Source: Diaporthe sp. PMI_573 (Eukaryota > Ascomycota > Sordariomycetes > Diaporthales > Diaporthaceae). From it: a DNA stretch of 64,000 bases. Below the pieces are notes generated by a model. It ran no database searches. It saw only the letters and a program-made list of their open reading frames with translations, and was not told where the DNA came from. Within the stretch, counting starts at the first letter, position 1. The number at the start of each line of letters is the position of its first letter. Where the stretch lies: positions 372,001 through 436,000 of the forward strand of contig JAJTUP010000052.1 of assembly GCA_021399435.1 (NCBI GenBank), in the 5' to 3' direction. The position numbers were made by a program, and so were the translations under genes. Positions 1-64,000 of this stretch are shown here, piece by piece.

Positions 1-48
1 TTTCCACCAGGAGGTTCATGGCAGTCAGGAGCGTGAGAAGGACTCGGA

Positions 49-561
49 ATGCTACGTATTAAACTATTGATGTATTCTCAGCGCTTCGGGGTGCCGGCAC
101 TAAGGCCAGTGTTCAAATGTACCACCGACCGCCTGCATCTGATCCAAAAGATTGCTAAAGATGGAGGGATTCGCAGCGGTCAGTTTGGTTCGAACATCAA
201 CACGGCCAACATCCTAGCAGCAATGTTCATTGCGACTGGGCAGGACGCAGGGAGTGTGGCAGAAGCATCGTGGAGCCATTTAACCTCCGAGTTATATGAT
301 GAGACAAAAGACCTGAGGATGACCCTTTATTTTCCTTCCCTGCCGGTCGGCACAGTCGATGGTGGTACAGGATATGCAACCCAGAAGGAGGCGCTTCAGT
401 TGGTCAAATGTGCCGCGCCAGGTATGAAGGGTCGCCTTGCTGGAGTGATTGCCGCTTTTGCGCTTGCCCTAGACGCAAGCACAAGTGCCGCTATTGCTAA
501 TGACACCTTTACGCAGAGCCACATGTGCTTGGCTCGAGGTGAATACTCGTCAAAGCTATGA
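49..561 (+). pseudogene. HMG-CoA reductase C-terminal fragment
   Basis: This 170-codon frame matches the C-terminal part of class I HMG-CoA reductase, which makes mevalonate for sterols and terpenoids. Visible are the dinucleotide-binding segment FIATGQDAG (about residues 62-70), the glycine motif read here as GTVDGGTG, and the terminal histidine motif TQSHMCLARGE. The family glycine motif is normally GTVGGGT or GTIGGGT, so one glycine is replaced by aspartate. The N-terminal catalytic half (the ENVIG-type region) and the membrane anchor are absent. The same frame has a TGA at 34-36, so it does not continue to the window edge without an intron or a break. I read it as a truncated remnant. A last exon of a gene starting left of the window is the alternative. 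Confidence 0.75.
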
Positions 562-1684
562 GGAAGTGCGACTTAGAGATATTACTTGATACTGAAAGCC
601 TGAAAAGTTCTTATAGCAGAAGTAACTAAGAAATATATTGTCTGAATATGTTACAAGGGCTTCCAGATGTCGATACGGCCCCCGCAGCCACCCAGCGTAG
701 TGTGCGTGATTTCAGCAGAGGCTGATATCTCACAATATCCAGGCAGAGTACATGATTCCAAAACAACTCTGCGCTGTGGGCTCAAGAAGACGCTTCTGTG
801 TAAACAGAATGTCAGCGAATAATCCCACCCGGAACACGCGCAGGCACTTGTGACTAGCAACTGGTACATGATAGAAGCTGTACCTGATTCTTCAGATTGA
901 GGTAGTCTGGGGCTGAAGTCCTAGCGAAGGGGTTGTGAATGGTGATTTTACGCGTCACCTCGGCGGAATTGCAGCGTGTGTAGGTATCAAGTTGGACCAA
1001 GGCTTTGCAGAAATTATGGAGATCTTGGTGCCGCAGCAAGTGGCTTTAGGGAGGACTTGCGGGAAAGGAGGCTCCTGGAATCAGCAATAAGCAATCATTT
1101 TGCAGCCCTTTACCTACTAACTTCAGCTAAATCCGCCACTGCCACAGTAGGTTACCATATTCTGTTTATACGCCAATGTCTCTCCTTCAGAAAGCACTCT
1201 GGCTATTCCAATATGTTCATCAAAGTGCTATACTTCCCAGTAGCCAAGTTCCTTGTCAAATAGGTGTTTTCAATCAGAATCCCACTTTTCATAGTCCTTG
1301 TCCTGTTCACTCAATGCATGGTAAGGACCCTGGCCTTGCAGATGGTACGGCCGTTCCGGCTCCCAGTCAGCATATGACACGAACGTTAGGGCGCTTCCGA
1401 CGGGTCGCAGCCGGCTCCTTCGGGTCAAGGGGGCAGATCCGGACACTTCGTTCTCGGATGAAGACGTGTGAGAGTCTTCAGAGGTTTCTGTGTCGTCAGA
1501 AGTCTCGGCAGAATGCATGATCCCATTGGCAGATCAGATATGCTTCGTCTCGTACGTTCAGCGTGGACGTGTTCTGCCGCCATCATTAGACAACCAAGAT
1601 CAACCAACCTAGGCATCCATACGGTTCCATTGCCTTCTCTGCGCTTACTAGCAATGCTGACTAGCACGTGGCCGGACACTTTTA
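562..1684. other. No recognisable gene
   Basis: Only short open frames are present. The best is on the minus strand at 1270-1518 (ATG at 1516-1518, 82 codons), with an acidic Ser/Thr/Glu-rich start and good codon composition. I recognise no domain in it. Two further minus frames (651-869 and 854-1039) contain several cysteines but have no clear exon signals. Confidence 0.4.
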
Positions 1685-2025
1685 AGATTCAAGGAGGTGC
1701 GATGCAGGGAGGGCGGCTTCACGCGTCTCAGAAACCCTATACAACATATGAGCATTTAGAGTTAAGGATAGTCGCACGCACTCAAGATATATAAACCCGA
1801 GATCTCTCTGCACGATCATCCAGAGGAACGAAGTTCTGCCAATTTCATTCATAAATGACAATGTCGGCCTCGCTCTTGTCCCTCCTCTTCTATGCCATAG
1901 CCGCCTCTACTTGTGTTACAGAGCCTGCCATAGCATTAAGAAAAGGAAGTACTATTACAGCTAGGTAATCAGCAGAGCAGGGAAACAGAGGAATACTAGC
2001 TAATGATTAGCAGCAACGCTGATAC
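1685..2025 (+). repeat. Duplicated locus, copy A
   Basis: This segment resembles 7465-7800 in the same orientation, with diverged but clearly alignable sequence. The shared part covers about 170 bp of upstream DNA, a first exon, a 49-nt intron and the first bases of a second exon. It indicates an old duplication of a gene with its promoter. A TATA box (TATATAAA at 1788-1795) lies about 66 bp before the shared ATG. Confidence 0.75.
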
Positions 2026-2030
2026 GCGAT
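1861..2030 (+). pseudogene. Small secreted protein gene, copy A (truncated)
   Basis: Exon 1 (1861-1964) starts at an ATG and encodes about 34 residues of a classical signal peptide, hydrophobic with an Ala-Ile-Ala cleavage region. A 49-nt intron follows (1965-2013: GTAATC donor, GCTAAT branch site, TAGCAG acceptor), equal in length to the intron of copy B at 7742-7790. A few codons into exon 2 the similarity to copy B stops and a hAT transposase fragment begins near 2031, so the mature protein is lost. I know no family for it. Copy B shows what the rest may have looked like. Confidence 0.5.
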
Positions 2031-2410
2031 GGTCAAGTCCACAAACGCCGGTTTGGTACCAACGAGGCGTTTGGCCGTATGACGGATGTGCTCGAGGCAT
2101 TCGAATTCTTACTTGGCAAGCTAGAAATGGCGAAGGCACTTATCAAGGACTACCCAGAGCCTGAGCACTTCGCTGTCAATGTGGATTTAGGCTGGGCAAA
2201 GCTTGATAAGTATTACAGGTACCTCAAAGAGTCGCCTGTTTATTACGCCGCCACTGCCTTAAACCCAGCACTGCGATGGGGATACTTCGAAGACGTTTGG
2301 AAGGAGGAGCATCCAGACTGGATTGACGAAGCAAGGGAGCTTGTTCAGAGCCTCTGGGTCTCTGAATACCGCGAGTTACAGCTAAAAGTGAATCGAGACC
2401 ATCCTACATT
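2031..2410 (+). mobile_element. hAT transposase fragment (central part)
   Basis: The translated frame, with its first in-frame ATG at 2079, reads like the region of fungal hAT transposases just before the dimerisation domain. It has a helix ending in FEFLLGKLE, then KLDKYYRYL, then ALNPALRWGYFEDVW. The same block appears as HPTLNLTWLEANW in the minus-strand hAT fragment at 42157-42960. The zinc finger, catalytic core and C-terminal dimerisation domain are all missing. The frame ends in unrelated sequence near 2410. This is a decayed, non-functional piece. Confidence 0.7.
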
Positions 2411-2457
2411 GGCTCGGTCGTTCCTGACTACATGTGTATGTAGACAACCATCGTTGG

Positions 2458-2835
2458 TGCAGGTTTAGCGGGATATGAGCACCAATAAGGCGAGTGATGA
2501 GAGCCATTGACGCAACAGCTGTCACGCTGTACCCCGGCGACGAGGCTGGAGGAGACACACCGACGTGAACGCCATTACTGGCTAAACAAGACCACCTCCT
2601 GATCGCCAACCACCATATGGAACCAAGACATGCTGCTGAGAACGGAAGGATGCAGCAGCAGAAGGCACCAGTTCCAGAAGACAGCCTCGTCCCTCGAAGA
2701 TGATGGAGGGTGGGAAGCGATCATCAACAGGGGCCCCCCAACCAGCTTCTGCACTTGTACCGAGGGGGGTGTTATGCACCATGCAATCTTCAGGCTTTGG
2801 ACTCAGTTCGATCCCATTCAACAAAGTTTTCAACT
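2458..2835 (-). repeat. Unclassified dispersed repeat X, copy 1
   Basis: The reverse complement matches sequence at 35095-35440 and 36240-36740. Shared landmarks are a run with the core CTTGGTTCCA next to TTGGCGATCAGG, a run with GTCGCCGG next to GAGGGTGACA, and the tail CTCATCACTCGCCTTATTGG. No coding frame persists in all copies. It could be a long terminal repeat or a non-autonomous element. The ends are not defined. Confidence 0.65.
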
Positions 2836-3204
2836 GCCTGTTGGGCGTATCCCTGCATCTTTTAAGGTCTGGGAGACCGTTGTTGGATATAGTCTCATTC
2901 GGAACAAATCTTAAGTGGATTTGCTTGTGAGTGTCAAATTTTTATTTAATGAGCATGTAGAGCTGAATACAGCCCAAGATTCATTCAATCTGTGATGCCG
3001 AAAACCAGCTGGTACGAGGACGACTTTATGTCTTAGCTCTGCCCTCGCGATCCAACTGCATAGCTCGAGTCAATGCAGCGCATCGCGGAGCGCCAGAAAT
3101 GCGATGTAAAACCGCACAATATGGGTGTGATTGCACAAACATGGGGCACGCCCAGAATCTACCCGACAGCCAGAGAGGCTCGAAGGCCGGAGACTACCCT
3201 GCCA

Positions 3205-4575
3205 CAAGGCTCCGAGCAACGCAACGCAACGCAATATAGCCCCCATATTGCGTTGCGTTGCCGTATTAGTAAGCAGAGGGCACATTGCGTTGCGTTGCGG
3301 CAATATATTGCGCAATATATTGCCTTCAAATTGCCTTCGTTGCCAATCTCATGACACATAATGACAGATGCCTTGGTGTATGTATCATTAGCCCGTGACA
3401 GCGTCTAGCCACCAACATAGAACAGAAGCCTTATAAATTGCATCATGCTTTACACTCATCTCCCTCTGAATCGTACTCCTCTGACGGCAATCCAAGCCAC
3501 GGGCGTGTCTTGTCGCCTCCGCCCTTGCCTTGCAATAGAGAGGAATCTGTGGCAGTGACCAGGCCTGACTGGTACCAAGACCGGAGGACCTGGCACATAC
3601 TAACCATTACGGCATCAAGAGATAACCTCTGCTGGGTCATCATCCTTCCTGCTGACGAGAACAGCCTCTCGCACTCAGCGCTCATCGGCTGAATAGTCAG
3701 AAAATCAAACGCCATCTGGGCCAAACGAGGGTATTTAAAACGACGCTGGAACCAGTACGCAAAAGGATCTTCGCAGTCAAAGTGGTCAGATTTATCCGCG
3801 CACCAACCCTCATACTCATCCCCCTGAATCCTCTCCGCTTGGGCAATCAGCTGGCCTTCGAGTCGTCGACGCTTCCTGGCCTCCCTGTCGAATGGGTCAA
3901 CAAACCGCCGTTTTTGCGTAGGAAGTAGCAGGTCTGTTGTATTGAATGTAGACTCTACCTCCTTGGTAGAATAGTCCGCCTGCCAGACCTCTCTGACTAT
4001 CCCCTTGGCCTTCTAAACCCAATCAGGCCGGTCTGCCCATTGTTCTTCAAAATACTCCCAGCTGTAGCCAGGATGTAGGGTAAGGGCTGTATAGTAGATA
4101 GGCGTCTCGTCCAGCAGTTGATAGTAGTGGTCCATCTTTGCCGGGTTTTCGAGTGTGGTAGGTCCTTCTCCTCAAGCACGGGGCTGTTATACGGCTGTTG
4201 ACGGCGCCAACGAGTATCATTCACGATATTGAATGACAGATTCGAGCAGACAAGCCAGTCAAGTATCAATAAGTCGTCCACCGGCTTCTTGAAGCGTATT
4301 ATTAACTGCCCGTGGACTGCTTGTTGCGCCGGTTTCGAAAAGTCGATCATGGAGTTGAGGGTCCTCTGCGAGGGTGCAGGCGTAGACTCGGCTTCATTAA
4401 TCTGCACAGCATTCTAGGCGTCAGCTTATGAACCCTCATCTATTTTGTCACATACCTTAGGGTCTATAACGCCATGGCTGTCCTTTAGATGATTCTCGAT
4501 GGACCTGCTAGTTGTAGCCACGAATTTGGTATCCTTCTCAGGTTTCTTTGCAAGAAAACAAGACTCGCACCTCTG
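3205..4575 (-). mobile_element. hAT transposon, 5'-truncated, frameshifted
   Basis: Reading the minus strand gives, in order, a BED-like zinc finger remnant (about 4455-4560, ending IENHLKDSHG), the core motif VNDTRW (about 4205-4225), and the central ETPIYYTAL-like region (about 4085-4120). The C-terminal dimerisation domain follows at 3443-3724 (FLTIQPMSAECERLFSSAGR and QVLRSW). Several frameshifts and a missing catalytic middle make it non-functional. The 3' end starts at CAAGGCTCC (3205) and carries inverted GCAACGCAACGC/GCGTTGCGTTGC repeats. The same 3' end recurs at 59959-60398. The 5' end stops abruptly at ankyrin-coding sequence near 4564. Confidence 0.85.
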
Positions 4576-4737
4576 ATAGTCGCAGTACTTTATAACCAGC
4601 GCTTCTCTGTTGAGCTCTTGCTAAGAAGCGGTGCTGATATGCAAATCAGAGGGGAGTTTGATATGACAGCATTGGAATATGCCATATCAAGGAGCTATCA
4701 TGATGTAATAGATGTGCTAAGGCAATATTCAAAGTAG
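4564..4737 (+). pseudogene. Ankyrin-repeat protein, C-terminal fragment
   Basis: The frame contains one and a half ankyrin units: PLIVAVLYNQ..VELLLRSGAD, then MTALEYAISRSYHDVIDVLRQ, then a stop. These match the TPLH..A...G...VE+LL..GAD pattern of the family, which mediates protein-protein contacts in many fungal proteins. The upstream part of the gene is replaced by the hAT element that ends at about the same position. Only the terminal 57 codons or so survive. Confidence 0.7.
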
Positions 4738-5365
4738 GGACGCAGACCCTTTCAGCGAAGGTTGGATCAGAAGCCGAGTTTTCAGTAATTAAGACTAAAT
4801 CATACATACTAACTATATTATTGCCATTTTCTCGATTTGAAATAACATAATTATCATCCAATAGTATGCTTTTATTTAAATGAATGCTTCGACCGTATGC
4901 TTGCGTCTCGCCCCTGGTATATCATTGACATTCAAACCGAACCATCTATGCCCCCAAGCCAGTTAGAAAACATCAAGGCATGTCTTGGGAAATGTATGGT
5001 CAAATTGTTAATAGTTGCCCTTTCGGGTTAAGCCCGCCGGGCGGAATAAATTGTGTGTGTGTGTGTGTGTGTGTACTGAGGTCTTAGAATATGTAGAAGG
5101 TGGTTTACACACTTTGAAATGTGAAATAGAGTAGTGTACTGTACAGTACCCGGTGGACTATAAAGTTTGGAATGTGGAATGAGGCCCTTCTACTCGCGCT
5201 AATGTGCTGTCTCATCCACTTTGTACCAAAATTGGGACCTTTAAAACTACACCTGAAAGACTCGATATGGTTCGAAGAGGTACAGCTCCGCCCTGGGGCT
5301 TGTACTAAATTGTGAGAGTTTCATTGCTGCGCTGTTGGAGGCAGCCAGCCCTCCACTAGCCACAG
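4738..5365. other. Intergenic, with a (TG)n microsatellite
   Basis: No gene is visible. An uninterrupted TG dinucleotide run lies at 5052-5074. A perfect TACAGTAC-type palindrome (TGTACTGTACAGTACC) lies near 5135-5150. Similar motifs recur elsewhere in the window. Confidence 0.6.
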
Positions 5366-5750
5366 GTGGCGACTCTCCGTCCTGATGAACTTCTCCACGA
5401 CTATCCACTGGACGCAAAGGGCGAGCTGACGGAACTGCGGGAGATCGTCGAGCAGGTTGCGCTGTGCTTTTCAGAGAAAGTGAATGAGGCTCAATGGAAC
5501 AATGCTGTGCACTGGCCGATCTTGACGCGGGCCCTCAGCGGCTCTGAAGGAGGCGCGGCCAAGACGCTACGGGCTTGGAACATGTGAGCCTCTTGCCCCC
5601 TACCTACCACTCCATGCTTCGTCTGTTGACACGAGTATCTCCTGCAGAACGAGTGCTCGAGTCCTTCCGTCCCTTATCCCCACCAATATCGCCACCGGAG
5701 ATGCGGTAAAATCTCGCCTCGTCGACTTAGGTATGGAAACAAAAGGGTAG
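5366..5750 (+). pseudogene. PD-(D/E)XK nuclease-like fungal protein, fragment
   Basis: Exon 1 contains LREIVEQVALCFSEKV followed by EAQWNNAVHWPILTRAL, the pattern of a fungal protein family annotated as PD-(D/E)XK nuclease-like. Splicing out 5584-5647 (64 nt, GTGAGC..CTGCAG) joins AT to A. The frame then continues as TSARVLPSLIP..GDAVKSRLVDLG and stops at 5748-5750. The continuation fits the family, which has a RI.P.LLP......K.VDFC segment here. There is no ATG at the 5' end and the nuclease core beyond VD is missing, so this is an internal fragment. Function in the family is inferred from fold only. Confidence 0.6.
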
Positions 5751-6192
5751 TACCGAGTGAGAATTTCGGTTGTGGCTTGTGTTAAGAAATGATCATTGAA
5801 TATTATCAGTTATAGAACACGCAGGTGGAGAAAAAACTCACAGGTCGTGATTTAGATATGAGAGATATATACTTAGGCAGCCTTTGTTGTGCGCCGGGGG
5901 GTTTGGTTACAAGCCTCCCCTGCTACTTCGCACCGTGTCGCGTGTTCCGCCCGACCTGGGCTTATCGGACATCATTCGCAGACCCGACCAAATCGGGTTA
6001 ATCATACAAGCTGGTAGGCCGGCAGCGAACGCAATGTTCACGCCAGAATGAAGAAGGCTGGTGCACTTGTAAAACGTGTCTTGTAAAACGCGACACATCA
6101 TCTCCCTGATTGTCGCCTCGGAAGAATATTTTATTTGACTTTTCGGCTACATTCTATGCTTATCATCACACGTTGTGATCTTCGTTTACTTG
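5751..6192. other. No recognisable gene
   Basis: This is probably the 3' flank of the minus-strand gene that follows. A 35-codon open stretch on the plus strand near 5911-6045 looks protein-like but has no start and no known domain. Confidence 0.4.
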
Positions 6193-6957
6193 TTACAAAG
6201 TGAAGAACTCAGGAAGGCCACCACCACCATTATCATCACCAGCGTGGTTCGAGCGTGACGGCATGGTATGCATACCGCTCGTCATTGGCAGGCCCATAGA
6301 CAGCAGAGGGCCCCTCTGCATCGGCGGCGGCGGCGGCATGTGCGGCATACCCATGTTGTGAGGAGGCGGAGGCGTCCCGTGCGAGCTGAGGGAGCTGTCG
6401 GCGATGTAGCTGTCCCCGCTGTACATGGAGCTGGAGTCATCATCGTCGACGACCTCATCCACAACTTTCCAGGGGGGCGGCCTGTCTCCCATCATTGGCT
6501 GCGGGTATCCGCACATCTGGGGCGGCATGCCCCCCGATGGCATCGACCGCGTACCCATCGGGGGCGGAATCGGCCGCATTGGCACCGTGGCTGGCAGCAC
6601 CCGGCTCTTGTGGCCGCTGTTCTTGCTGCGGCGTGCGCTCCCACGCGAGCTGCTGCTGTAGACGCTTGACCCGTCGTTATAGCCATGACAGTCATCTTTC
6701 CAGTAGTAGGTGGATTCGTAGGGGTCCCGCACCCAGAAATACTGGGAGATAGTCTCGTATGTGCCATTCTCATACTCTGTAGTTGTCTTCTGCCAGCGGA
6801 GGTTCTTGTGCTTGCGGGGGTCACCGCCGGCAAGGTAGGTGACGACGAAGAGAGACTTGCTCCGAGGGACGTTGAAGTTGGCCGATTTTACTGTGATAGT
6901 AGAGGCGGCTGATCTACGAGACGAAGAGGACGATGAGTGGCGAGAGTAGATAGACAT
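6193..6957 (-). CDS. Pro/Met-rich protein of unknown function
   Basis: The frame is open from 7137, but the likely start is the internal ATG at 6955-6957, giving 254 residues. The protein begins with a serine-rich stretch, then a compact region rich in Tyr, Trp and charged residues (RKHKNLRWQKTTTEYENG and FWVRDPYESTYYWKDD, about residues 50-105). The C-terminal half is low complexity, with PPPPMG, MPPQM and PPPPHNMGMPHMPPPP runs and an acidic VVDDDDSSS patch. No signal peptide, membrane helix or catalytic motif is visible. The frame is intact and codon use is GC-rich, so it looks like a living host gene, possibly an adaptor or nuclear protein. That role is only a guess from composition. Confidence 0.65.
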   Translation of the reverse strand: MSIYSRHSSSSSSRRSAASTITVKSANFNVPRSKSLFVVTYLAGGDPRKHKNLRWQKTTTEYENGTYETISQYFWVRDPYESTYYWKDDCHGYNDGSSVYSSSSRGSARRSKNSGHKSRVLPATVPMRPIPPPMGTRSMPSGGMPPQMCGYPQPMMGDRPPPWKVVDEVVDDDDSSSMYSGDSYIADSSLSSHGTPPPPHNMGMPHMPPPPPMQRGPLLSMGLPMTSGMHTMPSRSNHAGDDNGGGGLPEFFTL

Positions 6958-7464
6958 GTTGTATGCGGTGTCGATGATGTGTAAGTTTCGTGAGGTGGGA
7001 ATGACTTGGAGAAAAGCTCTCCAAATAAAGTCCCAAAAGACGATAAGATGATCGGAAAAAGGGATGGCGCCTAACGCCGTGCAAAAGGAAGCGACAGGGA
7101 TCCATGCTACTCGGCCCAAGCTTGGATCCAGAACCAAATTTCGCGATGCTTGCGTGAGACTAAAATCTGGGTCTGTATGCGTATGGAGCCCATCTAATCG
7201 GTCAAGTCCAATCGCCTAGCGCGATTGTAAGGAAGAAGACTCTTCAGAGCGCGAGTGCTGCAGTCCCCCTTGACGCGAAGGGTATTCGTTAACAGCTGTA
7301 TGGGGAAGATATCCTACAAAAACGGCCTTCATACGGAATATTCCCGAGCTTTTTCAACAAAGTAATAATTGAAAAAGGGACGTAAGAGTTCTCCGAGAGA
7401 TTTTGTAAATGCATTCATCCCGAGAGGGACATGGCTTCTGATTTAAGTTTTTGGTTCACCTTAA
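6958..7464. other. Upstream region of the Pro/Met-rich gene
   Basis: The minus frame upstream of 6957 stays open to 7137 without supporting signals. The rest shows no gene, promoter motif or repeat that I can identify. Confidence 0.4.
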
Positions 7465-7800
7465 TGCAGCTTTTAAAATCAAAGAGGTGCGATGCTTGCG
7501 GCGGCTCCCCGCACCTCAGGAACCCTTATACCATAGCTTAGTATTTGAAAACAAGAATAGTCGCAGGCACTCAATATGCCAGCTCGCAATCTCGATGCAT
7601 TCCGAGGAAGGGATCTTCGCCAGTATCCTAGATAACAATGTCGGCCTCGCTCGTGCCCCTCTTGTTCTATACTGTAATCGCCGCTACTTGTGTTACAGGG
7701 CCTGCCATAGCATTGCCAAAAGGGAATACCCTTACAGCTAGGTAATCACCAAAGCAGGGAACTAGAGGAATGGCAGCTAATGATCCGCAGCAACGATTAT
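7465..7800 (+). repeat. Duplicated locus, copy B
   Basis: This is the partner of 1685-2025, 5.8 kb away in the same orientation. Similarity begins about 170 bp upstream of the ATG and runs through exon 1, the 49-nt intron and the first bases of exon 2. The upstream parts have diverged more than the exon: the clear TATA box of copy A is altered here. Confidence 0.75.
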
Positions 7801-7947
7801 GCCTGCGAGAGCAATACCTCTGCTTTAGGATGTGCAGCGCAAACTAGATTCACTTTGAATACTGAATCCGAGACATTCAAGTCCCTCACCTCGACAGATT
7901 CTACAATCCAGTATTCTAAAATCACAAGCTATTCCGTCCGCATTTGA
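7638..7947 (+). CDS. Small secreted Cys-containing protein, copy B
   Basis: Model: exon 1 7638-7741, intron 7742-7790 (GTAATC donor, GCTAAT branch site, CGCAG acceptor), exon 2 7791-7947, giving 86 residues. Residues 1-25 form a signal peptide (MSASLVPLLFYTVIAA core) with a likely cut after PAIA. The mature part is Ser/Thr-rich and has a short Cys pair (YACESNTSALGCAAQ). A second reading frame overlaps the end and stays open from about 7860 to 8219. It contributes more cysteines (SVLCTT, NACVCTAE, GYHCLA), so the gene may originally have been longer with about six cysteines and now be frameshifted, or have another intron. A hAT element starts at 8220. No family was recognised. Secretion is inferred from the N-terminus only. 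Confidence 0.45.
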
Positions 7948-8219
7948 GACTTCTACAGCATCTGTGCTGTGTACAACGCTGGGTGCAGCGCCTGGACTGG
8001 GGAGGAATCGGAATGCATGTGTGTGTACGGCGGAGTCTACAACGGTTACCCTGCCAATGCAAGTAATCACTTCCGATGACTCGAGGCTCATAACGTCAAC
8101 AGGATATCACTGTCTTGCCCCCCGATCCTGCTCAGGCCCCAGGCCCCGAGCCCTGGTCATTTGCGGACCTAACCTTCGTATCATGGATTCATGTCGCCCG
8201 GATCCAAGGACGTGCTTAT

Positions 8220-9986
8220 TAGGGATGCCTCGAGGTAAATTACCAGGAGGTAAATTACCAAAACCCCTATGTAAATGACGGTCATAAACCCGAGGTTTAT
8301 GACGCGTCATTTATCACGTGCTTCCAAGTACTATTTGGTGACTACGAAACGGCGTCGGTGGAATGATATACGCACATACAGTCTGGTGTCATTGGTATTC
8401 GTCGGGGATGAGGTACCGATCACACCAAAATTGGCTGTGCGGGTACAAGAGGTCCATACCCCCGTGCAACGGCTCCGTGCTCGTTTCTTCGCCAAAACTC
8501 CCAGACTTGCTACTTCAATACGATAATATTATATATCTCGAAAGCCAACCTATTTACATTTCAACGTGAATAAACAGACTCTGTCTCTGCGTCCGTGCCT
8601 GCATCTACAAAAATGCAGTCCTGGAAGTCGTCCTCGAGCTCTAAGAGCAACTTCACGTCAGCCGTCTCCCAGGATTGGCCGCTCGGCATTCTCCAAGGTG
8701 TCTCTTGGGCCGTCTCAAGTCTTCTTAACACCCGACTATTCATATATATGAATGTCAATTTATTGGTGCTAGAAACACAGACTTAACAGCAGCAAGTTGT
8801 GTTCCCCAGCGTGTGATTGCAGCAGTAATGAACGCCTTGCGCTGCCCGTAGCATTCCTGCTGATGAATGCGAAGCCTTGACAACTGCAATTTGGCTTTCT
8901 TAAAGAAGGCAATGAGAAAAGTAGCCTTCCCAAGAATTGGCATCCACCGCTTCGACTCCACAATGTCTTTGATAAGCAATTGAAGTCCGTGAGAATCGCA
9001 CAAGATATAAAGGCAGTGGCTGAACTCTGGCAGCGCCTTCATTTCTCGATGAAGCTTTCTCATTGTGCTACATGTATCTGTACAGATAGCATTCAGCCGC
9101 GAGAAATCGTGTCCGAATATTTCAAGAAGAGATGGCTTGATAAGGCTCAAGGTCGTCAGTGCCGTGTGATCGTGATCTTTGGTATCGATTGTCGTCCAGT
9201 AAAATGCAACTGAACTAGGAATCTCAATGGATATATTGATAATTCGGTTGCTTGAGATATCATCGGAGGCATCGAATATGACGTTGAGATGCGGGGCCTC
9301 GTCCAGAAGAGCCTTGACACGTTGCTGATGGTCCAGGTAGACAGGGTCGAGGAATGAGGCAATTTGATTGCGATCTGGAGGTTTATATGCCGAATTTAGC
9401 ATTTGGAATAGTTTCAGTGTCTCAGGCTCTTCATAGAGGGAATAGGGTTTACCGGAGGTAAAGACTGCGACGGCGGCTTGACGGTCCAATGCATCCTTAG
9501 ATGCTTTGCTAACACTATCTAACTTAGTGTTGATGAGCGGTTGTCGGCTGGGAATGACTTCATGAAGCTGTCGATATGCGGTGCATTGCGTGTGAAGGTG
9601 TCGAAGTTGTTTGGAGGTGTGCTTCGCCATAGTCTTTGAGCAGAGCTTGCAGACTACACGGTTCAGAGTAAAGCCCTCTTCCGAAGCCGGCCGGAAATAT
9701 TCGTCAATGCCATGAAGTTTAGGACGACCTCCCCGATTGGTCATATTGACTCAGTAATGACCATAAATAGTTGTTGTCGGTGAAGAAATCTCAACAGCAA
9801 CATCGGGGGGTGATAAAGCCTCCTCAGGGGTCGCAACAACTCATGGTCGTCCCCCACCCCAACCCCTTTTGGGATACTCACTAAACCCAGTTAGGAAGGA
9901 GGTTTATGACGGTAAATTACTTGTCAGTTGGGGTTTATGACGTCAATTGGTAACTTGGGGTTTATGACGTCAAAAACGCATCCCTA
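8220..9986 (-). mobile_element. hAT element with both termini
   Basis: The element begins TAGGGATGC (8220-8228) and ends GCATCCCTA (9978-9986), a 9-bp terminal inverted repeat resembling the CAGGGATG ends of Ac-like hAT elements. Both subterminal regions carry repeated GGTTTATGAC and GGTAAATTAC motifs in inverted orientation (8232-8303 and about 9900-9972), likely transposase binding sites. I see no convincing 8-bp target duplication (GTGCTTAT on the left, GTAGAAAG on the right). The only coding capacity is a C-terminally truncated transposase, so the copy is probably internally deleted. Confidence 0.75.
8755..9744 (-). CDS. hAT transposase, N-terminal two thirds
   Basis: The frame gives 329 residues from a good ATG (9742-9744). 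It starts with a BED-like zinc finger (VVCKLCSKTMAKHTS..LRHLHTQC, about residues 29-54). The RNase H-like core follows with NVIFDASDDISS (about 155), an AICTDTCSTMRKLHREM segment and a CDSHGLQLLIKD helix. It ends at TRWGTQLAAVKSV, where fungal hAT proteins normally continue for 300 or more residues to the dimerisation domain. Termination by TGA right after APIN therefore removes the C-terminal catalytic part and the dimer domain. The N-terminal part is uninterrupted, so the loss may be recent. Confidence 0.75.
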   Translation of the reverse strand: MTNRGGRPKLHGIDEYFRPASEEGFTLNRVVCKLCSKTMAKHTSKQLRHLHTQCTAYRQLHEVIPSRQPLINTKLDSVSKASKDALDRQAAVAVFTSGKPYSLYEEPETLKLFQMLNSAYKPPDRNQIASFLDPVYLDHQQRVKALLDEAPHLNVIFDASDDISSNRIINISIEIPSSVAFYWTTIDTKDHDHTALTTLSLIKPSLLEIFGHDFSRLNAICTDTCSTMRKLHREMKALPEFSHCLYILCDSHGLQLLIKDIVESKRWMPILGKATFLIAFFKKAKLQLSRLRIHQQECYGQRKAFITAAITRWGTQLAAVKSVFLAPIN

Positions 9987-10337
9987 GTAGAAAGGGGGGA
10001 GAGATATGTACGGAAGCATTATCCCTCATCTTCCGCAAGCCCAAAGGGAACTATTTGCTTCCTCAAGGCGTCGGAGAAGTATTCCTTGGAAAGCTGAGTC
10101 TTTCCTCGCAGATAGCAGGTGAAAGCGAGTTTGGGGATGTACTCCAATAATCCGCACTTTCGGGGTCCATGGGTGCTCCTGATTTTCGTCGCTACCAAAG
10201 GACCAACTTCAGTCTTCTTTATATATACACGGTTAGATCCTGTTATTTTTTGACGAGCGAGCCGAAAATAGGTTACGGCTGATCCGCTACAATATCTCCC
10301 TACGTTCTGCGATCATCAGGGGGGAGAGTCAAGTAGT
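9987..10337. other. No recognisable gene
   Basis: Right flank of the hAT element. A TATA-like run (TATATATACACG) occurs near 10222, but no gene can be tied to it. Confidence 0.4.
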
Positions 10338-10769
10338 GTGGACTATGATAGTACGTCCAAGGAATTGCAGGAGTGGAAAGATGACCTTGAGGATGCTCTC
10401 TCCATTCATTCTTGGGTGGAAGGGAGTTCTGCTCATGCCTCAAACGCGGTTGTTACGAACCGATCAGGTTTACGTGACACTGTTTTCTTTCCGGCCACAT
10501 TGCTACTCTGCGAATGGCATTTCACTGTGATAATTCATCTTCAAGAGGCCACCCAGACCAACGAAACCCACATCGAGGTATCCTGGGACAACTTGTCAGA
10601 GAACATCAGTGCCATAAGTGAGATGTTCGATGTGATGGACAAACATCCTTCAGCTCCGAAAGGCATGCTCATAATGCTGCAGCCTTATCTCACAATCGCA
10701 TCAACGCTGCCACAGTTTACTGCCGACAGCAGTATGTGGCTGGGGCCAATGTGCATCCCCCTTCCTTAG
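10338..10769 (+). CDS. Open frame of unknown function (fragment?)
   Basis: There are 143 open codons, but the first is GTG and no upstream exon is evident. The first in-frame ATG lies about two thirds along. The frame has an acidic start (TSKELQEWKDDLEDAL) and a middle segment compatible with a folded protein. A second frame overlapping the 3' end also reads protein-like (RINAATVYCRQQYVAG), so a frameshift near 10690 is possible. No domain was recognised. It could be a piece of a decayed gene or of a transposon. Confidence 0.25.
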   Translation: MDYDSTSKELQEWKDDLEDALSIHSWVEGSSAHASNAVVTNRSGLRDTVFFPATLLLCEWHFTVIIHLQEATQTNETHIEVSWDNLSENISAISEMFDVMDKHPSAPKGMLIMLQPYLTIASTLPQFTADSSMWLGPMCIPLP

Positions 10770-10783
10770 ACCGTAGTGATTTC

Positions 10784-11484
10784 CTAGCTCGTCCTACTCC
10801 TGGTTAGTGGCATGCGTGCGCGCACTAATGATGTTTCTCGAGACATTGGCTTGTCTGTGGCTCCGACTGCAATGATACAGTCCAGCGAATCTTGGAGATT
10901 CTCTTGCGCATCGAACCTCTCTCTCATATGATATTGGCGGCTTTTCATTGCTATACATATCTGTTCACACTTTTCGCCCGACCAAACGTTAGCTTCTCTC
11001 CGCGCAATGTCGAAGATTGTAGCCGAGCCCTTTATATACAAAGACAGTTTTGCACTTTTTTGAAAGTAACGTATTGGCCATTCCAGCAAAAATCCAAGAT
11101 GAACTCTTTTTCTTTCGAGGCCGTGACAGAGGGTACTTTGATATCAGGTTCAATTATACTGCCACTAAGACATTCTCAGTCCACATGCTTTCAAACTGCC
11201 ACTAGGCCTTGCACAAAAGTGTAGACAAATTTATCGACTGCTGGCTCGATCTTGCCAGAGAAGAACCATTCCAAATTAATGGTACACGATGCTCCACGGC
11301 CACAATCGAATCTGCGCAGTCCATAAGAAGTAGGGGGAGTGCTCCAGGAGATCTGGGTTGGTGGAACTCTGATCCAGGTGTCCTCGATTTCAATCATACA
11401 TGGGAGTTTGACAGGCATCCATGGGCGCTCGTAGACCACGAAGGCGACAAAAGCAAGTGTTTGGTTCTGATCAGACACAGGCAC
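10784..11484 (-). pseudogene. Degraded gene of unknown function
   Basis: Three minus-strand coding stretches follow one another. They are 11484-11191 (starting PVSDQNQTLAFVAFVVY), about 11150-11060 (VTASKEKEFILDFCWNGQY) and 11060-10784 (SAKLSLYIKGSATIFDI). The second changes frame into the third at an A-rich run near 11060. A small intron with a CTGAG branch-like site could link the first two. The parts together would make about 220 residues. No known domain was identified. A single decayed gene is more likely than three separate ones. Confidence 0.3.
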
Positions 11485-11822
11485 TGTTTTTCAAGTTATA
11501 ATAAAAGAAGAATGAGGTGAATTGTTGCTTCTGCTTTCTAGAGTAGCGGAAGCTTGTCAGGTACTTATAGTACCGACGGCCAAGAAAAATCATCGCGCTA
11601 AGCTACGACGCCATCTGCCCGATTGCCGTCGATGGTTGATCCCCCTGACACGCCTTCTCTTCCCACTCCTGGCCCGGTGAGCGGTGTGGATGACGGCCAC
11701 GGCTGGGTGTGCACTGCCCAGGTCAGACCAGGAAGGTTTGTGAGGTAACAGGTGCGATATATTGCTAGAGAGGGACAGGGACGTCGATGCCCAAGCTATT
11801 GAGGTTGGTGGTGATGATCCGG
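11485..11822. other. No recognisable gene
   Basis: Short frames only. The region sits between two minus-strand genes and may hold the 3' untranslated region of the membrane protein. Confidence 0.4.
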
Positions 11823-12173
11823 CTAATGTAGTGCCGTTCCGGGGCTCTTCGCTGGGCCATGGGAATGGAGAACCAAGAGAAAGAGTCCAGTAAGTAATAG
11901 AATGAAGGCAGCGATGTATGTAATGATGAATATGTAATGACGCGATTTCCACTGCTCACGGGTTCGCCAAAAGTGGATTACGATGGCAGCAGCCACAGTA
12001 TGGATAATGCCGGATAGTGCGTAGAGAACGAGCGTAGTGGGATCAGTCTTATAGTTTTTGGAGACTGCAACTGCAAACAGCGACCAATATGAAACAGGTG
12101 GGACAAGGTAAAGAAGCTTCCTAAGCTTATTTGTTTGGGTGGAATGAGAAGATGCTTCATCAGTCTGCGGCAT
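11823..12173 (-). CDS. Small multi-pass membrane protein, unknown function
   Basis: The frame encodes 116 residues from a genuine ATG (12171-12173). Three hydrophobic segments are visible: YLVPPVSYWSLFAVAV (about 22-37), TLVLYALSGIIHTVAAAIVI (about 47-66) and IFIITYIAAFILLLTGLFLL (about 81-100). They are separated by short charged loops, as in a small integral membrane protein. A TATA-like element (minus strand, at 12272-12276) lies about 100 bp upstream. I do not recognise a family. The frame is unbroken, so it may be functional. Confidence 0.5.
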   Translation of the reverse strand: MPQTDEASSHSTQTNKLRKLLYLVPPVSYWSLFAVAVSKNYKTDPTTLVLYALSGIIHTVAAAIVIHFWRTREQWKSRHYIFIITYIAAFILLLTGLFLLVLHSHGPAKSPGTALH

Positions 12174-12271
12174 GGTGGGTGAATGCTATTGAACAAAGGA
12201 TGATGGGGTAAAGATTTGAGTATATGGTGGAATGAGGAGGGCGGTTGTGGATGGGCAAGAGATGTCGCTCT

Positions 12272-12988
12272 TTATAGGATATGCCCTGTATACGTTTCCT
12301 GAGAGGGCGCGCGGAACATACTCAGTGATTGGCGTGATCCCGCCCGATTCCTCGCGTTTTTCAATCGAGCCGCCCGCGAAGCCATCTCGGCCAATGAGAA
12401 GGGAAGATGTATTTTTGAAGGCTGGGACAAGAGCGGCCATGGACCAGCCAGCTCACTCCACCGTTTTGCTAGGCGCTTCCGCTCGATCAAGGTGCGCCTA
12501 GACGATGAAGTGGAAAGGGTTTCCTGGGCTTTCAGGTAAATGTCGAGAGCAATACTAGCATTCCGATATCCACTGCGGCGGTGAAGACGACCAGCTTGCC
12601 TGTCTAGAGCCACACGATTCTCAAGCAACCTTATCACGCGGACGAGTTGTACATAAGCTAGCCTCGAAAGTAGCCTTGTATCATAGTTCCCGGCCGTAAT
12701 CACGCGATCTAGGGCCCTAAAAACAGAATTAAATCGCCAGTCGGTGCTTAGAACGTCGCCTGGCAGGGTAGTCTCGCCGAGAAGGATGGACCAAGGTCTA
12801 AGTACAGATTCGAAATTCTGAGTAAAGTAGGTAAAAACGTCTTGATGGACGAGGCGTGTATAGAGTGTATTCAATAACCCCCCGTGCAGACTTGCCTCCA
12901 CTCGCTTCCCGGGTTTAGGTATCGTGCGAGGCTGCCTGTCGTCGCTTGGATCCAGGTCCATCGGAACATCATAGGCATCGAATATCAT
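12272..12988 (-). CDS. Hypothetical fungal protein, 238 residues
   Basis: The ATG at 12986-12988 opens a 238-codon frame. The first 180 residues look like a helical domain (TLYTRLVHQDVFTYFTQ, SRLAYVQLVRVIRLLENR, ALDIYLKAQETL) ending in ERKRLAKRWSELAGPWPLL. I have no named family for it. The last 55 codons are different in character, Ser/Arg/Ala-rich, and overlap the promoter region of the neighbouring small membrane protein. The native C-terminus may therefore have been replaced near 12430. No signal peptide or membrane helix is seen. Confidence 0.45.
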   Translation of the reverse strand: MIFDAYDVPMDLDPSDDRQPRTIPKPGKRVEASLHGGLLNTLYTRLVHQDVFTYFTQNFESVLRPWSILLGETTLPGDVLSTDWRFNSVFRALDRVITAGNYDTRLLSRLAYVQLVRVIRLLENRVALDRQAGRLHRRSGYRNASIALDIYLKAQETLSTSSSRRTLIERKRLAKRWSELAGPWPLLSQPSKIHLPFSLAEMASRAARLKNARNRAGSRQSLSMFRAPSQETYTGHIL

Positions 12989-13699
12989 GGCTTGGAAACG
13001 AATCGTCGAGATACGGTGCTGTTATATTTCGTTGTATGACACACGTGCGTGGATTTGTTTTAATGTGCTTGTCCGAGGGATGGGTCTAGGCTCGGTTCTT
13101 ATACCTCGAGCGAATGAGACGGGCGAGATGCGCCAGGTTCCAGGTCGCGGGCAGCCTGAGCCTGGGTTTCGACTCAGGTTCGTACCTAAAAAAATCTGTG
13201 ATCTTGTACGGTATGTACGATTTGAATTCATGTCGTTGTTTTCTATTAGTCGTACCTACAAACTAAAAAAACGTACTTCTGTTGATTATACAGTTGGGTG
13301 GCGTATAGTACAGTATAATGTTTGCCAGGTTATTCAAAGTGTGTACATGTAATATATGTTACAAGTACTTAGCTCAATTCTGGCAAAGTACCGAGCTCTG
13401 CCCATGCTGCACTTAGAGCATTGCAAAGGTTGGTGAAAACAGATCTTCTAAGGGACCATGACCAAAAATATTGTGGTAAAGTACAATACAGTACAGACAC
13501 CATACCATGTACGAAGGGCTTTCTTTGTCTTTATGTTGAAATCGGGGCTAGTACAAACAAGGACTGTAGTTTGCCTAAATACCAATTAGGCGACTGTAGT
13601 GACTTTTATGATTCTGTCATTTGACAATCTTGACCGTGGTGAACATGAACTCTCCTGTAGGTACACCTCTATGAGCAATACCCACCATACATTTTAATT
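12989..13699. other. AT-rich intergenic stretch
   Basis: No gene is visible. The stretch contains several TACAGTA/GTACTGT motifs (near 13308-13316 and 13485-13500) like those at 5135 and 49985-50040. Confidence 0.45.
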
Positions 13700-14060
13700 C
13701 TTTTCCGGCCAAATTGGCTTTAGCGGAGTGCAACAAAACAAGTCCTGATCGAGCTCTTCAACGACCTTGTGAAGAAAAGTAAACCTGTCAAGATATTTAT
13801 TGCGACTAAGTCTGGAATTGGTACAGCCGAATCTCTAATTCGGCATTCCTCTATCTCGATACAACAACACAACGCTGGAGACATAGAGACCTTCGTCCGA
13901 ACAAAGCTTTCGAATCACGAAATATGGAATTCGACAGACAGGCAGGAGGAAATAATCTCCATCTTGCTGGAGAAAAGTCAAAACAACTTTTTATATGCCT
14001 CGCTGCAGGTTCAACGCCTCCGGGACTTTTGGGTTGAAGGTGATTTTCTCCGAGACGGTG
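13700..14060 (+). pseudogene. NACHT-domain (NLR-like) NTPase fragment
   Basis: The sequence matches the middle of the NACHT NTPase domain used by fungal STAND/NLR proteins, which sense non-self or trigger cell death. A Walker B-like ALAECNK lies near 13717. After a one-base frame change come LIELFNDLVKKSKPVKIFIA (arm of the fold), then AGDIETFVRTKL, then NFLYASLQVQRLRD. The Walker A loop, the effector domain and the repeat domain are absent. The Walker B position reads ALAE where family members usually have ALDE. This is clearly a relic. Confidence 0.65.
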
Positions 14061-14639
14061 GAGCGAGACAGACGCAGCTCACTGTACGCATATCGACGGT
14101 CTGAATTGGTGAGCGTGTGGATATCGACACATCTCAGAACTTCTAGCACAAGCGTCGTACAACATGTCGCAGAGGATACTATTGCAGAATTGCCGCAGAC
14201 CCGGGCCATGTTGTCCGGTTCAGAAAAGGCAGCAACGGTCCTGATATTCTACTAGTTCGGTTATGGGACGAAGGGCACAAGGCAGTGTATTTCCCTGGTT
14301 CCCACCGATCTCGCCGAAAAGCGGACTACCATTTGCAAGCAACGCATGCTATGGGTGGACTGCTAAATGGCCTCTCTTGATTATACACCTTTTGTATAAT
14401 AGGCCAGATCATGTTTTTGAACTCACGGGTGTCCAATATTGGTTCAAAAGGCTCGATGTCTAAAAGCAATAGCAGCACCAAATTTGCTTGCGATTTCTCC
14501 GCATGCCCTGATTCGGGCACTCTAGCTTCAAACATCCTTTCCGCTATAGAGGATATTGAAACTTACAATCTTCGAGATGGAGGAAGCCTTGCAAGAGCCA
14601 AAAGTGCCTACTTCCGGAGATGAGAAACCGGAACTTTGG
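14061..14639. other. No recognisable gene
   Basis: Short frames in several directions lie between the NACHT relic and the hAT fragment. No domain or repeat was identified. Confidence 0.35.
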
Positions 14640-15184
14640 GGAATGCACTATGCCGTATACTCTATACGCTCGAGGAATACTGCGAGCAGTCACGATACGA
14701 GCCATCAAGCCGGTTATCGACGCCTACGCCTACTCCAGCGAGGATGAGGTCTTCTGCGACTCCTGAGTCCCTGAGGGACGAGTACGAGGCGTGGCAACAA
14801 AGCTGGGTTCCAACAGACACCGATATTCGAGACCCCAGCGCATATTGGCAGGATAACCGAGCTCAGTATCCCCGCCTCTCTCGAATGGCTCTTGATTTCC
14901 TCACGATCCAGCCGATGTCAGCCGAGTGCGAGAGGCTCTTTTCTGCCGCAGGTCGATTGGTGACTCCCCTGCGCAGCCGCCTCGAAGTCGATATAATCGG
15001 GATGTGTCTAGTGCTGCGTTCGTGGCTACAAGCCAAGATAATCGACGACCTGGATCCTCTGTTCGTTCCCACGCAAATCGAGGTCGAGAGCAGCGCCAGA
15101 AGCGAGGCAGGCGCAAGAGAGTCAATGGCGTCATTTCTCGGCCGAGCGAGAGAGCTGGCAGAAGAGGAGAATGGGTGGGAATAA
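14640..15184 (+). mobile_element. hAT transposase C-terminal fragment
   Basis: The frame ends with the hAT dimerisation domain: DPSAYWQDNRAQYPRLSRMA, then FLTIQPMSAECERLFSAAGR, then GMCLVLRSWLQAKI. The same motif appears in the hAT elements at 3443-3724 and 60197-60398, but the sequence is diverged, so this is another family member. The zinc finger and catalytic core are missing upstream. The C-terminal tail is acidic and ends at a TAA (15182-15184). Confidence 0.8.
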
Positions 15185-15816
15185 CTGGTGGAGCATGTCG
15201 CGAATATCTCGTCAACTAGGCCAACTGTGACAGGACAAGAGCACGAACGAGGTCGAGTGTGGCTTGGGTAAAGTGATTGTTTACGAGTAAAGAAAGAGAC
15301 GCCTAAGGAAAACTCCGACTTAAGCTATTTACACAATATTCATAAAGTGAGACTATTCATAAAGTGAGACTATTCATAAAGTATGAAAGTCACATGATCG
15401 TTCCCTCACACCAACTCAACGTCAATCCATTCAACGAAAGCGTTCAGTTGATCAACTCAACGAGAGGTCGGCTATTACTAAGCCAATTCACTCAATATAG
15501 GTCGCCCGTTGAGTTGGTTGAGTTGTTTGGGTCTCTGGCTTCCATGGGAAGTCTTTCCATGGGTCTTTGGCTTCCTCTTGGAATTGTGGATCTGTCGAAG
15601 CCCCAGAGGAAGAGTCCGCAGCAAGCTGCAGGTCGAGATTCGCGGCCTGGGCCATCCTTGCGTAAGGATTATGTGGACTGTCGATGACGAAGTGGTTCGC
15701 GAATAGCGTGTCTCGTCCCAAAACGCGAAGCGTCCACAGCCGCTTGCATGGTCCATTGAAGTGATGTTTTGGGGTTAGCTAGTTCCGGATATGTCATAGC
15801 TTTGTTATGGTAGACC
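15185..15816. repeat. Transposon-flank-like region with short repeats
   Basis: A 17-bp unit (TATTCATAAAGTGAGAC) is repeated 2.7 times at 15337-15382. It is followed by clustered TCAACTCAACG / CGTTGAGTTGGTTGAGTTG motifs in both orientations (15412-15527), like the subterminal region of a DNA transposon. A minus-strand open frame (15488-15721) looks protein-like but has no known domain. Confidence 0.4.
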
Positions 15817-15960
15817 AGGGGGTCACCCTTCAATCACGTGTCAACGGGCGTTGATTGAATTGAAGTGGGGCCAATCTGAGATTGAAGTGATTGAATTGAT
15901 GCACGGACCATCAATTCAATCTAGATTGAAGACATTGACGTTGACGTTGAATTGATCGCC
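15817..15960. repeat. Cluster of TTGAATTGA motifs (possible element end)
   Basis: Beginning at CAGGGGGTCACCC (15817), the motif ATTGAATTGA and its complement TCAATTCAAT occur about six times in 140 bp, in alternating orientation, with a TTGACGTTGACGTTGAATTG run. A CAGGG-type end followed by dense subterminal repeats suggests the left end of a hAT-like element. No matching right end was found. Confidence 0.35.
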
Positions 15961-17137
15961 AGCCTGACCGGATGCAGGATCCAGCCTTGGGTAGTGCATC
16001 GCTGCCTGCCTTCGCTGTGTTAGCTTGTTGGCCACAATTCATCAGAGTTCCAGGCTGACCTGCACGTCTGGCTACTGCGTCGAAGGAGGGCACTAAATTT
16101 GGATCGACCCTTCTTCCATTCAGTTGGCTAACTGAGATGGGCTGTGTGCGGGGTAGCTGGCTGGCCGCTGCCACCACATGCGCATGTGCGTCAAAGCCCC
16201 CAGCAAGGTGCGCCGACACCCTCATGCGGCAGGTCACACCAGTGCCACGCCATCCATTCCTGCTGGTGCTCATACAGCAAGGCAACGGCATGATGGGTCG
16301 TTGGAGATTGTGGCTCGGCAGAGCGATGGAGAGACTGGCTAACAAGAAGGTTGTTGGTGCCAAGACCAGGACCCCACTACGGGACGCCCCGTGGTGGGTT
16401 CGCATCAACCCATGTCAAGGAAAATCCATCCTGGTTTCCAATCATGGCATAAGCGAGGCAGCATGCTTGCGTGAATGTCGCGTGAAGCGCGTGGATTTAT
16501 GGGGCGTCATCCTCTCCAAGCCTGATGAACATTCACTGCTTCCAGTCAAGCCTGCAGGTGTGAATGAGTCAACGATCCTGTTTAGGAACTGGTTCAAGGC
16601 CTTGTGTCACGCAGGATGGAGGGTGGCTCTTCTTGATTGGCGATGATGGACTGTCTGCGGGGTAGCTGGTCGGCTGATCCTGACCAGCCCCGCCCCAGGG
16701 CAGCATCCAGCATGAAGCGCACGACGCATCTCCAATTGGCCCTCCCTACGTGAACGTTACGTGCACGAGCGGATGAACTTGCATATACCGTGGCTGAGTT
16801 GCCCCATGAACAGCCGGTTGGTACTGGGTGAGAGAGGGACACTTGTTCCAGCATGTTCGGAACAAGACCTTCTGCTCCTACGCGTCCACCGACAGCCTTG
16901 TCTCGCCGAGAGTGGGTTTCACAAGTCTCCCTGATGGCCGCATCACGGCGCCGCCGCTGGATAGATGCAAGCTGATTGGATATCTCCTACTGAACCTGCT
17001 TATGTGCCCTGTCTCTGAAGATGACTTTCATGTCGACGAACTGGAGGATGTTTTCGAGGGGCAAACCTCCCGCATTTGTAGCGGCTTGGTATGTACCAGT
17101 TACAAGGACGTCTCAACCACAGATAGTCGGACTGAAT
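15961..17137. other. No convincing gene
   Basis: Long frames exist on both strands (15911-16408 minus, 16137-16646 plus) but overlap each other and show no domain. A short direct repeat with the core TGCGGGGTAGCTGG occurs near 16147 and 16658. A further plus frame at 16828-17145 starts with GTG and is unassigned. Confidence 0.4.
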
Positions 17138-17250
17138 ATATATAAATATTGGCTCATCTTACCCGATCATATCAGTCCGAAGCCTTAACAAGGACTCGAT
17201 TTTCAGACGCCGAACCAGCCAAGCAGAAGCATCGCCCAATTCCTGGAATA

Positions 17251-17400
17251 ATGGCTGTTTCCGAGTTTACGCCTCCCGTCAATGGCTGCGAGTGGATCAC
17301 GAAGTACCGCAAGGATGGATCGTCATACAGGGCGAAGATCTCAGACTGCGGACAGACGGACTGCAAATGGTCCAGCAGCTATATCCCGCAACAGCAATGA
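17251..17400 (+). CDS. Candidate 49-residue small protein
   Basis: An ATG in good context (ATAATGG) opens 49 codons ending in TGA at 17398-17400. A TATA element (ATATATATAAAT, about 17136-17147) lies about 105 bp upstream, a normal distance for a fungal promoter. The peptide is hydrophilic with three cysteines (NGCEWITKYR, KISDCGQTDCKW). There is no signal peptide and no known family. A plausible intron (GTAAGC donor, CCTAAC branch) begins just after the stop but in another frame, so a longer spliced protein cannot be excluded. Confidence 0.35.
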   Translation: MAVSEFTPPVNGCEWITKYRKDGSSYRAKISDCGQTDCKWSSSYIPQQQ

Positions 17401-17596
17401 AAGTGTAAGCAAGATTGCTCGTGCCTCGATTGACAACCTGTGCCCTAACATTTCAAGGCGCATGGAGAAAGCATGTTGCTGGGCAGGCAAAGCAGGAGGA
17501 GCGAAGCAATGAGCAAGGGCCTGACGGGAGACAGGGAAGGGATGGGCCTGCTCTTGGTGCAATTAGTTAGGCCCAACTGAATTCAACATTCCTCAT

Positions 17597-18476
17597 TTAT
17601 GCTTTCATCAAAGCAGCTCGTATCTTCGAGAGGCTGTACAGATCGTTCTCTCGCATTGCATGGTCTTGGCCGTCCAGTGTCCACCCATCGGTTCCTGCCT
17701 TCGAACCCAGTTCGTCCCCTTCTCGTTTGCATGAGTCAAAGTCTATAATGACAGGATTATCTCCATCCATCATGATGTTCGATGGGTTGAGATCGTTGTG
17801 CACAAGTCCCAACTTATGCATGTGACGAACACCAGCTTCAATCCCACACAAGCAATGTCCCCTGTCAAAAGGCGTCCCGTCCTTTAACATCTGCGAGAGG
17901 GTGATGGAGTACCTGGCAAAGGCGAGTCCTCTTATCCTGCCCTCCTTAACGATACAACCCAGGTATAGTGCGATGTTGGGATGAGGGTATCTTTTCAAGA
18001 CTTCGCACGCCTCCACCTCAGATAAAATCTGGTTGCCACAATCAAGATCGTCGAGTCCATAGTACAGAAGTCTGGGTCGCTTAAGGTAGGAGGTGGGAGG
18101 TAGAGGGTCCGGAGCTCGAGTGAACTTGGGATTAGCCAAAGGCCAGATTTGGTCCGCAGGAATTCTGGTGGTGTTTAGCCCGTTGACGTCAACGATAGAG
18201 ACTTGGGTCATCCGCTGATTGGTCTTTGCGTAGAAGTATTCGTCATCGGCATCTCGCAGGATGATTTTGGTGTGGTCAAAAATGAGGTCGTCATCCTCTT
18301 CGACAAAGATTTCGCCATGTTCGCAAATTTCCATCACTGTCCATGTTAGACTGATACAAGCACTAACATTATCGAATCAAATAAGGAGTAGAATTACCTT
18401 GCTTGGTTATGAGGGGTGACTGCAATGTTGTATCAGGGATCGTGGGAGAGAAAGTTTTCTGAGAGATAGGAGGCAT
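17597..18476 (-). CDS. Protein-kinase-like protein, two exons
   Basis: Exon 1 is 18476-18398 (ATG at 18474-18476, 26 codons plus one base). The intron is 18397-18337 (61 nt: GTAATT donor, TCTAAC branch, GACAG acceptor). Exon 2 runs 18336-17597. The 272-residue product has a kinase C-lobe: an alpha-C-like SEVEACEVLKRYPHPNIA, the catalytic loop HNDLNPSNIM (H206, D208, N213) and IIDFDSC (225-227) in place of DFG. The usual HRD arginine is asparagine and the DFG glycine is aspartate. No glycine-rich loop is evident. Similar small kinase-like proteins are common in moulds. Reduced or absent kinase activity is plausible. The first exon was found from the splice signals and frame continuity. Confidence 0.75.
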
Positions 18477-19229
18477 GGATGGGTGGAAGAAATGTTTTTT
18501 GTTGTGTGCATTCGCGGAGTTGAGGAATTATCCGCTCCGCCAGTCGCTCAGTCCGCCGCCATAGTGAAGAGCACGTGCAAACCTCAGCCGCTACCTGCTT
18601 ATTACCATTGCTGGGCTGGTTGTCAGCTGTGGCGCTGCACGAGAACCGCAACATTGCGCAGCGATCTACGGCGCCTCATTCGCCACGCCGCAGACTTACA
18701 ATTCCATCAGCTAACGAGGGGTGCGGTCAGGCATTCATAGAAAGATGAGAGCAGAGTCGAAAGGCGGCAGTCACCACGCAATAAATTCATTCTGTGTAAT
18801 GGAAAAAATCCTATCTATCCGTCCGCCAACTTCCGGCCTTTCCTCCTCTTTGCTACCCCACTGAAGGAGGCGTCTGGAGTGACGGCTTGCTGCTCGCCAG
18901 CAGAAGCGGAGCAGGCACCCGACTGCATCAGGTTTCCTAAGCTCTGGGAAAGCCCTATCACCTCAGCAAGTGGTAGGACATCAAAGTCCAGGTTTGACGG
19001 CAACTGATCGATGGCAGAGCAGATGTTTGGACGCTACGCACCGGCGGGGAACCCCGTTGGCTGGGCGGCGGGCCAGAATTGTCAGAGGGGTGGGGTCAGG
19101 CGGCTGCGGAGCGCGGATTTCAGCAGAGTGGCGGGGTGGGCTCGGCGGCGGAGCGAGGCGTGCTCCGGGAGTCGTCACAGCAACACTGGTAGTGCGGTTT
19201 TCTGTGTTGTGGGCACGATCAAGATGACG
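18477..19229. other. No clear gene
   Basis: A 62-codon minus frame (18815-19003) ends in a basic KRRKGRKLADG tail and could be the last exon of an unidentified gene. The remainder is GC-rich without recognisable coding sequence. Confidence 0.35.
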
Positions 19230-19246
19230 GTCAATTGAATCCTATG

Positions 19247-19640
19247 CTATCCAGCCGCAAACCAGTCGAGCAGGAGCAGTTGATTCATCTTCGGATCGAA
19301 TAACGTATGTAGATTGCCGAGAAGGGTTTGATCGCGAGGGTTCGTTGGATCGGCACGAAGCATATCAAGTAGGTTCCGTTCTGTGCCTCCACTGCCAGCG
19401 ACTGGGCCTGCACACTGCCCAGGAGGTGCCTGATAAGTTAGTAGGAGTTTCGAACGACTAGGAGAGAGGCACGGAGAGATAGATATCACAAACCGGAACC
19501 TTGTGCTCTTTTTTCAGATGTCGGACAATGCTTCCGCCGGTTGAAGCGATGAAGACGTAATGTGTAGTCTTCGGCTTCAGCACCAAGAGGAAGTTAGGGA
19601 CTCCGAAAGCGAGTGATATTGATGGGTGCAGCGGGACCTT
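19247..19640 (-). mobile_element. hAT transposase N-terminal fragment
   Basis: On the minus strand a BED-finger-like segment ([20 protein letters not shown]) is joined across a 64-nt intron (19493-19430: GTTTGT donor, CTACTAAC branch, ATCAG acceptor) to a segment ending in [20 protein letters not shown] and a stop. In fungal hAT transposases the finger is followed by a F+++LL+WIV segment of this kind, so the order fits. Everything after this point is missing. It is a fragment of yet another hAT copy, orientation opposite to the 14.6 kb one. Confidence 0.5.
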
Positions 19641-19890
19641 ACTCGTTGTCGCTCTTGCGAATTAGAATTAAGATATTTTTATTGCTTTCGGCTTGTGGTA
19701 TTCGTTGTCGTTATCCGCGAGTCCGTATGGCTAATAATACCGGTAACTGGAAACCTGCTAGTCCATGAAGTGTATTTTGATGATAGGCCTGCGCCGCCGG
19801 GACGTCTGCAACACGTTGCCCGTTGATTTCAATTGTATTACTGACTTATTAACTCCTCAGTACCCGATTTCCGATCAAAAAACGGCCTCT

Positions 19891-20290
19891 TCAGAAGCAG
19901 TGGTGGTAAACGCGTGTTTGATTGAAACCATACAGCATCTGGTTGGCTGAGCACTTTGTGGATCGGTTGTATGCGTTGTTGAGGTTGAACTGCAAGGCTG
20001 GTATTAGATCTGTCCACTCACGGTCCGGGTTAGAGGTGGCTCCCATCCGGATTGCCATTTCAATGGTTCTATTCTCGACCTCAGACTGGCCGTCGGTTTG
20101 CGGGTGCCAGGTGGAGAAGAGGAGTTTCGAGTCCAGGTTTCTGTTGTAATGTATTCCCTGAGACCGGACGACTCCAGACATTCCTCGAAGCAGCGGATAA
20201 TAGCAAGTAACTCTTTATCATATACCTCATAGTTACATTCTGTCGAGGAGTGGTGCAAAAGGCCAGGGAATCACTGGGCAAGGCTCAACA
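19891..20290 (-). mobile_element. Ty3/gypsy retrotransposon remnant
   Basis: The minus strand carries a piece of retroelement RNase H ([20 protein letters not shown], about 20240-20180). It is followed almost directly by the C-terminal part of integrase ([20 protein letters not shown], then FNLNNAYNRSTKCSANQMLY, 20110-19905). In an intact gypsy element these are separated by about 250 residues including the zinc-binding and DDE core, so an internal deletion has joined them. The reading frame changes between the two. No LTRs were found nearby. Confidence 0.8.
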
Positions 20291-20466
20291 GCATATAAAC
20301 AACAGGAGGGGTAATATAGAGGAGATTGTCTTCGATTAGCTGCCGCCTAACACTGCCGCAAATATCTGTGACTAAATCGATAGGCCTCCTGGCCGTTAAT
20401 ATTTAAATCCTTAACTTCCGTGTTGTCCACCTCGCTCATTTAACAAGAAGCGCCGGGCCATACCTA

Positions 20467-20780
20467 AGTCAGCGACGCCCCATTCGGTCCACCCCCCCAT
20501 TCGGGCCACTCCACACCCGCGACCGCGTCAGGCCCACACCTGCACATAAAACGCGATTCCTCCTCGAGAGAATTTTTCTTCTCTGCAAACTCTTAATAAA
20601 CGTTCTTTATCATACAATGAAGCAATACACCGAAGATGACGTGCAGGCAGCGCTTGATGCGGTTACAAGCGGCGCCAGCGAGCGGGAGTCTGCCTCAAAC
20701 TGGGGCATCCGGAGGAGAACACTTCAAGGTCACCGTCAGGGCTCCTCGTGCCATTCTGAAGCGTCAAATTGCAGATAAGG
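20467..20780 (+). mobile_element. Fot1/pogo-like transposon, 5' end only
   Basis: A TA dinucleotide is followed by AGTCAGCGACGCCCCATTCGG, a terminal repeat style common in fungal pogo elements. The ATG at 20617-20619 then opens KQYTEDDVQAALDAV and SERESASNWGIRRRTL, the N-terminal helix-turn-helix (psq-type) of Fot1/pogo transposases. The frame ends after about 50 codons. The DDD catalytic domain and the right terminal repeat are absent. The copy is truncated. Confidence 0.7.
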
Positions 20781-20906
20781 CTATCGTCAACCCAAGAAAG
20801 CCATTTGGCTAAGTATACGCTAACCCAGGCGTCTCTAGGGCTACGGTTGACGCATTTAGAGATGAGAACATTTGCGGGCCAGACAGCGTTCCACGCAAAC
20901 CAAGCC

Positions 20907-20994
20907 TTTGCAAGTCATTTGCCAAATGAAAGTCGCAAAGCCCGACATTTCAGCAAGCCAAACAAGGGACATTTATATGCAAATGACTTGCAAA
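20907..20994. repeat. 16-bp perfect inverted repeat
   Basis: TTTGCAAGTCATTTGC (20907-20922) is repeated in inverse orientation at 20979-20994 with a 56-nt spacer. It may be a small fold-back element or the end of a non-autonomous transposon. No coding function. Confidence 0.5.
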
Positions 20995-21339
20995 CGAACC
21001 AAACAAATGGACGTTAACCTGGCGGCCCCACATGTGACTCTGTTTGCCCCACTGTATTGAGGATCGTGAGCCCATTTTTGTTGTTTTGCTCCGAAACCTA
21101 TGTCGATCGTTAGCCCGATTTGGCGCCCCCCCCGGCATCCGGAGTCAAATCTGTCAGCTTTTCTGCAGTTGAGCTGTTTGTTGTAGCCGTCCTCTGATCT
21201 TAGGCTTCGTCGCGTCTCATCATCGAGTGTACCTGTACTGTAGGCATCATCATGGCTACAAACGCCCTTTCGCTGCTTGGCCAGCCTCGTCAGCCTTCCT
21301 CGCAATCCATCCAGAGCCAAATTGACACTCACGACGCGA

Positions 21340-22236
21340 CAGCTCGCTTTGCTATTGGTTCCCTCAAACCCCTCGAGCATGGCAGCTTCCAGGTTGGTCT
21401 TCTCGGCTTCTTCTCGTTCCCGCTCGGCCTCGGACGCAGCGCGCTGCTTGGCCTGAACCTCTCTCAAGGCCCGAAACTCTTCCAATGCCTCTCGTTCGCC
21501 CTGATCGTCGGTCTCACGTATGCGGTCGGCCAGGGCATCTAGATCATATCTCTGGGGGATTTGAGTGACTCTAGACTTTTTCCGGTAGGGCGGACGGTTG
21601 TTGCTGCTAGCAACAGTCGCAGCCACCTCCAAAAATGCAGGATAGAGACAGCTTCCATGGTTAACAAACGTTCTTCTTAAATCGTCGGCGTAGAATTCTG
21701 GGAAAGACTGCTGCATGATCATATCACTAGACAACATCAGTACATCCAAGATCTAAACTTGTGAGTCCTCTCACCCCTCGCCTTCGTCCGCTACTCTTCT
21801 CCGCGATCGAAAGGGTGAGGGGGAGAGTGGATTGAGGAGCCCACCAGGTCCTTTTGTATGAGGCAGCCTTTATTTGTTGCCGTCGCTCCGCGTTGTCGAA
21901 CTTTGCAGCGGTCTTGTCCAGGCTGGACTCATCATCCTCATCATCCTCATCATCTCGCTTTCGTTTCAAGAGGTTCTGTTTTGGCACCCGTGGATACGGC
22001 TTACCGTTCTCCATTTGGTCAAGGATACGGTCTATGGCGTGGTTCGCATCCCATTGAACCTCGGTGCAGACACGGGCCAGGTACTCGGGATCGATGTCGG
22101 GAAGTGTTGAGGCGACAGTGAGCTTGCACTGAGCCTTTGTCTCCTCCGTAAGGATAAGGCCGAAGCCGTCTTGGTCCTCGTCCTGGTGCAGCATTGGGGG
22201 AGCAGGCGGGGCTTCAGGTCCCTCGACCGAGAGCAT
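21340..22236 (-). pseudogene. RNF216/TRIAD3-like RBR E3 ligase, N-terminal part
   Basis: Exon 1 (22236-21845) starts at an ATG and contains a CUE/UBA-like helix set (LPDIDPEYLARVCTEVQWDA and AIDRILDQMENGKPYP) and a KRKRDDEDDEDDE nuclear-type stretch. Removing 21844-21727 (118 nt: GTGGGC donor, TACTGAT branch, GTCTAG acceptor) continues the frame into MIMQQSFPEFYADDLRRTF and PPYRKKSRVTQIPQRYD, then a charged coiled coil. This arrangement is typical of fungal RNF216-like RING-between-RING ligases. The RING1-IBR-RING2 domains that should follow are missing. The frame loses family-like sequence near 21350 and runs into unrelated DNA. I read it as a 3'-truncated gene, unable to transfer ubiquitin. 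Confidence 0.65.
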
Positions 22237-22818
22237 CTTGAAGGGGTGGAGCAGGATTGCGCACGGCGAGTAAGAGTAGCAGCCGGGCCCCGTTTTTTAA
22301 ATCGAGAGTGTCTTGTTGCGGAATCTGCTCCTGTTTCAAATCCAGTTGCTGCCTCTCGTTGGTGCAGTGACAAAGGCAAGGGGGTAGCCTTTACCCCTCA
22401 CCATAGTCAGTGAAAATGCAACTCCTGGGTAGGCTTTTAAATTTTGGAAAGCCCGAGCTGCTGAGCCGTCAGCCTGGAGGGCTTGAGCAAGGGTCGGATA
22501 CATTCCCTGTCCACGCTAAGGCTTATTTATTGACTGATCACCTATGCCGAGTACCCTAGTGACCAACGTGCAGGTTAATGAGAATCACTTGGCTATAGAG
22601 CCTAAATGAGGTGGAGCATGTTAGTTCAACAGTGGCCAAGGAAACGGAGGAGATTTTACTTTTTACAAGGGGAATGGTCAGATTCTAAAAGTGGTTACCG
22701 TAGATCAGTACAGTGCCTGCGGGGTTAGAGGGCCGTTGCCTGTGTCCTGAAATTTAGGGGCTCACCATATCACGTAAGCCTCTCCATTTAGTGCTTTGTA
22801 CTCGTTGATCACCTTGAC
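22237..22818. other. No recognisable gene
   Basis: Presumed promoter side of the truncated RNF216-like gene. No gene or repeat identified. Confidence 0.4.
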
Positions 22819-23259
22819 TTGGCTCAGATCTGTTTGCGCACGAAAATACCACAGACCTCCCATACGTCAACTTCGACGATTTCTGTACATCTACAACTAC
22901 CTATTCACCGCCACAGGACGGCATCAACCGGTCCCCAGGACCAAGTACTCCCAGTACCAGAAAAGTCTGCTGCAAACACCGCAGCTTTCCCATTTGTGCA
23001 AGGTGCATCGCCCGCGCAACATGCATCTTGGAGTACGGGGCTTCTGACTCCTCACCACGAGGCTCATGGAACAGAAGTCGGGGTTCCAGAAGTCGGGGTT
23101 CCAGAAGCCGGATTTCCAGAATCCGTTGCTCAAGGAACCGAGTCGCAGGCGCCAGAAGTAGATACGGACTATTGGATAGTCTTCCGTACGTACGGGGAAA
23201 GCAGAATAACGAGGTTATCACGAAACGGTCTTTTCTTTGTGATGATGTCTAGAGGCTAA
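22819..23259 (+). other. Open frame with a 15-bp tandem repeat
   Basis: 146 open codons begin with TTG, so the start is uncertain. At 23068-23125 a 15-bp unit (GTTCCAGAAGTCGGG) repeats about 3.7 times in frame, giving VGVPE-type pentapeptides. Pro/Glu repeats of this kind occur in the spacer before the reverse transcriptase of copia polyproteins, and a copia RT starts 480 bp downstream. A remnant of that element is possible but unproven. Confidence 0.25.
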
Positions 23260-23739
23260 GTTCTGGTGGTGGCCTTCAGGGCACGGAAGTGCCTTTATGG
23301 CGACCCCTTTTCCGGCTGACTAAGCAGAAGGCAACGGCCAGCCGTCACTCGCAGTCTTTTCTTTCTGGCGAGAAACGGCCGTTGCCGCTGAGAAATCCGT
23401 ATCATACAAATCGCGTCACGTGACCCCTTTTTCCTTCAGACCACGGTTCACAAAGCCTTCGAGCCGTACCTCTAACTCGTTCGAATCCAATAGCCGTTCC
23501 ATACGTGAACCGTATCTTGATAAAGGCCCTTAGGGAAAAAAAAGACGCGTGGAGGTATTAACGCCCATACTAAAGTACAACTCTATATAACTTAAACATA
23601 ACGTTAGTTATATGAACTTCTGGAAGTACTAAGCTCAATTAACTCACTGTGAATTTAAGGTGGACCAATAATATAAATAACTGTCTTCAGCAACACACGG
23701 AATGTCAGCTCATTCACCTTCTCTTTCCTCTCCGGGTTA
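23260..23739. other. No recognisable gene
   Basis: Between the repeat-bearing frame and the copia RT. It contains no open frame of note, and no 5' LTR matching 25466-25659 is visible. Confidence 0.4.
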
Positions 23740-25428
23740 TTGCAATACCTGACGAAGGCACAAATTGAAAGACGCTTGCGTCAAGGGGTGAAGTTGAAAA
23801 GAAACAACCTCCCCGAACCGCCAAGATGGCACAATGACCTGGATAATCATCCCCTTGGACCAATATTCAGACAAGCAGAAGCTGACCATTTGCAGAGTCA
23901 CATTGAAATGAAGTCATGGACCGAAATCCTCAAGAAAGACCGCCGCGCAGCAGGAAAACAAATCCTGGACTGCATGTGGGTGTATGTCTACAAATTCAAC
24001 AAGCATGGCGTTCTTCAGAAATGCAAAGCAAGACTCGTGGTCCGCGGAGATCAACAAGCGCGAGGACAAACACAAGAAACCTACGCAGCAACTCTCGCGG
24101 GACGGTCATTCCGAACACTGATCGCCATTGCCAACAAATTTGATCTCGAGCTGATCCAATACGACGTTGTCAATGCGTTCGTGCACGCTCCTATCGATCA
24201 AGATATCTTCATGAGAATGCCTCGAGGATACGAGAAGAAGGGCACAATCTTGATGCTGAACAAAGCACTCTATGGGCTGCGGATTTCACCACTGCTCTGG
24301 CAAAAGGAATTCACAAAGACACTTGCCCAATGTGGATACAAACAAGTCCCACAAGAACCCTGCTGCTACACCAAGAACGGCATCCTGGTCTTCTTCTACG
24401 TAGACGATATTATCGTTGCGTATAGAAAGAACCGACAAGATCAAGTCGATGAACTGGCCCACCAGCTCCAAGAGAAGTATAAAATCAGTGGAGGGGACCC
24501 GATTCAATGGTTCCTGGGCATGGAGATCCTCAGAGATCGTCCAAACAGACGGATCTGGCTGGTTCAGACCGCATACATTGAGAAGATTGCCAAACTGGCT
24601 AACAAGAAAAATCTCTCCCACACAGTCCCCATGACAGCCGAAGAGCTGATGCCTCGAATCGACGCCGCCACAGAAGCTGAAGTCCAGACCTACCAACGAA
24701 AGATCGGATCACTTCTATTCGCTGCCATTTCCACTCGACCAGACATTGCATTCGCTACATCAAGACTTGCAAGATTCCTAACCAATCCGAGCCGAAAACA
24801 CCAAGATGCTGCCGACCGCGTGCTACTCTACCTCGAACGCACCAAACACCTTGCTCTTTGCTTCAAGGACACCGAAGAGTTGGTTGTCGCAAGCGATGCT
24901 TCATTCGCAGACAACACACTCGATCGGAAAAGTTCCCAGGCATTCGCAATGAAACTGTTTGGAGGCCTAATTGGATGGAGAGCAAACAAGCAAGACACGG
25001 TCACTACATCAACAACGGAGGCAGAGCTTCTGGCTCTTGCTCAAGCAGCAAAAGAAACACTATTTGTGAGCCGGCTCCTCACAGAACTTTCAGTGGACCT
25101 GGACAACAAGCAAATCAAGATCGAATGTGACAACACACAAACAATCAAACTGGTCAACTCAGAAGTCACAACACTCAAGACCAAATTACGACATGTGGAC
25201 ATACACAATCACTGGCTGCGGCAGGAAACTCAACGAGGAACAATCCAGGTGGAATAGACACCTTCAGCAGAAATGATGGCAGATGGGTTGACAAAGGCAT
25301 TACCGGCTGGAAAGTGGAAAGGATTCCTCCACCAGTTGGGCCTAAAAGATGTGAAAACAAGACATGGAGAGACAACCCTACGGGAAGACCCCATAAATAA
25401 CAGACTGAAAGCAGTTGAAGGGGAGTAA
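23740..25428 (+). pseudogene. Ty1/copia Pol fragment: RT and RNase H
   Basis: The frame encodes the C-terminal half of a copia polyprotein. The reverse transcriptase shows the WVYVYKFNKHG start, DVVNAFVHAPIDQDIFMRMP, LNKALYGLRISPLLW and the catalytic YVDD box (FFYVDDIIVAY). RNase H shows VASDASFADN, RKSSQAFAM and TSTTEAELLAL. A TAG at 25255-25257 interrupts an otherwise intact frame. The same frame continues through SAEMMADGLTKALPAGKW to a normal stop at 25426-25428. Gag, protease and integrase are absent, so the element is 5'-truncated. The stop is the only visible lesion in the surviving part, which suggests fairly recent activity. Confidence 0.9.
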
Positions 25429-25465
25429 AACGCAGACTCCCAGTGCCTGCGAGTCTGAGGGGGTG

Positions 25466-25659
25466 TGTCAGATGTGACGGGTTCTTTGGGTTAGGTGCCT
25501 GAGGCATCAATGGTTGAATCATGACAAAACCAGCCCCCTTACGGGTGGGGTCCCACCAAGGAACCAAGACAAGACATCATCACAATACACACAGTTACCA
25601 CCCCATCATTTGGACCATAATTACACGTCCCACATACCTAAAAGGGTGATAATCTGACA
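25466..25659 (+). repeat. Copia 3' LTR
   Basis: A 194-bp segment begins TGTCAGAT and ends ATCTGACA, a perfect 8-bp inverted terminal repeat of the TG..CA type. A purine-rich tract (GAGTCTGAGGGGG, 25451-25463) lies immediately upstream, as expected for the plus-strand primer site. It begins 38 bp after the Pol stop. No second copy was seen upstream, consistent with 5' truncation. Confidence 0.75.
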
Positions 25660-25918
25660 AATCCGTTTAATAATACTAAACCAAAATAAATTTATAAGAA
25701 TGCCTTATAGATGCAAGAAGATGTAAATAATCCTGACTGCTAAATAACCCTAGTCTTATCCATAAGACGCCTTTTGTGTTCCAGAACCGGTTTCCAAACC
25801 ATCGCTCACTCGGCCTAAGCCTCGAACAGGAAAATTGAAGGATACATACGGAAAAGCCAACTCCCGAAATCTTAAAATAACTATACGATTGCGTTCTTTT
25901 CATCTCCACTCAGTTTAT

Positions 25919-25926
25919 TATAAATA
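25919..25926 (+). promoter_or_regulatory. TATA box of the spliced orphan gene
   Basis: TATAAATA lies 126 bp upstream of the ATG at 26052, within the usual range for a fungal TATA box plus leader. Confidence 0.4.
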
Positions 25927-26051
25927 GAGGTTCCAGGACACAGCCTTAAACATTTCCCTAGCTAAGTAGTTCTAAATTTACTACACTCATACTGTTGGTG
26001 TCGATTCTATTCTCGATATTCTCTCGCCTCATTACCACAGCACATCTGGAT

Positions 26052-26518
26052 ATGTCTCGCTCCCCTTCCCCTAGCGATCAGCTTCTCTGCGAATCTACTA
26101 AAGGTTGGTAGAATAATCCGAATGACATGTTTGATTGAGACGGGCTGACTATTAATATTGAGCTTATTTATCTGCAAGGCACGACGATCCGTGGGCGAGC
26201 CGATCTCCCAGCAGCCACTCCGACGAGGATAGGACTGCAATCGAGCAATGGGACCAGGAGCTTAAAGAAAACTCAAAGACAAAGCCAGATACGCAACCGA
26301 CAACCTTATTAGGAACTCCGTGCATAAACAAGCTCCAAACTATAAATAAACAGCGTTTAGGTCCCAAAAAGAGCACCGAAACCATTTCGAAGAGCAGGGA
26401 TGCGAGCGGTGACGGAGGAGGTGATAAAGCTGAGGATGAGATTGTGGTTTGTACAGGCTTCAGCGAACGCTGCAATACTTGTGCCAACACTTCTTATTAC
26501 ATTAACACGAAATATTGA
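26052..26518 (+). CDS. Spliced orphan gene, 135 residues
   Basis: Model: exon 1 26052-26103, intron 26104-26162 (59 nt: GTTGGT donor, GCTGAC branch, ATTGAG acceptor), exon 2 26163-26518. Splicing completes the codon GCT and leaves 117 further codons open to TGA. The product is hydrophilic: a Ser/Pro start (SRSPSPSDQLL), an acidic-basic middle (TAIEQWDQELKENSKTKPD), then KAEDEIVVCTGFSERCNTC with three closely spaced cysteines. No signal peptide, helix bundle or known domain. The donor and acceptor are not optimal and the minus strand is also open here (26164-26490), so the gene is a candidate. TATA at 25919 and the phase-exact junction support it. Confidence 0.4.
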
Positions 26519-26581
26519 TTATCAGAGGGCGGCTCCACGCTGACTGGCCCCCCTGCTTCCCCTTAGGCCCTTAAGTTTCCT

Positions 26582-27570
26582 CTCTTTTAGAATGCGGATA
26601 TTCGCGTACCCTAAATCGGATGCCGCGTACCTTTTTCTGACTAAGCAGGGCTGCAGCCAATCAGAGCCTCCCATTTCACTACACGCCACCGGTCAATATG
26701 GTGCGTTTTGCAGCCTCAACCATATGCTCTGCTAAACCTCCTGAACCCACTAACATTCAACCACCCACCCAACATCAACGCTTCGTGATATCGATTAAAT
26801 ACTTTGTGGAATCGATCAATTAAGCACTAAAGACATACCCTAGCTATTTAGATATCGTTTCGGTGGTGTCACGGCAATGGCGGATGTCTCTGACTACTCG
26901 GGACTTGAGGCGATATGGCAGGCGGACTGTGCTAAATGGAACTCCAACATTACCGCCATAAACCATTGCCGCCTAGCACTTTCTAACCCTCCCTTTCTGA
27001 AACTCTTTAACGATAGTTACGACATCTATACGGACCTTAAGGCTGATTTAGATGAGGCGACGAGCAGTGCTGGATGGCTGACGGTGTCCTATAGTGCAAA
27101 GCCCAACAGAAAGATATTGGTGTGCAGCCGAGGTGTACAGCGCCCTATGTAGGACGAGATCGTCGCCGTAATGCCCGGCTTTGTTGACTTACTATTCGAC
27201 TACCTGGGTCACGTGGGCGACAACGTAGGCATCGTGGGCATCGTGGGCAACGTTTGGCAACACTTGGGTCTAATAGTGCTTAATTTGCTTGATTTGGGCA
27301 ACGTTTGGCAACACTTGGGTCTAATAGTGCTTAATTTGCTTGATTTGGGCAACGTTTGCCAAGACTTGGGTCTAATAGTGTTTATTTGGTCCCCTTGAGT
27401 GTGTGGGAATAGTGGCATGCAGCGGCATGTTAGTCGATATAATCACGTTAATTCTTTGTATGGCGAACCCATAGTGTTTTTTAATTCAGGCACAGGGGCC
27501 AGCACGATTAGTCAGAAAAAGGTACGCGGCATCCGATTTAGGGTACGCGAATATCCGCATTCCTCTTTTA
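26582..27570. mobile_element. TIR transposon, non-autonomous, intact ends
   Basis: Two identical 55-bp inverted repeats bound this element (26590-26644 and 27508-27562, outer end GAATGCGGATATTCGCG). They are flanked directly by the 8-bp duplication CTCTTTTA (26582-26589 and 27563-27570). The element itself is 973 bp. Perfect ends and target duplication indicate recent movement. An 8-bp duplication fits hAT, P or Zisupton-like elements. Internal frames at 26877-27152 (ATGGCGGATG start, 91 codons) and 27171-27398 show no transposase motif, so it probably relies on an enzyme elsewhere. A decayed single end of the same family lies at 51364-51416. Confidence 0.9.
27245..27390 (+). repeat. 51-bp tandem repeat inside the TIR element
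   Basis: A 51-bp unit starting GGGCAACGTTTGGCAACAC occurs 2.8 times (units at 27245, 27296 and 27347). The length is a multiple of three, so the frame at 27171-27398 stays open and encodes a 17-residue repeat. The first two units are identical. The third carries two substitutions. Confidence 0.85.
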
Positions 27571-28339
27571 TATCCAGGCTTTTTTCGCCTTGCTACTTTC
27601 CTCGCGCGTTCGCTGCTTCGTTTACTGTCTATACACAGTGCAAGCCACAGGTTGCGCACAGGGTTAGTGCTTGGTCTTTTTTTTAACAAACAAACACAAG
27701 CGGACACTCGTTATCAAAACTTAGTGACTCTTCTCGCCTGCCAGTTCGACCTCAATGGGAATGACTCCCCAGTGGTTATTCTTAAGCAAGCCACTTATGG
27801 CATCGTGGTCCTTAGGATTCGTGCCCATCCCGACCAGTCCTCCCGTCCTTAATAACCATGATGATGATACATTTTTAGTTAATATTCAAAGTTTTAATAT
27901 TGTAGTAAACCTTGTTTTTTTTTAATATCTTTCTTGAAGAGAAGAATTAGTAGTTCAATTTCTAATTATTATTCCATTCTCTAAATCTCCTCAAGCGTGC
28001 TTTGCTCTGCGATGAGCCTGGCTGGCACGGACGTTTTTTGTATTGTCTCGCTCGCTGGGGTGTCTCGCTCGTTGGTGCTTGACGTTACTTATTTCCTAGT
28101 CTTATTAATTTAAAGGGGTTCGCGGTGGCGCAGGGTGGTCTAACCTAAATAAGTTTTCACGTTGGCCAACGTTCTCGATCCTTGCAAAGTACTTTTCACT
28201 ACTTATAATGGTGTGTAGAAGTACTGTATCTTGTGAGTTACATAATATTTCCTTTCAGCATCTGGCCCTATTCAAGAGCTTCCATTCACCAATATTACCC
28301 CTGCCTACTTCAACATTGAGATAACTAACTCCTGGACAG
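27571..28339. other. AT-rich, no clear gene
   Basis: Right flank of the TIR element, with poly-T/poly-A runs near 27670 and 27915. A possible upstream exon and intron acceptor of the dynamin relic lie near 28258, but I could not place a coding exon. Confidence 0.35.
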
Positions 28340-28754
28340 CTTGTTGTATTCGGGGACCAATCCTCTGGAAAGAGTTCTGTGCTGGAGAGCGTGACGGGTT
28401 TCTCTTTCCCGCGGGCTCCTGGCTTATGTACTCGCCATGCTACCCAAATCACGTGCTGCCGTGATCCTGTAGAGGGCGTTCTCATCTCAATCATCCCTCG
28501 TCCGGACGCAGATGAGACGCTCAAGGCAAGGCTCCTTCAATTTACCCGCCACTGGTCAAATATTGATAGCAACGAGCTCGCCATCATCTTCAAAGAGGTT
28601 CTCAATCCCTTCGCCGCCTAAATGTTCTCTTCGCTAATTGTAACAGGCAAATGCTGCAATGGGAATCCGCATGAGCACCGCTGATGAAGATGCCGGTCCC
28701 GGATCCGGGGTATTCAGTCAGGACATTCTCAAAATCGAGATTAGGGGGCCTGAG
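28340..28754 (+). pseudogene. Dynamin-like GTPase, N-terminal fragment
   Basis: Exon 28340-28597 follows a good acceptor (CTAAC..GGACAG) and begins with the GTPase P-loop: VVFGDQSSGKSSVLESVTG. Then come FPRAPGLCTRHATQI (switch I threonine region) and a PRPDADETLKARLL helix. Splicing 28598-28646 (49 nt, GCTAAT branch, AACAG) joins KE to ANAAMGI. The second exon ends at FSQDILKIEIRGPE (28754) before a GTGAGC donor. The next expected motif, the DLPG/DVPG switch II, is not found downstream, nor is any first exon. Dynamins cut membranes using GTP. This piece lacks most of the G domain and all of the stalk. Confidence 0.75.
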
Positions 28755-29566
28755 GTGAGCAATCTGCAAGAGGGAAATCGAAAATGGGGGGCAGAAAAGG
28801 AGAAGAAATAACACTGGACCCAGAAGCAGATACTTGCTTTAAAAAATGATATTAACTTAAAGAAAAACTGTATTTAAGTGGACTGAAAATCAAATTAGGA
28901 ATCGAAATTTTGAAATCTGAAATCGTTTGTCCAAACACGCGACAACCTACGGGCCCAACTGGCTTGGTCTAATTTTGCAAGGTACCGATTCACACTTTCT
29001 TTAAATTACTTCCTCGGCAGTTAACAATTCAGATTCTTCTGATTAATTACTGATTAACCCTAGCGTTTACGAGAAAAGGTTCCTGGATCCAGCAATAAAC
29101 GTTGTTGTTTTCTAGGGTCATCAATTGTGGATTTATTAAGGCTTGATCCTGGACTGCGTAGTCCTGTCACGCTATAGGGCCCACCGATATGAATAGCACA
29201 CCGGAGCTTCTATTCTTACGCTTTTTTCTTCTTCTCTTCGATCAACCCGATCCCGCCAACTGCTCGTTTCTGTGACAACTTTCTATCGTGATTTTATAAT
29301 GTGGGTTTTATTATGGCGTTTGCTTATGATCTGGCTTCTTGCTAGAAAGTTGGAAGTGGCACGCAAAGCTTTGCTAGGCTACGACACACTCTTTTTATAA
29401 TGGTGAGGCAGCAGTGTTGAGGGGAGGAACGTGATTTAGGAAATTGAAATGGGAGACTCATTCCAAAACGTCAAATCGCCACGATCTGTCTTTATACCGC
29501 CTATAATCTAGGAACCCGCCACAGGTCGATAATTTAAGCAAAAATCGATTTACATAAGGCGTTCGA
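28755..29566. other. AT-rich, no recognisable gene
   Basis: No open frame of note. This is where the rest of the dynamin gene would be expected, but no switch II or stalk motifs appear in any frame. Confidence 0.5.
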
Positions 29567-30835
29567 TGTATTAGATAGCGACGTTCGCAGCCAACTGGAA
29601 CATATGGAAATGGTGGAAACCATAATCCGCGAGCTTGAGGATTTTGGTTTCAATCTGTACAGGTCACCATTCCTCAGGTGAAACGTTATTCAAGACTGCT
29701 GACACCCATCAATTTCTCCAGGAACTCAAAGTCTACGGTGTTCGTAGTCAAGTTCTGGACAATCGAGGTCTCCGATGAGACCATACAGAAGCATCGGCGC
29801 AATTGTAATATGTATGCTATATCTTCAGTCTACATAATAGTGGCCTAAGCTAATATAAGGTATATAGGATTGATCGAATTGCTGCAGTGCACACTTCTGT
29901 GCACTTAGCTAGACTTTGAAATAAAGTTCCGCCTTGCGCACATCCTAATTGAGGGACCAGACCAACAAGGAACGTCTCGTCTTCTACAGGCTTGCCTAGA
30001 TGGACTATCCCATGCACTTCAGGCGACAAGTGCGGATAACGCAGGCGCTATCAGATGTCTCATCTACATACTCCTGACTGCACTTGAGACCGCTACAAGT
30101 TTTAATTCTTCAAGCATCCTCTTGTGGCTTTTTGACCAGCTCGCGGTTATTTGGGCACAACACTACCCCCTTACCCCAAACCGTTACTATTCAAATATCT
30201 TACTATGACAGCCATGGCAGCCTCCTGGATCTGTTGCGGCAAGCAAGACAGGTCATCCCCACCGGTCCCGGGAGCAGTATTAGTACAAGTGTAGCATTGC
30301 AAGTATATGTCGAAACAGTAGACATTGCTATCAATACAGGTTCTCCCACAGAGGTGTACAGCACATTGCAAGCAACAGTGCATAAGCTGCTGGCAGGTAC
30401 CTTTCCGTTAGCACCAGAAGCCTTGGTCGTCTGGGCTGAGCTGAGAAGCGCTCTTCCTCTGCATGGGGCAAATGCGACGTCGGGGGACCCAGCATCTTCA
30501 CCACTGACCCAATTGAGCTCCGATCAAAGCCGATTAGTTCTATCTTAGACATCCTTCGGGTGCAGAGGGATTCATATGAGAGTAATGGCGGATGGGGGAT
30601 TGCGGGGAGGCTAGACAGGGAGATGCGCGAGATTTCGAGGCTTGTCGAAGGTGGTTTTGGCGATGCCGCAGCAAGAATACCTGGTTCAGAGGGGCCGAGA
30701 CAGAGTCTTGGCCGTGTGGGCGCACCTCGACGATCATGTAGAAAATGTGGGGAGAGCGGACATTACACTCAGACATGCACCAAGGTCGCGGATCCTTCAC
30801 AGTCAACGTCTGGGTACCGTACCGCGGATCCGTAG
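29567..30835 (+). pseudogene. Degraded gene ending in a CCHC zinc knuckle
   Basis: Several protein-like stretches follow each other on the plus strand. They are VLDSDVRSQLEHMEMVETII (about 29570), ACLDGLSHALQATSADNAGA to a stop at 30206-30208, a shifted frame to 30548 (LLDLLRQARQVIPTGPG, YSTLQATVHKLLAG), and a third stretch from 30533 to 30835. The last contains CRKCGESGHYTQTCTK, a CCHC zinc knuckle, shortly before the stop. The first and last share a frame and the middle one is shifted. Zinc knuckles bind nucleic acid and are common in transposon proteins. Which family this was I cannot say. Introns could account for part of the frame changes. Confidence 0.4.
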
Positions 30836-32210
30836 GGTCAGCAACGGCTATTTGAGAATTTGACGGGTTTATAGGTGGCAAGGACTCCTCCTCTGGCAAC
30901 GGTTCCTCTTCTGGATTCTAGCCTCTGTTTGGTTCTTGGTTCGGGACAAAAATGGCCCGACTTAGAATGGTCTCCCGGGCGTCCCTTCGTCTCTGACTTA
31001 TTTTTTAGGCATTTTTTGGGTCCTCTGGAGCCGTCTGGGAGATTACTTTTATTTTAAATTTCCTCTTGAAGGCCTCCCCGAGACACATTATTCTTGTAAG
31101 GTGCGCTTCTGAGGAGTGGGCGAGGAACGGCATATGGACCATTGTCTCTCACCTTTGCAAGCTTATATATCAAGCTTCATATCAGAGCTCAATATGTTTT
31201 GCAACAAACTTCGGACTTGTTAAGCACAGCACTTTGCTATTCGTCCAGAATAGTCTGTGAACTGAACATTGGTACCACCACACTGCACACACTCCAGACG
31301 GATAACAGAACTCGACCTCTGATTGGCTACCTAGGTAACGAAACTTGCAATCTGATTGATCGTTCCAACCCTAACCCCGAACCAACATTCAAAAAACACT
31401 GCCTTGGGTGGTTCGAAGAAGTCAAACGGGGTGCCCTGATTGGCTGCAGGTTGCTTAGTAAGCAAACGAGTGTGCAAGCTCCGAAAATGGGTGTGCCTCG
31501 CCACCATGCAGGAGACTATTGGCTAACTCGTTCGGAGCCCCAGGCCTAATAATCCTCCCGCTGGCGACGACAACGTCTGCTGAAGACTGTGTCTAGCTCG
31601 GATGCTGGTCCTCAAGTCTATGGCGGCGTATTGCCATATAGATGGCTGTCACTGCGCATGCCCGTCGGACTCGTGGGTCCTCCATCTCGGCCGTAGGCAA
31701 CGAAGCCAGCGTGCAGACTGCACTTGGCCGAAACACCACTCTGACGGCAGAATATGTGGCGATCTTCTCCCGAAGACGTTACAGGCAGTGGGGAAACTAC
31801 AGGGGGGGCGAGAAGTACATGCCAAGGCCCAGGGCACCCGGTGGGCGACGACTACTGCTGAATTGGGAATAGGGGCCTCGCCAAGGCCTAATCCTCACCG
31901 ACGTCGGAGGACCCCACTGTCAATGACGTTCTTCCGGCTTCCAAAACTCGAATGCATCTGTGTGATGCTGACTAAGCGCGGGGAACTAGCACATCGATGC
32001 CCGATATTTTCAAAATTCGGGCAAATGACCCCGCGCTGTCACGTTTGCTCTCTTCACCTCAAGGGCGCAAGACAAGTTCAACCATCCCAACAGAGGTCAA
32101 GGTGGGTGTGCATCTTTCGTACTGTTATTTTACGGCTAACAATTCATGTAGCTCTCCCTCCATCGCATAGACACAGAACAAGTACGCTGTGAGCTGCAAC
32201 TTGGATTTCG
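30836..32210. other. No convincing gene
   Basis: Overlapping open frames on the plus strand (31142-31549, 31602-32192) lack domains and clean starts. A small inverted repeat (CCGATATTTTCAAAATTCGG) lies near 32000-32020. Confidence 0.4.
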
Positions 32211-32444
32211 ATGTCCAGCGACGTCGACAAAGCCCTCAACGGCGAGGAAAGATACATCGAGGATCACACGTTTGAAGTTAATGAACAAACGAAAGTCATT
32301 GCCCAAGGTGTGGCAATCTGGATATATTCATCGGGTACAAACGAACCAGCAAAGTGGCAAGGAAAAACTACTGGCGACGAGGGGCAATCTGTGTCAAAAG
32401 GATATCTTGTGAAGGTGTACAAAGCCCATATACGGTTTCAATAA
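32211..32444 (+). CDS. Candidate 77-residue protein, unknown
   Basis: An ATG (32211-32213) opens a frame with protein-like composition: acidic start (SSDVDKALNGEERYIEDHTF), then VAIWIYSSG and GYLVKVYKAHIRF before TAA. No signal peptide or known domain. It runs towards the three-exon gene on the other strand and ends 2 bp before it, so their 3' ends would touch. The short length makes the call tentative. Confidence 0.3.
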   Translation: MSSDVDKALNGEERYIEDHTFEVNEQTKVIAQGVAIWIYSSGTNEPAKWQGKTTGDEGQSVSKGYLVKVYKAHIRFQ

Positions 32445-32446
32445 TA

Positions 32447-33458
32447 TCATACACCGGTCTCTGTCGAGGAGCGGAAGTCGAGGTACTTCACAATCTCCCA
32501 CCCTGCTTTGTATCCTACCCTCAAAATAAAAGATATATCCTGTTGGTCGTTATTTGGAACCATTGCAACTATACTGTTCGTCCGCCGCTGATCAGGTGCT
32601 GTTGATGCGACAGCGCAACTTCTCTCCCAGCACCACTGACGACCAGTCTGCAGCGCTAAGAGCAAGGCCGAGTTGGGCAAGACGCCAGTGAGTTTATCAC
32701 CCCGCGCTTCGAGAAACTGGAAAACAGGCCCTGGGGTGATATTAGAACAATGGAGCATGAATGCTACAGCGTGCACTTACGATTTGGGTCAGCATCAGGC
32801 GACGCAACGTTGCGATCCAGGCTAGGATGTACCAGGCTCTCGGGCTTAAGTACTAAAGGCTCAGGATCGTCAGACGTTTCTGGCAAGCGTTGTCTTTTCC
32901 GAGACGGCTCAGGCAGTAGATCTGCAGCGATTAGCGTTATGTCTGACTACTGATTCTGACGAGAAACTAGGCAAACTCACTCCTTATGGCTCGGCTGTTC
33001 GCTGTATCTTGTCCGCCACATATATCATGTAGAAGATCGATAATATCGCGTCTGGTCTCGTCGAAGATCGGACAATCACGGATGGAGTTGGAAAATATAG
33101 CTGCATATATCTCAGAAAGACGATTATCGTTGATGCTTGCAGTTGCAGTAGGTGTCAAGGTGAACAAAGCTAAGATCAACCAGTTTAGGGACTTGGTTGA
33201 ATCGGAGTCGCCGTAATGGAGAAGAGGTGATAGGACGTGATCGCCTCTATTATCCTGTATGAGCTCTCGAGCGTTCAACTTGAGTTGACTATAGTTTTTC
33301 CGTTTCTTCCATTCACGGGCGGTAAGGGTGGCCAGAGTCGACCGGTTCCGCTCTAGATCCTTTCGTAAACTCGTGAATGCTACAGCAGCTCGAACATTGG
33401 TTTGGTAAACGCTAAGTGGCTGATCAAGACCAAACAGCAATGCATCCTTAAGAGCCAT
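32447..33458 (-). CDS. Three-exon gene of unknown function, 300 residues
   Basis: Model: exon 1 33458-32981 (ATG at 33456-33458), intron 32980-32922 (59 nt: GTGAGT, GCTAATC branch, GCTGCAG), exon 2 32921-32781, intron 32780-32731 (50 nt: GTAAGT, TTCTAAT branch, CCCCAG), exon 3 32730-32447. All phases agree and the frame ends in TGA. The N-terminal 150 residues look helical (SVYQTNVRAAVAFTSLRKDL, LTAREWKKRKNYSQLKLNA), followed by an acidic-basic linker (EPSRKRQRLPETSDDPEP, a possible nuclear signal). The C-terminal part includes GWEIVKYLDFRSS. I recognise no family. The frame is also open upstream through the CT-rich minisatellite, but that part is more likely leader or promoter. Confidence 0.65.
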
Positions 33459-33483
33459 TTTGCGAGTTAAGTTGGCATTTGAA

Positions 33484-33735
33484 ATGGTAGAGAGGAGGGC
33501 AGAGAGGAGGGCAGAGAGGAGGGCAGAGAGGAGGGCAGAGAAGAGGGCAGAGAAGAGGGCAGAGAAGAGGGCAGAGAGAGAGGGCAGAGAGAGGGGTAAG
33601 AGAAGAGGGCAGAGAGGGGGGCGGAGAAGAGGCAGAGGGCGAGAGATGGTGTAAGAGAAAAGGGCAGAGAGGGCGGCAGAGAGTGGGGCGGAGAAGAGGG
33701 CGGAGAGGGAGGCAGAGAGGGGGGCAGAGGGCAGA
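33484..33735. repeat. Purine/pyrimidine minisatellite upstream of the three-exon gene
   Basis: About 250 bp consist of a 12-bp unit (AGAGGAGGGCAG on the plus strand) and variants, first regular, then degenerate. One strand is nearly all purine. It lies just upstream of the start codon at 33458. On the coding strand it forms a long CT tract, a feature common in leaders of fungal genes, here expanded. Such tracts can adopt triplex structures. Confidence 0.8.
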
Positions 33736-34739
33736 AGGGCGGCCGGGAGGGCGGCAATTGCAACCACGCCAACAAGGATGAGTGACGTAACATCCTTGTC
33801 AACATGGATGCTGGTCGACTGATTGTAGGGCTGGTGGCGTGAGCTGTAATCCATGCAACAAAGCGCCAATTTATTTTTCTTTAGCGCGTACTAAAGCAGA
33901 TCATATTACCAAGAGTGGCAGTCGACCCGGTCGTTCATTGTCAAAAGTGTCTGAACATCGACGGCGACTGTCTGCTTCTTTTTTGCTTGACACAGTAAGC
34001 TGTCAGTTTATCCACGACCAAGACCTTAACGAGCACGACCAGGCCGATCCAACCTCGCGTCGCCGGGCGCGATATGACCCTGATATACCGTTATTCGGCC
34101 ACTACCCCGGCCACAATTAGCTGCAGGTAAGGCATGGCTTTGTCATCGGCGCGTGCGGCGTGAATCATCTGTACGCTTTCGACCTAGCGCAGTCTCTCCT
34201 GCAGCTGATTGGTGGTACCGCGAAGAACCATGTCAGACTTCTTTGCCGTGCGCAACCGAATCACCGAATGAGGGCATGTTCAGCCACTCAAGGGTCAGCC
34301 AAGGATGAGGGCATACTGTCGCGTCCAGCGCGTTGGATGTACAGAGATTCCGTAAGAACCGGCGTGTTCCTGCTCGACAAGGTCTTGGCCGGGGAGAACG
34401 ACAGCCTAGTACGTTCACAAATGAAGCAGACAGCCGTTAATTTTCAACCTATCGCGCATCAAGCACTCGAATCACGCGTGGCACGGGGCATTCCCTTTAT
34501 CAAGCTAATCATGAACAACAGAAGTCGAGACCACCTTCGGGTCTGTGTACGTCTCTGATTTTGAATCATGAACCGAGTGCACTAGCCAGTCCCCCTGCCT
34601 CCCCTTTTTAGTCCCTGTATCGGAAAGTGGCCAGCCAGCCGCCTTGGTGGTCCGATCTGTCAACTGCTAAACCAGAGTCCTGCTGCCGCGCTGTCATATA
34701 CTGCTGCCCACGGTCGTACCCGGCGGAAAAGGTTGCGAG
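33736..34739. other. No recognisable gene
   Basis: Short frames only. The segment GCTTTCGACCTAGCGCA near 34175 recurs near 35880, a minor dispersed repeat. Confidence 0.4.
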
Positions 34740-34855
34740 TGGGCTGGCTAAATGCCTCCGCTTCAAGATACGATGGCCGAGCTGGATAGCTGGGTTCGAC
34801 CTGGTCGGCGAGGAGGGCATGGGCAAGCCGCTCAGTGTCATGTATAAAAGAACCA
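34740..34855 (+). pseudogene. Adenosine deaminase (ADGF-type) fragment
   Basis: One short coding block reads GLAKCLRFKIRWPSWIAGFD and then LVGEEGMGKPLS. In ADGF/CECR1-type adenosine deaminases the sequence around IAGFDLVGxED.GxPL contains active-site residues, so the match is specific though short. The usual E-D of that motif reads E-G here. The surrounding frame (34627-35034) is open but unlike the family, so only this island remains. Confidence 0.45.
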
Positions 34856-35094
34856 TGCCTACTACTTTAATATCCCTATACGAGTTTATTACTTTACAAC
34901 AACAAGTAGTTGAGTATAGAAAGTACTATGCTGTATGCAGGATTTCGAAATCTGAGTCTAATCGTGGAAAAGAGGATGAGCACCATACTGTGATAGAGAT
35001 CATGGTTCGGAACTCGGCCAACCCGACAATATAACCCCGCGGGGTATGAGATATTGTTTAAGAAGAAAATTGCCAACGTGAACGTGAAAAACAG

Positions 35095-35440
35095 GTCGGC
35101 CTGCATCTTCCAGCATCAGCAGCACATCTCAATTCCACGGCGATTGGCGATCAGGTCCTGTTTCGCCTCTACCATGTCGCCGGGGTAGAGGGTGACATCT
35201 GCTGCCTGAATCGTTCCCATCGATCGCCTCCCACCCTCCAATATCGTCAGGGAACCATGTATTTCGCTCCTGCATCCTCCTCCCGGCGTCAACAGCACGT
35301 CTTGGTTCCACGGCGATTGGGCCTTTCTGCTTTCAGCCTCGCCGCCGGGGTAGATCGTGACACCTGCTGGGGTTAGCCATTCTCATCACTCGCCTTATTG
35401 GTGCCCATATCTCCCTAAACCTGCATCAATGATGCAGTTG
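35095..35440 (+). repeat. Repeat X, copy 2 (two partial units)
   Basis: Two partial copies of repeat X lie head to tail, starting near 35117 and 35290. Each begins near the (A)GCACRTCT..TTCCACGGCGATTGG landmark and includes the GCCGGGGTAGA landmark. The second ends in the CTCGCCTTATTGGTGCCCAT tail, also found in copies 1 and 3. Confidence 0.65.
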
Positions 35441-36239
35441 TGCCGTGGGCGTCAACAGGGGTGGCTGTTGATTGCCTCATTGAACACGAACACGGAGGTA
35501 CAGCCTGCTCGCGTCAAGACACTTCAGAAGTTGGTAAAGAGCCATGGAGTTAGGAATACGGACCCTAATTATTTTAGAGAATTCAATATTCTCCTAACCA
35601 TCTTAGGGCATTAGCTCCCTTAGGACTTCCTCGGAGACATGCTCCTAACATCATGGCAGAAGCAAAATCTGTGTTCACGCCCCTGACGCAAGAAAAGGGC
35701 TGGCCAAACTGATGCTCATCTATTGGGTATCGCCTTGTTGGTTGCGGCGTGAGAGCTGTCTTCTCCCTCTCGTTGATCCCCAGGGGTCAGGGAAAGCTGC
35801 AAGGAAATCGCTCTGAGGCCCTGGTCCCGGCCTGGCTTGCCTGGGAGTAACTGGCAGCAACATGTAGCCGGAAGTTTTGGCTTTCGACCTAGCGCAATTT
35901 CTCCTGTGGGTATGCTCGACAAGTACTGTGTCGAGCGTTGGAAAACGACGGCAATTTACGCACAAGCGGAGGGCGTGGCGAAATATTTCCTGTGCAATCA
36001 CACTCTCACATTGTGTGGTTCCAACACCGTGTTCTGGCGCTCCGCGCTGCACCTCCACCAACTTGAGTTAAAAATGCTGTATTTACATGTCTGTAAGTAC
36101 CTATTATGAGTGGAATCCTGCATATGCATTTGAATCACCAGGGCAGAGTCGAGGCGTGGCACTGCGGATTGAATTTAAGACTCGTTTCGACCAAGAGTCC
36201 CTCCCCAGCCTTGAAGATGCAGTGGACCCGACCAGTAGG
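35441..36239. other. No recognisable gene
   Basis: A minus-strand frame (35720-36061) is open but has no domain. No repeats apart from the short motif near 35880 mentioned at 33736-34739. Confidence 0.4.
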
Positions 36240-36740
36240 CAGTCGAGATCCTTCGAGAGGAGGGTCAGACTGAGTCTAAAGCCTAAAGATTGTATGCCTG
36301 ACTTGCATGGTACACCTCCCCAGGGTAATAAAGGTCAGTGGGCCATGTCCAGTTACATTTGACCCACACACCACTTTGTCACTTTTCTAGCAATTTCCGT
36401 ACAAACAGTACCTAGAGCTCAATGTAACAGGACATGGCCCACTGACCTTTATTACCCCGGGGAGGTGTACATAACAAACAAGGTGGTTGGGACTCCTGTT
36501 GATGATGGGCGCATCCCACCCTCTAATATCACCGACGGACCAGGCCTCAGTAGCACGTCTTGGTTCCACGGTGGTTGGCGATCAGGAGGTGGTCCCGTTT
36601 AGCCAGCAATCGCGTTCGCATCGGTGGGTCTCCTCCAGCCTCGTCGCCGGCGTAGAGGGTGACATCTGTTGCGTGAATCGTTCTCATCACTCGCCTAATT
36701 GGTGCCCATATCTCGCTAGTCAATCGGTTGTACCTGAGTG
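36240..36740 (+). repeat. Repeat X, copy 3
   Basis: This copy aligns with the reverse complement of 2458-2835. It includes the stretch AGTCTAAAGCCTAAAGATTG at its start and the CTCATCACTCGCCTAATTGG tail at its end. It is interrupted by a 161-bp palindromic insert (36310-36470) absent from copy 1. Confidence 0.65.
36310..36470. mobile_element. Palindromic MITE-like insert, 161 bp
   Basis: Arms of about 50 bp (36310-36360 and 36421-36470, outer end GTACACCTCCCC) are almost perfect inverted repeats around a 60-nt loop. Each arm begins with TA one base in, compatible with a TA target duplication of the Tc1/mariner type. It contains no coding sequence. It sits inside repeat X. Confidence 0.7.
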
Positions 36741-37027
36741 GGCAGGGAGGGCTGCTGTGTTGATGTTTTCCTTGTTCTCTTGGCTTAGAAAGGTGGAGGG
36801 AGGTTGGTAGGGAAGCCCACACACAGTGAAGTAGAGACGTGATATGTACGTGATGGGAACCCCAGCGTTTCCATTCCATTCAATCTCTCTCCAAAGAACC
36901 ACTCAAATTCCCGCCGGGGGCCAGCCTGCTACCAGCTTCATTTCTACATATAGCAGGGCAAAGAGTAAGTTTGAATGGCCGACGAGTTATGAGGTGAGGG
37001 AGCTAACAGTCCAGTCTTGTCAGCTCA
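36741..37027. other. Upstream region of the Ulp1-like gene
   Basis: No gene. This presumably holds the promoter and leader of the plus-strand gene starting at 37028. No TATA box stands out. Confidence 0.4.
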
Positions 37028-39049
37028 ATGGAAGCCTCAACTCCATCCTTTTTCTTCGATCAATTCCTAGTTTCAGCGCAGGACGATATCAGCCAGTCGG
37101 TGTCGGATCAAGAACCTCAACTTTTTGAGTCTAGGGCAAATCACCCAGATATCAACTTAAAAGGAATCTTATCCTCTACCCTTCCAACGACCTATTCACC
37201 TCTAACCAACGAAGTCTTCAACCCGCCCGCGGGACCGGCGGCGGCTCCGGCCACATCCGCGTCCGAAAAAGGAGCCGATCACCAAGACAACTCGCCAAGC
37301 GGGGAAATAGCGAACCTCAACAACTTTGACAACTTTGGCGATTGGCTTAGAGATAGCACCGAAGACCCTGAATTCGACGATTGTACAAACAACTATCAAT
37401 TTGCGAGCCAGGGTACTGCTCCTGACTCTAGGGAGCACACATCTTTGGAAATGCTGCCAACATCAACGGAATCTATCGCTGCGTCGGATGAGCGAACAAA
37501 TGAATGCTCGCTTGTCGAGCAGACAAGCGAGAACAACACTATTCGAGTCGCTTGCGGGGAAAATGCTGATCAGCTCACATCCCCAAGTACCCCTGAAGAC
37601 ACAACGGATGTGCGTAGCGGAGGACGAGGGGTCCGAGGCGGACGAAGGGGAAAAGGGGGACGAGGGGGACGAGGGGGACGACGGGTGGGGCGACGGGGAA
37701 GTGACTGTGAAGCCGGCGAGGATCCTCCAGACCATCGTGCTCGAATACCTGAAACACCCAAAGCCGTTGCACACAACGCTACCCCTCCCGCCGTTGCTAA
37801 TCGGACCCGAAGCAAGGGTGCAAATGTCGGCCCAAAGAAACGAAAGGCGGGCGAGCAGCTGGCTCTGTCGAATAAAAGAGTGGCGGTTGAACACGGAGAA
37901 ACGGTGGCTAAACTTAATCATTCCTCTCAACAGCCTGTCCAACAACCGCTGCCACCTTCAACAGCCAGCCCTCTACATGATGGGAGACTCTCTGTTTTGC
38001 AGGTCGAGACTGAGCGTGACGCCGACGACGAATTCCTTAACAACCTTGATGCGGAGGATCTCCTGGACGACAAACTCATCAGTCATTCCTTCAAGAAACT
38101 GGCCGATATGGTCCCATGTACCGTCAGAGTTATAGACTCCCTTGGGAAAGCTGTGCCTGACTCCGACTATACCTGGCACCAGTGTGCCAACTCAAAAAGA
38201 GCCACTAAGCCAATCACCCTAGTCCCCGTCCCCATCAGGCCTTCCGATTCTTCTCTGGGCCACTGGGTCCTGGCTGTGCTTGATTCCAATGGAGTAAGGC
38301 TCTTGGATTCACTGCCGGCTGTGGAACACAAAAGAGCTGCCACAGAGAAGATCGGGACACTGTTTCGCGGGAGGTCTACCCTGACGGGACCCATCACGGA
38401 GGTCCCTGTACCACGAGCATCAAGTGCGAATTCTGGCATTGCTATCTTTTGGAGCGCTGTCTATGTCATCGGGCTGTCCTATGGGGTCAAAATACATCTG
38501 CCAGAGACCTTCGATCCCGCACCTTGGAGAATCGCCATGGCCTCATTTCTGAGAGCAACTGCAGGACAGAGTTACAACATTCCCAGGGCCCATGACACCG
38601 AATCGCTTACTGTCACCCTGCACGACAGACAAATAGTACAAAGCCTGCTATCATCCTTTAGCACTGGTACCGAGACTTTGACGATCAATCCAGATTCTTT
38701 TATAGAGGATCTCCGCCAGCAGATATCTTTGACAGAGCAGGCAAAGAAGGACGTAAACATGAAAAAGGCTGGGGAGTTGCGTTCTATCCGCATGTTTCTG
38801 GGTGGCCTGATGGAAGCTACCGCAAAGGAGGAAGCCCTGCTGGAAATGAAGGAGAAAGACTACCAAGTTTGTGTCGAAAGGATTAATGAAATTGAGAATT
38901 CTTGGGGAGAAGATCAGATGGCTCGTCTCGCACACGAACATGTACGGCAGGTACAAGCACGCAAGGGAGTCAGGAAAGATATGGCCGTTAAGACAAGCAA
39001 AGTCGTCAAAGACCTCGATCATGGTATCAAAGAGCTCGAAATTACTTGA
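37028..39049 (+). CDS. Ulp1-like (C48) protease-domain protein, likely inactive
   Basis: An intact 673-codon frame starts at ATG 37028. Residues 1-190 are disordered and acidic. An RGG-type box (GGRGVRGGRRGKGGRGGRGG) lies around residues 198-220, and a basic KKRKAGEQ nuclear signal near 273. Residues 360-520 resemble the SUMO/ubiquitin-like protease fold: SLGHWVLAVLD supplies the histidine (H412) and RLLDSL the aspartate (D427). Where the family has a Q....(D)CG motif, this protein reads RASSANSGIAIFWSAV, with Ser469 at the cysteine position and no glutamine. Hydrolysis is therefore unlikely. The C-terminus (about 560-673) is a charged coiled coil. The function might be binding rather than cutting. 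Family assignment is by motif order only. Confidence 0.6.
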   Translation: MEASTPSFFFDQFLVSAQDDISQSVSDQEPQLFESRANHPDINLKGILSSTLPTTYSPLTNEVFNPPAGPAAAPATSASEKGADHQDNSPSGEIANLNNFDNFGDWLRDSTEDPEFDDCTNNYQFASQGTAPDSREHTSLEMLPTSTESIAASDERTNECSLVEQTSENNTIRVACGENADQLTSPSTPEDTTDVRSGGRGVRGGRRGKGGRGGRGGRRVGRRGSDCEAGEDPPDHRARIPETPKAVAHNATPPAVANRTRSKGANVGPKKRKAGEQLALSNKRVAVEHGETVAKLNHSSQQPVQQPLPPSTASPLHDGRLSVLQVETERDADDEFLNNLDAEDLLDDKLISHSFKKLADMVPCTVRVIDSLGKAVPDSDYTWHQCANSKRATKPITLVPVPIRPSDSSLGHWVLAVLDSNGVRLLDSLPAVEHKRAATEKIGTLFRGRSTLTGPITEVPVPRASSANSGIAIFWSAVYVIGLSYGVKIHLPETFDPAPWRIAMASFLRATAGQSYNIPRAHDTESLTVTLHDRQIVQSLLSSFSTGTETLTINPDSFIEDLRQQISLTEQAKKDVNMKKAGELRSIRMFLGGLMEATAKEEALLEMKEKDYQVCVERINEIENSWGEDQMARLAHEHVRQVQARKGVRKDMAVKTSKVVKDLDHGIKELEIT

Positions 39050-39977
39050 AGCTTCGCTTCTGTGGGAAGTTTTGATATGGAAGCAGGTGGAACGCGAGAA
39101 AGAGAGTCGGCTGGCAATACTCTATGGCGGCAGCAGCAGCTCTTCCTCAATTGAGAATTTTTCTGAATAGCCGTAACATGCAGCAAAGACCGCAACTCTC
39201 GTGATTACCTGGGGGTCTGAAAATTAAGCCCCAGCAGCAGGGAGATAGACTGGAGTGTTCTGTTTTCATCGAAGAAGCTATTCCCAACACGTTTCTTGTG
39301 GGTGGATTGCTGTTTTTGGGAGTTCAAAGAGGGCCCGGAAGGCCCAGAATCCCCAAGCCCTGGGGGCCCAAGGGGAGGTTGGTAGAGGTGACTCGCTACT
39401 CCGAGAGGTTTGTTTGCGTGACATCGGTGGCTATGGAAATTTCAGGCGAGGTTGGGCAAGAAGAAAATCAGCTTCCCCTGCCCAAAATGCAACCAATCTG
39501 CCATCAAGGGGGTCAACAGTTTGGAGCTCCTGCATGAAGGAGGGACAGAACAGGGATTTCTGAAAGCAGCTTAGAGGTCTCGCAGGGGCTCGGAGCTCTT
39601 GCATGAAGGAGGGTCAAAACAGGGATTTCTGAATTTGGAAGGAGTACAGTGTATCCTATTATTGTTTGATTGGGATATGATATGATAGAGTCGTCCTGGG
39701 TCAAGAGAAGGGCCTGACGACACATCTGACGATGGTTTCCCGGCCGCAAAAAGTGGGGGCTACACTCATATCGAGGGACAAATAGTGGAGGCATGCCCAT
39801 GCAACCTGGTTCAGGATTACAGCTCAAAAGAGCTCCCTTCTCATCTCTCCAGTAGTGCTATAAGTTGTGATTCCTCCTACCTCCTCGGCGAAGCACCACC
39901 ACCTTCTCTCCCTCTCGATTTACCCGTATCTCATCGTTTAAGCACCCGCTCCAGCCAAGGAAAAATAGCAGCTCGAA
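39050..39977. other. Intergenic with a 67-bp tandem duplication
   Basis: A segment with the core GGAGCTCCTGCATGAAGGAG is repeated at 39524-39564 and 39591-39631 (67-bp period, few differences). No gene recognised. The right part is the likely promoter of the membrane protein gene. Confidence 0.5.
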
Positions 39978-40948
39978 ATGAACAACATCCCCTTGCAGGA
40001 AGACTCTATCGAATGGCGTGGTTTGTATATGTTTGCATTTGCATCGGCTCAGCTATTGGCAGGACTCCACGTCCTTGCCATGGAACTCGTTAGGCGCGAG
40101 AGACGCAGAATCTCAGTGGGCCAAAGAGGACCCTGTCTGGCAGACTCCGTTGCCTTCTCCTATCTTTATTTGTTCGGGCGTATAGTGGCAGACTTTCCTA
40201 GTGTTGTGCTCCTGTTTCTTGCATTGGGATCCTTCAAACCAGTCCTCGAAGTATACATTATACACTTCGGGCTTTACTCCACTCTATCGGGCGAGGTGTG
40301 TTGCTTCACCGGAAGAGATTTGACAATTTAACTGATTCTCTCAGCGGCTTCTCTGGAACCGTACGTGGAACGATAGAGGGGAATGGGAGATCGCTGCAAT
40401 CATCTATGACACAGTGGTTCTTGGCCTCCTCGGTGGAACGGTCCCACTAGCCCTGCGGAGTCCAACTGTGGCCAAGGTCCTTGTCTTGCTCACGATTTTC
40501 AGCTGTCGGATGTGGTCCGCATGGGAGTGTTTTGCACTTTTGCGGGAGTGTCGAAAGAAAATTCAGTGTTCGCCTGTGGACAACCGGTGGCTGCGATTCT
40601 GGCTTGTCTTCACGCTGGTGGTCAACCTCCTGCTACTCCTGGTTGTATGGTTCACCTTGCCCATCAACCATCACGGCTGGTTCTCACTGGTAAGAATGCT
40701 GTGTGATCTACGGAAGATCAAGGCTAATAGTGCAGGTTGCGTACTTTTTATGCGTTCCCGTCGAAGCAAACATGTACCTTCGCCAGATCTGGACCCTCTA
40801 CCTTCGCCCGATCTGGATCCGTACACGACATCGGGATGAGTCTCTGGAAGAGACTGGCCGGTCAGAGTTGCGGACATCCCTTCAGCGCACAGTGGACGTC
40901 CCGCCAGCGGTCCATGGACGTCCCAGCAGCGGGTGGGACTGGGACTAG
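39978..40948 (+). CDS. Multi-pass membrane protein, three exons
   Basis: Model: exon 1 39978-40295, intron 40296-40344 (49 nt: GTGTGT, AACTGAT branch, CTCAG), exon 2 40345-40689, intron 40690-40735 (46 nt: GTAAGA, GGCTAAT branch, TGCAG), exon 3 40736-40948. All junctions are phase 0 and the product has 291 residues. About six hydrophobic segments are visible, e.g. LYMFAFASAQLLAGLHVLA (17-35), SVAFSYLYLFGRIVADF (near 55), AAIIYDTVVLGLLGG (near 125), VLVLLTIFSC (near 152) and LRFWLVFTLVVNLLLLLVVW (near 191). The cytosolic tail is charged. I recognise no transporter or enzyme motif, so function is unknown. Intact splice sites argue for a living gene. Confidence 0.7.
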
Positions 40949-41139
40949 GGTCTTGCGGAGCGAATACATGCACAACCAATGCTCCAACAGGGTCACATCA
41001 GTAAGGAAAAGGCAAAGGGGTCGTGGAGACGGATGCACGCTTGCTCGTGAAGTACGCTAGTGTTCTTGGAAATTGCGGTGCCCACAGTTTTGGGTGACCG
41101 GTGCTCGAGTAAAAGGCAGTCACAGACTGATTGACTAGT

Positions 41140-41420
41140 CAGGGGGTGAGGATGAAGATAATAGTTACATCCCGCTTGACGAAGACGACGTCTTTGACTT
41201 GCTAGTCAACCCTGCTGCAGGTCTAAGCCGACCTCTATCATAGTGGAATCCTGAACTTACTCAAGGGCTTCAAGCGGAAGCAGTTAACACGCCGTGCCCA
41301 CGCAACGGGTTAGTTGAATTCGAGTATGGGGATGATGTGAGCAGTGATGTGGAATTCGACCCAATAGGGGCCAGTCAAGAGGGCTACGGGCAGGGCAGTA
41401 TCGTGTGTGCGTACACTACT
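41140..41420 (+). pseudogene. Acidic coding remnant with one stop
   Basis: One plus-strand frame reads EDEDNSYIPLDEDDVFDLLV, then a TAG near 41240, then WNPELTQGLQAEAVNTP and LVEFEYGDDVSSDVEFDPIG before ending. The composition is strongly acidic and protein-like on both sides of the stop. No start, domain or family was identified. It may be part of a decayed host gene. Confidence 0.3.
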
Positions 41421-42156
41421 TAACAACAAGCGTATGGAGGAAGCAGTGGGCACCCCTGGACTTGCCTCGCCTTCCCCTCCACGTCTCGAGTATTGTAAAA
41501 TGCGACCTGTACTCCAGAACGGAAAGCAGTTGGTACTTAGATTGCTCTGTGCCGGGACCTTGCCCTGCCTGCATGTTCCCTGCCATCCCAAAGTCCCAAA
41601 AGAAGTTCACCAGGCCCTTTCTCCCTGCCTACATGCGTACATGTCCATGTCCCTCCTGGTCTTCAAACTCTATCGCCCTCACCCACGTCTTTGGACAAAA
41701 CGGCCCTCCCGACCACACTCTCGACATCTGAAAGGGGAGCTGAAGGCACGCCTTTTCAAAAACAGAAACACATCCAGGCCGAACCGACCTCTCCGGATGT
41801 GGATTCGAGCTCAAGCTGTGTGCACCCTGCACCTGTCACTTGTCTTGTCTCGTAGAACGTAGCAGCCTGCCGCTGTCTGCCGAACTGTTACTACGACACA
41901 CCGTACCGTACCGCACACACCCACCACTTAAGACAACGAACGAGAGCCTCCTTCGGCACCATACCACGCCTTTCCTACATTAACCTGTCAACTTACTGAG
42001 AAATCCAGAGGTGCCGCAGCAACGATACCAGCAGCAAGTATTCGAAGCATTGGCCTTTTCCTGGCCACACTCGGTTCTCTTTCAGGACCAGACGCCCCCA
42101 TTCTGTCACCACCATGTCGGGCGATCCATCAGCTCGGCGGCTGCTCCCGCAGAGCT
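41421..42156. other. No convincing gene
   Basis: Two overlapping plus frames (41405-41731, 41407-41862) and minus frames lack domains and starts. Confidence 0.4.
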
Positions 42157-42960
42157 CACCATTTATCGAAGTAGGATTGGAGCCCTTGTTTGGCACCTTG
42201 CAACCACTGCAACTGCTCCGGTGCTGCCCAATTCGCCTCGAGCCAAGTCAAATTCAATGTTGGATGTAAAATAACAGCAGCAGAAAATAACGGTGACTCT
42301 CCAAGCTTATCATAATACTCATTTGCCTTGACCCATGCGTTGTTGATTGACGCCCGGACATAGGGCGCGGTAGTCACCGCTTAACGCATGGGTATCACTT
42401 ATAGATCTCGCCGTAGGTCTCTCGAATTCAGCCAATTCGACCCGACTATGCTGCGGTAGCGCGTCTTTATCAAATCCATCATCTTCTTCTTGTGGTAAAG
42501 CTCTGGGGCGGCGAGCTTGTGGTGTATATTCGACCTCAAATTCGTCAAGTTTGGCCGGCCGTTGGCGAGCTCGACTCGGGCGAGATATTGGAGTAGGCGG
42601 TGTTATTGGCCAAGTAGGGTCGACGTCTGCTGCCTCAGATTGTGCCCCTGCTGCTTGCTGGCGGGCAGAGACTTGCTGTTGCAAAATTGGCGCCGTTATC
42701 TCTATATCATCGTTATAGAGTAACTTCCAGTCCTCGAGATGCTCTAGCAGATACTCGATACCAGTCATAACCTCCCAAAGGCGCCCGTTGCCGTCCCCTT
42801 TGCCACAGCCTTGGCAACGCATCGTGCGACTCTCAACTAGCCGACTCGTGAGCTGGTCCAGGCGCTGAAACTGTCTTGCCTGCGCCTCGTGTGAGGTTAT
42901 TTAGGTGTTTAGACTAAATACTTAGATTAACGACTAAAAAGTCTGTTCTATGAAAGCTAT
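42157..42960 (-). mobile_element. hAT transposase fragment (central part)
   Basis: On the minus strand the frame 42822-42319 contains LWEVMTGIEYLLEHLEDWKL, then a long low-complexity Pro/Arg/Glu linker, and ends near LSGDYRA. The shifted frame 42377-42156 continues with SINNAWVKANEYYDKLGESP and HPTLNLTWLEANW. In fungal hAT proteins these parts directly precede the dimerisation domain, which is absent here. Orientation is the same as the 3.2 and 59 kb copies, but the sequence differs, so this is a separate family member. Confidence 0.75.
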
Positions 42961-43618
42961 CTACTGTGGTAATGATTGTGTCCTCATATATCTGGGTAAG
43001 TTATTAACCTCTAAGCCACAGTAATCGGCGGGATTGTTTAAGCAATATACTGAAAAAAGAAATGCAATTAAAAATAACTCGTTCCTAAAATAATCTAGGG
43101 AAAGCGCAATTGGCATAGACTTCAGGCGCTGCCCATCGTTAGCATACTGGCAGCCCGGCGGGGGCCGCCGATCACCGAAACTTGCTAAATCACCATCACC
43201 AAAGAATGCCTCGTACCATAACCAATCAGAAGCTTTGCATAACCATTCCCGAAGCCTCCTCCCTCCCTCTTCCACCGGTCTCCCCTGGGCTGCGCCATGC
43301 TGATCCAGGCCGTACCAGCATTCCGCCACCGATCGAACCTACTGCGCTTCGGTTCAACCAAAGCACCCTCGAATGGTGCTGGTCGACCCAAGACCATCAC
43401 TCCTCACATATAGAAGCTTGCAGATGACGGAGGTGACTGAAACACGATCAGAGTGAAAATACTTCAGATAAACAGTTCGTCGAACATAGCAACCACCTTT
43501 CGCTCAGACCTCCACCCAACCTCCAGCTGTATGTCGATAACCAGCTTGTACCTTACTTACAACAGCAAAGAAACACGACGAAACCAACAAACCAGGCCTA
43601 CAATCACAGCCTTCCTAA
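42961..43618. other. No recognisable gene
   Basis: 3' flank of the deaminase-MYND gene. Short frames only. Confidence 0.4.
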
Positions 43619-46559
43619 CTACATCGTAAACTCCGTGATATATCTCCCATCTGATCCAGAATAATATCGCTTTCCCAGTCCCGTTCCTAGAAACGCAGCT
43701 CTGTCGTGAAGAAGGCGAAGGTGAGCTTCGTCCTCAGCGTCTGGAATAGCTATTATCATTGACTCGTCCCCTCGGGTCGCCTTCAAAGCCCTAACCTGGT
43801 CCAATGCGGACTCAGGACACATTGTAACAGAATGCGTCACCATCCCCATTAGAGGGTAGTTTTCCAACGGGTACGGATTCCTGAGAAAGTCCAGGGGCAC
43901 CAGCAGGCCACCGAAGACCGACTGGAGGAAGCTCGCCAGTTTTCCGGCAACGCAAGCCTCATGGAGTCTCATCTCGTCTTCTCCCCGTTCGAAGAACTCC
44001 TGGTATATCCTTCGAAGCTGCATCCGTTGGCGTGCGTCCTTGCAATTCATGAAGCCGTAGTCGACCACGACGGCTCGGAACGGATCAGACACGTTCATGC
44101 GTGTGAATCGCTTAAGCTCCCATACGCTTTGGTACCATTTCTTTACAATAGCCATGAAGTCCTTGAAATTGCGCATGCGCAAGATTCGCTCCGCAAGCCC
44201 GTATTTGCTGAACAATTCCACGATGCCCGACTCCGCCATAGAACTCCAGAACTCATTGAACGTGCAGCGCCCAACAAGTGATTCATAAGCAGAACAGAGT
44301 CGATCTTCTGATACGGCGTCCGGGGCTGTGCAAAATCCCAACGAGATCCAGTTGTCCTCGTCAACATCTGGCTTGAATCCATTGCGAATCTGGACATAGA
44401 AGAGAAGTGCATTTCGCTTTTCGGGGGGCTGAAGTTCGGTGAACGGCGATTTTCTTTCGTCAGAACTTAACAGCTCTTCTCGAGCCGCTTCAATGACAGT
44501 GATGAGCCCCTGCCTTTTGCCGTTGACTCCGAATCCCTCCTGGCTCTCCAGCCACTGCTCGTCACTTAGCATGACGGAATCCCCGGTTTGACGGCACCGA
44601 AAGGTGAGCATCTCTTTGAGCCTGTTCTGCTTCACCGCAGCACGCAGCTCCTCCTCATCAATGGCCCACTCGATTATGAGCCGGCGGTAAAGCTCGAAAA
44701 GCCTAGACCGATCCTTCCCGGTGGCAATGAGCACATAAAGCCGTACTGTTCGACTACATCATCTTCCTGCGGATACTGGTTCGTGTGGCAGGCGAGCACC
44801 AAGTAATCTGTAACGTCGGCCGGTCTTCCCAGGTTGCAAGAGAATTTGTGTCGATACCAATCCGCATGGTAGCAATCGATGTCGCAGTAGGCGGCGATAC
44901 CACACTTTGTACAAGTATGCACGAGTTCGCCAGTGTCTTTGCAGAACGGGCAGGCTGTTGGATTAGCCGTCTTGGAACCCTCGGCATCTCCACTCGGCGG
45001 GCTTGCCCTGTCATGCCTCGAGTCGGAAATGACGGGGTGTTCGTCTTCGCTAGAAGTCGTTCTAGTATATTGTTAGTATAGTGAGCACCTAAGGATGAGC
45101 TAACGAGCAAGACTGGGCGACGGACCCGACTTCTCTATCGCTCCTGCGAAACGCCGAAATCCATTCTGCTTCCCTGGCTAGAAGTCTGGGATCCTCAACC
45201 ACGGCATTGAAAACCGTCGTCTCCTTCCCATATCTGGGCGGGATTGGGGCTGCCATCGCCGATTCCTTCTCTGCATCCCTATGAGGGACCTTCTCCGTCG
45301 CTTCCTCTCGAAGGATATCCCTTAAACGCTGAACAGCCTTGTCTAGTTTCTCGGTGGCCTCAGGCTTGGTCCATAGCGCTGAGGGAAGTGTCCATTGAGA
45401 ATAACACTTGCCGTGGTTCCCTCGAGTTTCGAATTGGCCTATCTCCTCAAGTACGTGGGCACAAAGAAGGCACGTTTTCTTGCTGATCCCGAGATACGGA
45501 AAAACAGGGCTCCCGAGGCCAAGAAGATAGGTCATCAGCATCATTTCGGCATGAACGTTCTTGTTCTTCTTGGCCTCGTTGTGGATTCCGCTTTTTAGCC
45601 GGGCTGTCAGGGAAATGTCTGCCTTGGGCAGCTGCCATGCCTTGACTTTCCTAGCTGGGAGACTGTTCAGCAAGACGATCTTGATATTGCGAAAACCAGA
45701 GCATCTCTGAGCGATGAGCAAGAGCTCAACTGCGCCTTGCATTGGCCTTCTGATAAACCCCAATTCATCCACGACGCGCCGAAGCTTCGTAGGTGTCAGG
45801 TTGGCCTTCAGTTTGGCATAAAAGTCGGTGCTGTGAGACAAGACTTCGACGCTTCTAGCAAACTGGTAAGCATCCAGACGGCCGGAAGCAACTCCAGCAC
45901 ATCCGTCCTCTTTGAAGAACTTCAATTCCGTCTTCCCCTTCTCTATGGACATGACGTTTTTGGCGTGGTGCCGAATTCGTTGGCTATAATATTCCACCAA
46001 AGTGCTCTGCAGCTGAGGAAGTGGGTGAGACTCGAAAGCGTCTGCGCCATGCATCAGTTCCGTCGACGGGTAAGGCAAGTTTCCAAAGAAGACACAAACC
46101 ATCAGAGGATATTCTTTCGAGGACTTCGGCTAGGTATTCGAGCATCCTGAAATCCCTGTATGACCACGTGTCCCCACCCAAAGACGAGTTCCGAGCAGCC
46201 ACAATAGTGGCCTCCTCGTCACTGTATATCAAGGCCGTGCTGGCGATCAATGTAGGGTCTTTCCTATAGCAAAGCAACTCCGCGAGTCGATCGAGAAAGC
46301 CTCTTTTAATTTCGGTATCGTCATCCAGGGACAGTGAAGAGAAAAAATCAGTACACTCTTCGTCCTCCGTCGGATTGTCCACATCATCTTCACCCTCCTG
46401 GGTAGGAGGAGCAATAGGTTCTCTCTGCTGTTGCTTGACTTGGCACAAGGCGGCCAGGGTGGTTATCTCAGACTCCAGGTCAGGAGGGAAACGCCATTCC
46501 AAGGCGTCGCTGGAGCCCGGCGACGCCGGGAGTGAAGTAATGATTCGGACGCGGGTCAT
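43619..46559 (-). CDS. OTT_1508-type deaminase with C-terminal MYND finger
   Basis: Model: exon 1 46559-46100, intron 46099-46042 (58 nt, CTGAT branch), exon 2 46041-45105, intron 45104-45062 (43 nt: GTTAGC, TACTAAC branch, CTAG), exon 3 from 45061. An N-terminal helical region precedes the deaminase core: HAEMMLMTYLL (H317, E319) and KKTCLLCAHVLEEIG (C344, C347), the HxE..CxxC zinc site of the fungal OTT_1508-like deaminases. A MYND zinc finger follows (C503-C541: ACPFCKD, CTKCGIAAYC, WYRHKFSC), then about 370 residues of helical sequence. At 44757-44714 the frame changes. Either a 44-nt GTAGTC..GGGAAG intron is removed, giving 931 residues, or there is a one-base shift. Substrate unknown. 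The gene is otherwise intact. Confidence 0.75.
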
Positions 46560-47148
46560 TAGTGCGAGAATGACGCGAAAATCAGGGACGCGACTGACAC
46601 CAAAAACAGCCCATCCCACCAAAACCTTAATAGATTACAATCACACTGCACCCACGCCAACCCCTCTAAAAATCAATTAGAAATAAGCAATTGAATGCAG
46701 TTGGCACCGATTGGTGCCAACTTTTTATTAATTTGTCTGCCCTAATGTGGTGCTGGGGTTGACTAAAGTTGGGTAATAGAGTGAAAATTGACCACTTGGT
46801 GATATTGACCACTTGGTGGTAAACCACGTTATTTGGCTAACATTCCGAAATGTGCAGCTCGCCAAGGTGCGGGGCAGGCTTGGCACCTCTTGGATGCGCT
46901 GTCTTGGCGGCAGGACGCGAATTCGGCTCGGCTCTTTGGTGGTGCTAGATGAATTACATCATCGTTGTCCGGACCAGGACCGGCCTGCAATTCTGAATCG
47001 GCGCAGGTAGCTCATATTAGTTTAGATTCCCCTACAGCACAGAAATCGTTGACCCCGCACAGGAAGGTCCAACCTTTGCGCTGCTTTCAAGTTCTTGTCT
47101 ATCGTTCCTCCCTCAGGACACCGGCCCTTTCTCGCCGTGCTTAAGACA
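46560..47148. other. Divergent intergenic region
   Basis: This separates the minus-strand deaminase-MYND gene from the plus-strand zinc protein gene and so probably holds both promoters. A plus frame at 46813-47010 is not convincing. Confidence 0.45.
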
Positions 47149-47563
47149 ATGCTTTCAGAGAAGCATACACTTCCAGCGGCTCCCAGTCAAGGAGGGAGCG
47201 GTATGTCGACGTCGCAAGACGAACGTCAAATCGTTGTTCAGGGAAGCACCCGTTAAACGGACTCGTAAGGTCTTCACTAACAGCTGTCTTTCTCTACAGA
47301 ATGATGAAGCCAAGGCTGGCCAGCCATTGATCCAAGATGATGTGGCGGAAGCTATACCTTCTCACGTCAAAATCATCAAGACCTTTCCTCCCCGTGGAGA
47401 CTGGCAGCAATACCGGCTAGCTACAACCACAAAATTCTCTTGCTGTGGCTGTCAGCAACCTAAAACGTCGAAACTCGTTGTTACCAAGGAAGGAAAATGG
47501 AGCAAGCTCTGGTGCAATGGATGCTATGGACTGCTTGTGTCGGACGCCCCTCTGAAGTCTTAG
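47149..47563 (+). CDS. Small zinc-ribbon-like protein, two exons
   Basis: Model: exon 1 47149-47232 (ATG, 28 codons), intron 47233-47299 (67 nt, CTAAC branch, CTACAG acceptor), exon 2 47300-47563, giving 115 residues. The acceptor is strong. The donor GTTGTT is weak and was chosen because it keeps the phase. The second exon has TFPPRGDWQQYRLA, then FSCCGCQQPKTSKLV and KLWCNGCYGLLVSD, two CxxC pairs about 27 residues apart that probably bind zinc. I believe similar short uncharacterised proteins exist in moulds, from memory. A role in binding protein or nucleic acid is only inferred from the cysteine pairs. Confidence 0.5.
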
Positions 47564-49004
47564 TGGTACTGGGCGCCGGGAGGTGTGATGATGAGCGATG
47601 AAATGGTGTGTCCTCCGTTTCTGCAGGACCGAATATCCGATTTCAGAATGTGCACTCATTAAAAAGCTTCCTGATGACGGCGATTCTTGATGTTGTGAAT
47701 TGAGCTGACGGCTTGCTCGAGGAGGGCGTGCATTGGCCGTCACTACCACCGGAAATGGCCTTATTGGTCAGGCATGAATCTGAACCCGGTATATCAACTC
47801 CGGCCTATGTCACGGCCAGACGTTTTTTCATTTATTCATAGATCATAGTCCGGGCTTCCTAGCTGCGGCCCTCGTCAGGCTAGCCTCCAGCTACTAAATT
47901 TAGAGCTTGTCTCCGACTCCCTTCCGCTTCTTTCCCAACCCATAATTATTCAACAACACTAGCAACAGGGTCAGTTCCAGTGTGTCCAATAGTCAGGTAA
48001 CGGGAAAAATGGAGGTTGTAACGTACCTAACGGTTGGATTTCCAACTTTGTAACGTCCCTAACGGTTGAAAATAAGCCGTTAACGGCTTGTCAAACGTTA
48101 ACTAACTGGTAACGGTTGGAATTTCCTAATAGGTAACCCATGATAGAAACTCGTTGGTGCTGAAGGGGATTTACACTAAATTAAGCTTTGCAAGCAATAT
48201 ATTCCCATGTTTCATTCAGGTTTTATCTTTCTCTCAACTTCTGATAAAGAACAATGTCCAATCTATAAAAAAAATCCGCCTATCGAGCCTCAGTATGCAA
48301 AGCGCCGCTATCAAGCTCCCACAGGTACAACTCTGCCGGTCTAGCCTCTGCTAGCGGAGTATCAGTCATAAAGTCTCAGCAATCCCGAAAAGAGTGCTGT
48401 ATTCAGTGAGACACTAAAGTAATGGGTCAAGGAACTGGAATGGTCGGGAGCTCCTTGTTGATAACACCTATGTGAAATCTCAATCGCCCATTTAAGATTA
48501 TAACCTTGACTAAATGTGCAAGTATGGGGTTAGCTGAGGTGCGGACTCTGGCTGAGTGTCGCTGACAGTCTGTGTATAGTAGCAGCCATTTGCAGCTGAT
48601 GGGGGAGACGCAGGATGCCTACTGTTAAACCGAATCGTTCCAACGTCTAAATACTCACAAATTGCACTGCATTACGCAGCTTGCAGGTTGCTTTTTCACG
48701 TGTAGTGTAGTAGTATTTTGACACCTACGTCTTTGATGTATTTTGACTAGGAACTTTCTGACGAGATAAAATGCGATGTTTTAGGTGGTATCAACTTTAG
48801 ACGACTACGATCATTTTGTTGAGCGAATAAGGAAGAATCGAGATCGGGACCTACTAGATTACTTCGAGCGTGAACTGAGGTATATATCAGATGGAACGAA
48901 AGAGCAGCCGTGATATATAGACTAACACGCGATAGATACGAATACTTAGCTTTCGAGAAGCAGTTTGTCATCCATATAGCCCTCCCACGCCTGTTCACTC
49001 CGCA
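47564..49004. other. No gene; cluster of AACGGTTG motifs
   Basis: Between about 47996 and 48125 the motif TAACGGTTGG and close variants occur about five times, with the palindrome GCCGTTAACGGC in the middle. Such clusters are typical of transposon ends, but no partner end or coding sequence was found. The rest is AT-rich without convincing frames. Confidence 0.4.
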
Positions 49005-49421
49005 TTGGCTGGGATATTATGGTCAGAGATACAGGCACACCTACGGAATCTAAACTTCGATAGGGAAACTAAGGGCGATAAAAGGACGCTGAAAGGGATA
49101 GCAAATAAGATTTTTCCTGGGGGAGATGGCAGATTGAAATTCCGCAATCGCCTAGATATACGGTCGCCAGATGGGTCTCTCCGCTACATAAACTGTAAAT
49201 ACCCACAACCAGGACTAACAGTTGAGGTAAACTGGAGTCATTATCGGACAACGGAAGGCTTTGAGCAAAAGGCCAGCAATTTGATCGAGCTAGGCAACGG
49301 TGTAATTCGCACGGTGGTCAATGTTGATCTTGGTCAGATATACAGGGCTGGTATAAGCAATGGAGTCATTACTGGAGGCGCAGCACCTGCAACTTTGTCG
49401 GTTATTGAAACGTCTGGGTGA
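49005..49421 (+). pseudogene. Possible restriction-endonuclease-fold protein, fragment
   Basis: 138 open codons start with TTG, so no true start is visible. INCKYPQPGLTVEVNWSHYR, then FEQKASNLIELGNGVIRTVV and VNVDLGQIYR, resemble the pattern VIEVAWSQ..+.L..KA..YI..S.G.IR.VVGVD of uncharacterised fungal proteins thought to share the PD-(D/E)XK fold. The match is loose. No catalytic residues can be assigned. The N-terminal part is lysine-rich. Confidence 0.3.
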
Positions 49422-50465
49422 AGTCATAATAAGAGGAGGAGAAGGAGCTGCCAGGCTGCCCGGCTGCCCACCAGCACCAGGCCCCCTGACTGCTGCTTCC
49501 CTCGTTGCCACAGACAGCGGCTGCAAATCCTTCACCTCGACGTCTCAGGCGGCGTGGCAATGAGATACTTAAGGACCTCTCAGAGGGAGCTATGGTAATT
49601 GGCTGCGTCTGAAAATAAATATAGCCGCTCCACCAGGCTGTGAGTCCCGACGCTCCATCCCGTTTTGGTAATTGCTTCGCCATCACAGCCTAGCCTACCA
49701 GGGAATTAACTCCGTTTCGCGCCTAGTCGTTACATTATTTATATAGGTACTTTTAATCTGTACCACAAAATACAGTACCCGAAAAGTACTTCAAGGTGTG
49801 GTTTTTTTGGGTGGGAACTTCAACCCTTGCCCTTGTCAGCAGTGACCCTCAAAGTACACAACATAATACGGTACGTGGTGGAAGGCAGAAATGCAGCTTG
49901 GATTAAAAAGTACCTAGTTGATCCTTACTAGTACGTGGGCTTGAGCTTGGATTAAAGCTTGCTTTTCGAAAGCACAAATACAGTACTACATATGCCTATT
50001 GTACTGTATTTATAGTGCTGCTGTACTGTATTACTGTATTAATTATATATCTGTTAAGATTACAGTTATCGAAACCTGACAACACCTGGAAATTGGCCCT
50101 GACCGCATCTTCAATTACCAGGCCTTCCGCCGATGCGATTCAATTCCCCTATTGCCGCAGAATGAATGAAGTATAACATATCACGAAAGAGTGCCATTTT
50201 CTAGGACTGCGGTCCTTTGACCCTCTTCCGTAGTTTTAGTCGAGGCTCCGTCGAGATGGGAGTCTCTGAAAATATCGTACAGTCAGCGTTCGGCTCCATA
50301 TGGTTGATTTTGACACCGCTTCAACCGCCTGGTCCCTTGCACAGTCATAGTTACTTACGTGATAGAGAATTTCCAAAAGTGTTATCCAGGGGTACCATAT
50401 TTCCGTCTTGCGATGGCAGCGGATATCTATCCGCATCGGACTGTGTTATCCATCGCCTCGACCGG
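49422..50465. other. AT-rich intergenic, GTACTGTA motifs
   Basis: No gene. The segment 49760-50046 contains at least five TACAGTAC/GTACTGTA motifs, most densely at 49981-50040. Confidence 0.45.
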
Positions 50466-51350
50466 TTACCATAAGGAGGTGAGTGAGCGTGCGTAAGAGC
50501 TCCCGAGAAGCTTCGGGCAATGTCTCTTAAAGAAAGGCTTGGCGAATATCAGACAGACGCAGACCAGCCCAATATGCACCTCAAGCAACCTAAGAGCTAT
50601 ACGTCAGAGATTAAAGGTTCAGCATCCCGAACGCAAACGACTGACATACATCACAATAAGTAGCGGAGTCCATTCCCAGGTAAAGTCTAGTCTGTCGAGG
50701 TTGTCCATAGTCATTTTCGCCCTGGCGATGCTGACGGCGAGGACCCTATTCGCAAGATTAGTTCTAGTATTCTTCCTCGCGCTGCGACAGTTCAACTCAC
50801 AGGCCGCCGGTCATCATTATTCCCATCAATCCGATCTTCTGCCGGACTGGGAGACGTAAATTCCAAAGTATCCCAATAGGAAGACACAAAATAGCTGTGT
50901 CAGTAACAACGTTCATCACACCATTGAACAACATGATCTTTATAAAATTTATGCAAGTCCCGTCAGTAATGGTGAAATCCCAGTATTTCTCCATGGGACG
51001 GCAAGCGAAAACCCATTCGAAGGAAGTGAGGGTGCCGTAAAGAAAAACGACAACCGCAAGGGAATAGATGGCAACCCTTTGACGCTTGGCGACAGGCCCC
51101 AAGGCAATGTTTAGGTAGAAGGCCAAGATTGAGAGCTTGGAAAAGGTGACAGACATTCCAAAGAACGTCCCTACAATCGCGCCAGTCTATCAAGTCACTA
51201 ATGTTTAGTAAGCGCTGCAGACATTGGAGGCCACGATGGTCTGGTTGGCTCCGTAAGATCGGAAGTCGTTGCTCATCTTGAACATAGGAACTTTTGTATG
51301 ACCAGACGGGCAAGGGGAAAGGGATTGAGATAAGAGGTGCAAATTATACA
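50466..51350 (-). pseudogene. Fungal rhodopsin-domain membrane protein, 5'-truncated
   Basis: Spliced on the minus strand this gives the C-terminal half of a fungal rhodopsin-domain integral membrane protein. The first visible exon (51350 to about 51220) ends TIVASN. A very short putative intron leads to GAIVGTFFGMSVTFSKLSIL and FACRPMEKYWDFTITDGTC. Then come intron 50800-50746 (GTGAGT, ACTAAT), exon 50745-50650 (LVLAVSIARAKM..TWEWTPLLIV), intron 50649-50590 (GTATGT, CTGAC), and exon 50589-50466 (EVHIGLVCVCLIFAKPFF) to a TAA. The N-terminal helices are missing. The gene stops where a transposon terminus (51364) begins. The surviving exons keep good splice sites, so the truncation may be recent. 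Confidence 0.65.
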
Positions 51351-51363
51351 GAAATAGAAAATG

Positions 51364-51416
51364 AACGCGGATATTCGTACGGCCTAAATCGGATGCCACG
51401 CGGTTTTTCTGACTAA
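51364..51416 (+). repeat. Decayed terminal repeat of the 26.6-kb TIR family
   Basis: GAACGCGGATATTCGTACGG and the following bases up to TTTTTCTGACTAA match the 55-bp terminal repeat at 26590-26644 with several differences. No partner end lies within the next few kb. It abuts the truncated rhodopsin-domain gene. Confidence 0.7.
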
Positions 51417-51914
51417 TCGCATACAGCACCCTGTGCCCAAATTTATTCAAAAATGAGTCCCTCGAGCCAACCAACCACCTATAAACCCCAGTTCAGCTGA
51501 AGATCCAAGGCTGTGATAGGACCTCGCTGCAAACAACTTGGAAGCTCTGCGCCAATGAAACCGAGCAGCCTCTCCGCCATGAAACCCGTACTGCATAATT
51601 GGGGGTGTCATCGGGCTTGGCGCTGGTTTACGTGTAAACCGCCCGTGATTTACGCACCTCCGCACCTGGCCTTGGCGATATCACCCCACCCACCAGACCT
51701 TCGTTTACGAGGATGTCACGATAGTTTGGCCGTAGAAATAGAGTTTTAGTATCCACGAGCGAAGGTTTCATCGCCGCAAATAGCGTGTCTGGCCCTACGT
51801 GTCGAGATGTTATCGTCTTCCCCCACGTCGCGCGTCACGGCATGACTACCTGCTCCGGACCAGCTGGCCAACACCTCGAATAACGCCCGCCACAGGGCCC
51901 GTGAGCACTCCAAA
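51417..51914. other. Upstream region of the Crypton gene
   Basis: No gene is recognised. GGTTTACGTGTAAACC and CCGTGATTTACGC near 51626-51656 resemble, inverted, a segment near 56025-56050. Confidence 0.4.
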
Positions 51915-54564
51915 ATGGAGTTGAACGTAGATCCGAGGGTCGTGGAGTCGTACTATGCTTTTTTTGACCGGTATCTTGAAGACTTGCCGCGCAATACGAG
52001 GAATGCCTACAAGCCGAAGTGGGCCGAGTGGCAGGTATGACATTCAGCCTTGCGTGCCGCATAGCCCATTCCAATACCCCCAGATATATTATGACTTTTC
52101 TCTACGGGAGAATTTTCTCTGAGGCTAAAGCTTTGCAGGCATGGTGCGCCGGGCGCTTTGAACCTATCCCGAGCAACTGGGCCCAGTTGATGGATACCTG
52201 GCCGAGGAATCACATGCTTCCAGGGGACCTGGTGGATGACCAGAAGCTTTTTTGGTGGATCAAAGACTTCGTGATACCTCGGGCCCCATCAAAGGGAAAA
52301 CGGGTTAACGCGCAGACTGAGAGGCGGGAACAACGCAGGAAGGTAAAGCTGCATAAGGACGCGCTTACTGAGCTGACTGGCGAGGCCAGAGAAGATTCAT
52401 CCGAAGAGGACGACGCCGATGAAGCTCTGCGGCTACATCACAACTCCGTGAAAAGCTACATTTCGGCTATCGTGAAGATGCATGCCTTCCAGGAAGGCCG
52501 GAAGGTCAACCCTCGGCCGAATCCTCGCACTGAGCAGCTGCGAATGCTTCTGGATAGGCTCAAGACTGGCACATACGAGCAGAACCGAAGAGAATTCGCA
52601 GATCGGCTCGAGGAAACACTCTATGATGCTTATAGCCAGGAGGACATCCCTCGCCACACACGGGCGGCTTGGACTTGGCCCGATCGCCAGACCGTAGGGC
52701 AGGCGCTTCGGACTAACGTTGACTTCCTTCTCGGCACCCACACGGCCAAACGGCCGAGCGAGATCACCAATCTAGAGCTTCCTGACATCTTCTCGTTCAA
52801 GTTGCCCCAGCCGTACAAGTCACGGCAGAGGAAACGGGCCGTGGCGCGTGCGCTGGTCGCCGTGATGCGCCAGGGCAAGAAAAACCAAGAGGGCAAGATC
52901 GAAAAGGCCGGCGTTTTAAGGCACCGCGATCCTCACTCTTGCGCCATCGGCCAGCTGGCCTTCTGGTACTTCTGGCGGTTTGAGCACGAGAAAGAGCCGC
53001 TTCCAGACTTCTCAGACCGTCAATTGTGGTACCATACAAAGGTTCTGCGGCGAGATAAAAAGAATCCCATAGGTAGGTTATCATGTCGCATACTACCATA
53101 ACAGCCGGCTCCCGCCAAGCTTGTGTGCTAATCTTCAACCATAAATTGCCAGCGACCCTCGCAGACAATACTGCTCGGGATTGGGCCCAACGTTTGCTTA
53201 ATGCTAGTGGAATCAATATTACAAAACCCAGACACGGGCGACGTAAGGTGGCGGCGATGTTGGCTGAGTTGGCTCTGTGCCCCGAGCACGAGGTGAGTTA
53301 AATGCCGGCCCGCTGCGCCGAGCGTTGCACTTGCCTATACAAATTGGGTGGCGTGTGACAATCTGGGCCGCAGCATGACCCACCTTCCCCTTGTCCTTCC
53401 TTGGGATCTTAATTACTCACGCAATACTGGCCGTAGATTCGCCGGACCGGTCCCTGGGCAGGCGGCTCTGACTCCTTAATACAATCATACCTTACGGGGC
53501 TGACACCGCAGTTTATGAGGGCGCTGGCGGACTTTGAGCCCTCAGCCCCTGAGTTGTACGACATCCCTCGGGACAGGGTCAAGCCACCGCCGGAGCTGAC
53601 GAGCATGATTTGGCCCGAAATAGACCACTGGGCGTGGTCTCTGGCCAATGAGGGACACCCAGACGCCCTTAAGATTGACCGAGAGAGGGGGTCAGAGGCT
53701 GTGATCGAGACAATGATCTGGTTTCGAGAGATTCTTCTCCAGGATGCCGTATTCCTCCGCAAATCGTACCCCGACCACCCTATCTTCAACCACCCTGTGT
53801 TCAGAAGTCCGGCATTTGCAGTGTTTGCCTACCAAATAGAGGACGCGTGCGCACAGGAGCAAGGAAACGAGAATGCGTGGCTCCGGGCCGAGGAAACTAA
53901 CGAATTCCTCACACAAGCAGTCCGTGATCTTATTAGCCAACAAGCGTACCTTCTCAAGGAGGTCCAGCAGGGCAAGAAGATAAGCAGCGAAGGCTTCAAG
54001 TCGATAAGGGCGCATATAAGAGATCTCGCCAACCAGACTATCCACATTGCAGTCACACGTGGCGAGGGCGGCCCAGCAGCCACACATACAAATACTTGCC
54101 CCACGGCCAACTATCGGCCGCCGGGCGCTTTATCGCGCCCTACGGAAGCAAACGTTGGCACGAAACGAAAGCGAGACGACCACCAAGCAATAGTGGCGAC
54201 GGCGCGAGACGTGCCCGACCTGCCCGTGAAGAAACAAAAGACCGTGCTGAATGGTGGCACTTTAGTCGTGCCACAGCATGACCTTCCTGACAACCTCTCG
54301 TCGGTTGAGGACCTCCGGCGGGTCTGGCGCGAGGGGACGCCGTATATGCCTGCCGTTGCCGTCCTTGAGAAGCAGTATGGGGCTCGCTGGCGCCCTCCTG
54401 CGCGGCGTATGTACTTTTCTATCCGGAAGTCGATCATAGATGAGTTGCAGACCCGCGCAGAGACCCACGGCTGGGACGAGAAGGTCGCAGCAGCCGATAT
54501 GGACCGTGAGCGTGGAAAGCGGTCCCTGGCAAGCTATCACAAGTTTTTAAAGGGCACGAAATAG
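51915..54564 (+). CDS. Crypton tyrosine recombinase (CryptonF type), four exons
   Basis: Model: exon 1 51915-52034, intron 52035-52138 (GTATGA..TTTGCAG), exon 2 52139-53072, intron 53073-53152 (GTAGGT, GCTAAT branch, GCCAG), exon 3 53153-53292, intron 53293-53436 (GTGAGT..CCGTAG), exon 4 53437-54564. All phases fit and no stop remains: 773 residues. The tyrosine-recombinase residues are present in order: R245 (TAKRPSEITNLEL), K376 and H379..R382 (TKPRHGRRK), and the nucleophile Y416 (SLIQSYLTGL). The N-terminal part has the KWAEWQ/AWCAGRF core-binding region. The C-terminal end (VEDLRRVWREG..LEKQYGARWRPP) matches the GCR1_C DNA-binding domain of fungal Cryptons. Such elements move by site-specific recombination, without terminal inverted repeats. 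Element ends were not found. Confidence 0.85.
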
Positions 54565-55098
54565 TACTTCCAGGCATAGTTGTTGTTGTTTTCCTCTCGC
54601 CGGGCACATCGCCGGGGCACCGGCCACCGGAACGGCATGTTGGACAATGTATATAGTCCATAGGTTTCAATATTATCTAGGCGTTCTGACAAGCTGTTTC
54701 TTATATCGAACTGTTCGCCTTTTGACGACGATTCGAACGGTATAAGTGTTTTCTGCCCAAACGTAGTCCCCGTGGAGTTGCGGGGTGGTGAACCCTGGCA
54801 TGTAGCATAGCGCCGGGGAGGCGGCCGGAGGCAGCTCCTTGGAAGTGGTCCGGGATGTCCGTCCGCTATAACCACCCCTATGGTGGGTCTGACCAAGAGA
54901 ACCTTATATTATTGTAACGAGCTCGCCGAGGCGCGTCAAATGGTATAAGTTAAAACCACATAAACCGAATATTCATAGAGTTGGCGCTAAATGGCAGGTG
55001 GCCTGCCGCACTTGCCCTGCGCCGCCCGGCATGAGCTAACATCACCACTCCTTCCCTCCTGCAAAGCTTCCTTTTAAGCCAACACTTCAAGCCTTTAG
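54565..55098. other. 3' flank of the Crypton gene
   Basis: No gene. This probably contains the Crypton 3' untranslated region and its right end, which cannot be recognised by eye because Cryptons have no inverted repeats. Confidence 0.4.
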
Positions 55099-55173
55099 AC
55101 ATCCCAGTAGTACAATGGTTAGTACACTCACTAAAGTGATGAGAAACAGAGGTTTAATTTGTCTCTGGGGTGT
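55099..55173 (+). tRNA. tRNA-like sequence, degenerate (pseudo-tRNA or SINE head)
   Basis: The 75-nt segment has a 7-bp acceptor stem (ACATCCC with GGGGTGT, one G-T pair) and an A-box-like TAGTACAATGGTTAGTAC in the D-arm position. A B-box-like GGTTTAATTTG lies between AGAGG and TCTCT. The anticodon stem pairs poorly and the T-loop is two bases too long, so it is not a normal tRNA. C-to-T changes in the B-box would explain part of this. T-rich sequence follows, as in a tRNA-derived SINE. Confidence 0.3.
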
Positions 55174-56769
55174 CAAACATCTATGTCACGCCCTTTACCC
55201 CGGTGCTCAGGTTGGGGCATGGATGTTTTTTTTGCCTCCTTTTGCTTCTTCTAGCAGGGTGCCACTAAAGCTTCTTTTAGTGCGTCTTATAGCACTTTTG
55301 TTTCTCTACATTTTGATACTACATACAAGTATATGCCCCTAAAACTAAGCCCGTTAGCGTGGTGAGAAGTTGGGCGTGGTGGTGGTAATATATGGCGCTC
55401 CGGCATGACGATACCCGAGGCCGGCCGCTAGGGGTGCCCCAACTTTATCACGCCACAACACCACGGGAGATTTTTTTAAGCGGCCCGCGATAGAAGATAA
55501 CTATACAAAAAAAGCAGGAAATTTACGCCATGTTTGCCTTTTCCGCTTAATCGCACCGTACAGCATGGTAGGCGCCGTGGTACTGCCGTGCCGCAATACA
55601 GGCGGCCCAGGCGGGCGGCCGCATATCGCACTGCGCCACGGCGGGCGCTCTACCCGTAGCGCAGCAACCACGCAGAGATTCTGCTCCGCGATTTACGAGC
55701 GGGTACTCTCGAGGCCGCTCTTTCGAGCGGCACCGCTCACGATACCCTCAAAAATCGCTGGCTTGCGCTGGGGGGAGGATAATGGCGGGCGTGGTTGGCG
55801 GGCACTCACCGCCCGGCTAATGCACCCGAGGCGCCCGCCAGCCCTTACACCACGATAACTTCACGACGACGGCACTTGTGGGAAATCTGATTAGACAGGC
55901 TTGACCGCCCCGTCGACCTCTATCCGCCGTGTCGTTTGCACCCTCGCAGACAAACGGGGACGTGGTGCATCGTGGGTATTTACGAGACCTGGGCCCTGGC
56001 GCTGGTTTCGTAGATGTGAGGGTAAATGGCGGGGTAAATCACGCGTAAACCACCCAGACAGACCTGTTGACATATGCCGGTTATTGGAGGAGAGCGCTCT
56101 TGGATGACCAAGCCGCTCCTCCTTGCAAGTGGCTGATATATGACAAGCAAAGAGAAGAGTTCCGTTTGTTTTTACGTTAGCGATATAGTTTCTATGGAGG
56201 ATGCAATTCTGTACAAAGGGCAGCAAGTATTATATATTGAAGTAGAGCGTCCTGCGATTAGAGCGGTCCTCCTGCCGCTCGAAGGTCTCGAGCAGCCGTG
56301 ATAGGAGAAGTCCTCCACTTACAACCGAGGGTCTTGGCTGTGGCGTCCAAGGAGAGGAAGCGATAACCCCCTATTAATCTCGCAGCAAGAGCCCGGTGCT
56401 GCGCTGTCAGTCTCTCCACCATCATCTTGCCCTCTAGCCGTGGCAACATGGGAGCCCTAGGAACGTATTTGGTAGGCGGAATGCGAGGTAGGCGGTCGAC
56501 CTAAAAGAGAGGGGGGCCGGGACTTGCTGCCAATGACAGAAGTGCCGCGCCTTCTGTGCGACCCGGCCTGTGCTGCAGTTGTTCGATGCAGAGACGGGAG
56601 GAGATAGAGGAGATGAGTGGCCTGGCATAGACATGCGGGCTTTTGCGAGGCGCCGGGGATTGTTGCAAGTGTTTGCCCTCAAATATGGCCACAGGCAACA
56701 AGAAGGCAACCATGCCAAGTGGAGGAGGCAAGAAGCAATGAAGGCATTCTTTCATTTAAGTGTGCAGGT
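55174..56769. other. No recognisable gene
   Basis: GC-rich and AT-rich patches without convincing frames. The frame at 55565-55858 is open but has no domain. GGTAAATCACGCGTAAACC near 56032-56050 resembles, inverted, sequence upstream of the Crypton. Confidence 0.4.
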
Positions 56770-56857
56770 CCCCAATCTGTGCTGTCCTCAATCTGTGCTG
56801 TCCCCAATCTGTGCTGGCCACAATCTGTGCTGTCCCCAATCTCTGTCCCCAATCTGG
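56770..56857 (+). repeat. 16-bp minisatellite
   Basis: The unit CCCCAATCTGTGCTGT is repeated about five times with minor changes, the last units shortened. The copies adjoin without spacers. The array lies about 310 bp upstream of the F-box gene. Confidence 0.8.
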
Positions 56858-57167
56858 ATTCATGCAGCGCCAGCCATGACAGAGATCGGGTGGTACAGTT
56901 GACGAGCACGATGATGGCGCCATTAATACATCCACTCCCGCTCTGTTGCCTTGGCACGACCACAAATTGGCCTGGGCGCTGCTGAGGTAAGGTATGCTTG
57001 GCCCGTTTCACGTGCAAGATCATGTGATTAGTAGACACCCCACTCGGGCGTCCCCTGACTTTTTCTGCGTGTTGACTCATCACCAGTACACATTTCTGAA
57101 TTTCCACCGTCTGCATCGAATGGCCTGGGGTACCGGAACCGCGCTCCCGTAGACTCATCGATTCATC

Positions 57168-58694
57168 ATGGACGACTGGCAGGCGTATCATAACAACGCC
57201 TGGTATCAATGGAATTGCGCACATCCGGAGGTGCCTCCAGGCGGCCTGCGGGCATTAAGTGAAGCCGAGCGAGAAAAATTGCACCATGATGTCGATGGAT
57301 TCCGCGTTACGTCTTATTTCGGCACAGAGTCCCCGGACTACCAGTTTTTTCCAACGCTAGACTGGAGTCTTCGTCATCTCAGAACCAAAACCGACATACA
57401 TGGCAGGCGCGTCGTTATCATGCCTATTTCAAAGTCGGAAATGGCGAAGCGGCCGCCCACTGTCGGCCTCGGCATTCTCGACTCGTTGCCCCTCGAAGTG
57501 CTCAACGTCGTCATCTCTGTCCTCGATATCGCTGCCATGAGCCGGTTCAAGGCCGTGAATCGGCGCGCCTTCCAGGTCGTGAACGCGCATCCGCAGGTCC
57601 GGCTGCTCATCTGGCAGGCCCAGGAGGTCCTCCGCGGCTTCTTCGCCGTCAAGCTCGCCGCCACCGTCACGGTCGAGACGCTCGTCGCCAGACTAGCCGA
57701 GAGCCGGTGCGTCGAGTGCGGCGACTTTGGCGGCTACATGTACCTTCTGACGCTTGAACGGTTCTGTGCCTGGTGCGCGCAGAAGACAGATCGGATCGTT
57801 GCGGTGCAGGAGCTAGTCGCCCTGGCCAGGTTTGGTCTTACTCCTGAGGCGCTTCGCTCCATTCCGCGGTTTGAGAAGTTCCCTGCACCAACGCACCACG
57901 AGCCCGACGAGGGAAAGTACCTTCCTCTCTTCGATCGAGAGTCGGTGCTCAAAGCCGCCATCGCGCGCCACGGCTCCGAGGAAGCTATGAGTGAGTTCGC
58001 CAGACGCATCGAACCCCATATTCTTCAATCCTACGAGGACGACATCGAAGAACGCGAGAGGAAGCACGACGAAGCGAGATTCCGCAAACGACGTGCAAGG
58101 AAGGTCAGATACCGGGCATACACCAGAGCACGGGTAGCGCAGAAGAAGGCGGAAAGGGAGAGGAGGAAACGGGAAGTCAAGGGGAATCAAGAAAGCGGCA
58201 TTTCGTTAAACGAGACCGACCACGATAGCAGCACCGACCCCAACACGGATGCCTGGTCCGAGCCGGAAGCTGAGGAGGATGCATTGCCAAAAGCACTACA
58301 AAAGGCTGAGGAAGAGCGGGAGCTGTCCACCTTATGCCAAGACCCGCACATATCGCAGTCGTTGCGTTGCGCAGCCCTGCTACGCGTCCCCTGGCTGAAT
58401 ACAAAAAGGCGTATCGCGGAGTGGGGTTTCCACTGCGTCGGATGTCTACACAGGCGATGGCTTCACACGGCTGTTCCGAGAGACAATGACAAGCAGACCT
58501 ACTTCAGGCGAGACTTCTTAGTGTCGACCTTCGGGGGGCATTTAGAGGAATTCGGCCCGATCCGCGATGATGGGCATCACACAAGGCGCTGTTGCGAGCA
58601 GGGGATATGCAACAAGAGAGCCCACTGTCATTGCAAGGTGTGCAGGCCTAATGAGAGAATCATGATTGAGCATAGGAACTATTGGGCGGCTTGA
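57168..58694 (+). CDS. F-box protein with zinc-binding cysteines, 508 residues
   Basis: A single intact frame starts at ATG 57168. Residues 102-143 form an F-box (LDSLPLEVLNVVISVLDIAA, then FKAVNRRAFQVVN), the segment that docks to Skp1 in SCF ubiquitin ligases. Two cysteine pairs follow (C181VECGDFGG and FC200AWC203), probably zinc-binding, in an arrangement common to a large family of mould F-box proteins. Residues 285-345 are a highly basic coiled coil (RKRRARKVRYRAYTRARVAQ). The C-terminal part has more Cys/His pairs (FHCVGCLHRRW, RCCEQGICNKRAHCHCKVC). Substrates are unknown. Codon use is GC-rich and there is no sign of decay. Confidence 0.85.
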   Translation: MDDWQAYHNNAWYQWNCAHPEVPPGGLRALSEAEREKLHHDVDGFRVTSYFGTESPDYQFFPTLDWSLRHLRTKTDIHGRRVVIMPISKSEMAKRPPTVGLGILDSLPLEVLNVVISVLDIAAMSRFKAVNRRAFQVVNAHPQVRLLIWQAQEVLRGFFAVKLAATVTVETLVARLAESRCVECGDFGGYMYLLTLERFCAWCAQKTDRIVAVQELVALARFGLTPEALRSIPRFEKFPAPTHHEPDEGKYLPLFDRESVLKAAIARHGSEEAMSEFARRIEPHILQSYEDDIEERERKHDEARFRKRRARKVRYRAYTRARVAQKKAERERRKREVKGNQESGISLNETDHDSSTDPNTDAWSEPEAEEDALPKALQKAEEERELSTLCQDPHISQSLRCAALLRVPWLNTKRRIAEWGFHCVGCLHRRWLHTAVPRDNDKQTYFRRDFLVSTFGGHLEEFGPIRDDGHHTRRCCEQGICNKRAHCHCKVCRPNERIMIEHRNYWAA

Positions 58695-59125
58695 TCTTTG
58701 TGAGGGCGATCGCGGCAATACCCGGCCACCTCGCTGTCAGAGCCTCTTGTCTAACACCATTGTGGGACGGCAAGTAGTGTATGGATCTTTGAAGTACCTC
58801 GGGTTTTAACAAGGCAGACCTCGTGCCTGCCAACGTCACTGCCTCGCGCTCAAGTCAGACTTTTCTTGGCTAGTAGGCTGCGCGGGCTTTGCACAGTGTG
58901 TCGCCGGCCGGCCCATCGCGCTCGCGTCCCGGTTCCCGTGTCCGCTGGCCCGGGCCCCCATGTTTCGCAGCCTGTGGGTCAGGATAGCGTGCCTGTGGAC
59001 GATGCGCCACGCACACCCTGCCGTGGGCGAGCCCTTCAGACAAAGTTTGCACTGGCGCGTCTCTGCCCCCACGCTTGGCGCCGCTGCTCCCCACCACTAG
59101 TACACCTCCGGGCGCCGCGACCAAC
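58695..59125. other. No recognisable gene
   Basis: GC-rich 3' flank of the F-box gene. Overlapping frames on both strands without domains. Confidence 0.4.
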
Positions 59126-59958
59126 CTATCCGCTGTTTATCTGCTGAAGCTTCGTTACCGACTCAATCACTCGGCATTCCTGAACAGAGAGAGGTTGTAT
59201 ATCCTCACCCGCATCAGCGCGTTTCTGGGTGTAATAATCGACGGCCTTGCGCAACTTCAACAGCCGATCTAGCTCCGCCGCATCCGAATTCCATCGTGTA
59301 TCGTTTGCCATCTTGACGCTGAGCCCAGATATATCGCCAGTCTGTTGCTCCGTTGGGTCTGTAGGTCGCGGGGGAGGCGCCATCGCGAAATCCATCGCCG
59401 TGGGTTCAGCTTGAGCCTCATCGAAAAAGGCGATAGCTTCGTTACGGTCTACTGCCAGGGGCGAACTCTGGGTTGGCTGTGAGGGCTTTGAACGATTCGA
59501 GGCGAGCTTGGCTACCCTTAATGAAGACGACGATCTTATGGGCATGGTAAAGAGGGCTTGATCTCTTTCGCCAGTCTTTCAACTCGGCCTCACAGCGTTC
59601 CCGTTCCTACACTTGTAGGCATTACCAGTTAGCACGTGATATCGCGATGGGTTCGCGGGGTTGCCTGCCGACGAGGCAGAGCCTCAACTTACCACTGGGT
59701 CTTCAATGCTCTCCGCGTTAACTACCTTCCTTCCATCGCCAGCAAGAAAAGACTTTACGATGAGATTGATAATATGGCCCCAGCAGCGGCAGCGCCTTTC
59801 GATCCTGACCTTGTCGGCTGCATCGTCGCCAAGCAGGCAGGACCTTGTAGGTGTTGTCGTACTGGAGAGCGACGTTTTTGTAGTTGATGCTATGGCGTTG
59901 TTGCTGGAACACCTTCTGAGCGGGAGCGTGTCCAATATCGACATAGGCCATGCGGGCC
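59126..59958 (-). mobile_element. hAT transposase fragment (middle)
   Basis: On the minus strand CWGHIINLIVKSFLAG (about 59790-59740) matches the conserved RC..HI.NL....F helix of hAT transposases. After a frame change it is followed by MANDTRWNS (about 59310) and KAVDYYTQKRADAGE. The order fits one transposase, but the zinc finger, the first catalytic part and the dimer domain are missing. It is abutted at 59959 by the 3' end of another hAT copy, so one element may have inserted into the other. Confidence 0.75.
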
Positions 59959-60398
59959 CAAGGCTCCGAGCAACGCAACGCAACGCAATATAGCCCCCAC
60001 GTTGCGTTGCGTTGCCGTATTAGTAAGCAGAGGGCACATTGCGTTGCGTTGCGGCAATATATTGCGCAACATATTGCCTTCAAATTGCCTTCGTTGCCAA
60101 TCTTATGACACATAATGACAGATGCCTTGATGTATGTATGATATGCCTGTGATAGCGTCTAGCCACCAACATAGTACAGAAGCCTCATAAATTGCATCAT
60201 GCTTTACACTCATCTCCCTCTGAATCGTACTCCTCTGACGGCGATCCAAGCCACGGGCGTGTCTTGTCGCCTCCGCCCTTGCCTTGCAATAGAGAGGAAT
60301 CTGTGGCAGTGACCAGGCCTGACTGGTACCAAGACCGGAGGACCTGGCACATACTAACCATTATGGCATCAAGAGATAACCTCTGCTGGGTCATCATC
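59959..60398 (-). mobile_element. hAT 3' end, near-duplicate of 3205-3651
   Basis: From CAAGGCTCC to TGGGTCATCATC this segment matches 3205-3651 with only about a dozen differences, mostly transitions. It contains the inverted GCAACGCAACGC repeats and the last 75 codons or so of the transposase (QRLSLDAIMVSMCQVLRSW). It breaks off in the dimerisation domain and continues into unrelated sequence. The two copies are about 56 kb apart in the same orientation. Confidence 0.9.
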
Positions 60399-60572
60399 AA
60401 ACCGAACGGTTGCACTATTAGGAGCCCTGACTTACAACTATCCAAGACTACAACGGAGAAGCCTTTACCTTTTGGCATTATAACCTTCTATCAATAAACT
60501 GGTCACAAAACCGACCAACCAAACGACCGACACAAAGATCAGACTGCGTAAAGCGTCTAGTCGAATTCAGCC

Positions 60573-61156
60573 ATGAATTCAGACTCTCCACCTCCGTCTG
60601 ATGCTTGTCCGGAATTGACATCGGACAATGGCACACCAACTTCCTCCACTCCAGGGTCCGTCAACGGGACGGGAGTAAACCACCAAGCCTCACGTTCACG
60701 TGTCAATAACACCCCTGAGCAAAACAACGTCCCTGTCCGCGTCCCGCCGACTGGAGGGTTCCGATACACCAGGTCCCCTTATCCGGCACCAACTGCCCTG
60801 CCCTCGATTGAGCTTCGCGGTCACGAGCGGACAGAAGCGATCCCATTTCTCAGCATCGGGTCACCATTAGTTCCGCTGTCACGAAACCCGTGGTCACCCT
60901 GCCTACGCTCAGCGTCTGCCGTCAGATTCGCGAGTGAGCCCACCGTGACCCCCCGTCCGCGTCGTCGTCCCCTTCGCCGTCTACAACATCTCCTCGGCCC
61001 GCGGACCCTCCCCCCGGGAGATTGGCCCGCTTGGTTGAGGATCTTCGGTGGCTCATAGACCTCATTTTCATCATGTTCTGGGCCGTGGGGGGCCGCCGGG
61101 GCAACAGGGACGGGAACTGGTCCTGGCGCATCTCGCTGGGCGGCTCGGCGCGATGA
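60573..61156 (+). CDS. Candidate spliced gene with C-terminal membrane helix
   Basis: The ATG at 60573 opens a Ser/Pro/Asn-rich disordered frame (NSDSPPPSDACPELTSDNG start). Downstream, a different frame (about 60945-61156) reads GRLARLVEDLRWLIDLIFIM and ends in FWAVGG..WSWRISLGGSAR and TGA, a likely C-terminal hydrophobic anchor. A GTGAGC donor at about 60936 could link the two, but the acceptor is unclear (ATAG near 61055 keeps the phase). The unspliced frame runs to 61058. Function is unknown and the exon structure is uncertain. Confidence 0.35.
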
Positions 61157-62116
61157 ATAATCTTGATCCGTAGAAGACCCTATGCTGTCGAGCCGATGGC
61201 ATGCGTGGAACTTTTCCAGGTGTTCTTCCGCGGTTTGAAGGAGGGGAGCGATACATATGTGCATCTGCAGAGGTCTTACATTGGCGGGTTGAAGGCACAT
61301 GGTGCACCACTTCCTGGAAGTGGGAATGCGAACGGGACCAACATGTTCACAATATGGATTGCTTGGAGCGGGAAGAGGTGTGATACCATTGATTTACGGA
61401 GTCGGAAAGGTCGCGCACCCAACCACATGCAGCAGCAACAAGGCCGTGCGATGCCTCAAAGCCCTCTCACGCCTCGCTCCTGTCAACATCGCGCATAGCG
61501 GCGACAGACGTTAGCTCGACATCAACTTGATCTATTTAGAAGCTCAATACAAGATTTAAGCTGAGGTCTTGCAAGATCTCATTGCCCCATATCCTCACGA
61601 TAGCAGCGCCTGTTCTCCATGCTCAATACCCTGGGCCCCCTCCCCCTGACGACAAGATTTAAATTCTGAGGCGTGACATTGATCATAGTAATCGTGGGTT
61701 TAACATATCACTTGTATTTACTTATTTCGAAATAAGCTCTTAATTCTTCAACGCAAGCAACTAAGCTTAGATACACAATGTACATGGCCGGAATATGAGC
61801 AGCAAACTTGTATGGTTCATTCACGGTGAGCGAACGACTTCGGGAAGTCGGCATCACGGACGCGATAATTATTTATAGGCAAGATTGACATTACAGATAT
61901 CCGATTAACCTTTTGAAATCATACATACATCTTAGATACATGGACGTTAAATCGTAGTTGCATACCGTCAAAGCGTTAACATCGACTTCCCCTTCCAGGT
62001 CCAAGTCATTTTCCCCCGATACCTAAGAAATAATCATAGTGTCACAACAATCCCAAAGCGCTCCCGTTATTAGAGAATTCCAGAAGGGACAAACCAAAGG
62101 GGCTTGCACGTTTCAT
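61157..62116. other. No recognisable gene
   Basis: AT-rich from about 61500. This is the 3' flank of the DUF3659 gene on the minus strand. A short plus frame (61163-61498) is not supported. Confidence 0.4.
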
Positions 62117-64000
62117 TTATTTCTTCTTGTCCTTGCCGGTCAGGGCCTTGGTCAGGGAGCCGAGCCCAAGCCCGTCGAGCAGCCTGTTGAGGCCGAGCGT
62201 GCCCAGGAGGCCGTCGACGATGCCGCCGAGGCCGAGGCCGCTGAGCAGGCGACCCACGATGCCGAGCACACCCGTGAGCAGGAGGCCGACGGCGGCAATG
62301 ATCTGGAAGAGCGGCTCGCCCAGGAGGCCCCACAGGGGGTTGAGCTCCTTCTTTGCGTGGGGCATATCCTCCAGCTTGCGCTTGGCGCCGTCGATGGTCT
62401 CGGTGACGGTACCGGTGAGCTGTCAGTGTTGTTGAGTCAGTACATATGTCCCTAATCAAGATTGATTCTAGTGGTGAGGGATCGACTCTTACTTCCTTGA
62501 TAACCTCAGCAAGGTGGAACTCCTCGGGAGTGGCCTCGCGAGTGCCGGACTTGTGCTTAGCGTTGGCCTGGATGTGTCCGTCGGGGTCGATGCCGCGGAT
62601 GATACCGTGCGCCTCGCGGAGGATGTTGCTACCCTCCTCGATGAGGGGGCGGACCTCCCTGACGAGCGCCTCCTCGTCGCGCTCGTCCTCGGGCTTGCGC
62701 TCCATGGCCTCGATCTTAGTGGTGATCATCTTGCAGATGGGCTTGATCTTATCCAGGCATTGCTCGAGGCACATAGCCATCTGAGTCGCGAGCTTCTTGT
62801 CCTGCTCTCTCTGCAGGCGCTCTTCCTTCTCCTCCTCAGTCTCGCCAACCTCTTCCTCTTGGGGAATATCGGATAGCAAGTTGACGTGACCGACTGCCTG
62901 GCCCTTGCTGTTGATGACATCGCCGTCATCGTCAATCTCCAGGCCAGAACAGACAAGCGGGTCACCGCTTGTGAGCTTAGCGATTATGTTGCCGTTGGTA
63001 TCGACAACATTACCCTCTTGGTTGACGTGCAGACCAGCGAGGGCGCCCACCTTCTTCTCGACCTCCTCGGGCTCCCAGCGCTCGGCCTTGCCGATGACGT
63101 TGCCGTTGCTGTCGAGGATGTCGCCATCCTGGTCGACAGTACGGCCGGAAAGCTTCTTGGGATCACCCTCCACGAGACGGCCAACGATATCGCCACCTGG
63201 CGTGACGACGTGACCTTCTTTGTTGACGGTCAAGCCGCTGAGCTCGGCGAAGATGCCCTCTTTGGAACCCTCACGCTCACCCTCGGTGACAAGGTCCGCA
63301 TGTCCGATGACGTCGCCGGACTCGCTAAGAATCTCGCCGTTCTTGTTGCACATGCGACCGATCATCTTGGAAACATCACCATCGATGACACGGCCGAAAA
63401 TTACGCCAGCAGAGTCGACGACGTTACCGCTCTTGTTGACACGCTTGCCGGCAAGGATGGACTTGTCAACCTCAGCCTCGGGCGCGACCTCCTCTTCTTC
63501 CCAGCGCTCAGCCTTGCCGATGACATTGCCAGCCTTGTCTAAAATCTCACCATCAGGGTCGACGGTCTTGCCCTGGAGGACCTTGATGTCGCCCTCGATG
63601 ACCTGACCGACCTGCTGGCCCTCCCACATGACTTTACCCTTGCCGTCAATGGTGTTGCCCTCAAAGGACTCGAACGGCTTGGACTCCATGAGTTCTTGCA
63701 GCTCGTTGTCGGGGATAGGCTCGGCGCGGCCAATATCCTTGCCACTGTCGTTCCAGATGATGCCGTTCTCGTCAACCTTCCGGCCGATGAGGTGCGCCAT
63801 GATGCCCTGGGTGATGCGGCCGATGGCTTGGCCCTTCTCGTTGACGACGTTGCCCGTCTTATTGACCTTGGCGCCCTTGAGGATGGAGTAGTCGATCTCG
63901 GCTTCGGGCTGCACGGTAGCTGTCGGGTATCCGCTGGCGTAAGTGTATTCCGTCTGCTGGTCATCGGGAATCTGGGCCTCTGAGGCGGCCTGAGTACCCT
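62117..64000 (-). CDS. DUF3659-repeat ('LEA domain') protein, 5' partial
   Basis: The frame is open to the right edge of the window, so the start lies outside. Exon 64000-62493 encodes at least ten tandem units of the G..V+..G.VVD..G...G+...GD..+L pattern (e.g. KGKTVDPDG-like GKTVDPDGEILDKAGNVIGK), arranged as five double repeats. A Glu/Lys/Arg coiled coil follows, with RPLIEEGSNILREAHGIIRG. An intron (62492-62420, 73 nt: GTAAGA, ACTGAC branch, GACAG) leads to a last exon with LTGTVTETIDGAKRKLEDM and a glycine/leucine-rich hydrophobic tail (LFQIIAAVGLLLTGVLGIVG) ending KDKKK. Such proteins are widespread in Pezizomycotina and may bind membranes or protect cells in stress. That role is not established. 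The gene is intact as far as visible. Confidence 0.85.

Follow-up and report, generated by a model that had tools for sequence, protein, structure and literature searches.

Cryptons are among the least tested of the DNA transposons and their ends are hard to find; to our knowledge, no Crypton has yet been shown to move in the laboratory. The closest described group is CryptonF, whose members (PMC3212892) carry one gene with a tyrosine-recombinase domain plus GCR1_C, lack long terminal inverted or direct repeats and occur in few copies. All of these traits recur in an element within a 64,000-nucleotide stretch of the Diaporthe sp. PMI_573 genome (C166:372001-436000, C denoting contigs; hereafter the window), which was analysed together with the 83.7-Mb assembly of 217 contigs as the searched genome. 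The single gene identified in the element encodes a 773-aa protein, a tyrosine recombinase with a C-terminal GCR1_C domain. On the basis of its ends, an empty site, a second intact copy, purifying selection and a near-identical sibling elsewhere, positions 51605-56078 very probably represent a complete CryptonF-type DNA transposon with a 773-aa recombinase, the circle and core mechanism proposed below included. By the same sequence comparisons, the element is a member of CryptonF, recently mobile and with an intact gene; a literature search on Diaporthe and Crypton, at the level of search results, found no description of this family.

Ends and empty site of the element

A genome search with the two window flanks found both of them joined on contig C206 without the element. 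C206 matched window positions 51250-51604 at 95.2% and 56079-56768 at 90.9%, the two matches abutting with a 2-base overlap. The contiguous C206 flanks therefore set the element at 51605-56078, 4,474 bp, with GG on both sides:

51603-51604, no strand: left GG, which with 51605-51608 makes up the left core GGGTGT
51605-56078, forward strand: Crypton element, 4,474 bp, GTGTCATCGG...GACATATGCC; flanks contiguous on C206 without it
51624-51653, forward strand: left subterminal motifs, TGGTTTACG (51624-51632) and CGTGATTTAC (51644-51653)
56034-56052, forward strand: right subterminal motifs, GTAAATCACG (56034-56043) and CGTAAACCA (56044-56052), inverted relative to the left ones
56079-56080, no strand: right GG, which with 56081-56084 makes up the right core GGTTAT, identical to the empty site

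The left junction in the window reads CATAATTGG-GG-GTGTCATC and the right junction ACATATGCC-GG-TTATTGG; the empty site on C206 reads CATAATTGG-GG-TTATTGG. Homology to a paralogous copy on C157 spans 51613-56078. The gene (51915-54564) is only part of the element, which reaches beyond it on both sides. Adjoining the insertion site is a 119-aa piece of a fungal rhodopsin-domain protein (50797-51156, reverse strand; PF20684, E 8.9e-31).

No repeat of 14 nt or longer pairing the very ends of the element was found, nor any terminal inverted repeat; an inner direct repeat (17 nt at 88%) is present at 51613-51629 and 55992-56008. The left end is followed after 19 and 39 bases by the motifs TGGTTTACG and CGTGATTTAC, respectively, and their inverted copies precede the right end by 26 and 35 bases. 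In dinucleotide shuffles, the combined score of the window motifs was reached in 2/5000 and their longest match in 33/5000. The motifs were weaker in the C157 copy, where the longest match was reached in 127/5000 shuffles. These inverted motifs are candidate recombinase-binding arms. Rfam, searched over 51000-57000, returned a sub-threshold ZMP-ZTP match (29.3 bits against 39) and nothing else; this match was taken as chance.

The recombinase gene and its product

Read without splicing, the gene is broken near 53100 and 53300, as the initial annotation had stated (ORF stops at 53101 and 53301). Its further proposal, that three introns join the pieces into one frame, was reproduced exactly, exon by exon, and gave 773 codons plus a stop over 51915-54564:

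51915-52034, forward strand: exon 1, codons 1-40
52035-52138, forward strand: intron 1, GT..AG, 104 bp, common to the C157 copy
52139-53072, forward strand: exon 2, with R245 (52751-52753), E248 (52760-52762) and K287 (52877-52879)
53073-53152, forward strand: intron 2, GT..AG, 80 bp, common to the C157 copy
53153-53292, forward strand: exon 3, with K376 (53224-53226), H379 (53233-53235) and R382 (53242-53244)
53293-53436, forward strand: intron 3, GT..AG, 144 bp, common to the C157 copy
53437-54564, forward strand: exon 4 including the stop, with W405 (53455-53457) and Y416 (53488-53490)
52628-53817, forward strand: NDC10_II domain (tyrosine-recombinase type), residues 204-525, Pfam E 1.1e-46, spanning introns 2 and 3
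54283-54513, forward strand: GCR1_C DNA-binding domain, residues 681-757, Pfam E 4.3e-13

Introns are said to be known in Crypton genes from the work of Goodwin and colleagues in 2003. The C157 paralogue, aligned without regard to the gene model, has an open frame of 772 codons with the same three GT..AG introns. Between the window and C157 copies, exons 1-4 are 85, 82, 75 and 81% identical (the exon 2 value was recalculated, the printed 0.92 being inflated by columns gapped in both rows) and introns 1-3 are 78, 65 and 70% identical. Over 772 codon pairs, dN/dS was 0.243 overall, with 0.116 in GCR1_C, 0.173 in the YR part and the highest value, 0.384, in the linker (residues 526-680); the differences at codon positions 1, 2 and 3 numbered 125, 82 and 232. 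Homologous proteins aligned without gaps over junctions 1 and 2 (P0004) and over junction 3 (P0001). The open C157 frame, the codon-position bias, dN/dS and the gap-free homologues thus make the gene model more than a chance construction, and the three introns would be spliced out in the cell. Judged from the codon comparison, the recombinase coding sequence is under purifying selection along the lineages joining the window and C157 copies.

The product had been described as a tyrosine recombinase with a GCR1_C domain, and an HMM search had been suggested; the spliced protein matched both NDC10_II and GCR1_C in Pfam, each above the Pfam cut-off. An NCBIfam search gave only matches far below cut-off. 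CBF3 subunit A (Ndc10) was found in PDB at E 8.8e-9 with a profile of six relatives, via the stretch just after the Tyr, and a single-sequence search against solved structures reached only E 0.13. AlphaFold2, run on P0003 with 7 further hits, gave no confident fold (mean pLDDT 37, pTM 0.20).

The residues initially put forward as the catalytic set (R245, K376, H379, R382 and Y416) are all present at those positions of the 773-aa frame, and R245, H379, R382 and Y416 are plausible in that role. The assignment of K376 is less likely to hold. In tyrosine recombinases the catalytic Lys is found in the hairpin between strands beta2 and beta3, a long way before H-x-x-R; K376, unlike the hairpin Lys, sits 3 residues before His379. 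Since the family Lys lies well before H-x-x-R, K287, within an invariant QGK, is the better candidate, and the catalytic Lys is more likely K287 than K376. In a six-row alignment, R245, K287, H302, K376, H379 and R382 were invariant where rows cover them; the Tyr416 position is Phe in P0001, and P0004 diverges before the Tyr. The tyrosine-recombinase pattern includes R-x-x-E in box I and a His/Trp in box II: R245-P-S-E248 matches the former, and W405, 11 residues before Y416, is placed like the latter. The active site is likely composed of R245, K287, H379, R382, W405 and Y416.

Copies, relatives and alternative readings

Searched against the genome, 901 bases of exon 2 gave at least five matches at four places, and the whole protein gave at least 46 matches. 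The four related copies were as follows:

C157 copy: coding sequence intact with a 772-aa frame; a solo LTR in its 3' untranslated part
C158 copy: the C157 insertion and its surroundings in duplicate; carries a frameshift and is cut off by the end of the contig
C43 copy: exon 2 interrupted by a 1,179-bp insert; 3' end missing
C51 copy: 5' half lost; near-identical to the window copy

The C157, C158 and C43 copies are 98-99.9% identical among themselves and 76-82% identical to the window copy. An alignment of the C51 and window copies has 2,577 columns, 49 of them gapped, and shows 5 substitutions in the 2,528 aligned bases; the right flank of the C51 copy differs from that of the window copy starting at the element end, so the C51 copy occupies another site. 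This near-identity at a different site indicates that the window lineage moved recently, and the presence of near-identical copies in both groups (window and C51; C157, C158 and C43) points to recent mobility of both lineages; the C51 sibling, with its 5' half gone, cannot show movement of a full copy. Searches with the flanks of the C51 and C43 insertions found no empty site for either. Of the element, C189 retains a match only to the last 135 bases and C185 only to the last 102. An internally deleted relative with most of the gene gone is located at C1:1337481-1338301 (about 1945-2802 of locus L028, C1:1335500-1340500); it was rejected as a working non-autonomous derivative, being single-copy with degenerate ends. 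Beyond this genome, the protein P0005 (346 aa; JGI source, a 4,976-base contig) shares 81% identity with the window protein and by eye reads like exon 2 of the C157 copy, so other samples too contain close relatives.

Intactness is not confined to the window copy within this genome: the C157 coding sequence is intact as well, and long open frames also occur in a second CryptonF family. That it is the one self-mobile element in the window, as had been suggested, is plausible; among unspliced ORFs of at least 180 aa, 17 of the 20 in the window were scanned and transposon-type domains, all partial, were found in 3.

Other repeats and genes were noted along the way. A repeat of ~196 bp near the C157 copy was considered as a MITE and rejected: it begins TG, ends CA, has 5-bp duplications and adjoins an RVT_2 frame, as a Copia LTR does. 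The solo LTR noted above in the 3' untranslated part of the C157 copy is a copy of this LTR and has the 5-bp duplication CTTAC (L006, 2150-2346). A Copia element is represented by its 3' part at window positions 23740-25660, where a 505-aa frame contains RVT_2 only and the ~196-bp LTR is present; this part is 98.6% identical to a stretch beside the C157 Crypton. A 440-bp direct repeat is present at 3205-3644 and 59959-60398, 96.8% identical and 57 kb apart. At 62073-63914 (reverse strand) lies a conserved DUF3659/DUF6987 (LEA-like) host gene, whose product shows 99% identity to a Diaporthe sp. PMI_573 protein across 71% of its length and 91-92% identity to proteins of other named Diaporthe. 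ARAGORN found no tRNA genes in the window.

A pseudogene could have been made to look intact by the choice of introns, which were initially picked by eye; in intron 1, a simple pattern search found no CTRAY-type branch point. We consider this reading very improbable: in the C157 copy, too, these three introns yield an open frame, homologues align over all three junctions, and the differences show a third-position excess and a dN/dS of 0.243. A host gene domesticated from a Crypton might also have its protein under selection, which here is strongest in GCR1_C (dN/dS 0.116); PMC3212892 supplies yeast precedents, Gcr1 and Cbf2/Ndc10. However, the gene sits within a bounded 4,474-bp unit that is absent from the paralogous site, copies are dispersed and some of them broken, and the catalytic residues are kept, whereas the domesticated yeast genes are without them according to that source; domestication is highly unlikely here. 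Very improbable, too, is a small or decayed Starship with this recombinase as its captain. Captains are fungal tyrosine recombinases too, but Pfam gave no DUF3435 match at E up to 1, and the limits set by the empty site, 4,474 bp apart, leave no room for cargo.

A silent recent insertion, structurally intact but no longer expressed or mobile through methylation, silencing or an unseen end defect, is a serious possibility that falls somewhat short of being probable. Its only close sibling (C51) is truncated, and by the index thresholds in use for borderline and depleted calls the RIP indices are not clean, TpA/ApT being borderline at 0.91 and (CpA+TpG)/(ApC+GpT) not depleted at 1.13. Against this reading, frame, ends and junctions are intact; the purifying selection on the lineages to the C157 copy speaks of past function, not of present activity. 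We favour a complete, recently mobile CryptonF element at 51605-56078, which from its structure may still be active.

Core sequences and comparison with known systems

Two insertion sites were reconstructed, window/C206 and C157/Copia LTR. The C157 copy sits four bases inside a solo Copia LTR whose 5-bp TSD, ATACT, is intact outside. With the element in parentheses, the site reads ATACT-TGTC-AG-(GTGTAGGG ... TATATGCC)-AG-ATGTGACG...ATCTGACA-ATACT; the LTR without the element, at 23 other loci, reads TGTC-AGATGTGACGG. The 2-bp repeat flanking the element is AG for the C157 copy and GG for the window copy. Independent left cores (n = 3) were GGGTGT (window), AGGTGT (C157) and AGGTGT (C43), the C158 copy (L007) being left out as a duplicate of the C157 insertion (99.93% over 5,618 columns). 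Right cores (n = 5) were GGTTAT (window), AGATGT (C157), GGGTAT (C51), AGGTCT (C189) and AGATGT (C185); C43, whose right end is lost in a GGAT repeat, and the degenerate C1 relative were left out, and the C185 end was counted after one C-to-T change in TATGCC. The two cores of the window copy, GGGTGT and GGTTAT, share their first 2 bp and 4/6 positions overall, and those of the C157 copy, AGGTGT and AGATGT, share 5/6, so that each pair is an imperfect 6-bp repeat.

Compared with RGGTGT, the right ends matched at 24/30 positions. At positions 3-6 alone the match was 14/20 (binomial P 3e-5), and in the two reconstructed sites alone 5/8 (P 0.027), with equal base frequencies assumed and copies treated as independent. 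As the right-end match is above chance, the crossover region is probably a mismatch-tolerant core of 6 bp. In both reconstructed sites the core of the element is on the left and that of the target on the right. All three independent left ends and all five right ends read fit a scheme of loose homology, in which the joint core would be RGGTGT and targets RGnTnT with 1-2 mismatches, element core left and target core right; we propose this scheme tentatively, as possible rather than probable.

The ends of the second CryptonF family served as a control and were handled like those of the window family. Its copies at C166:124133-127225 (L071, L067, L072; also given as C166:124908) and on C183 (L073) are 99.77% identical over 3,093 columns, indicating that this family is young too, and a perfect 6-bp repeat, GCTTAT, was found at both ends of both copies compared. 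Both families have NDC10_II and GCR1_C, with proteins about 30% identical. Unlike the window gene, the second family, in the copy read, runs from YR to GCR1_C in an uninterrupted 661-aa frame without introns 2 and 3; stop-to-stop frames of 766 aa were found in no fewer than five places.

In the proposed mechanism, the recombinase would bind the inverted subterminal motifs and cut within the short core through Y416. The element would be excised as a circle whose joint carries RGGTGT, and the circle would insert at chromosomal sites that resemble this core (RGnTnT); after insertion, the left end would carry the core as it stands in the element, and the right end the core as it stands in the target. 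Were the loose-core reading true, it would imply a fixed direction of strand resolution, and the co-resident CryptonF families would offer a natural contrast between strict and relaxed recognition of the core within one recombinase type. Within a single genome there are a structurally intact copy with its exact ends and an empty site, a near-identical sibling elsewhere and a further intact paralogue, so that direct tests of excision, circle formation and core choice are within reach.

Among described systems, Corynascus sepedonium VTI28DRAFT_1802 (P0003, 760 aa), compared as a protein alone, has the same two domains and aligns over its full length (32% local identity); it differs in host and locus. 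MarCry-1_FO of Fusarium oxysporum also has a CryptonF-type protein, alongside which PMC3212892 describes a mariner transposase, TIRs of 16 bp and duplication of TA. In the window element we found no DDE match (spliced protein) and no terminal inverted repeat, and the bases flanking the element copies are GG or AG, not a TA. Starship captains are likewise fungal tyrosine recombinases, with a domain that PMC12134995 describes as very distantly related to that of Cryptons; they belong to the DUF3435 family and travel with large cargo, and the window element showed neither a DUF3435 match nor room for cargo. In most fungal CryptonF the terminal direct repeats are 6 bp long and perfect (PMC3212892), whereas in the window copy only 2 bp are identical (4/6 of the core). 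This loose junction, 2 identical bp within a 6-bp core, is the one unusual feature of the element.
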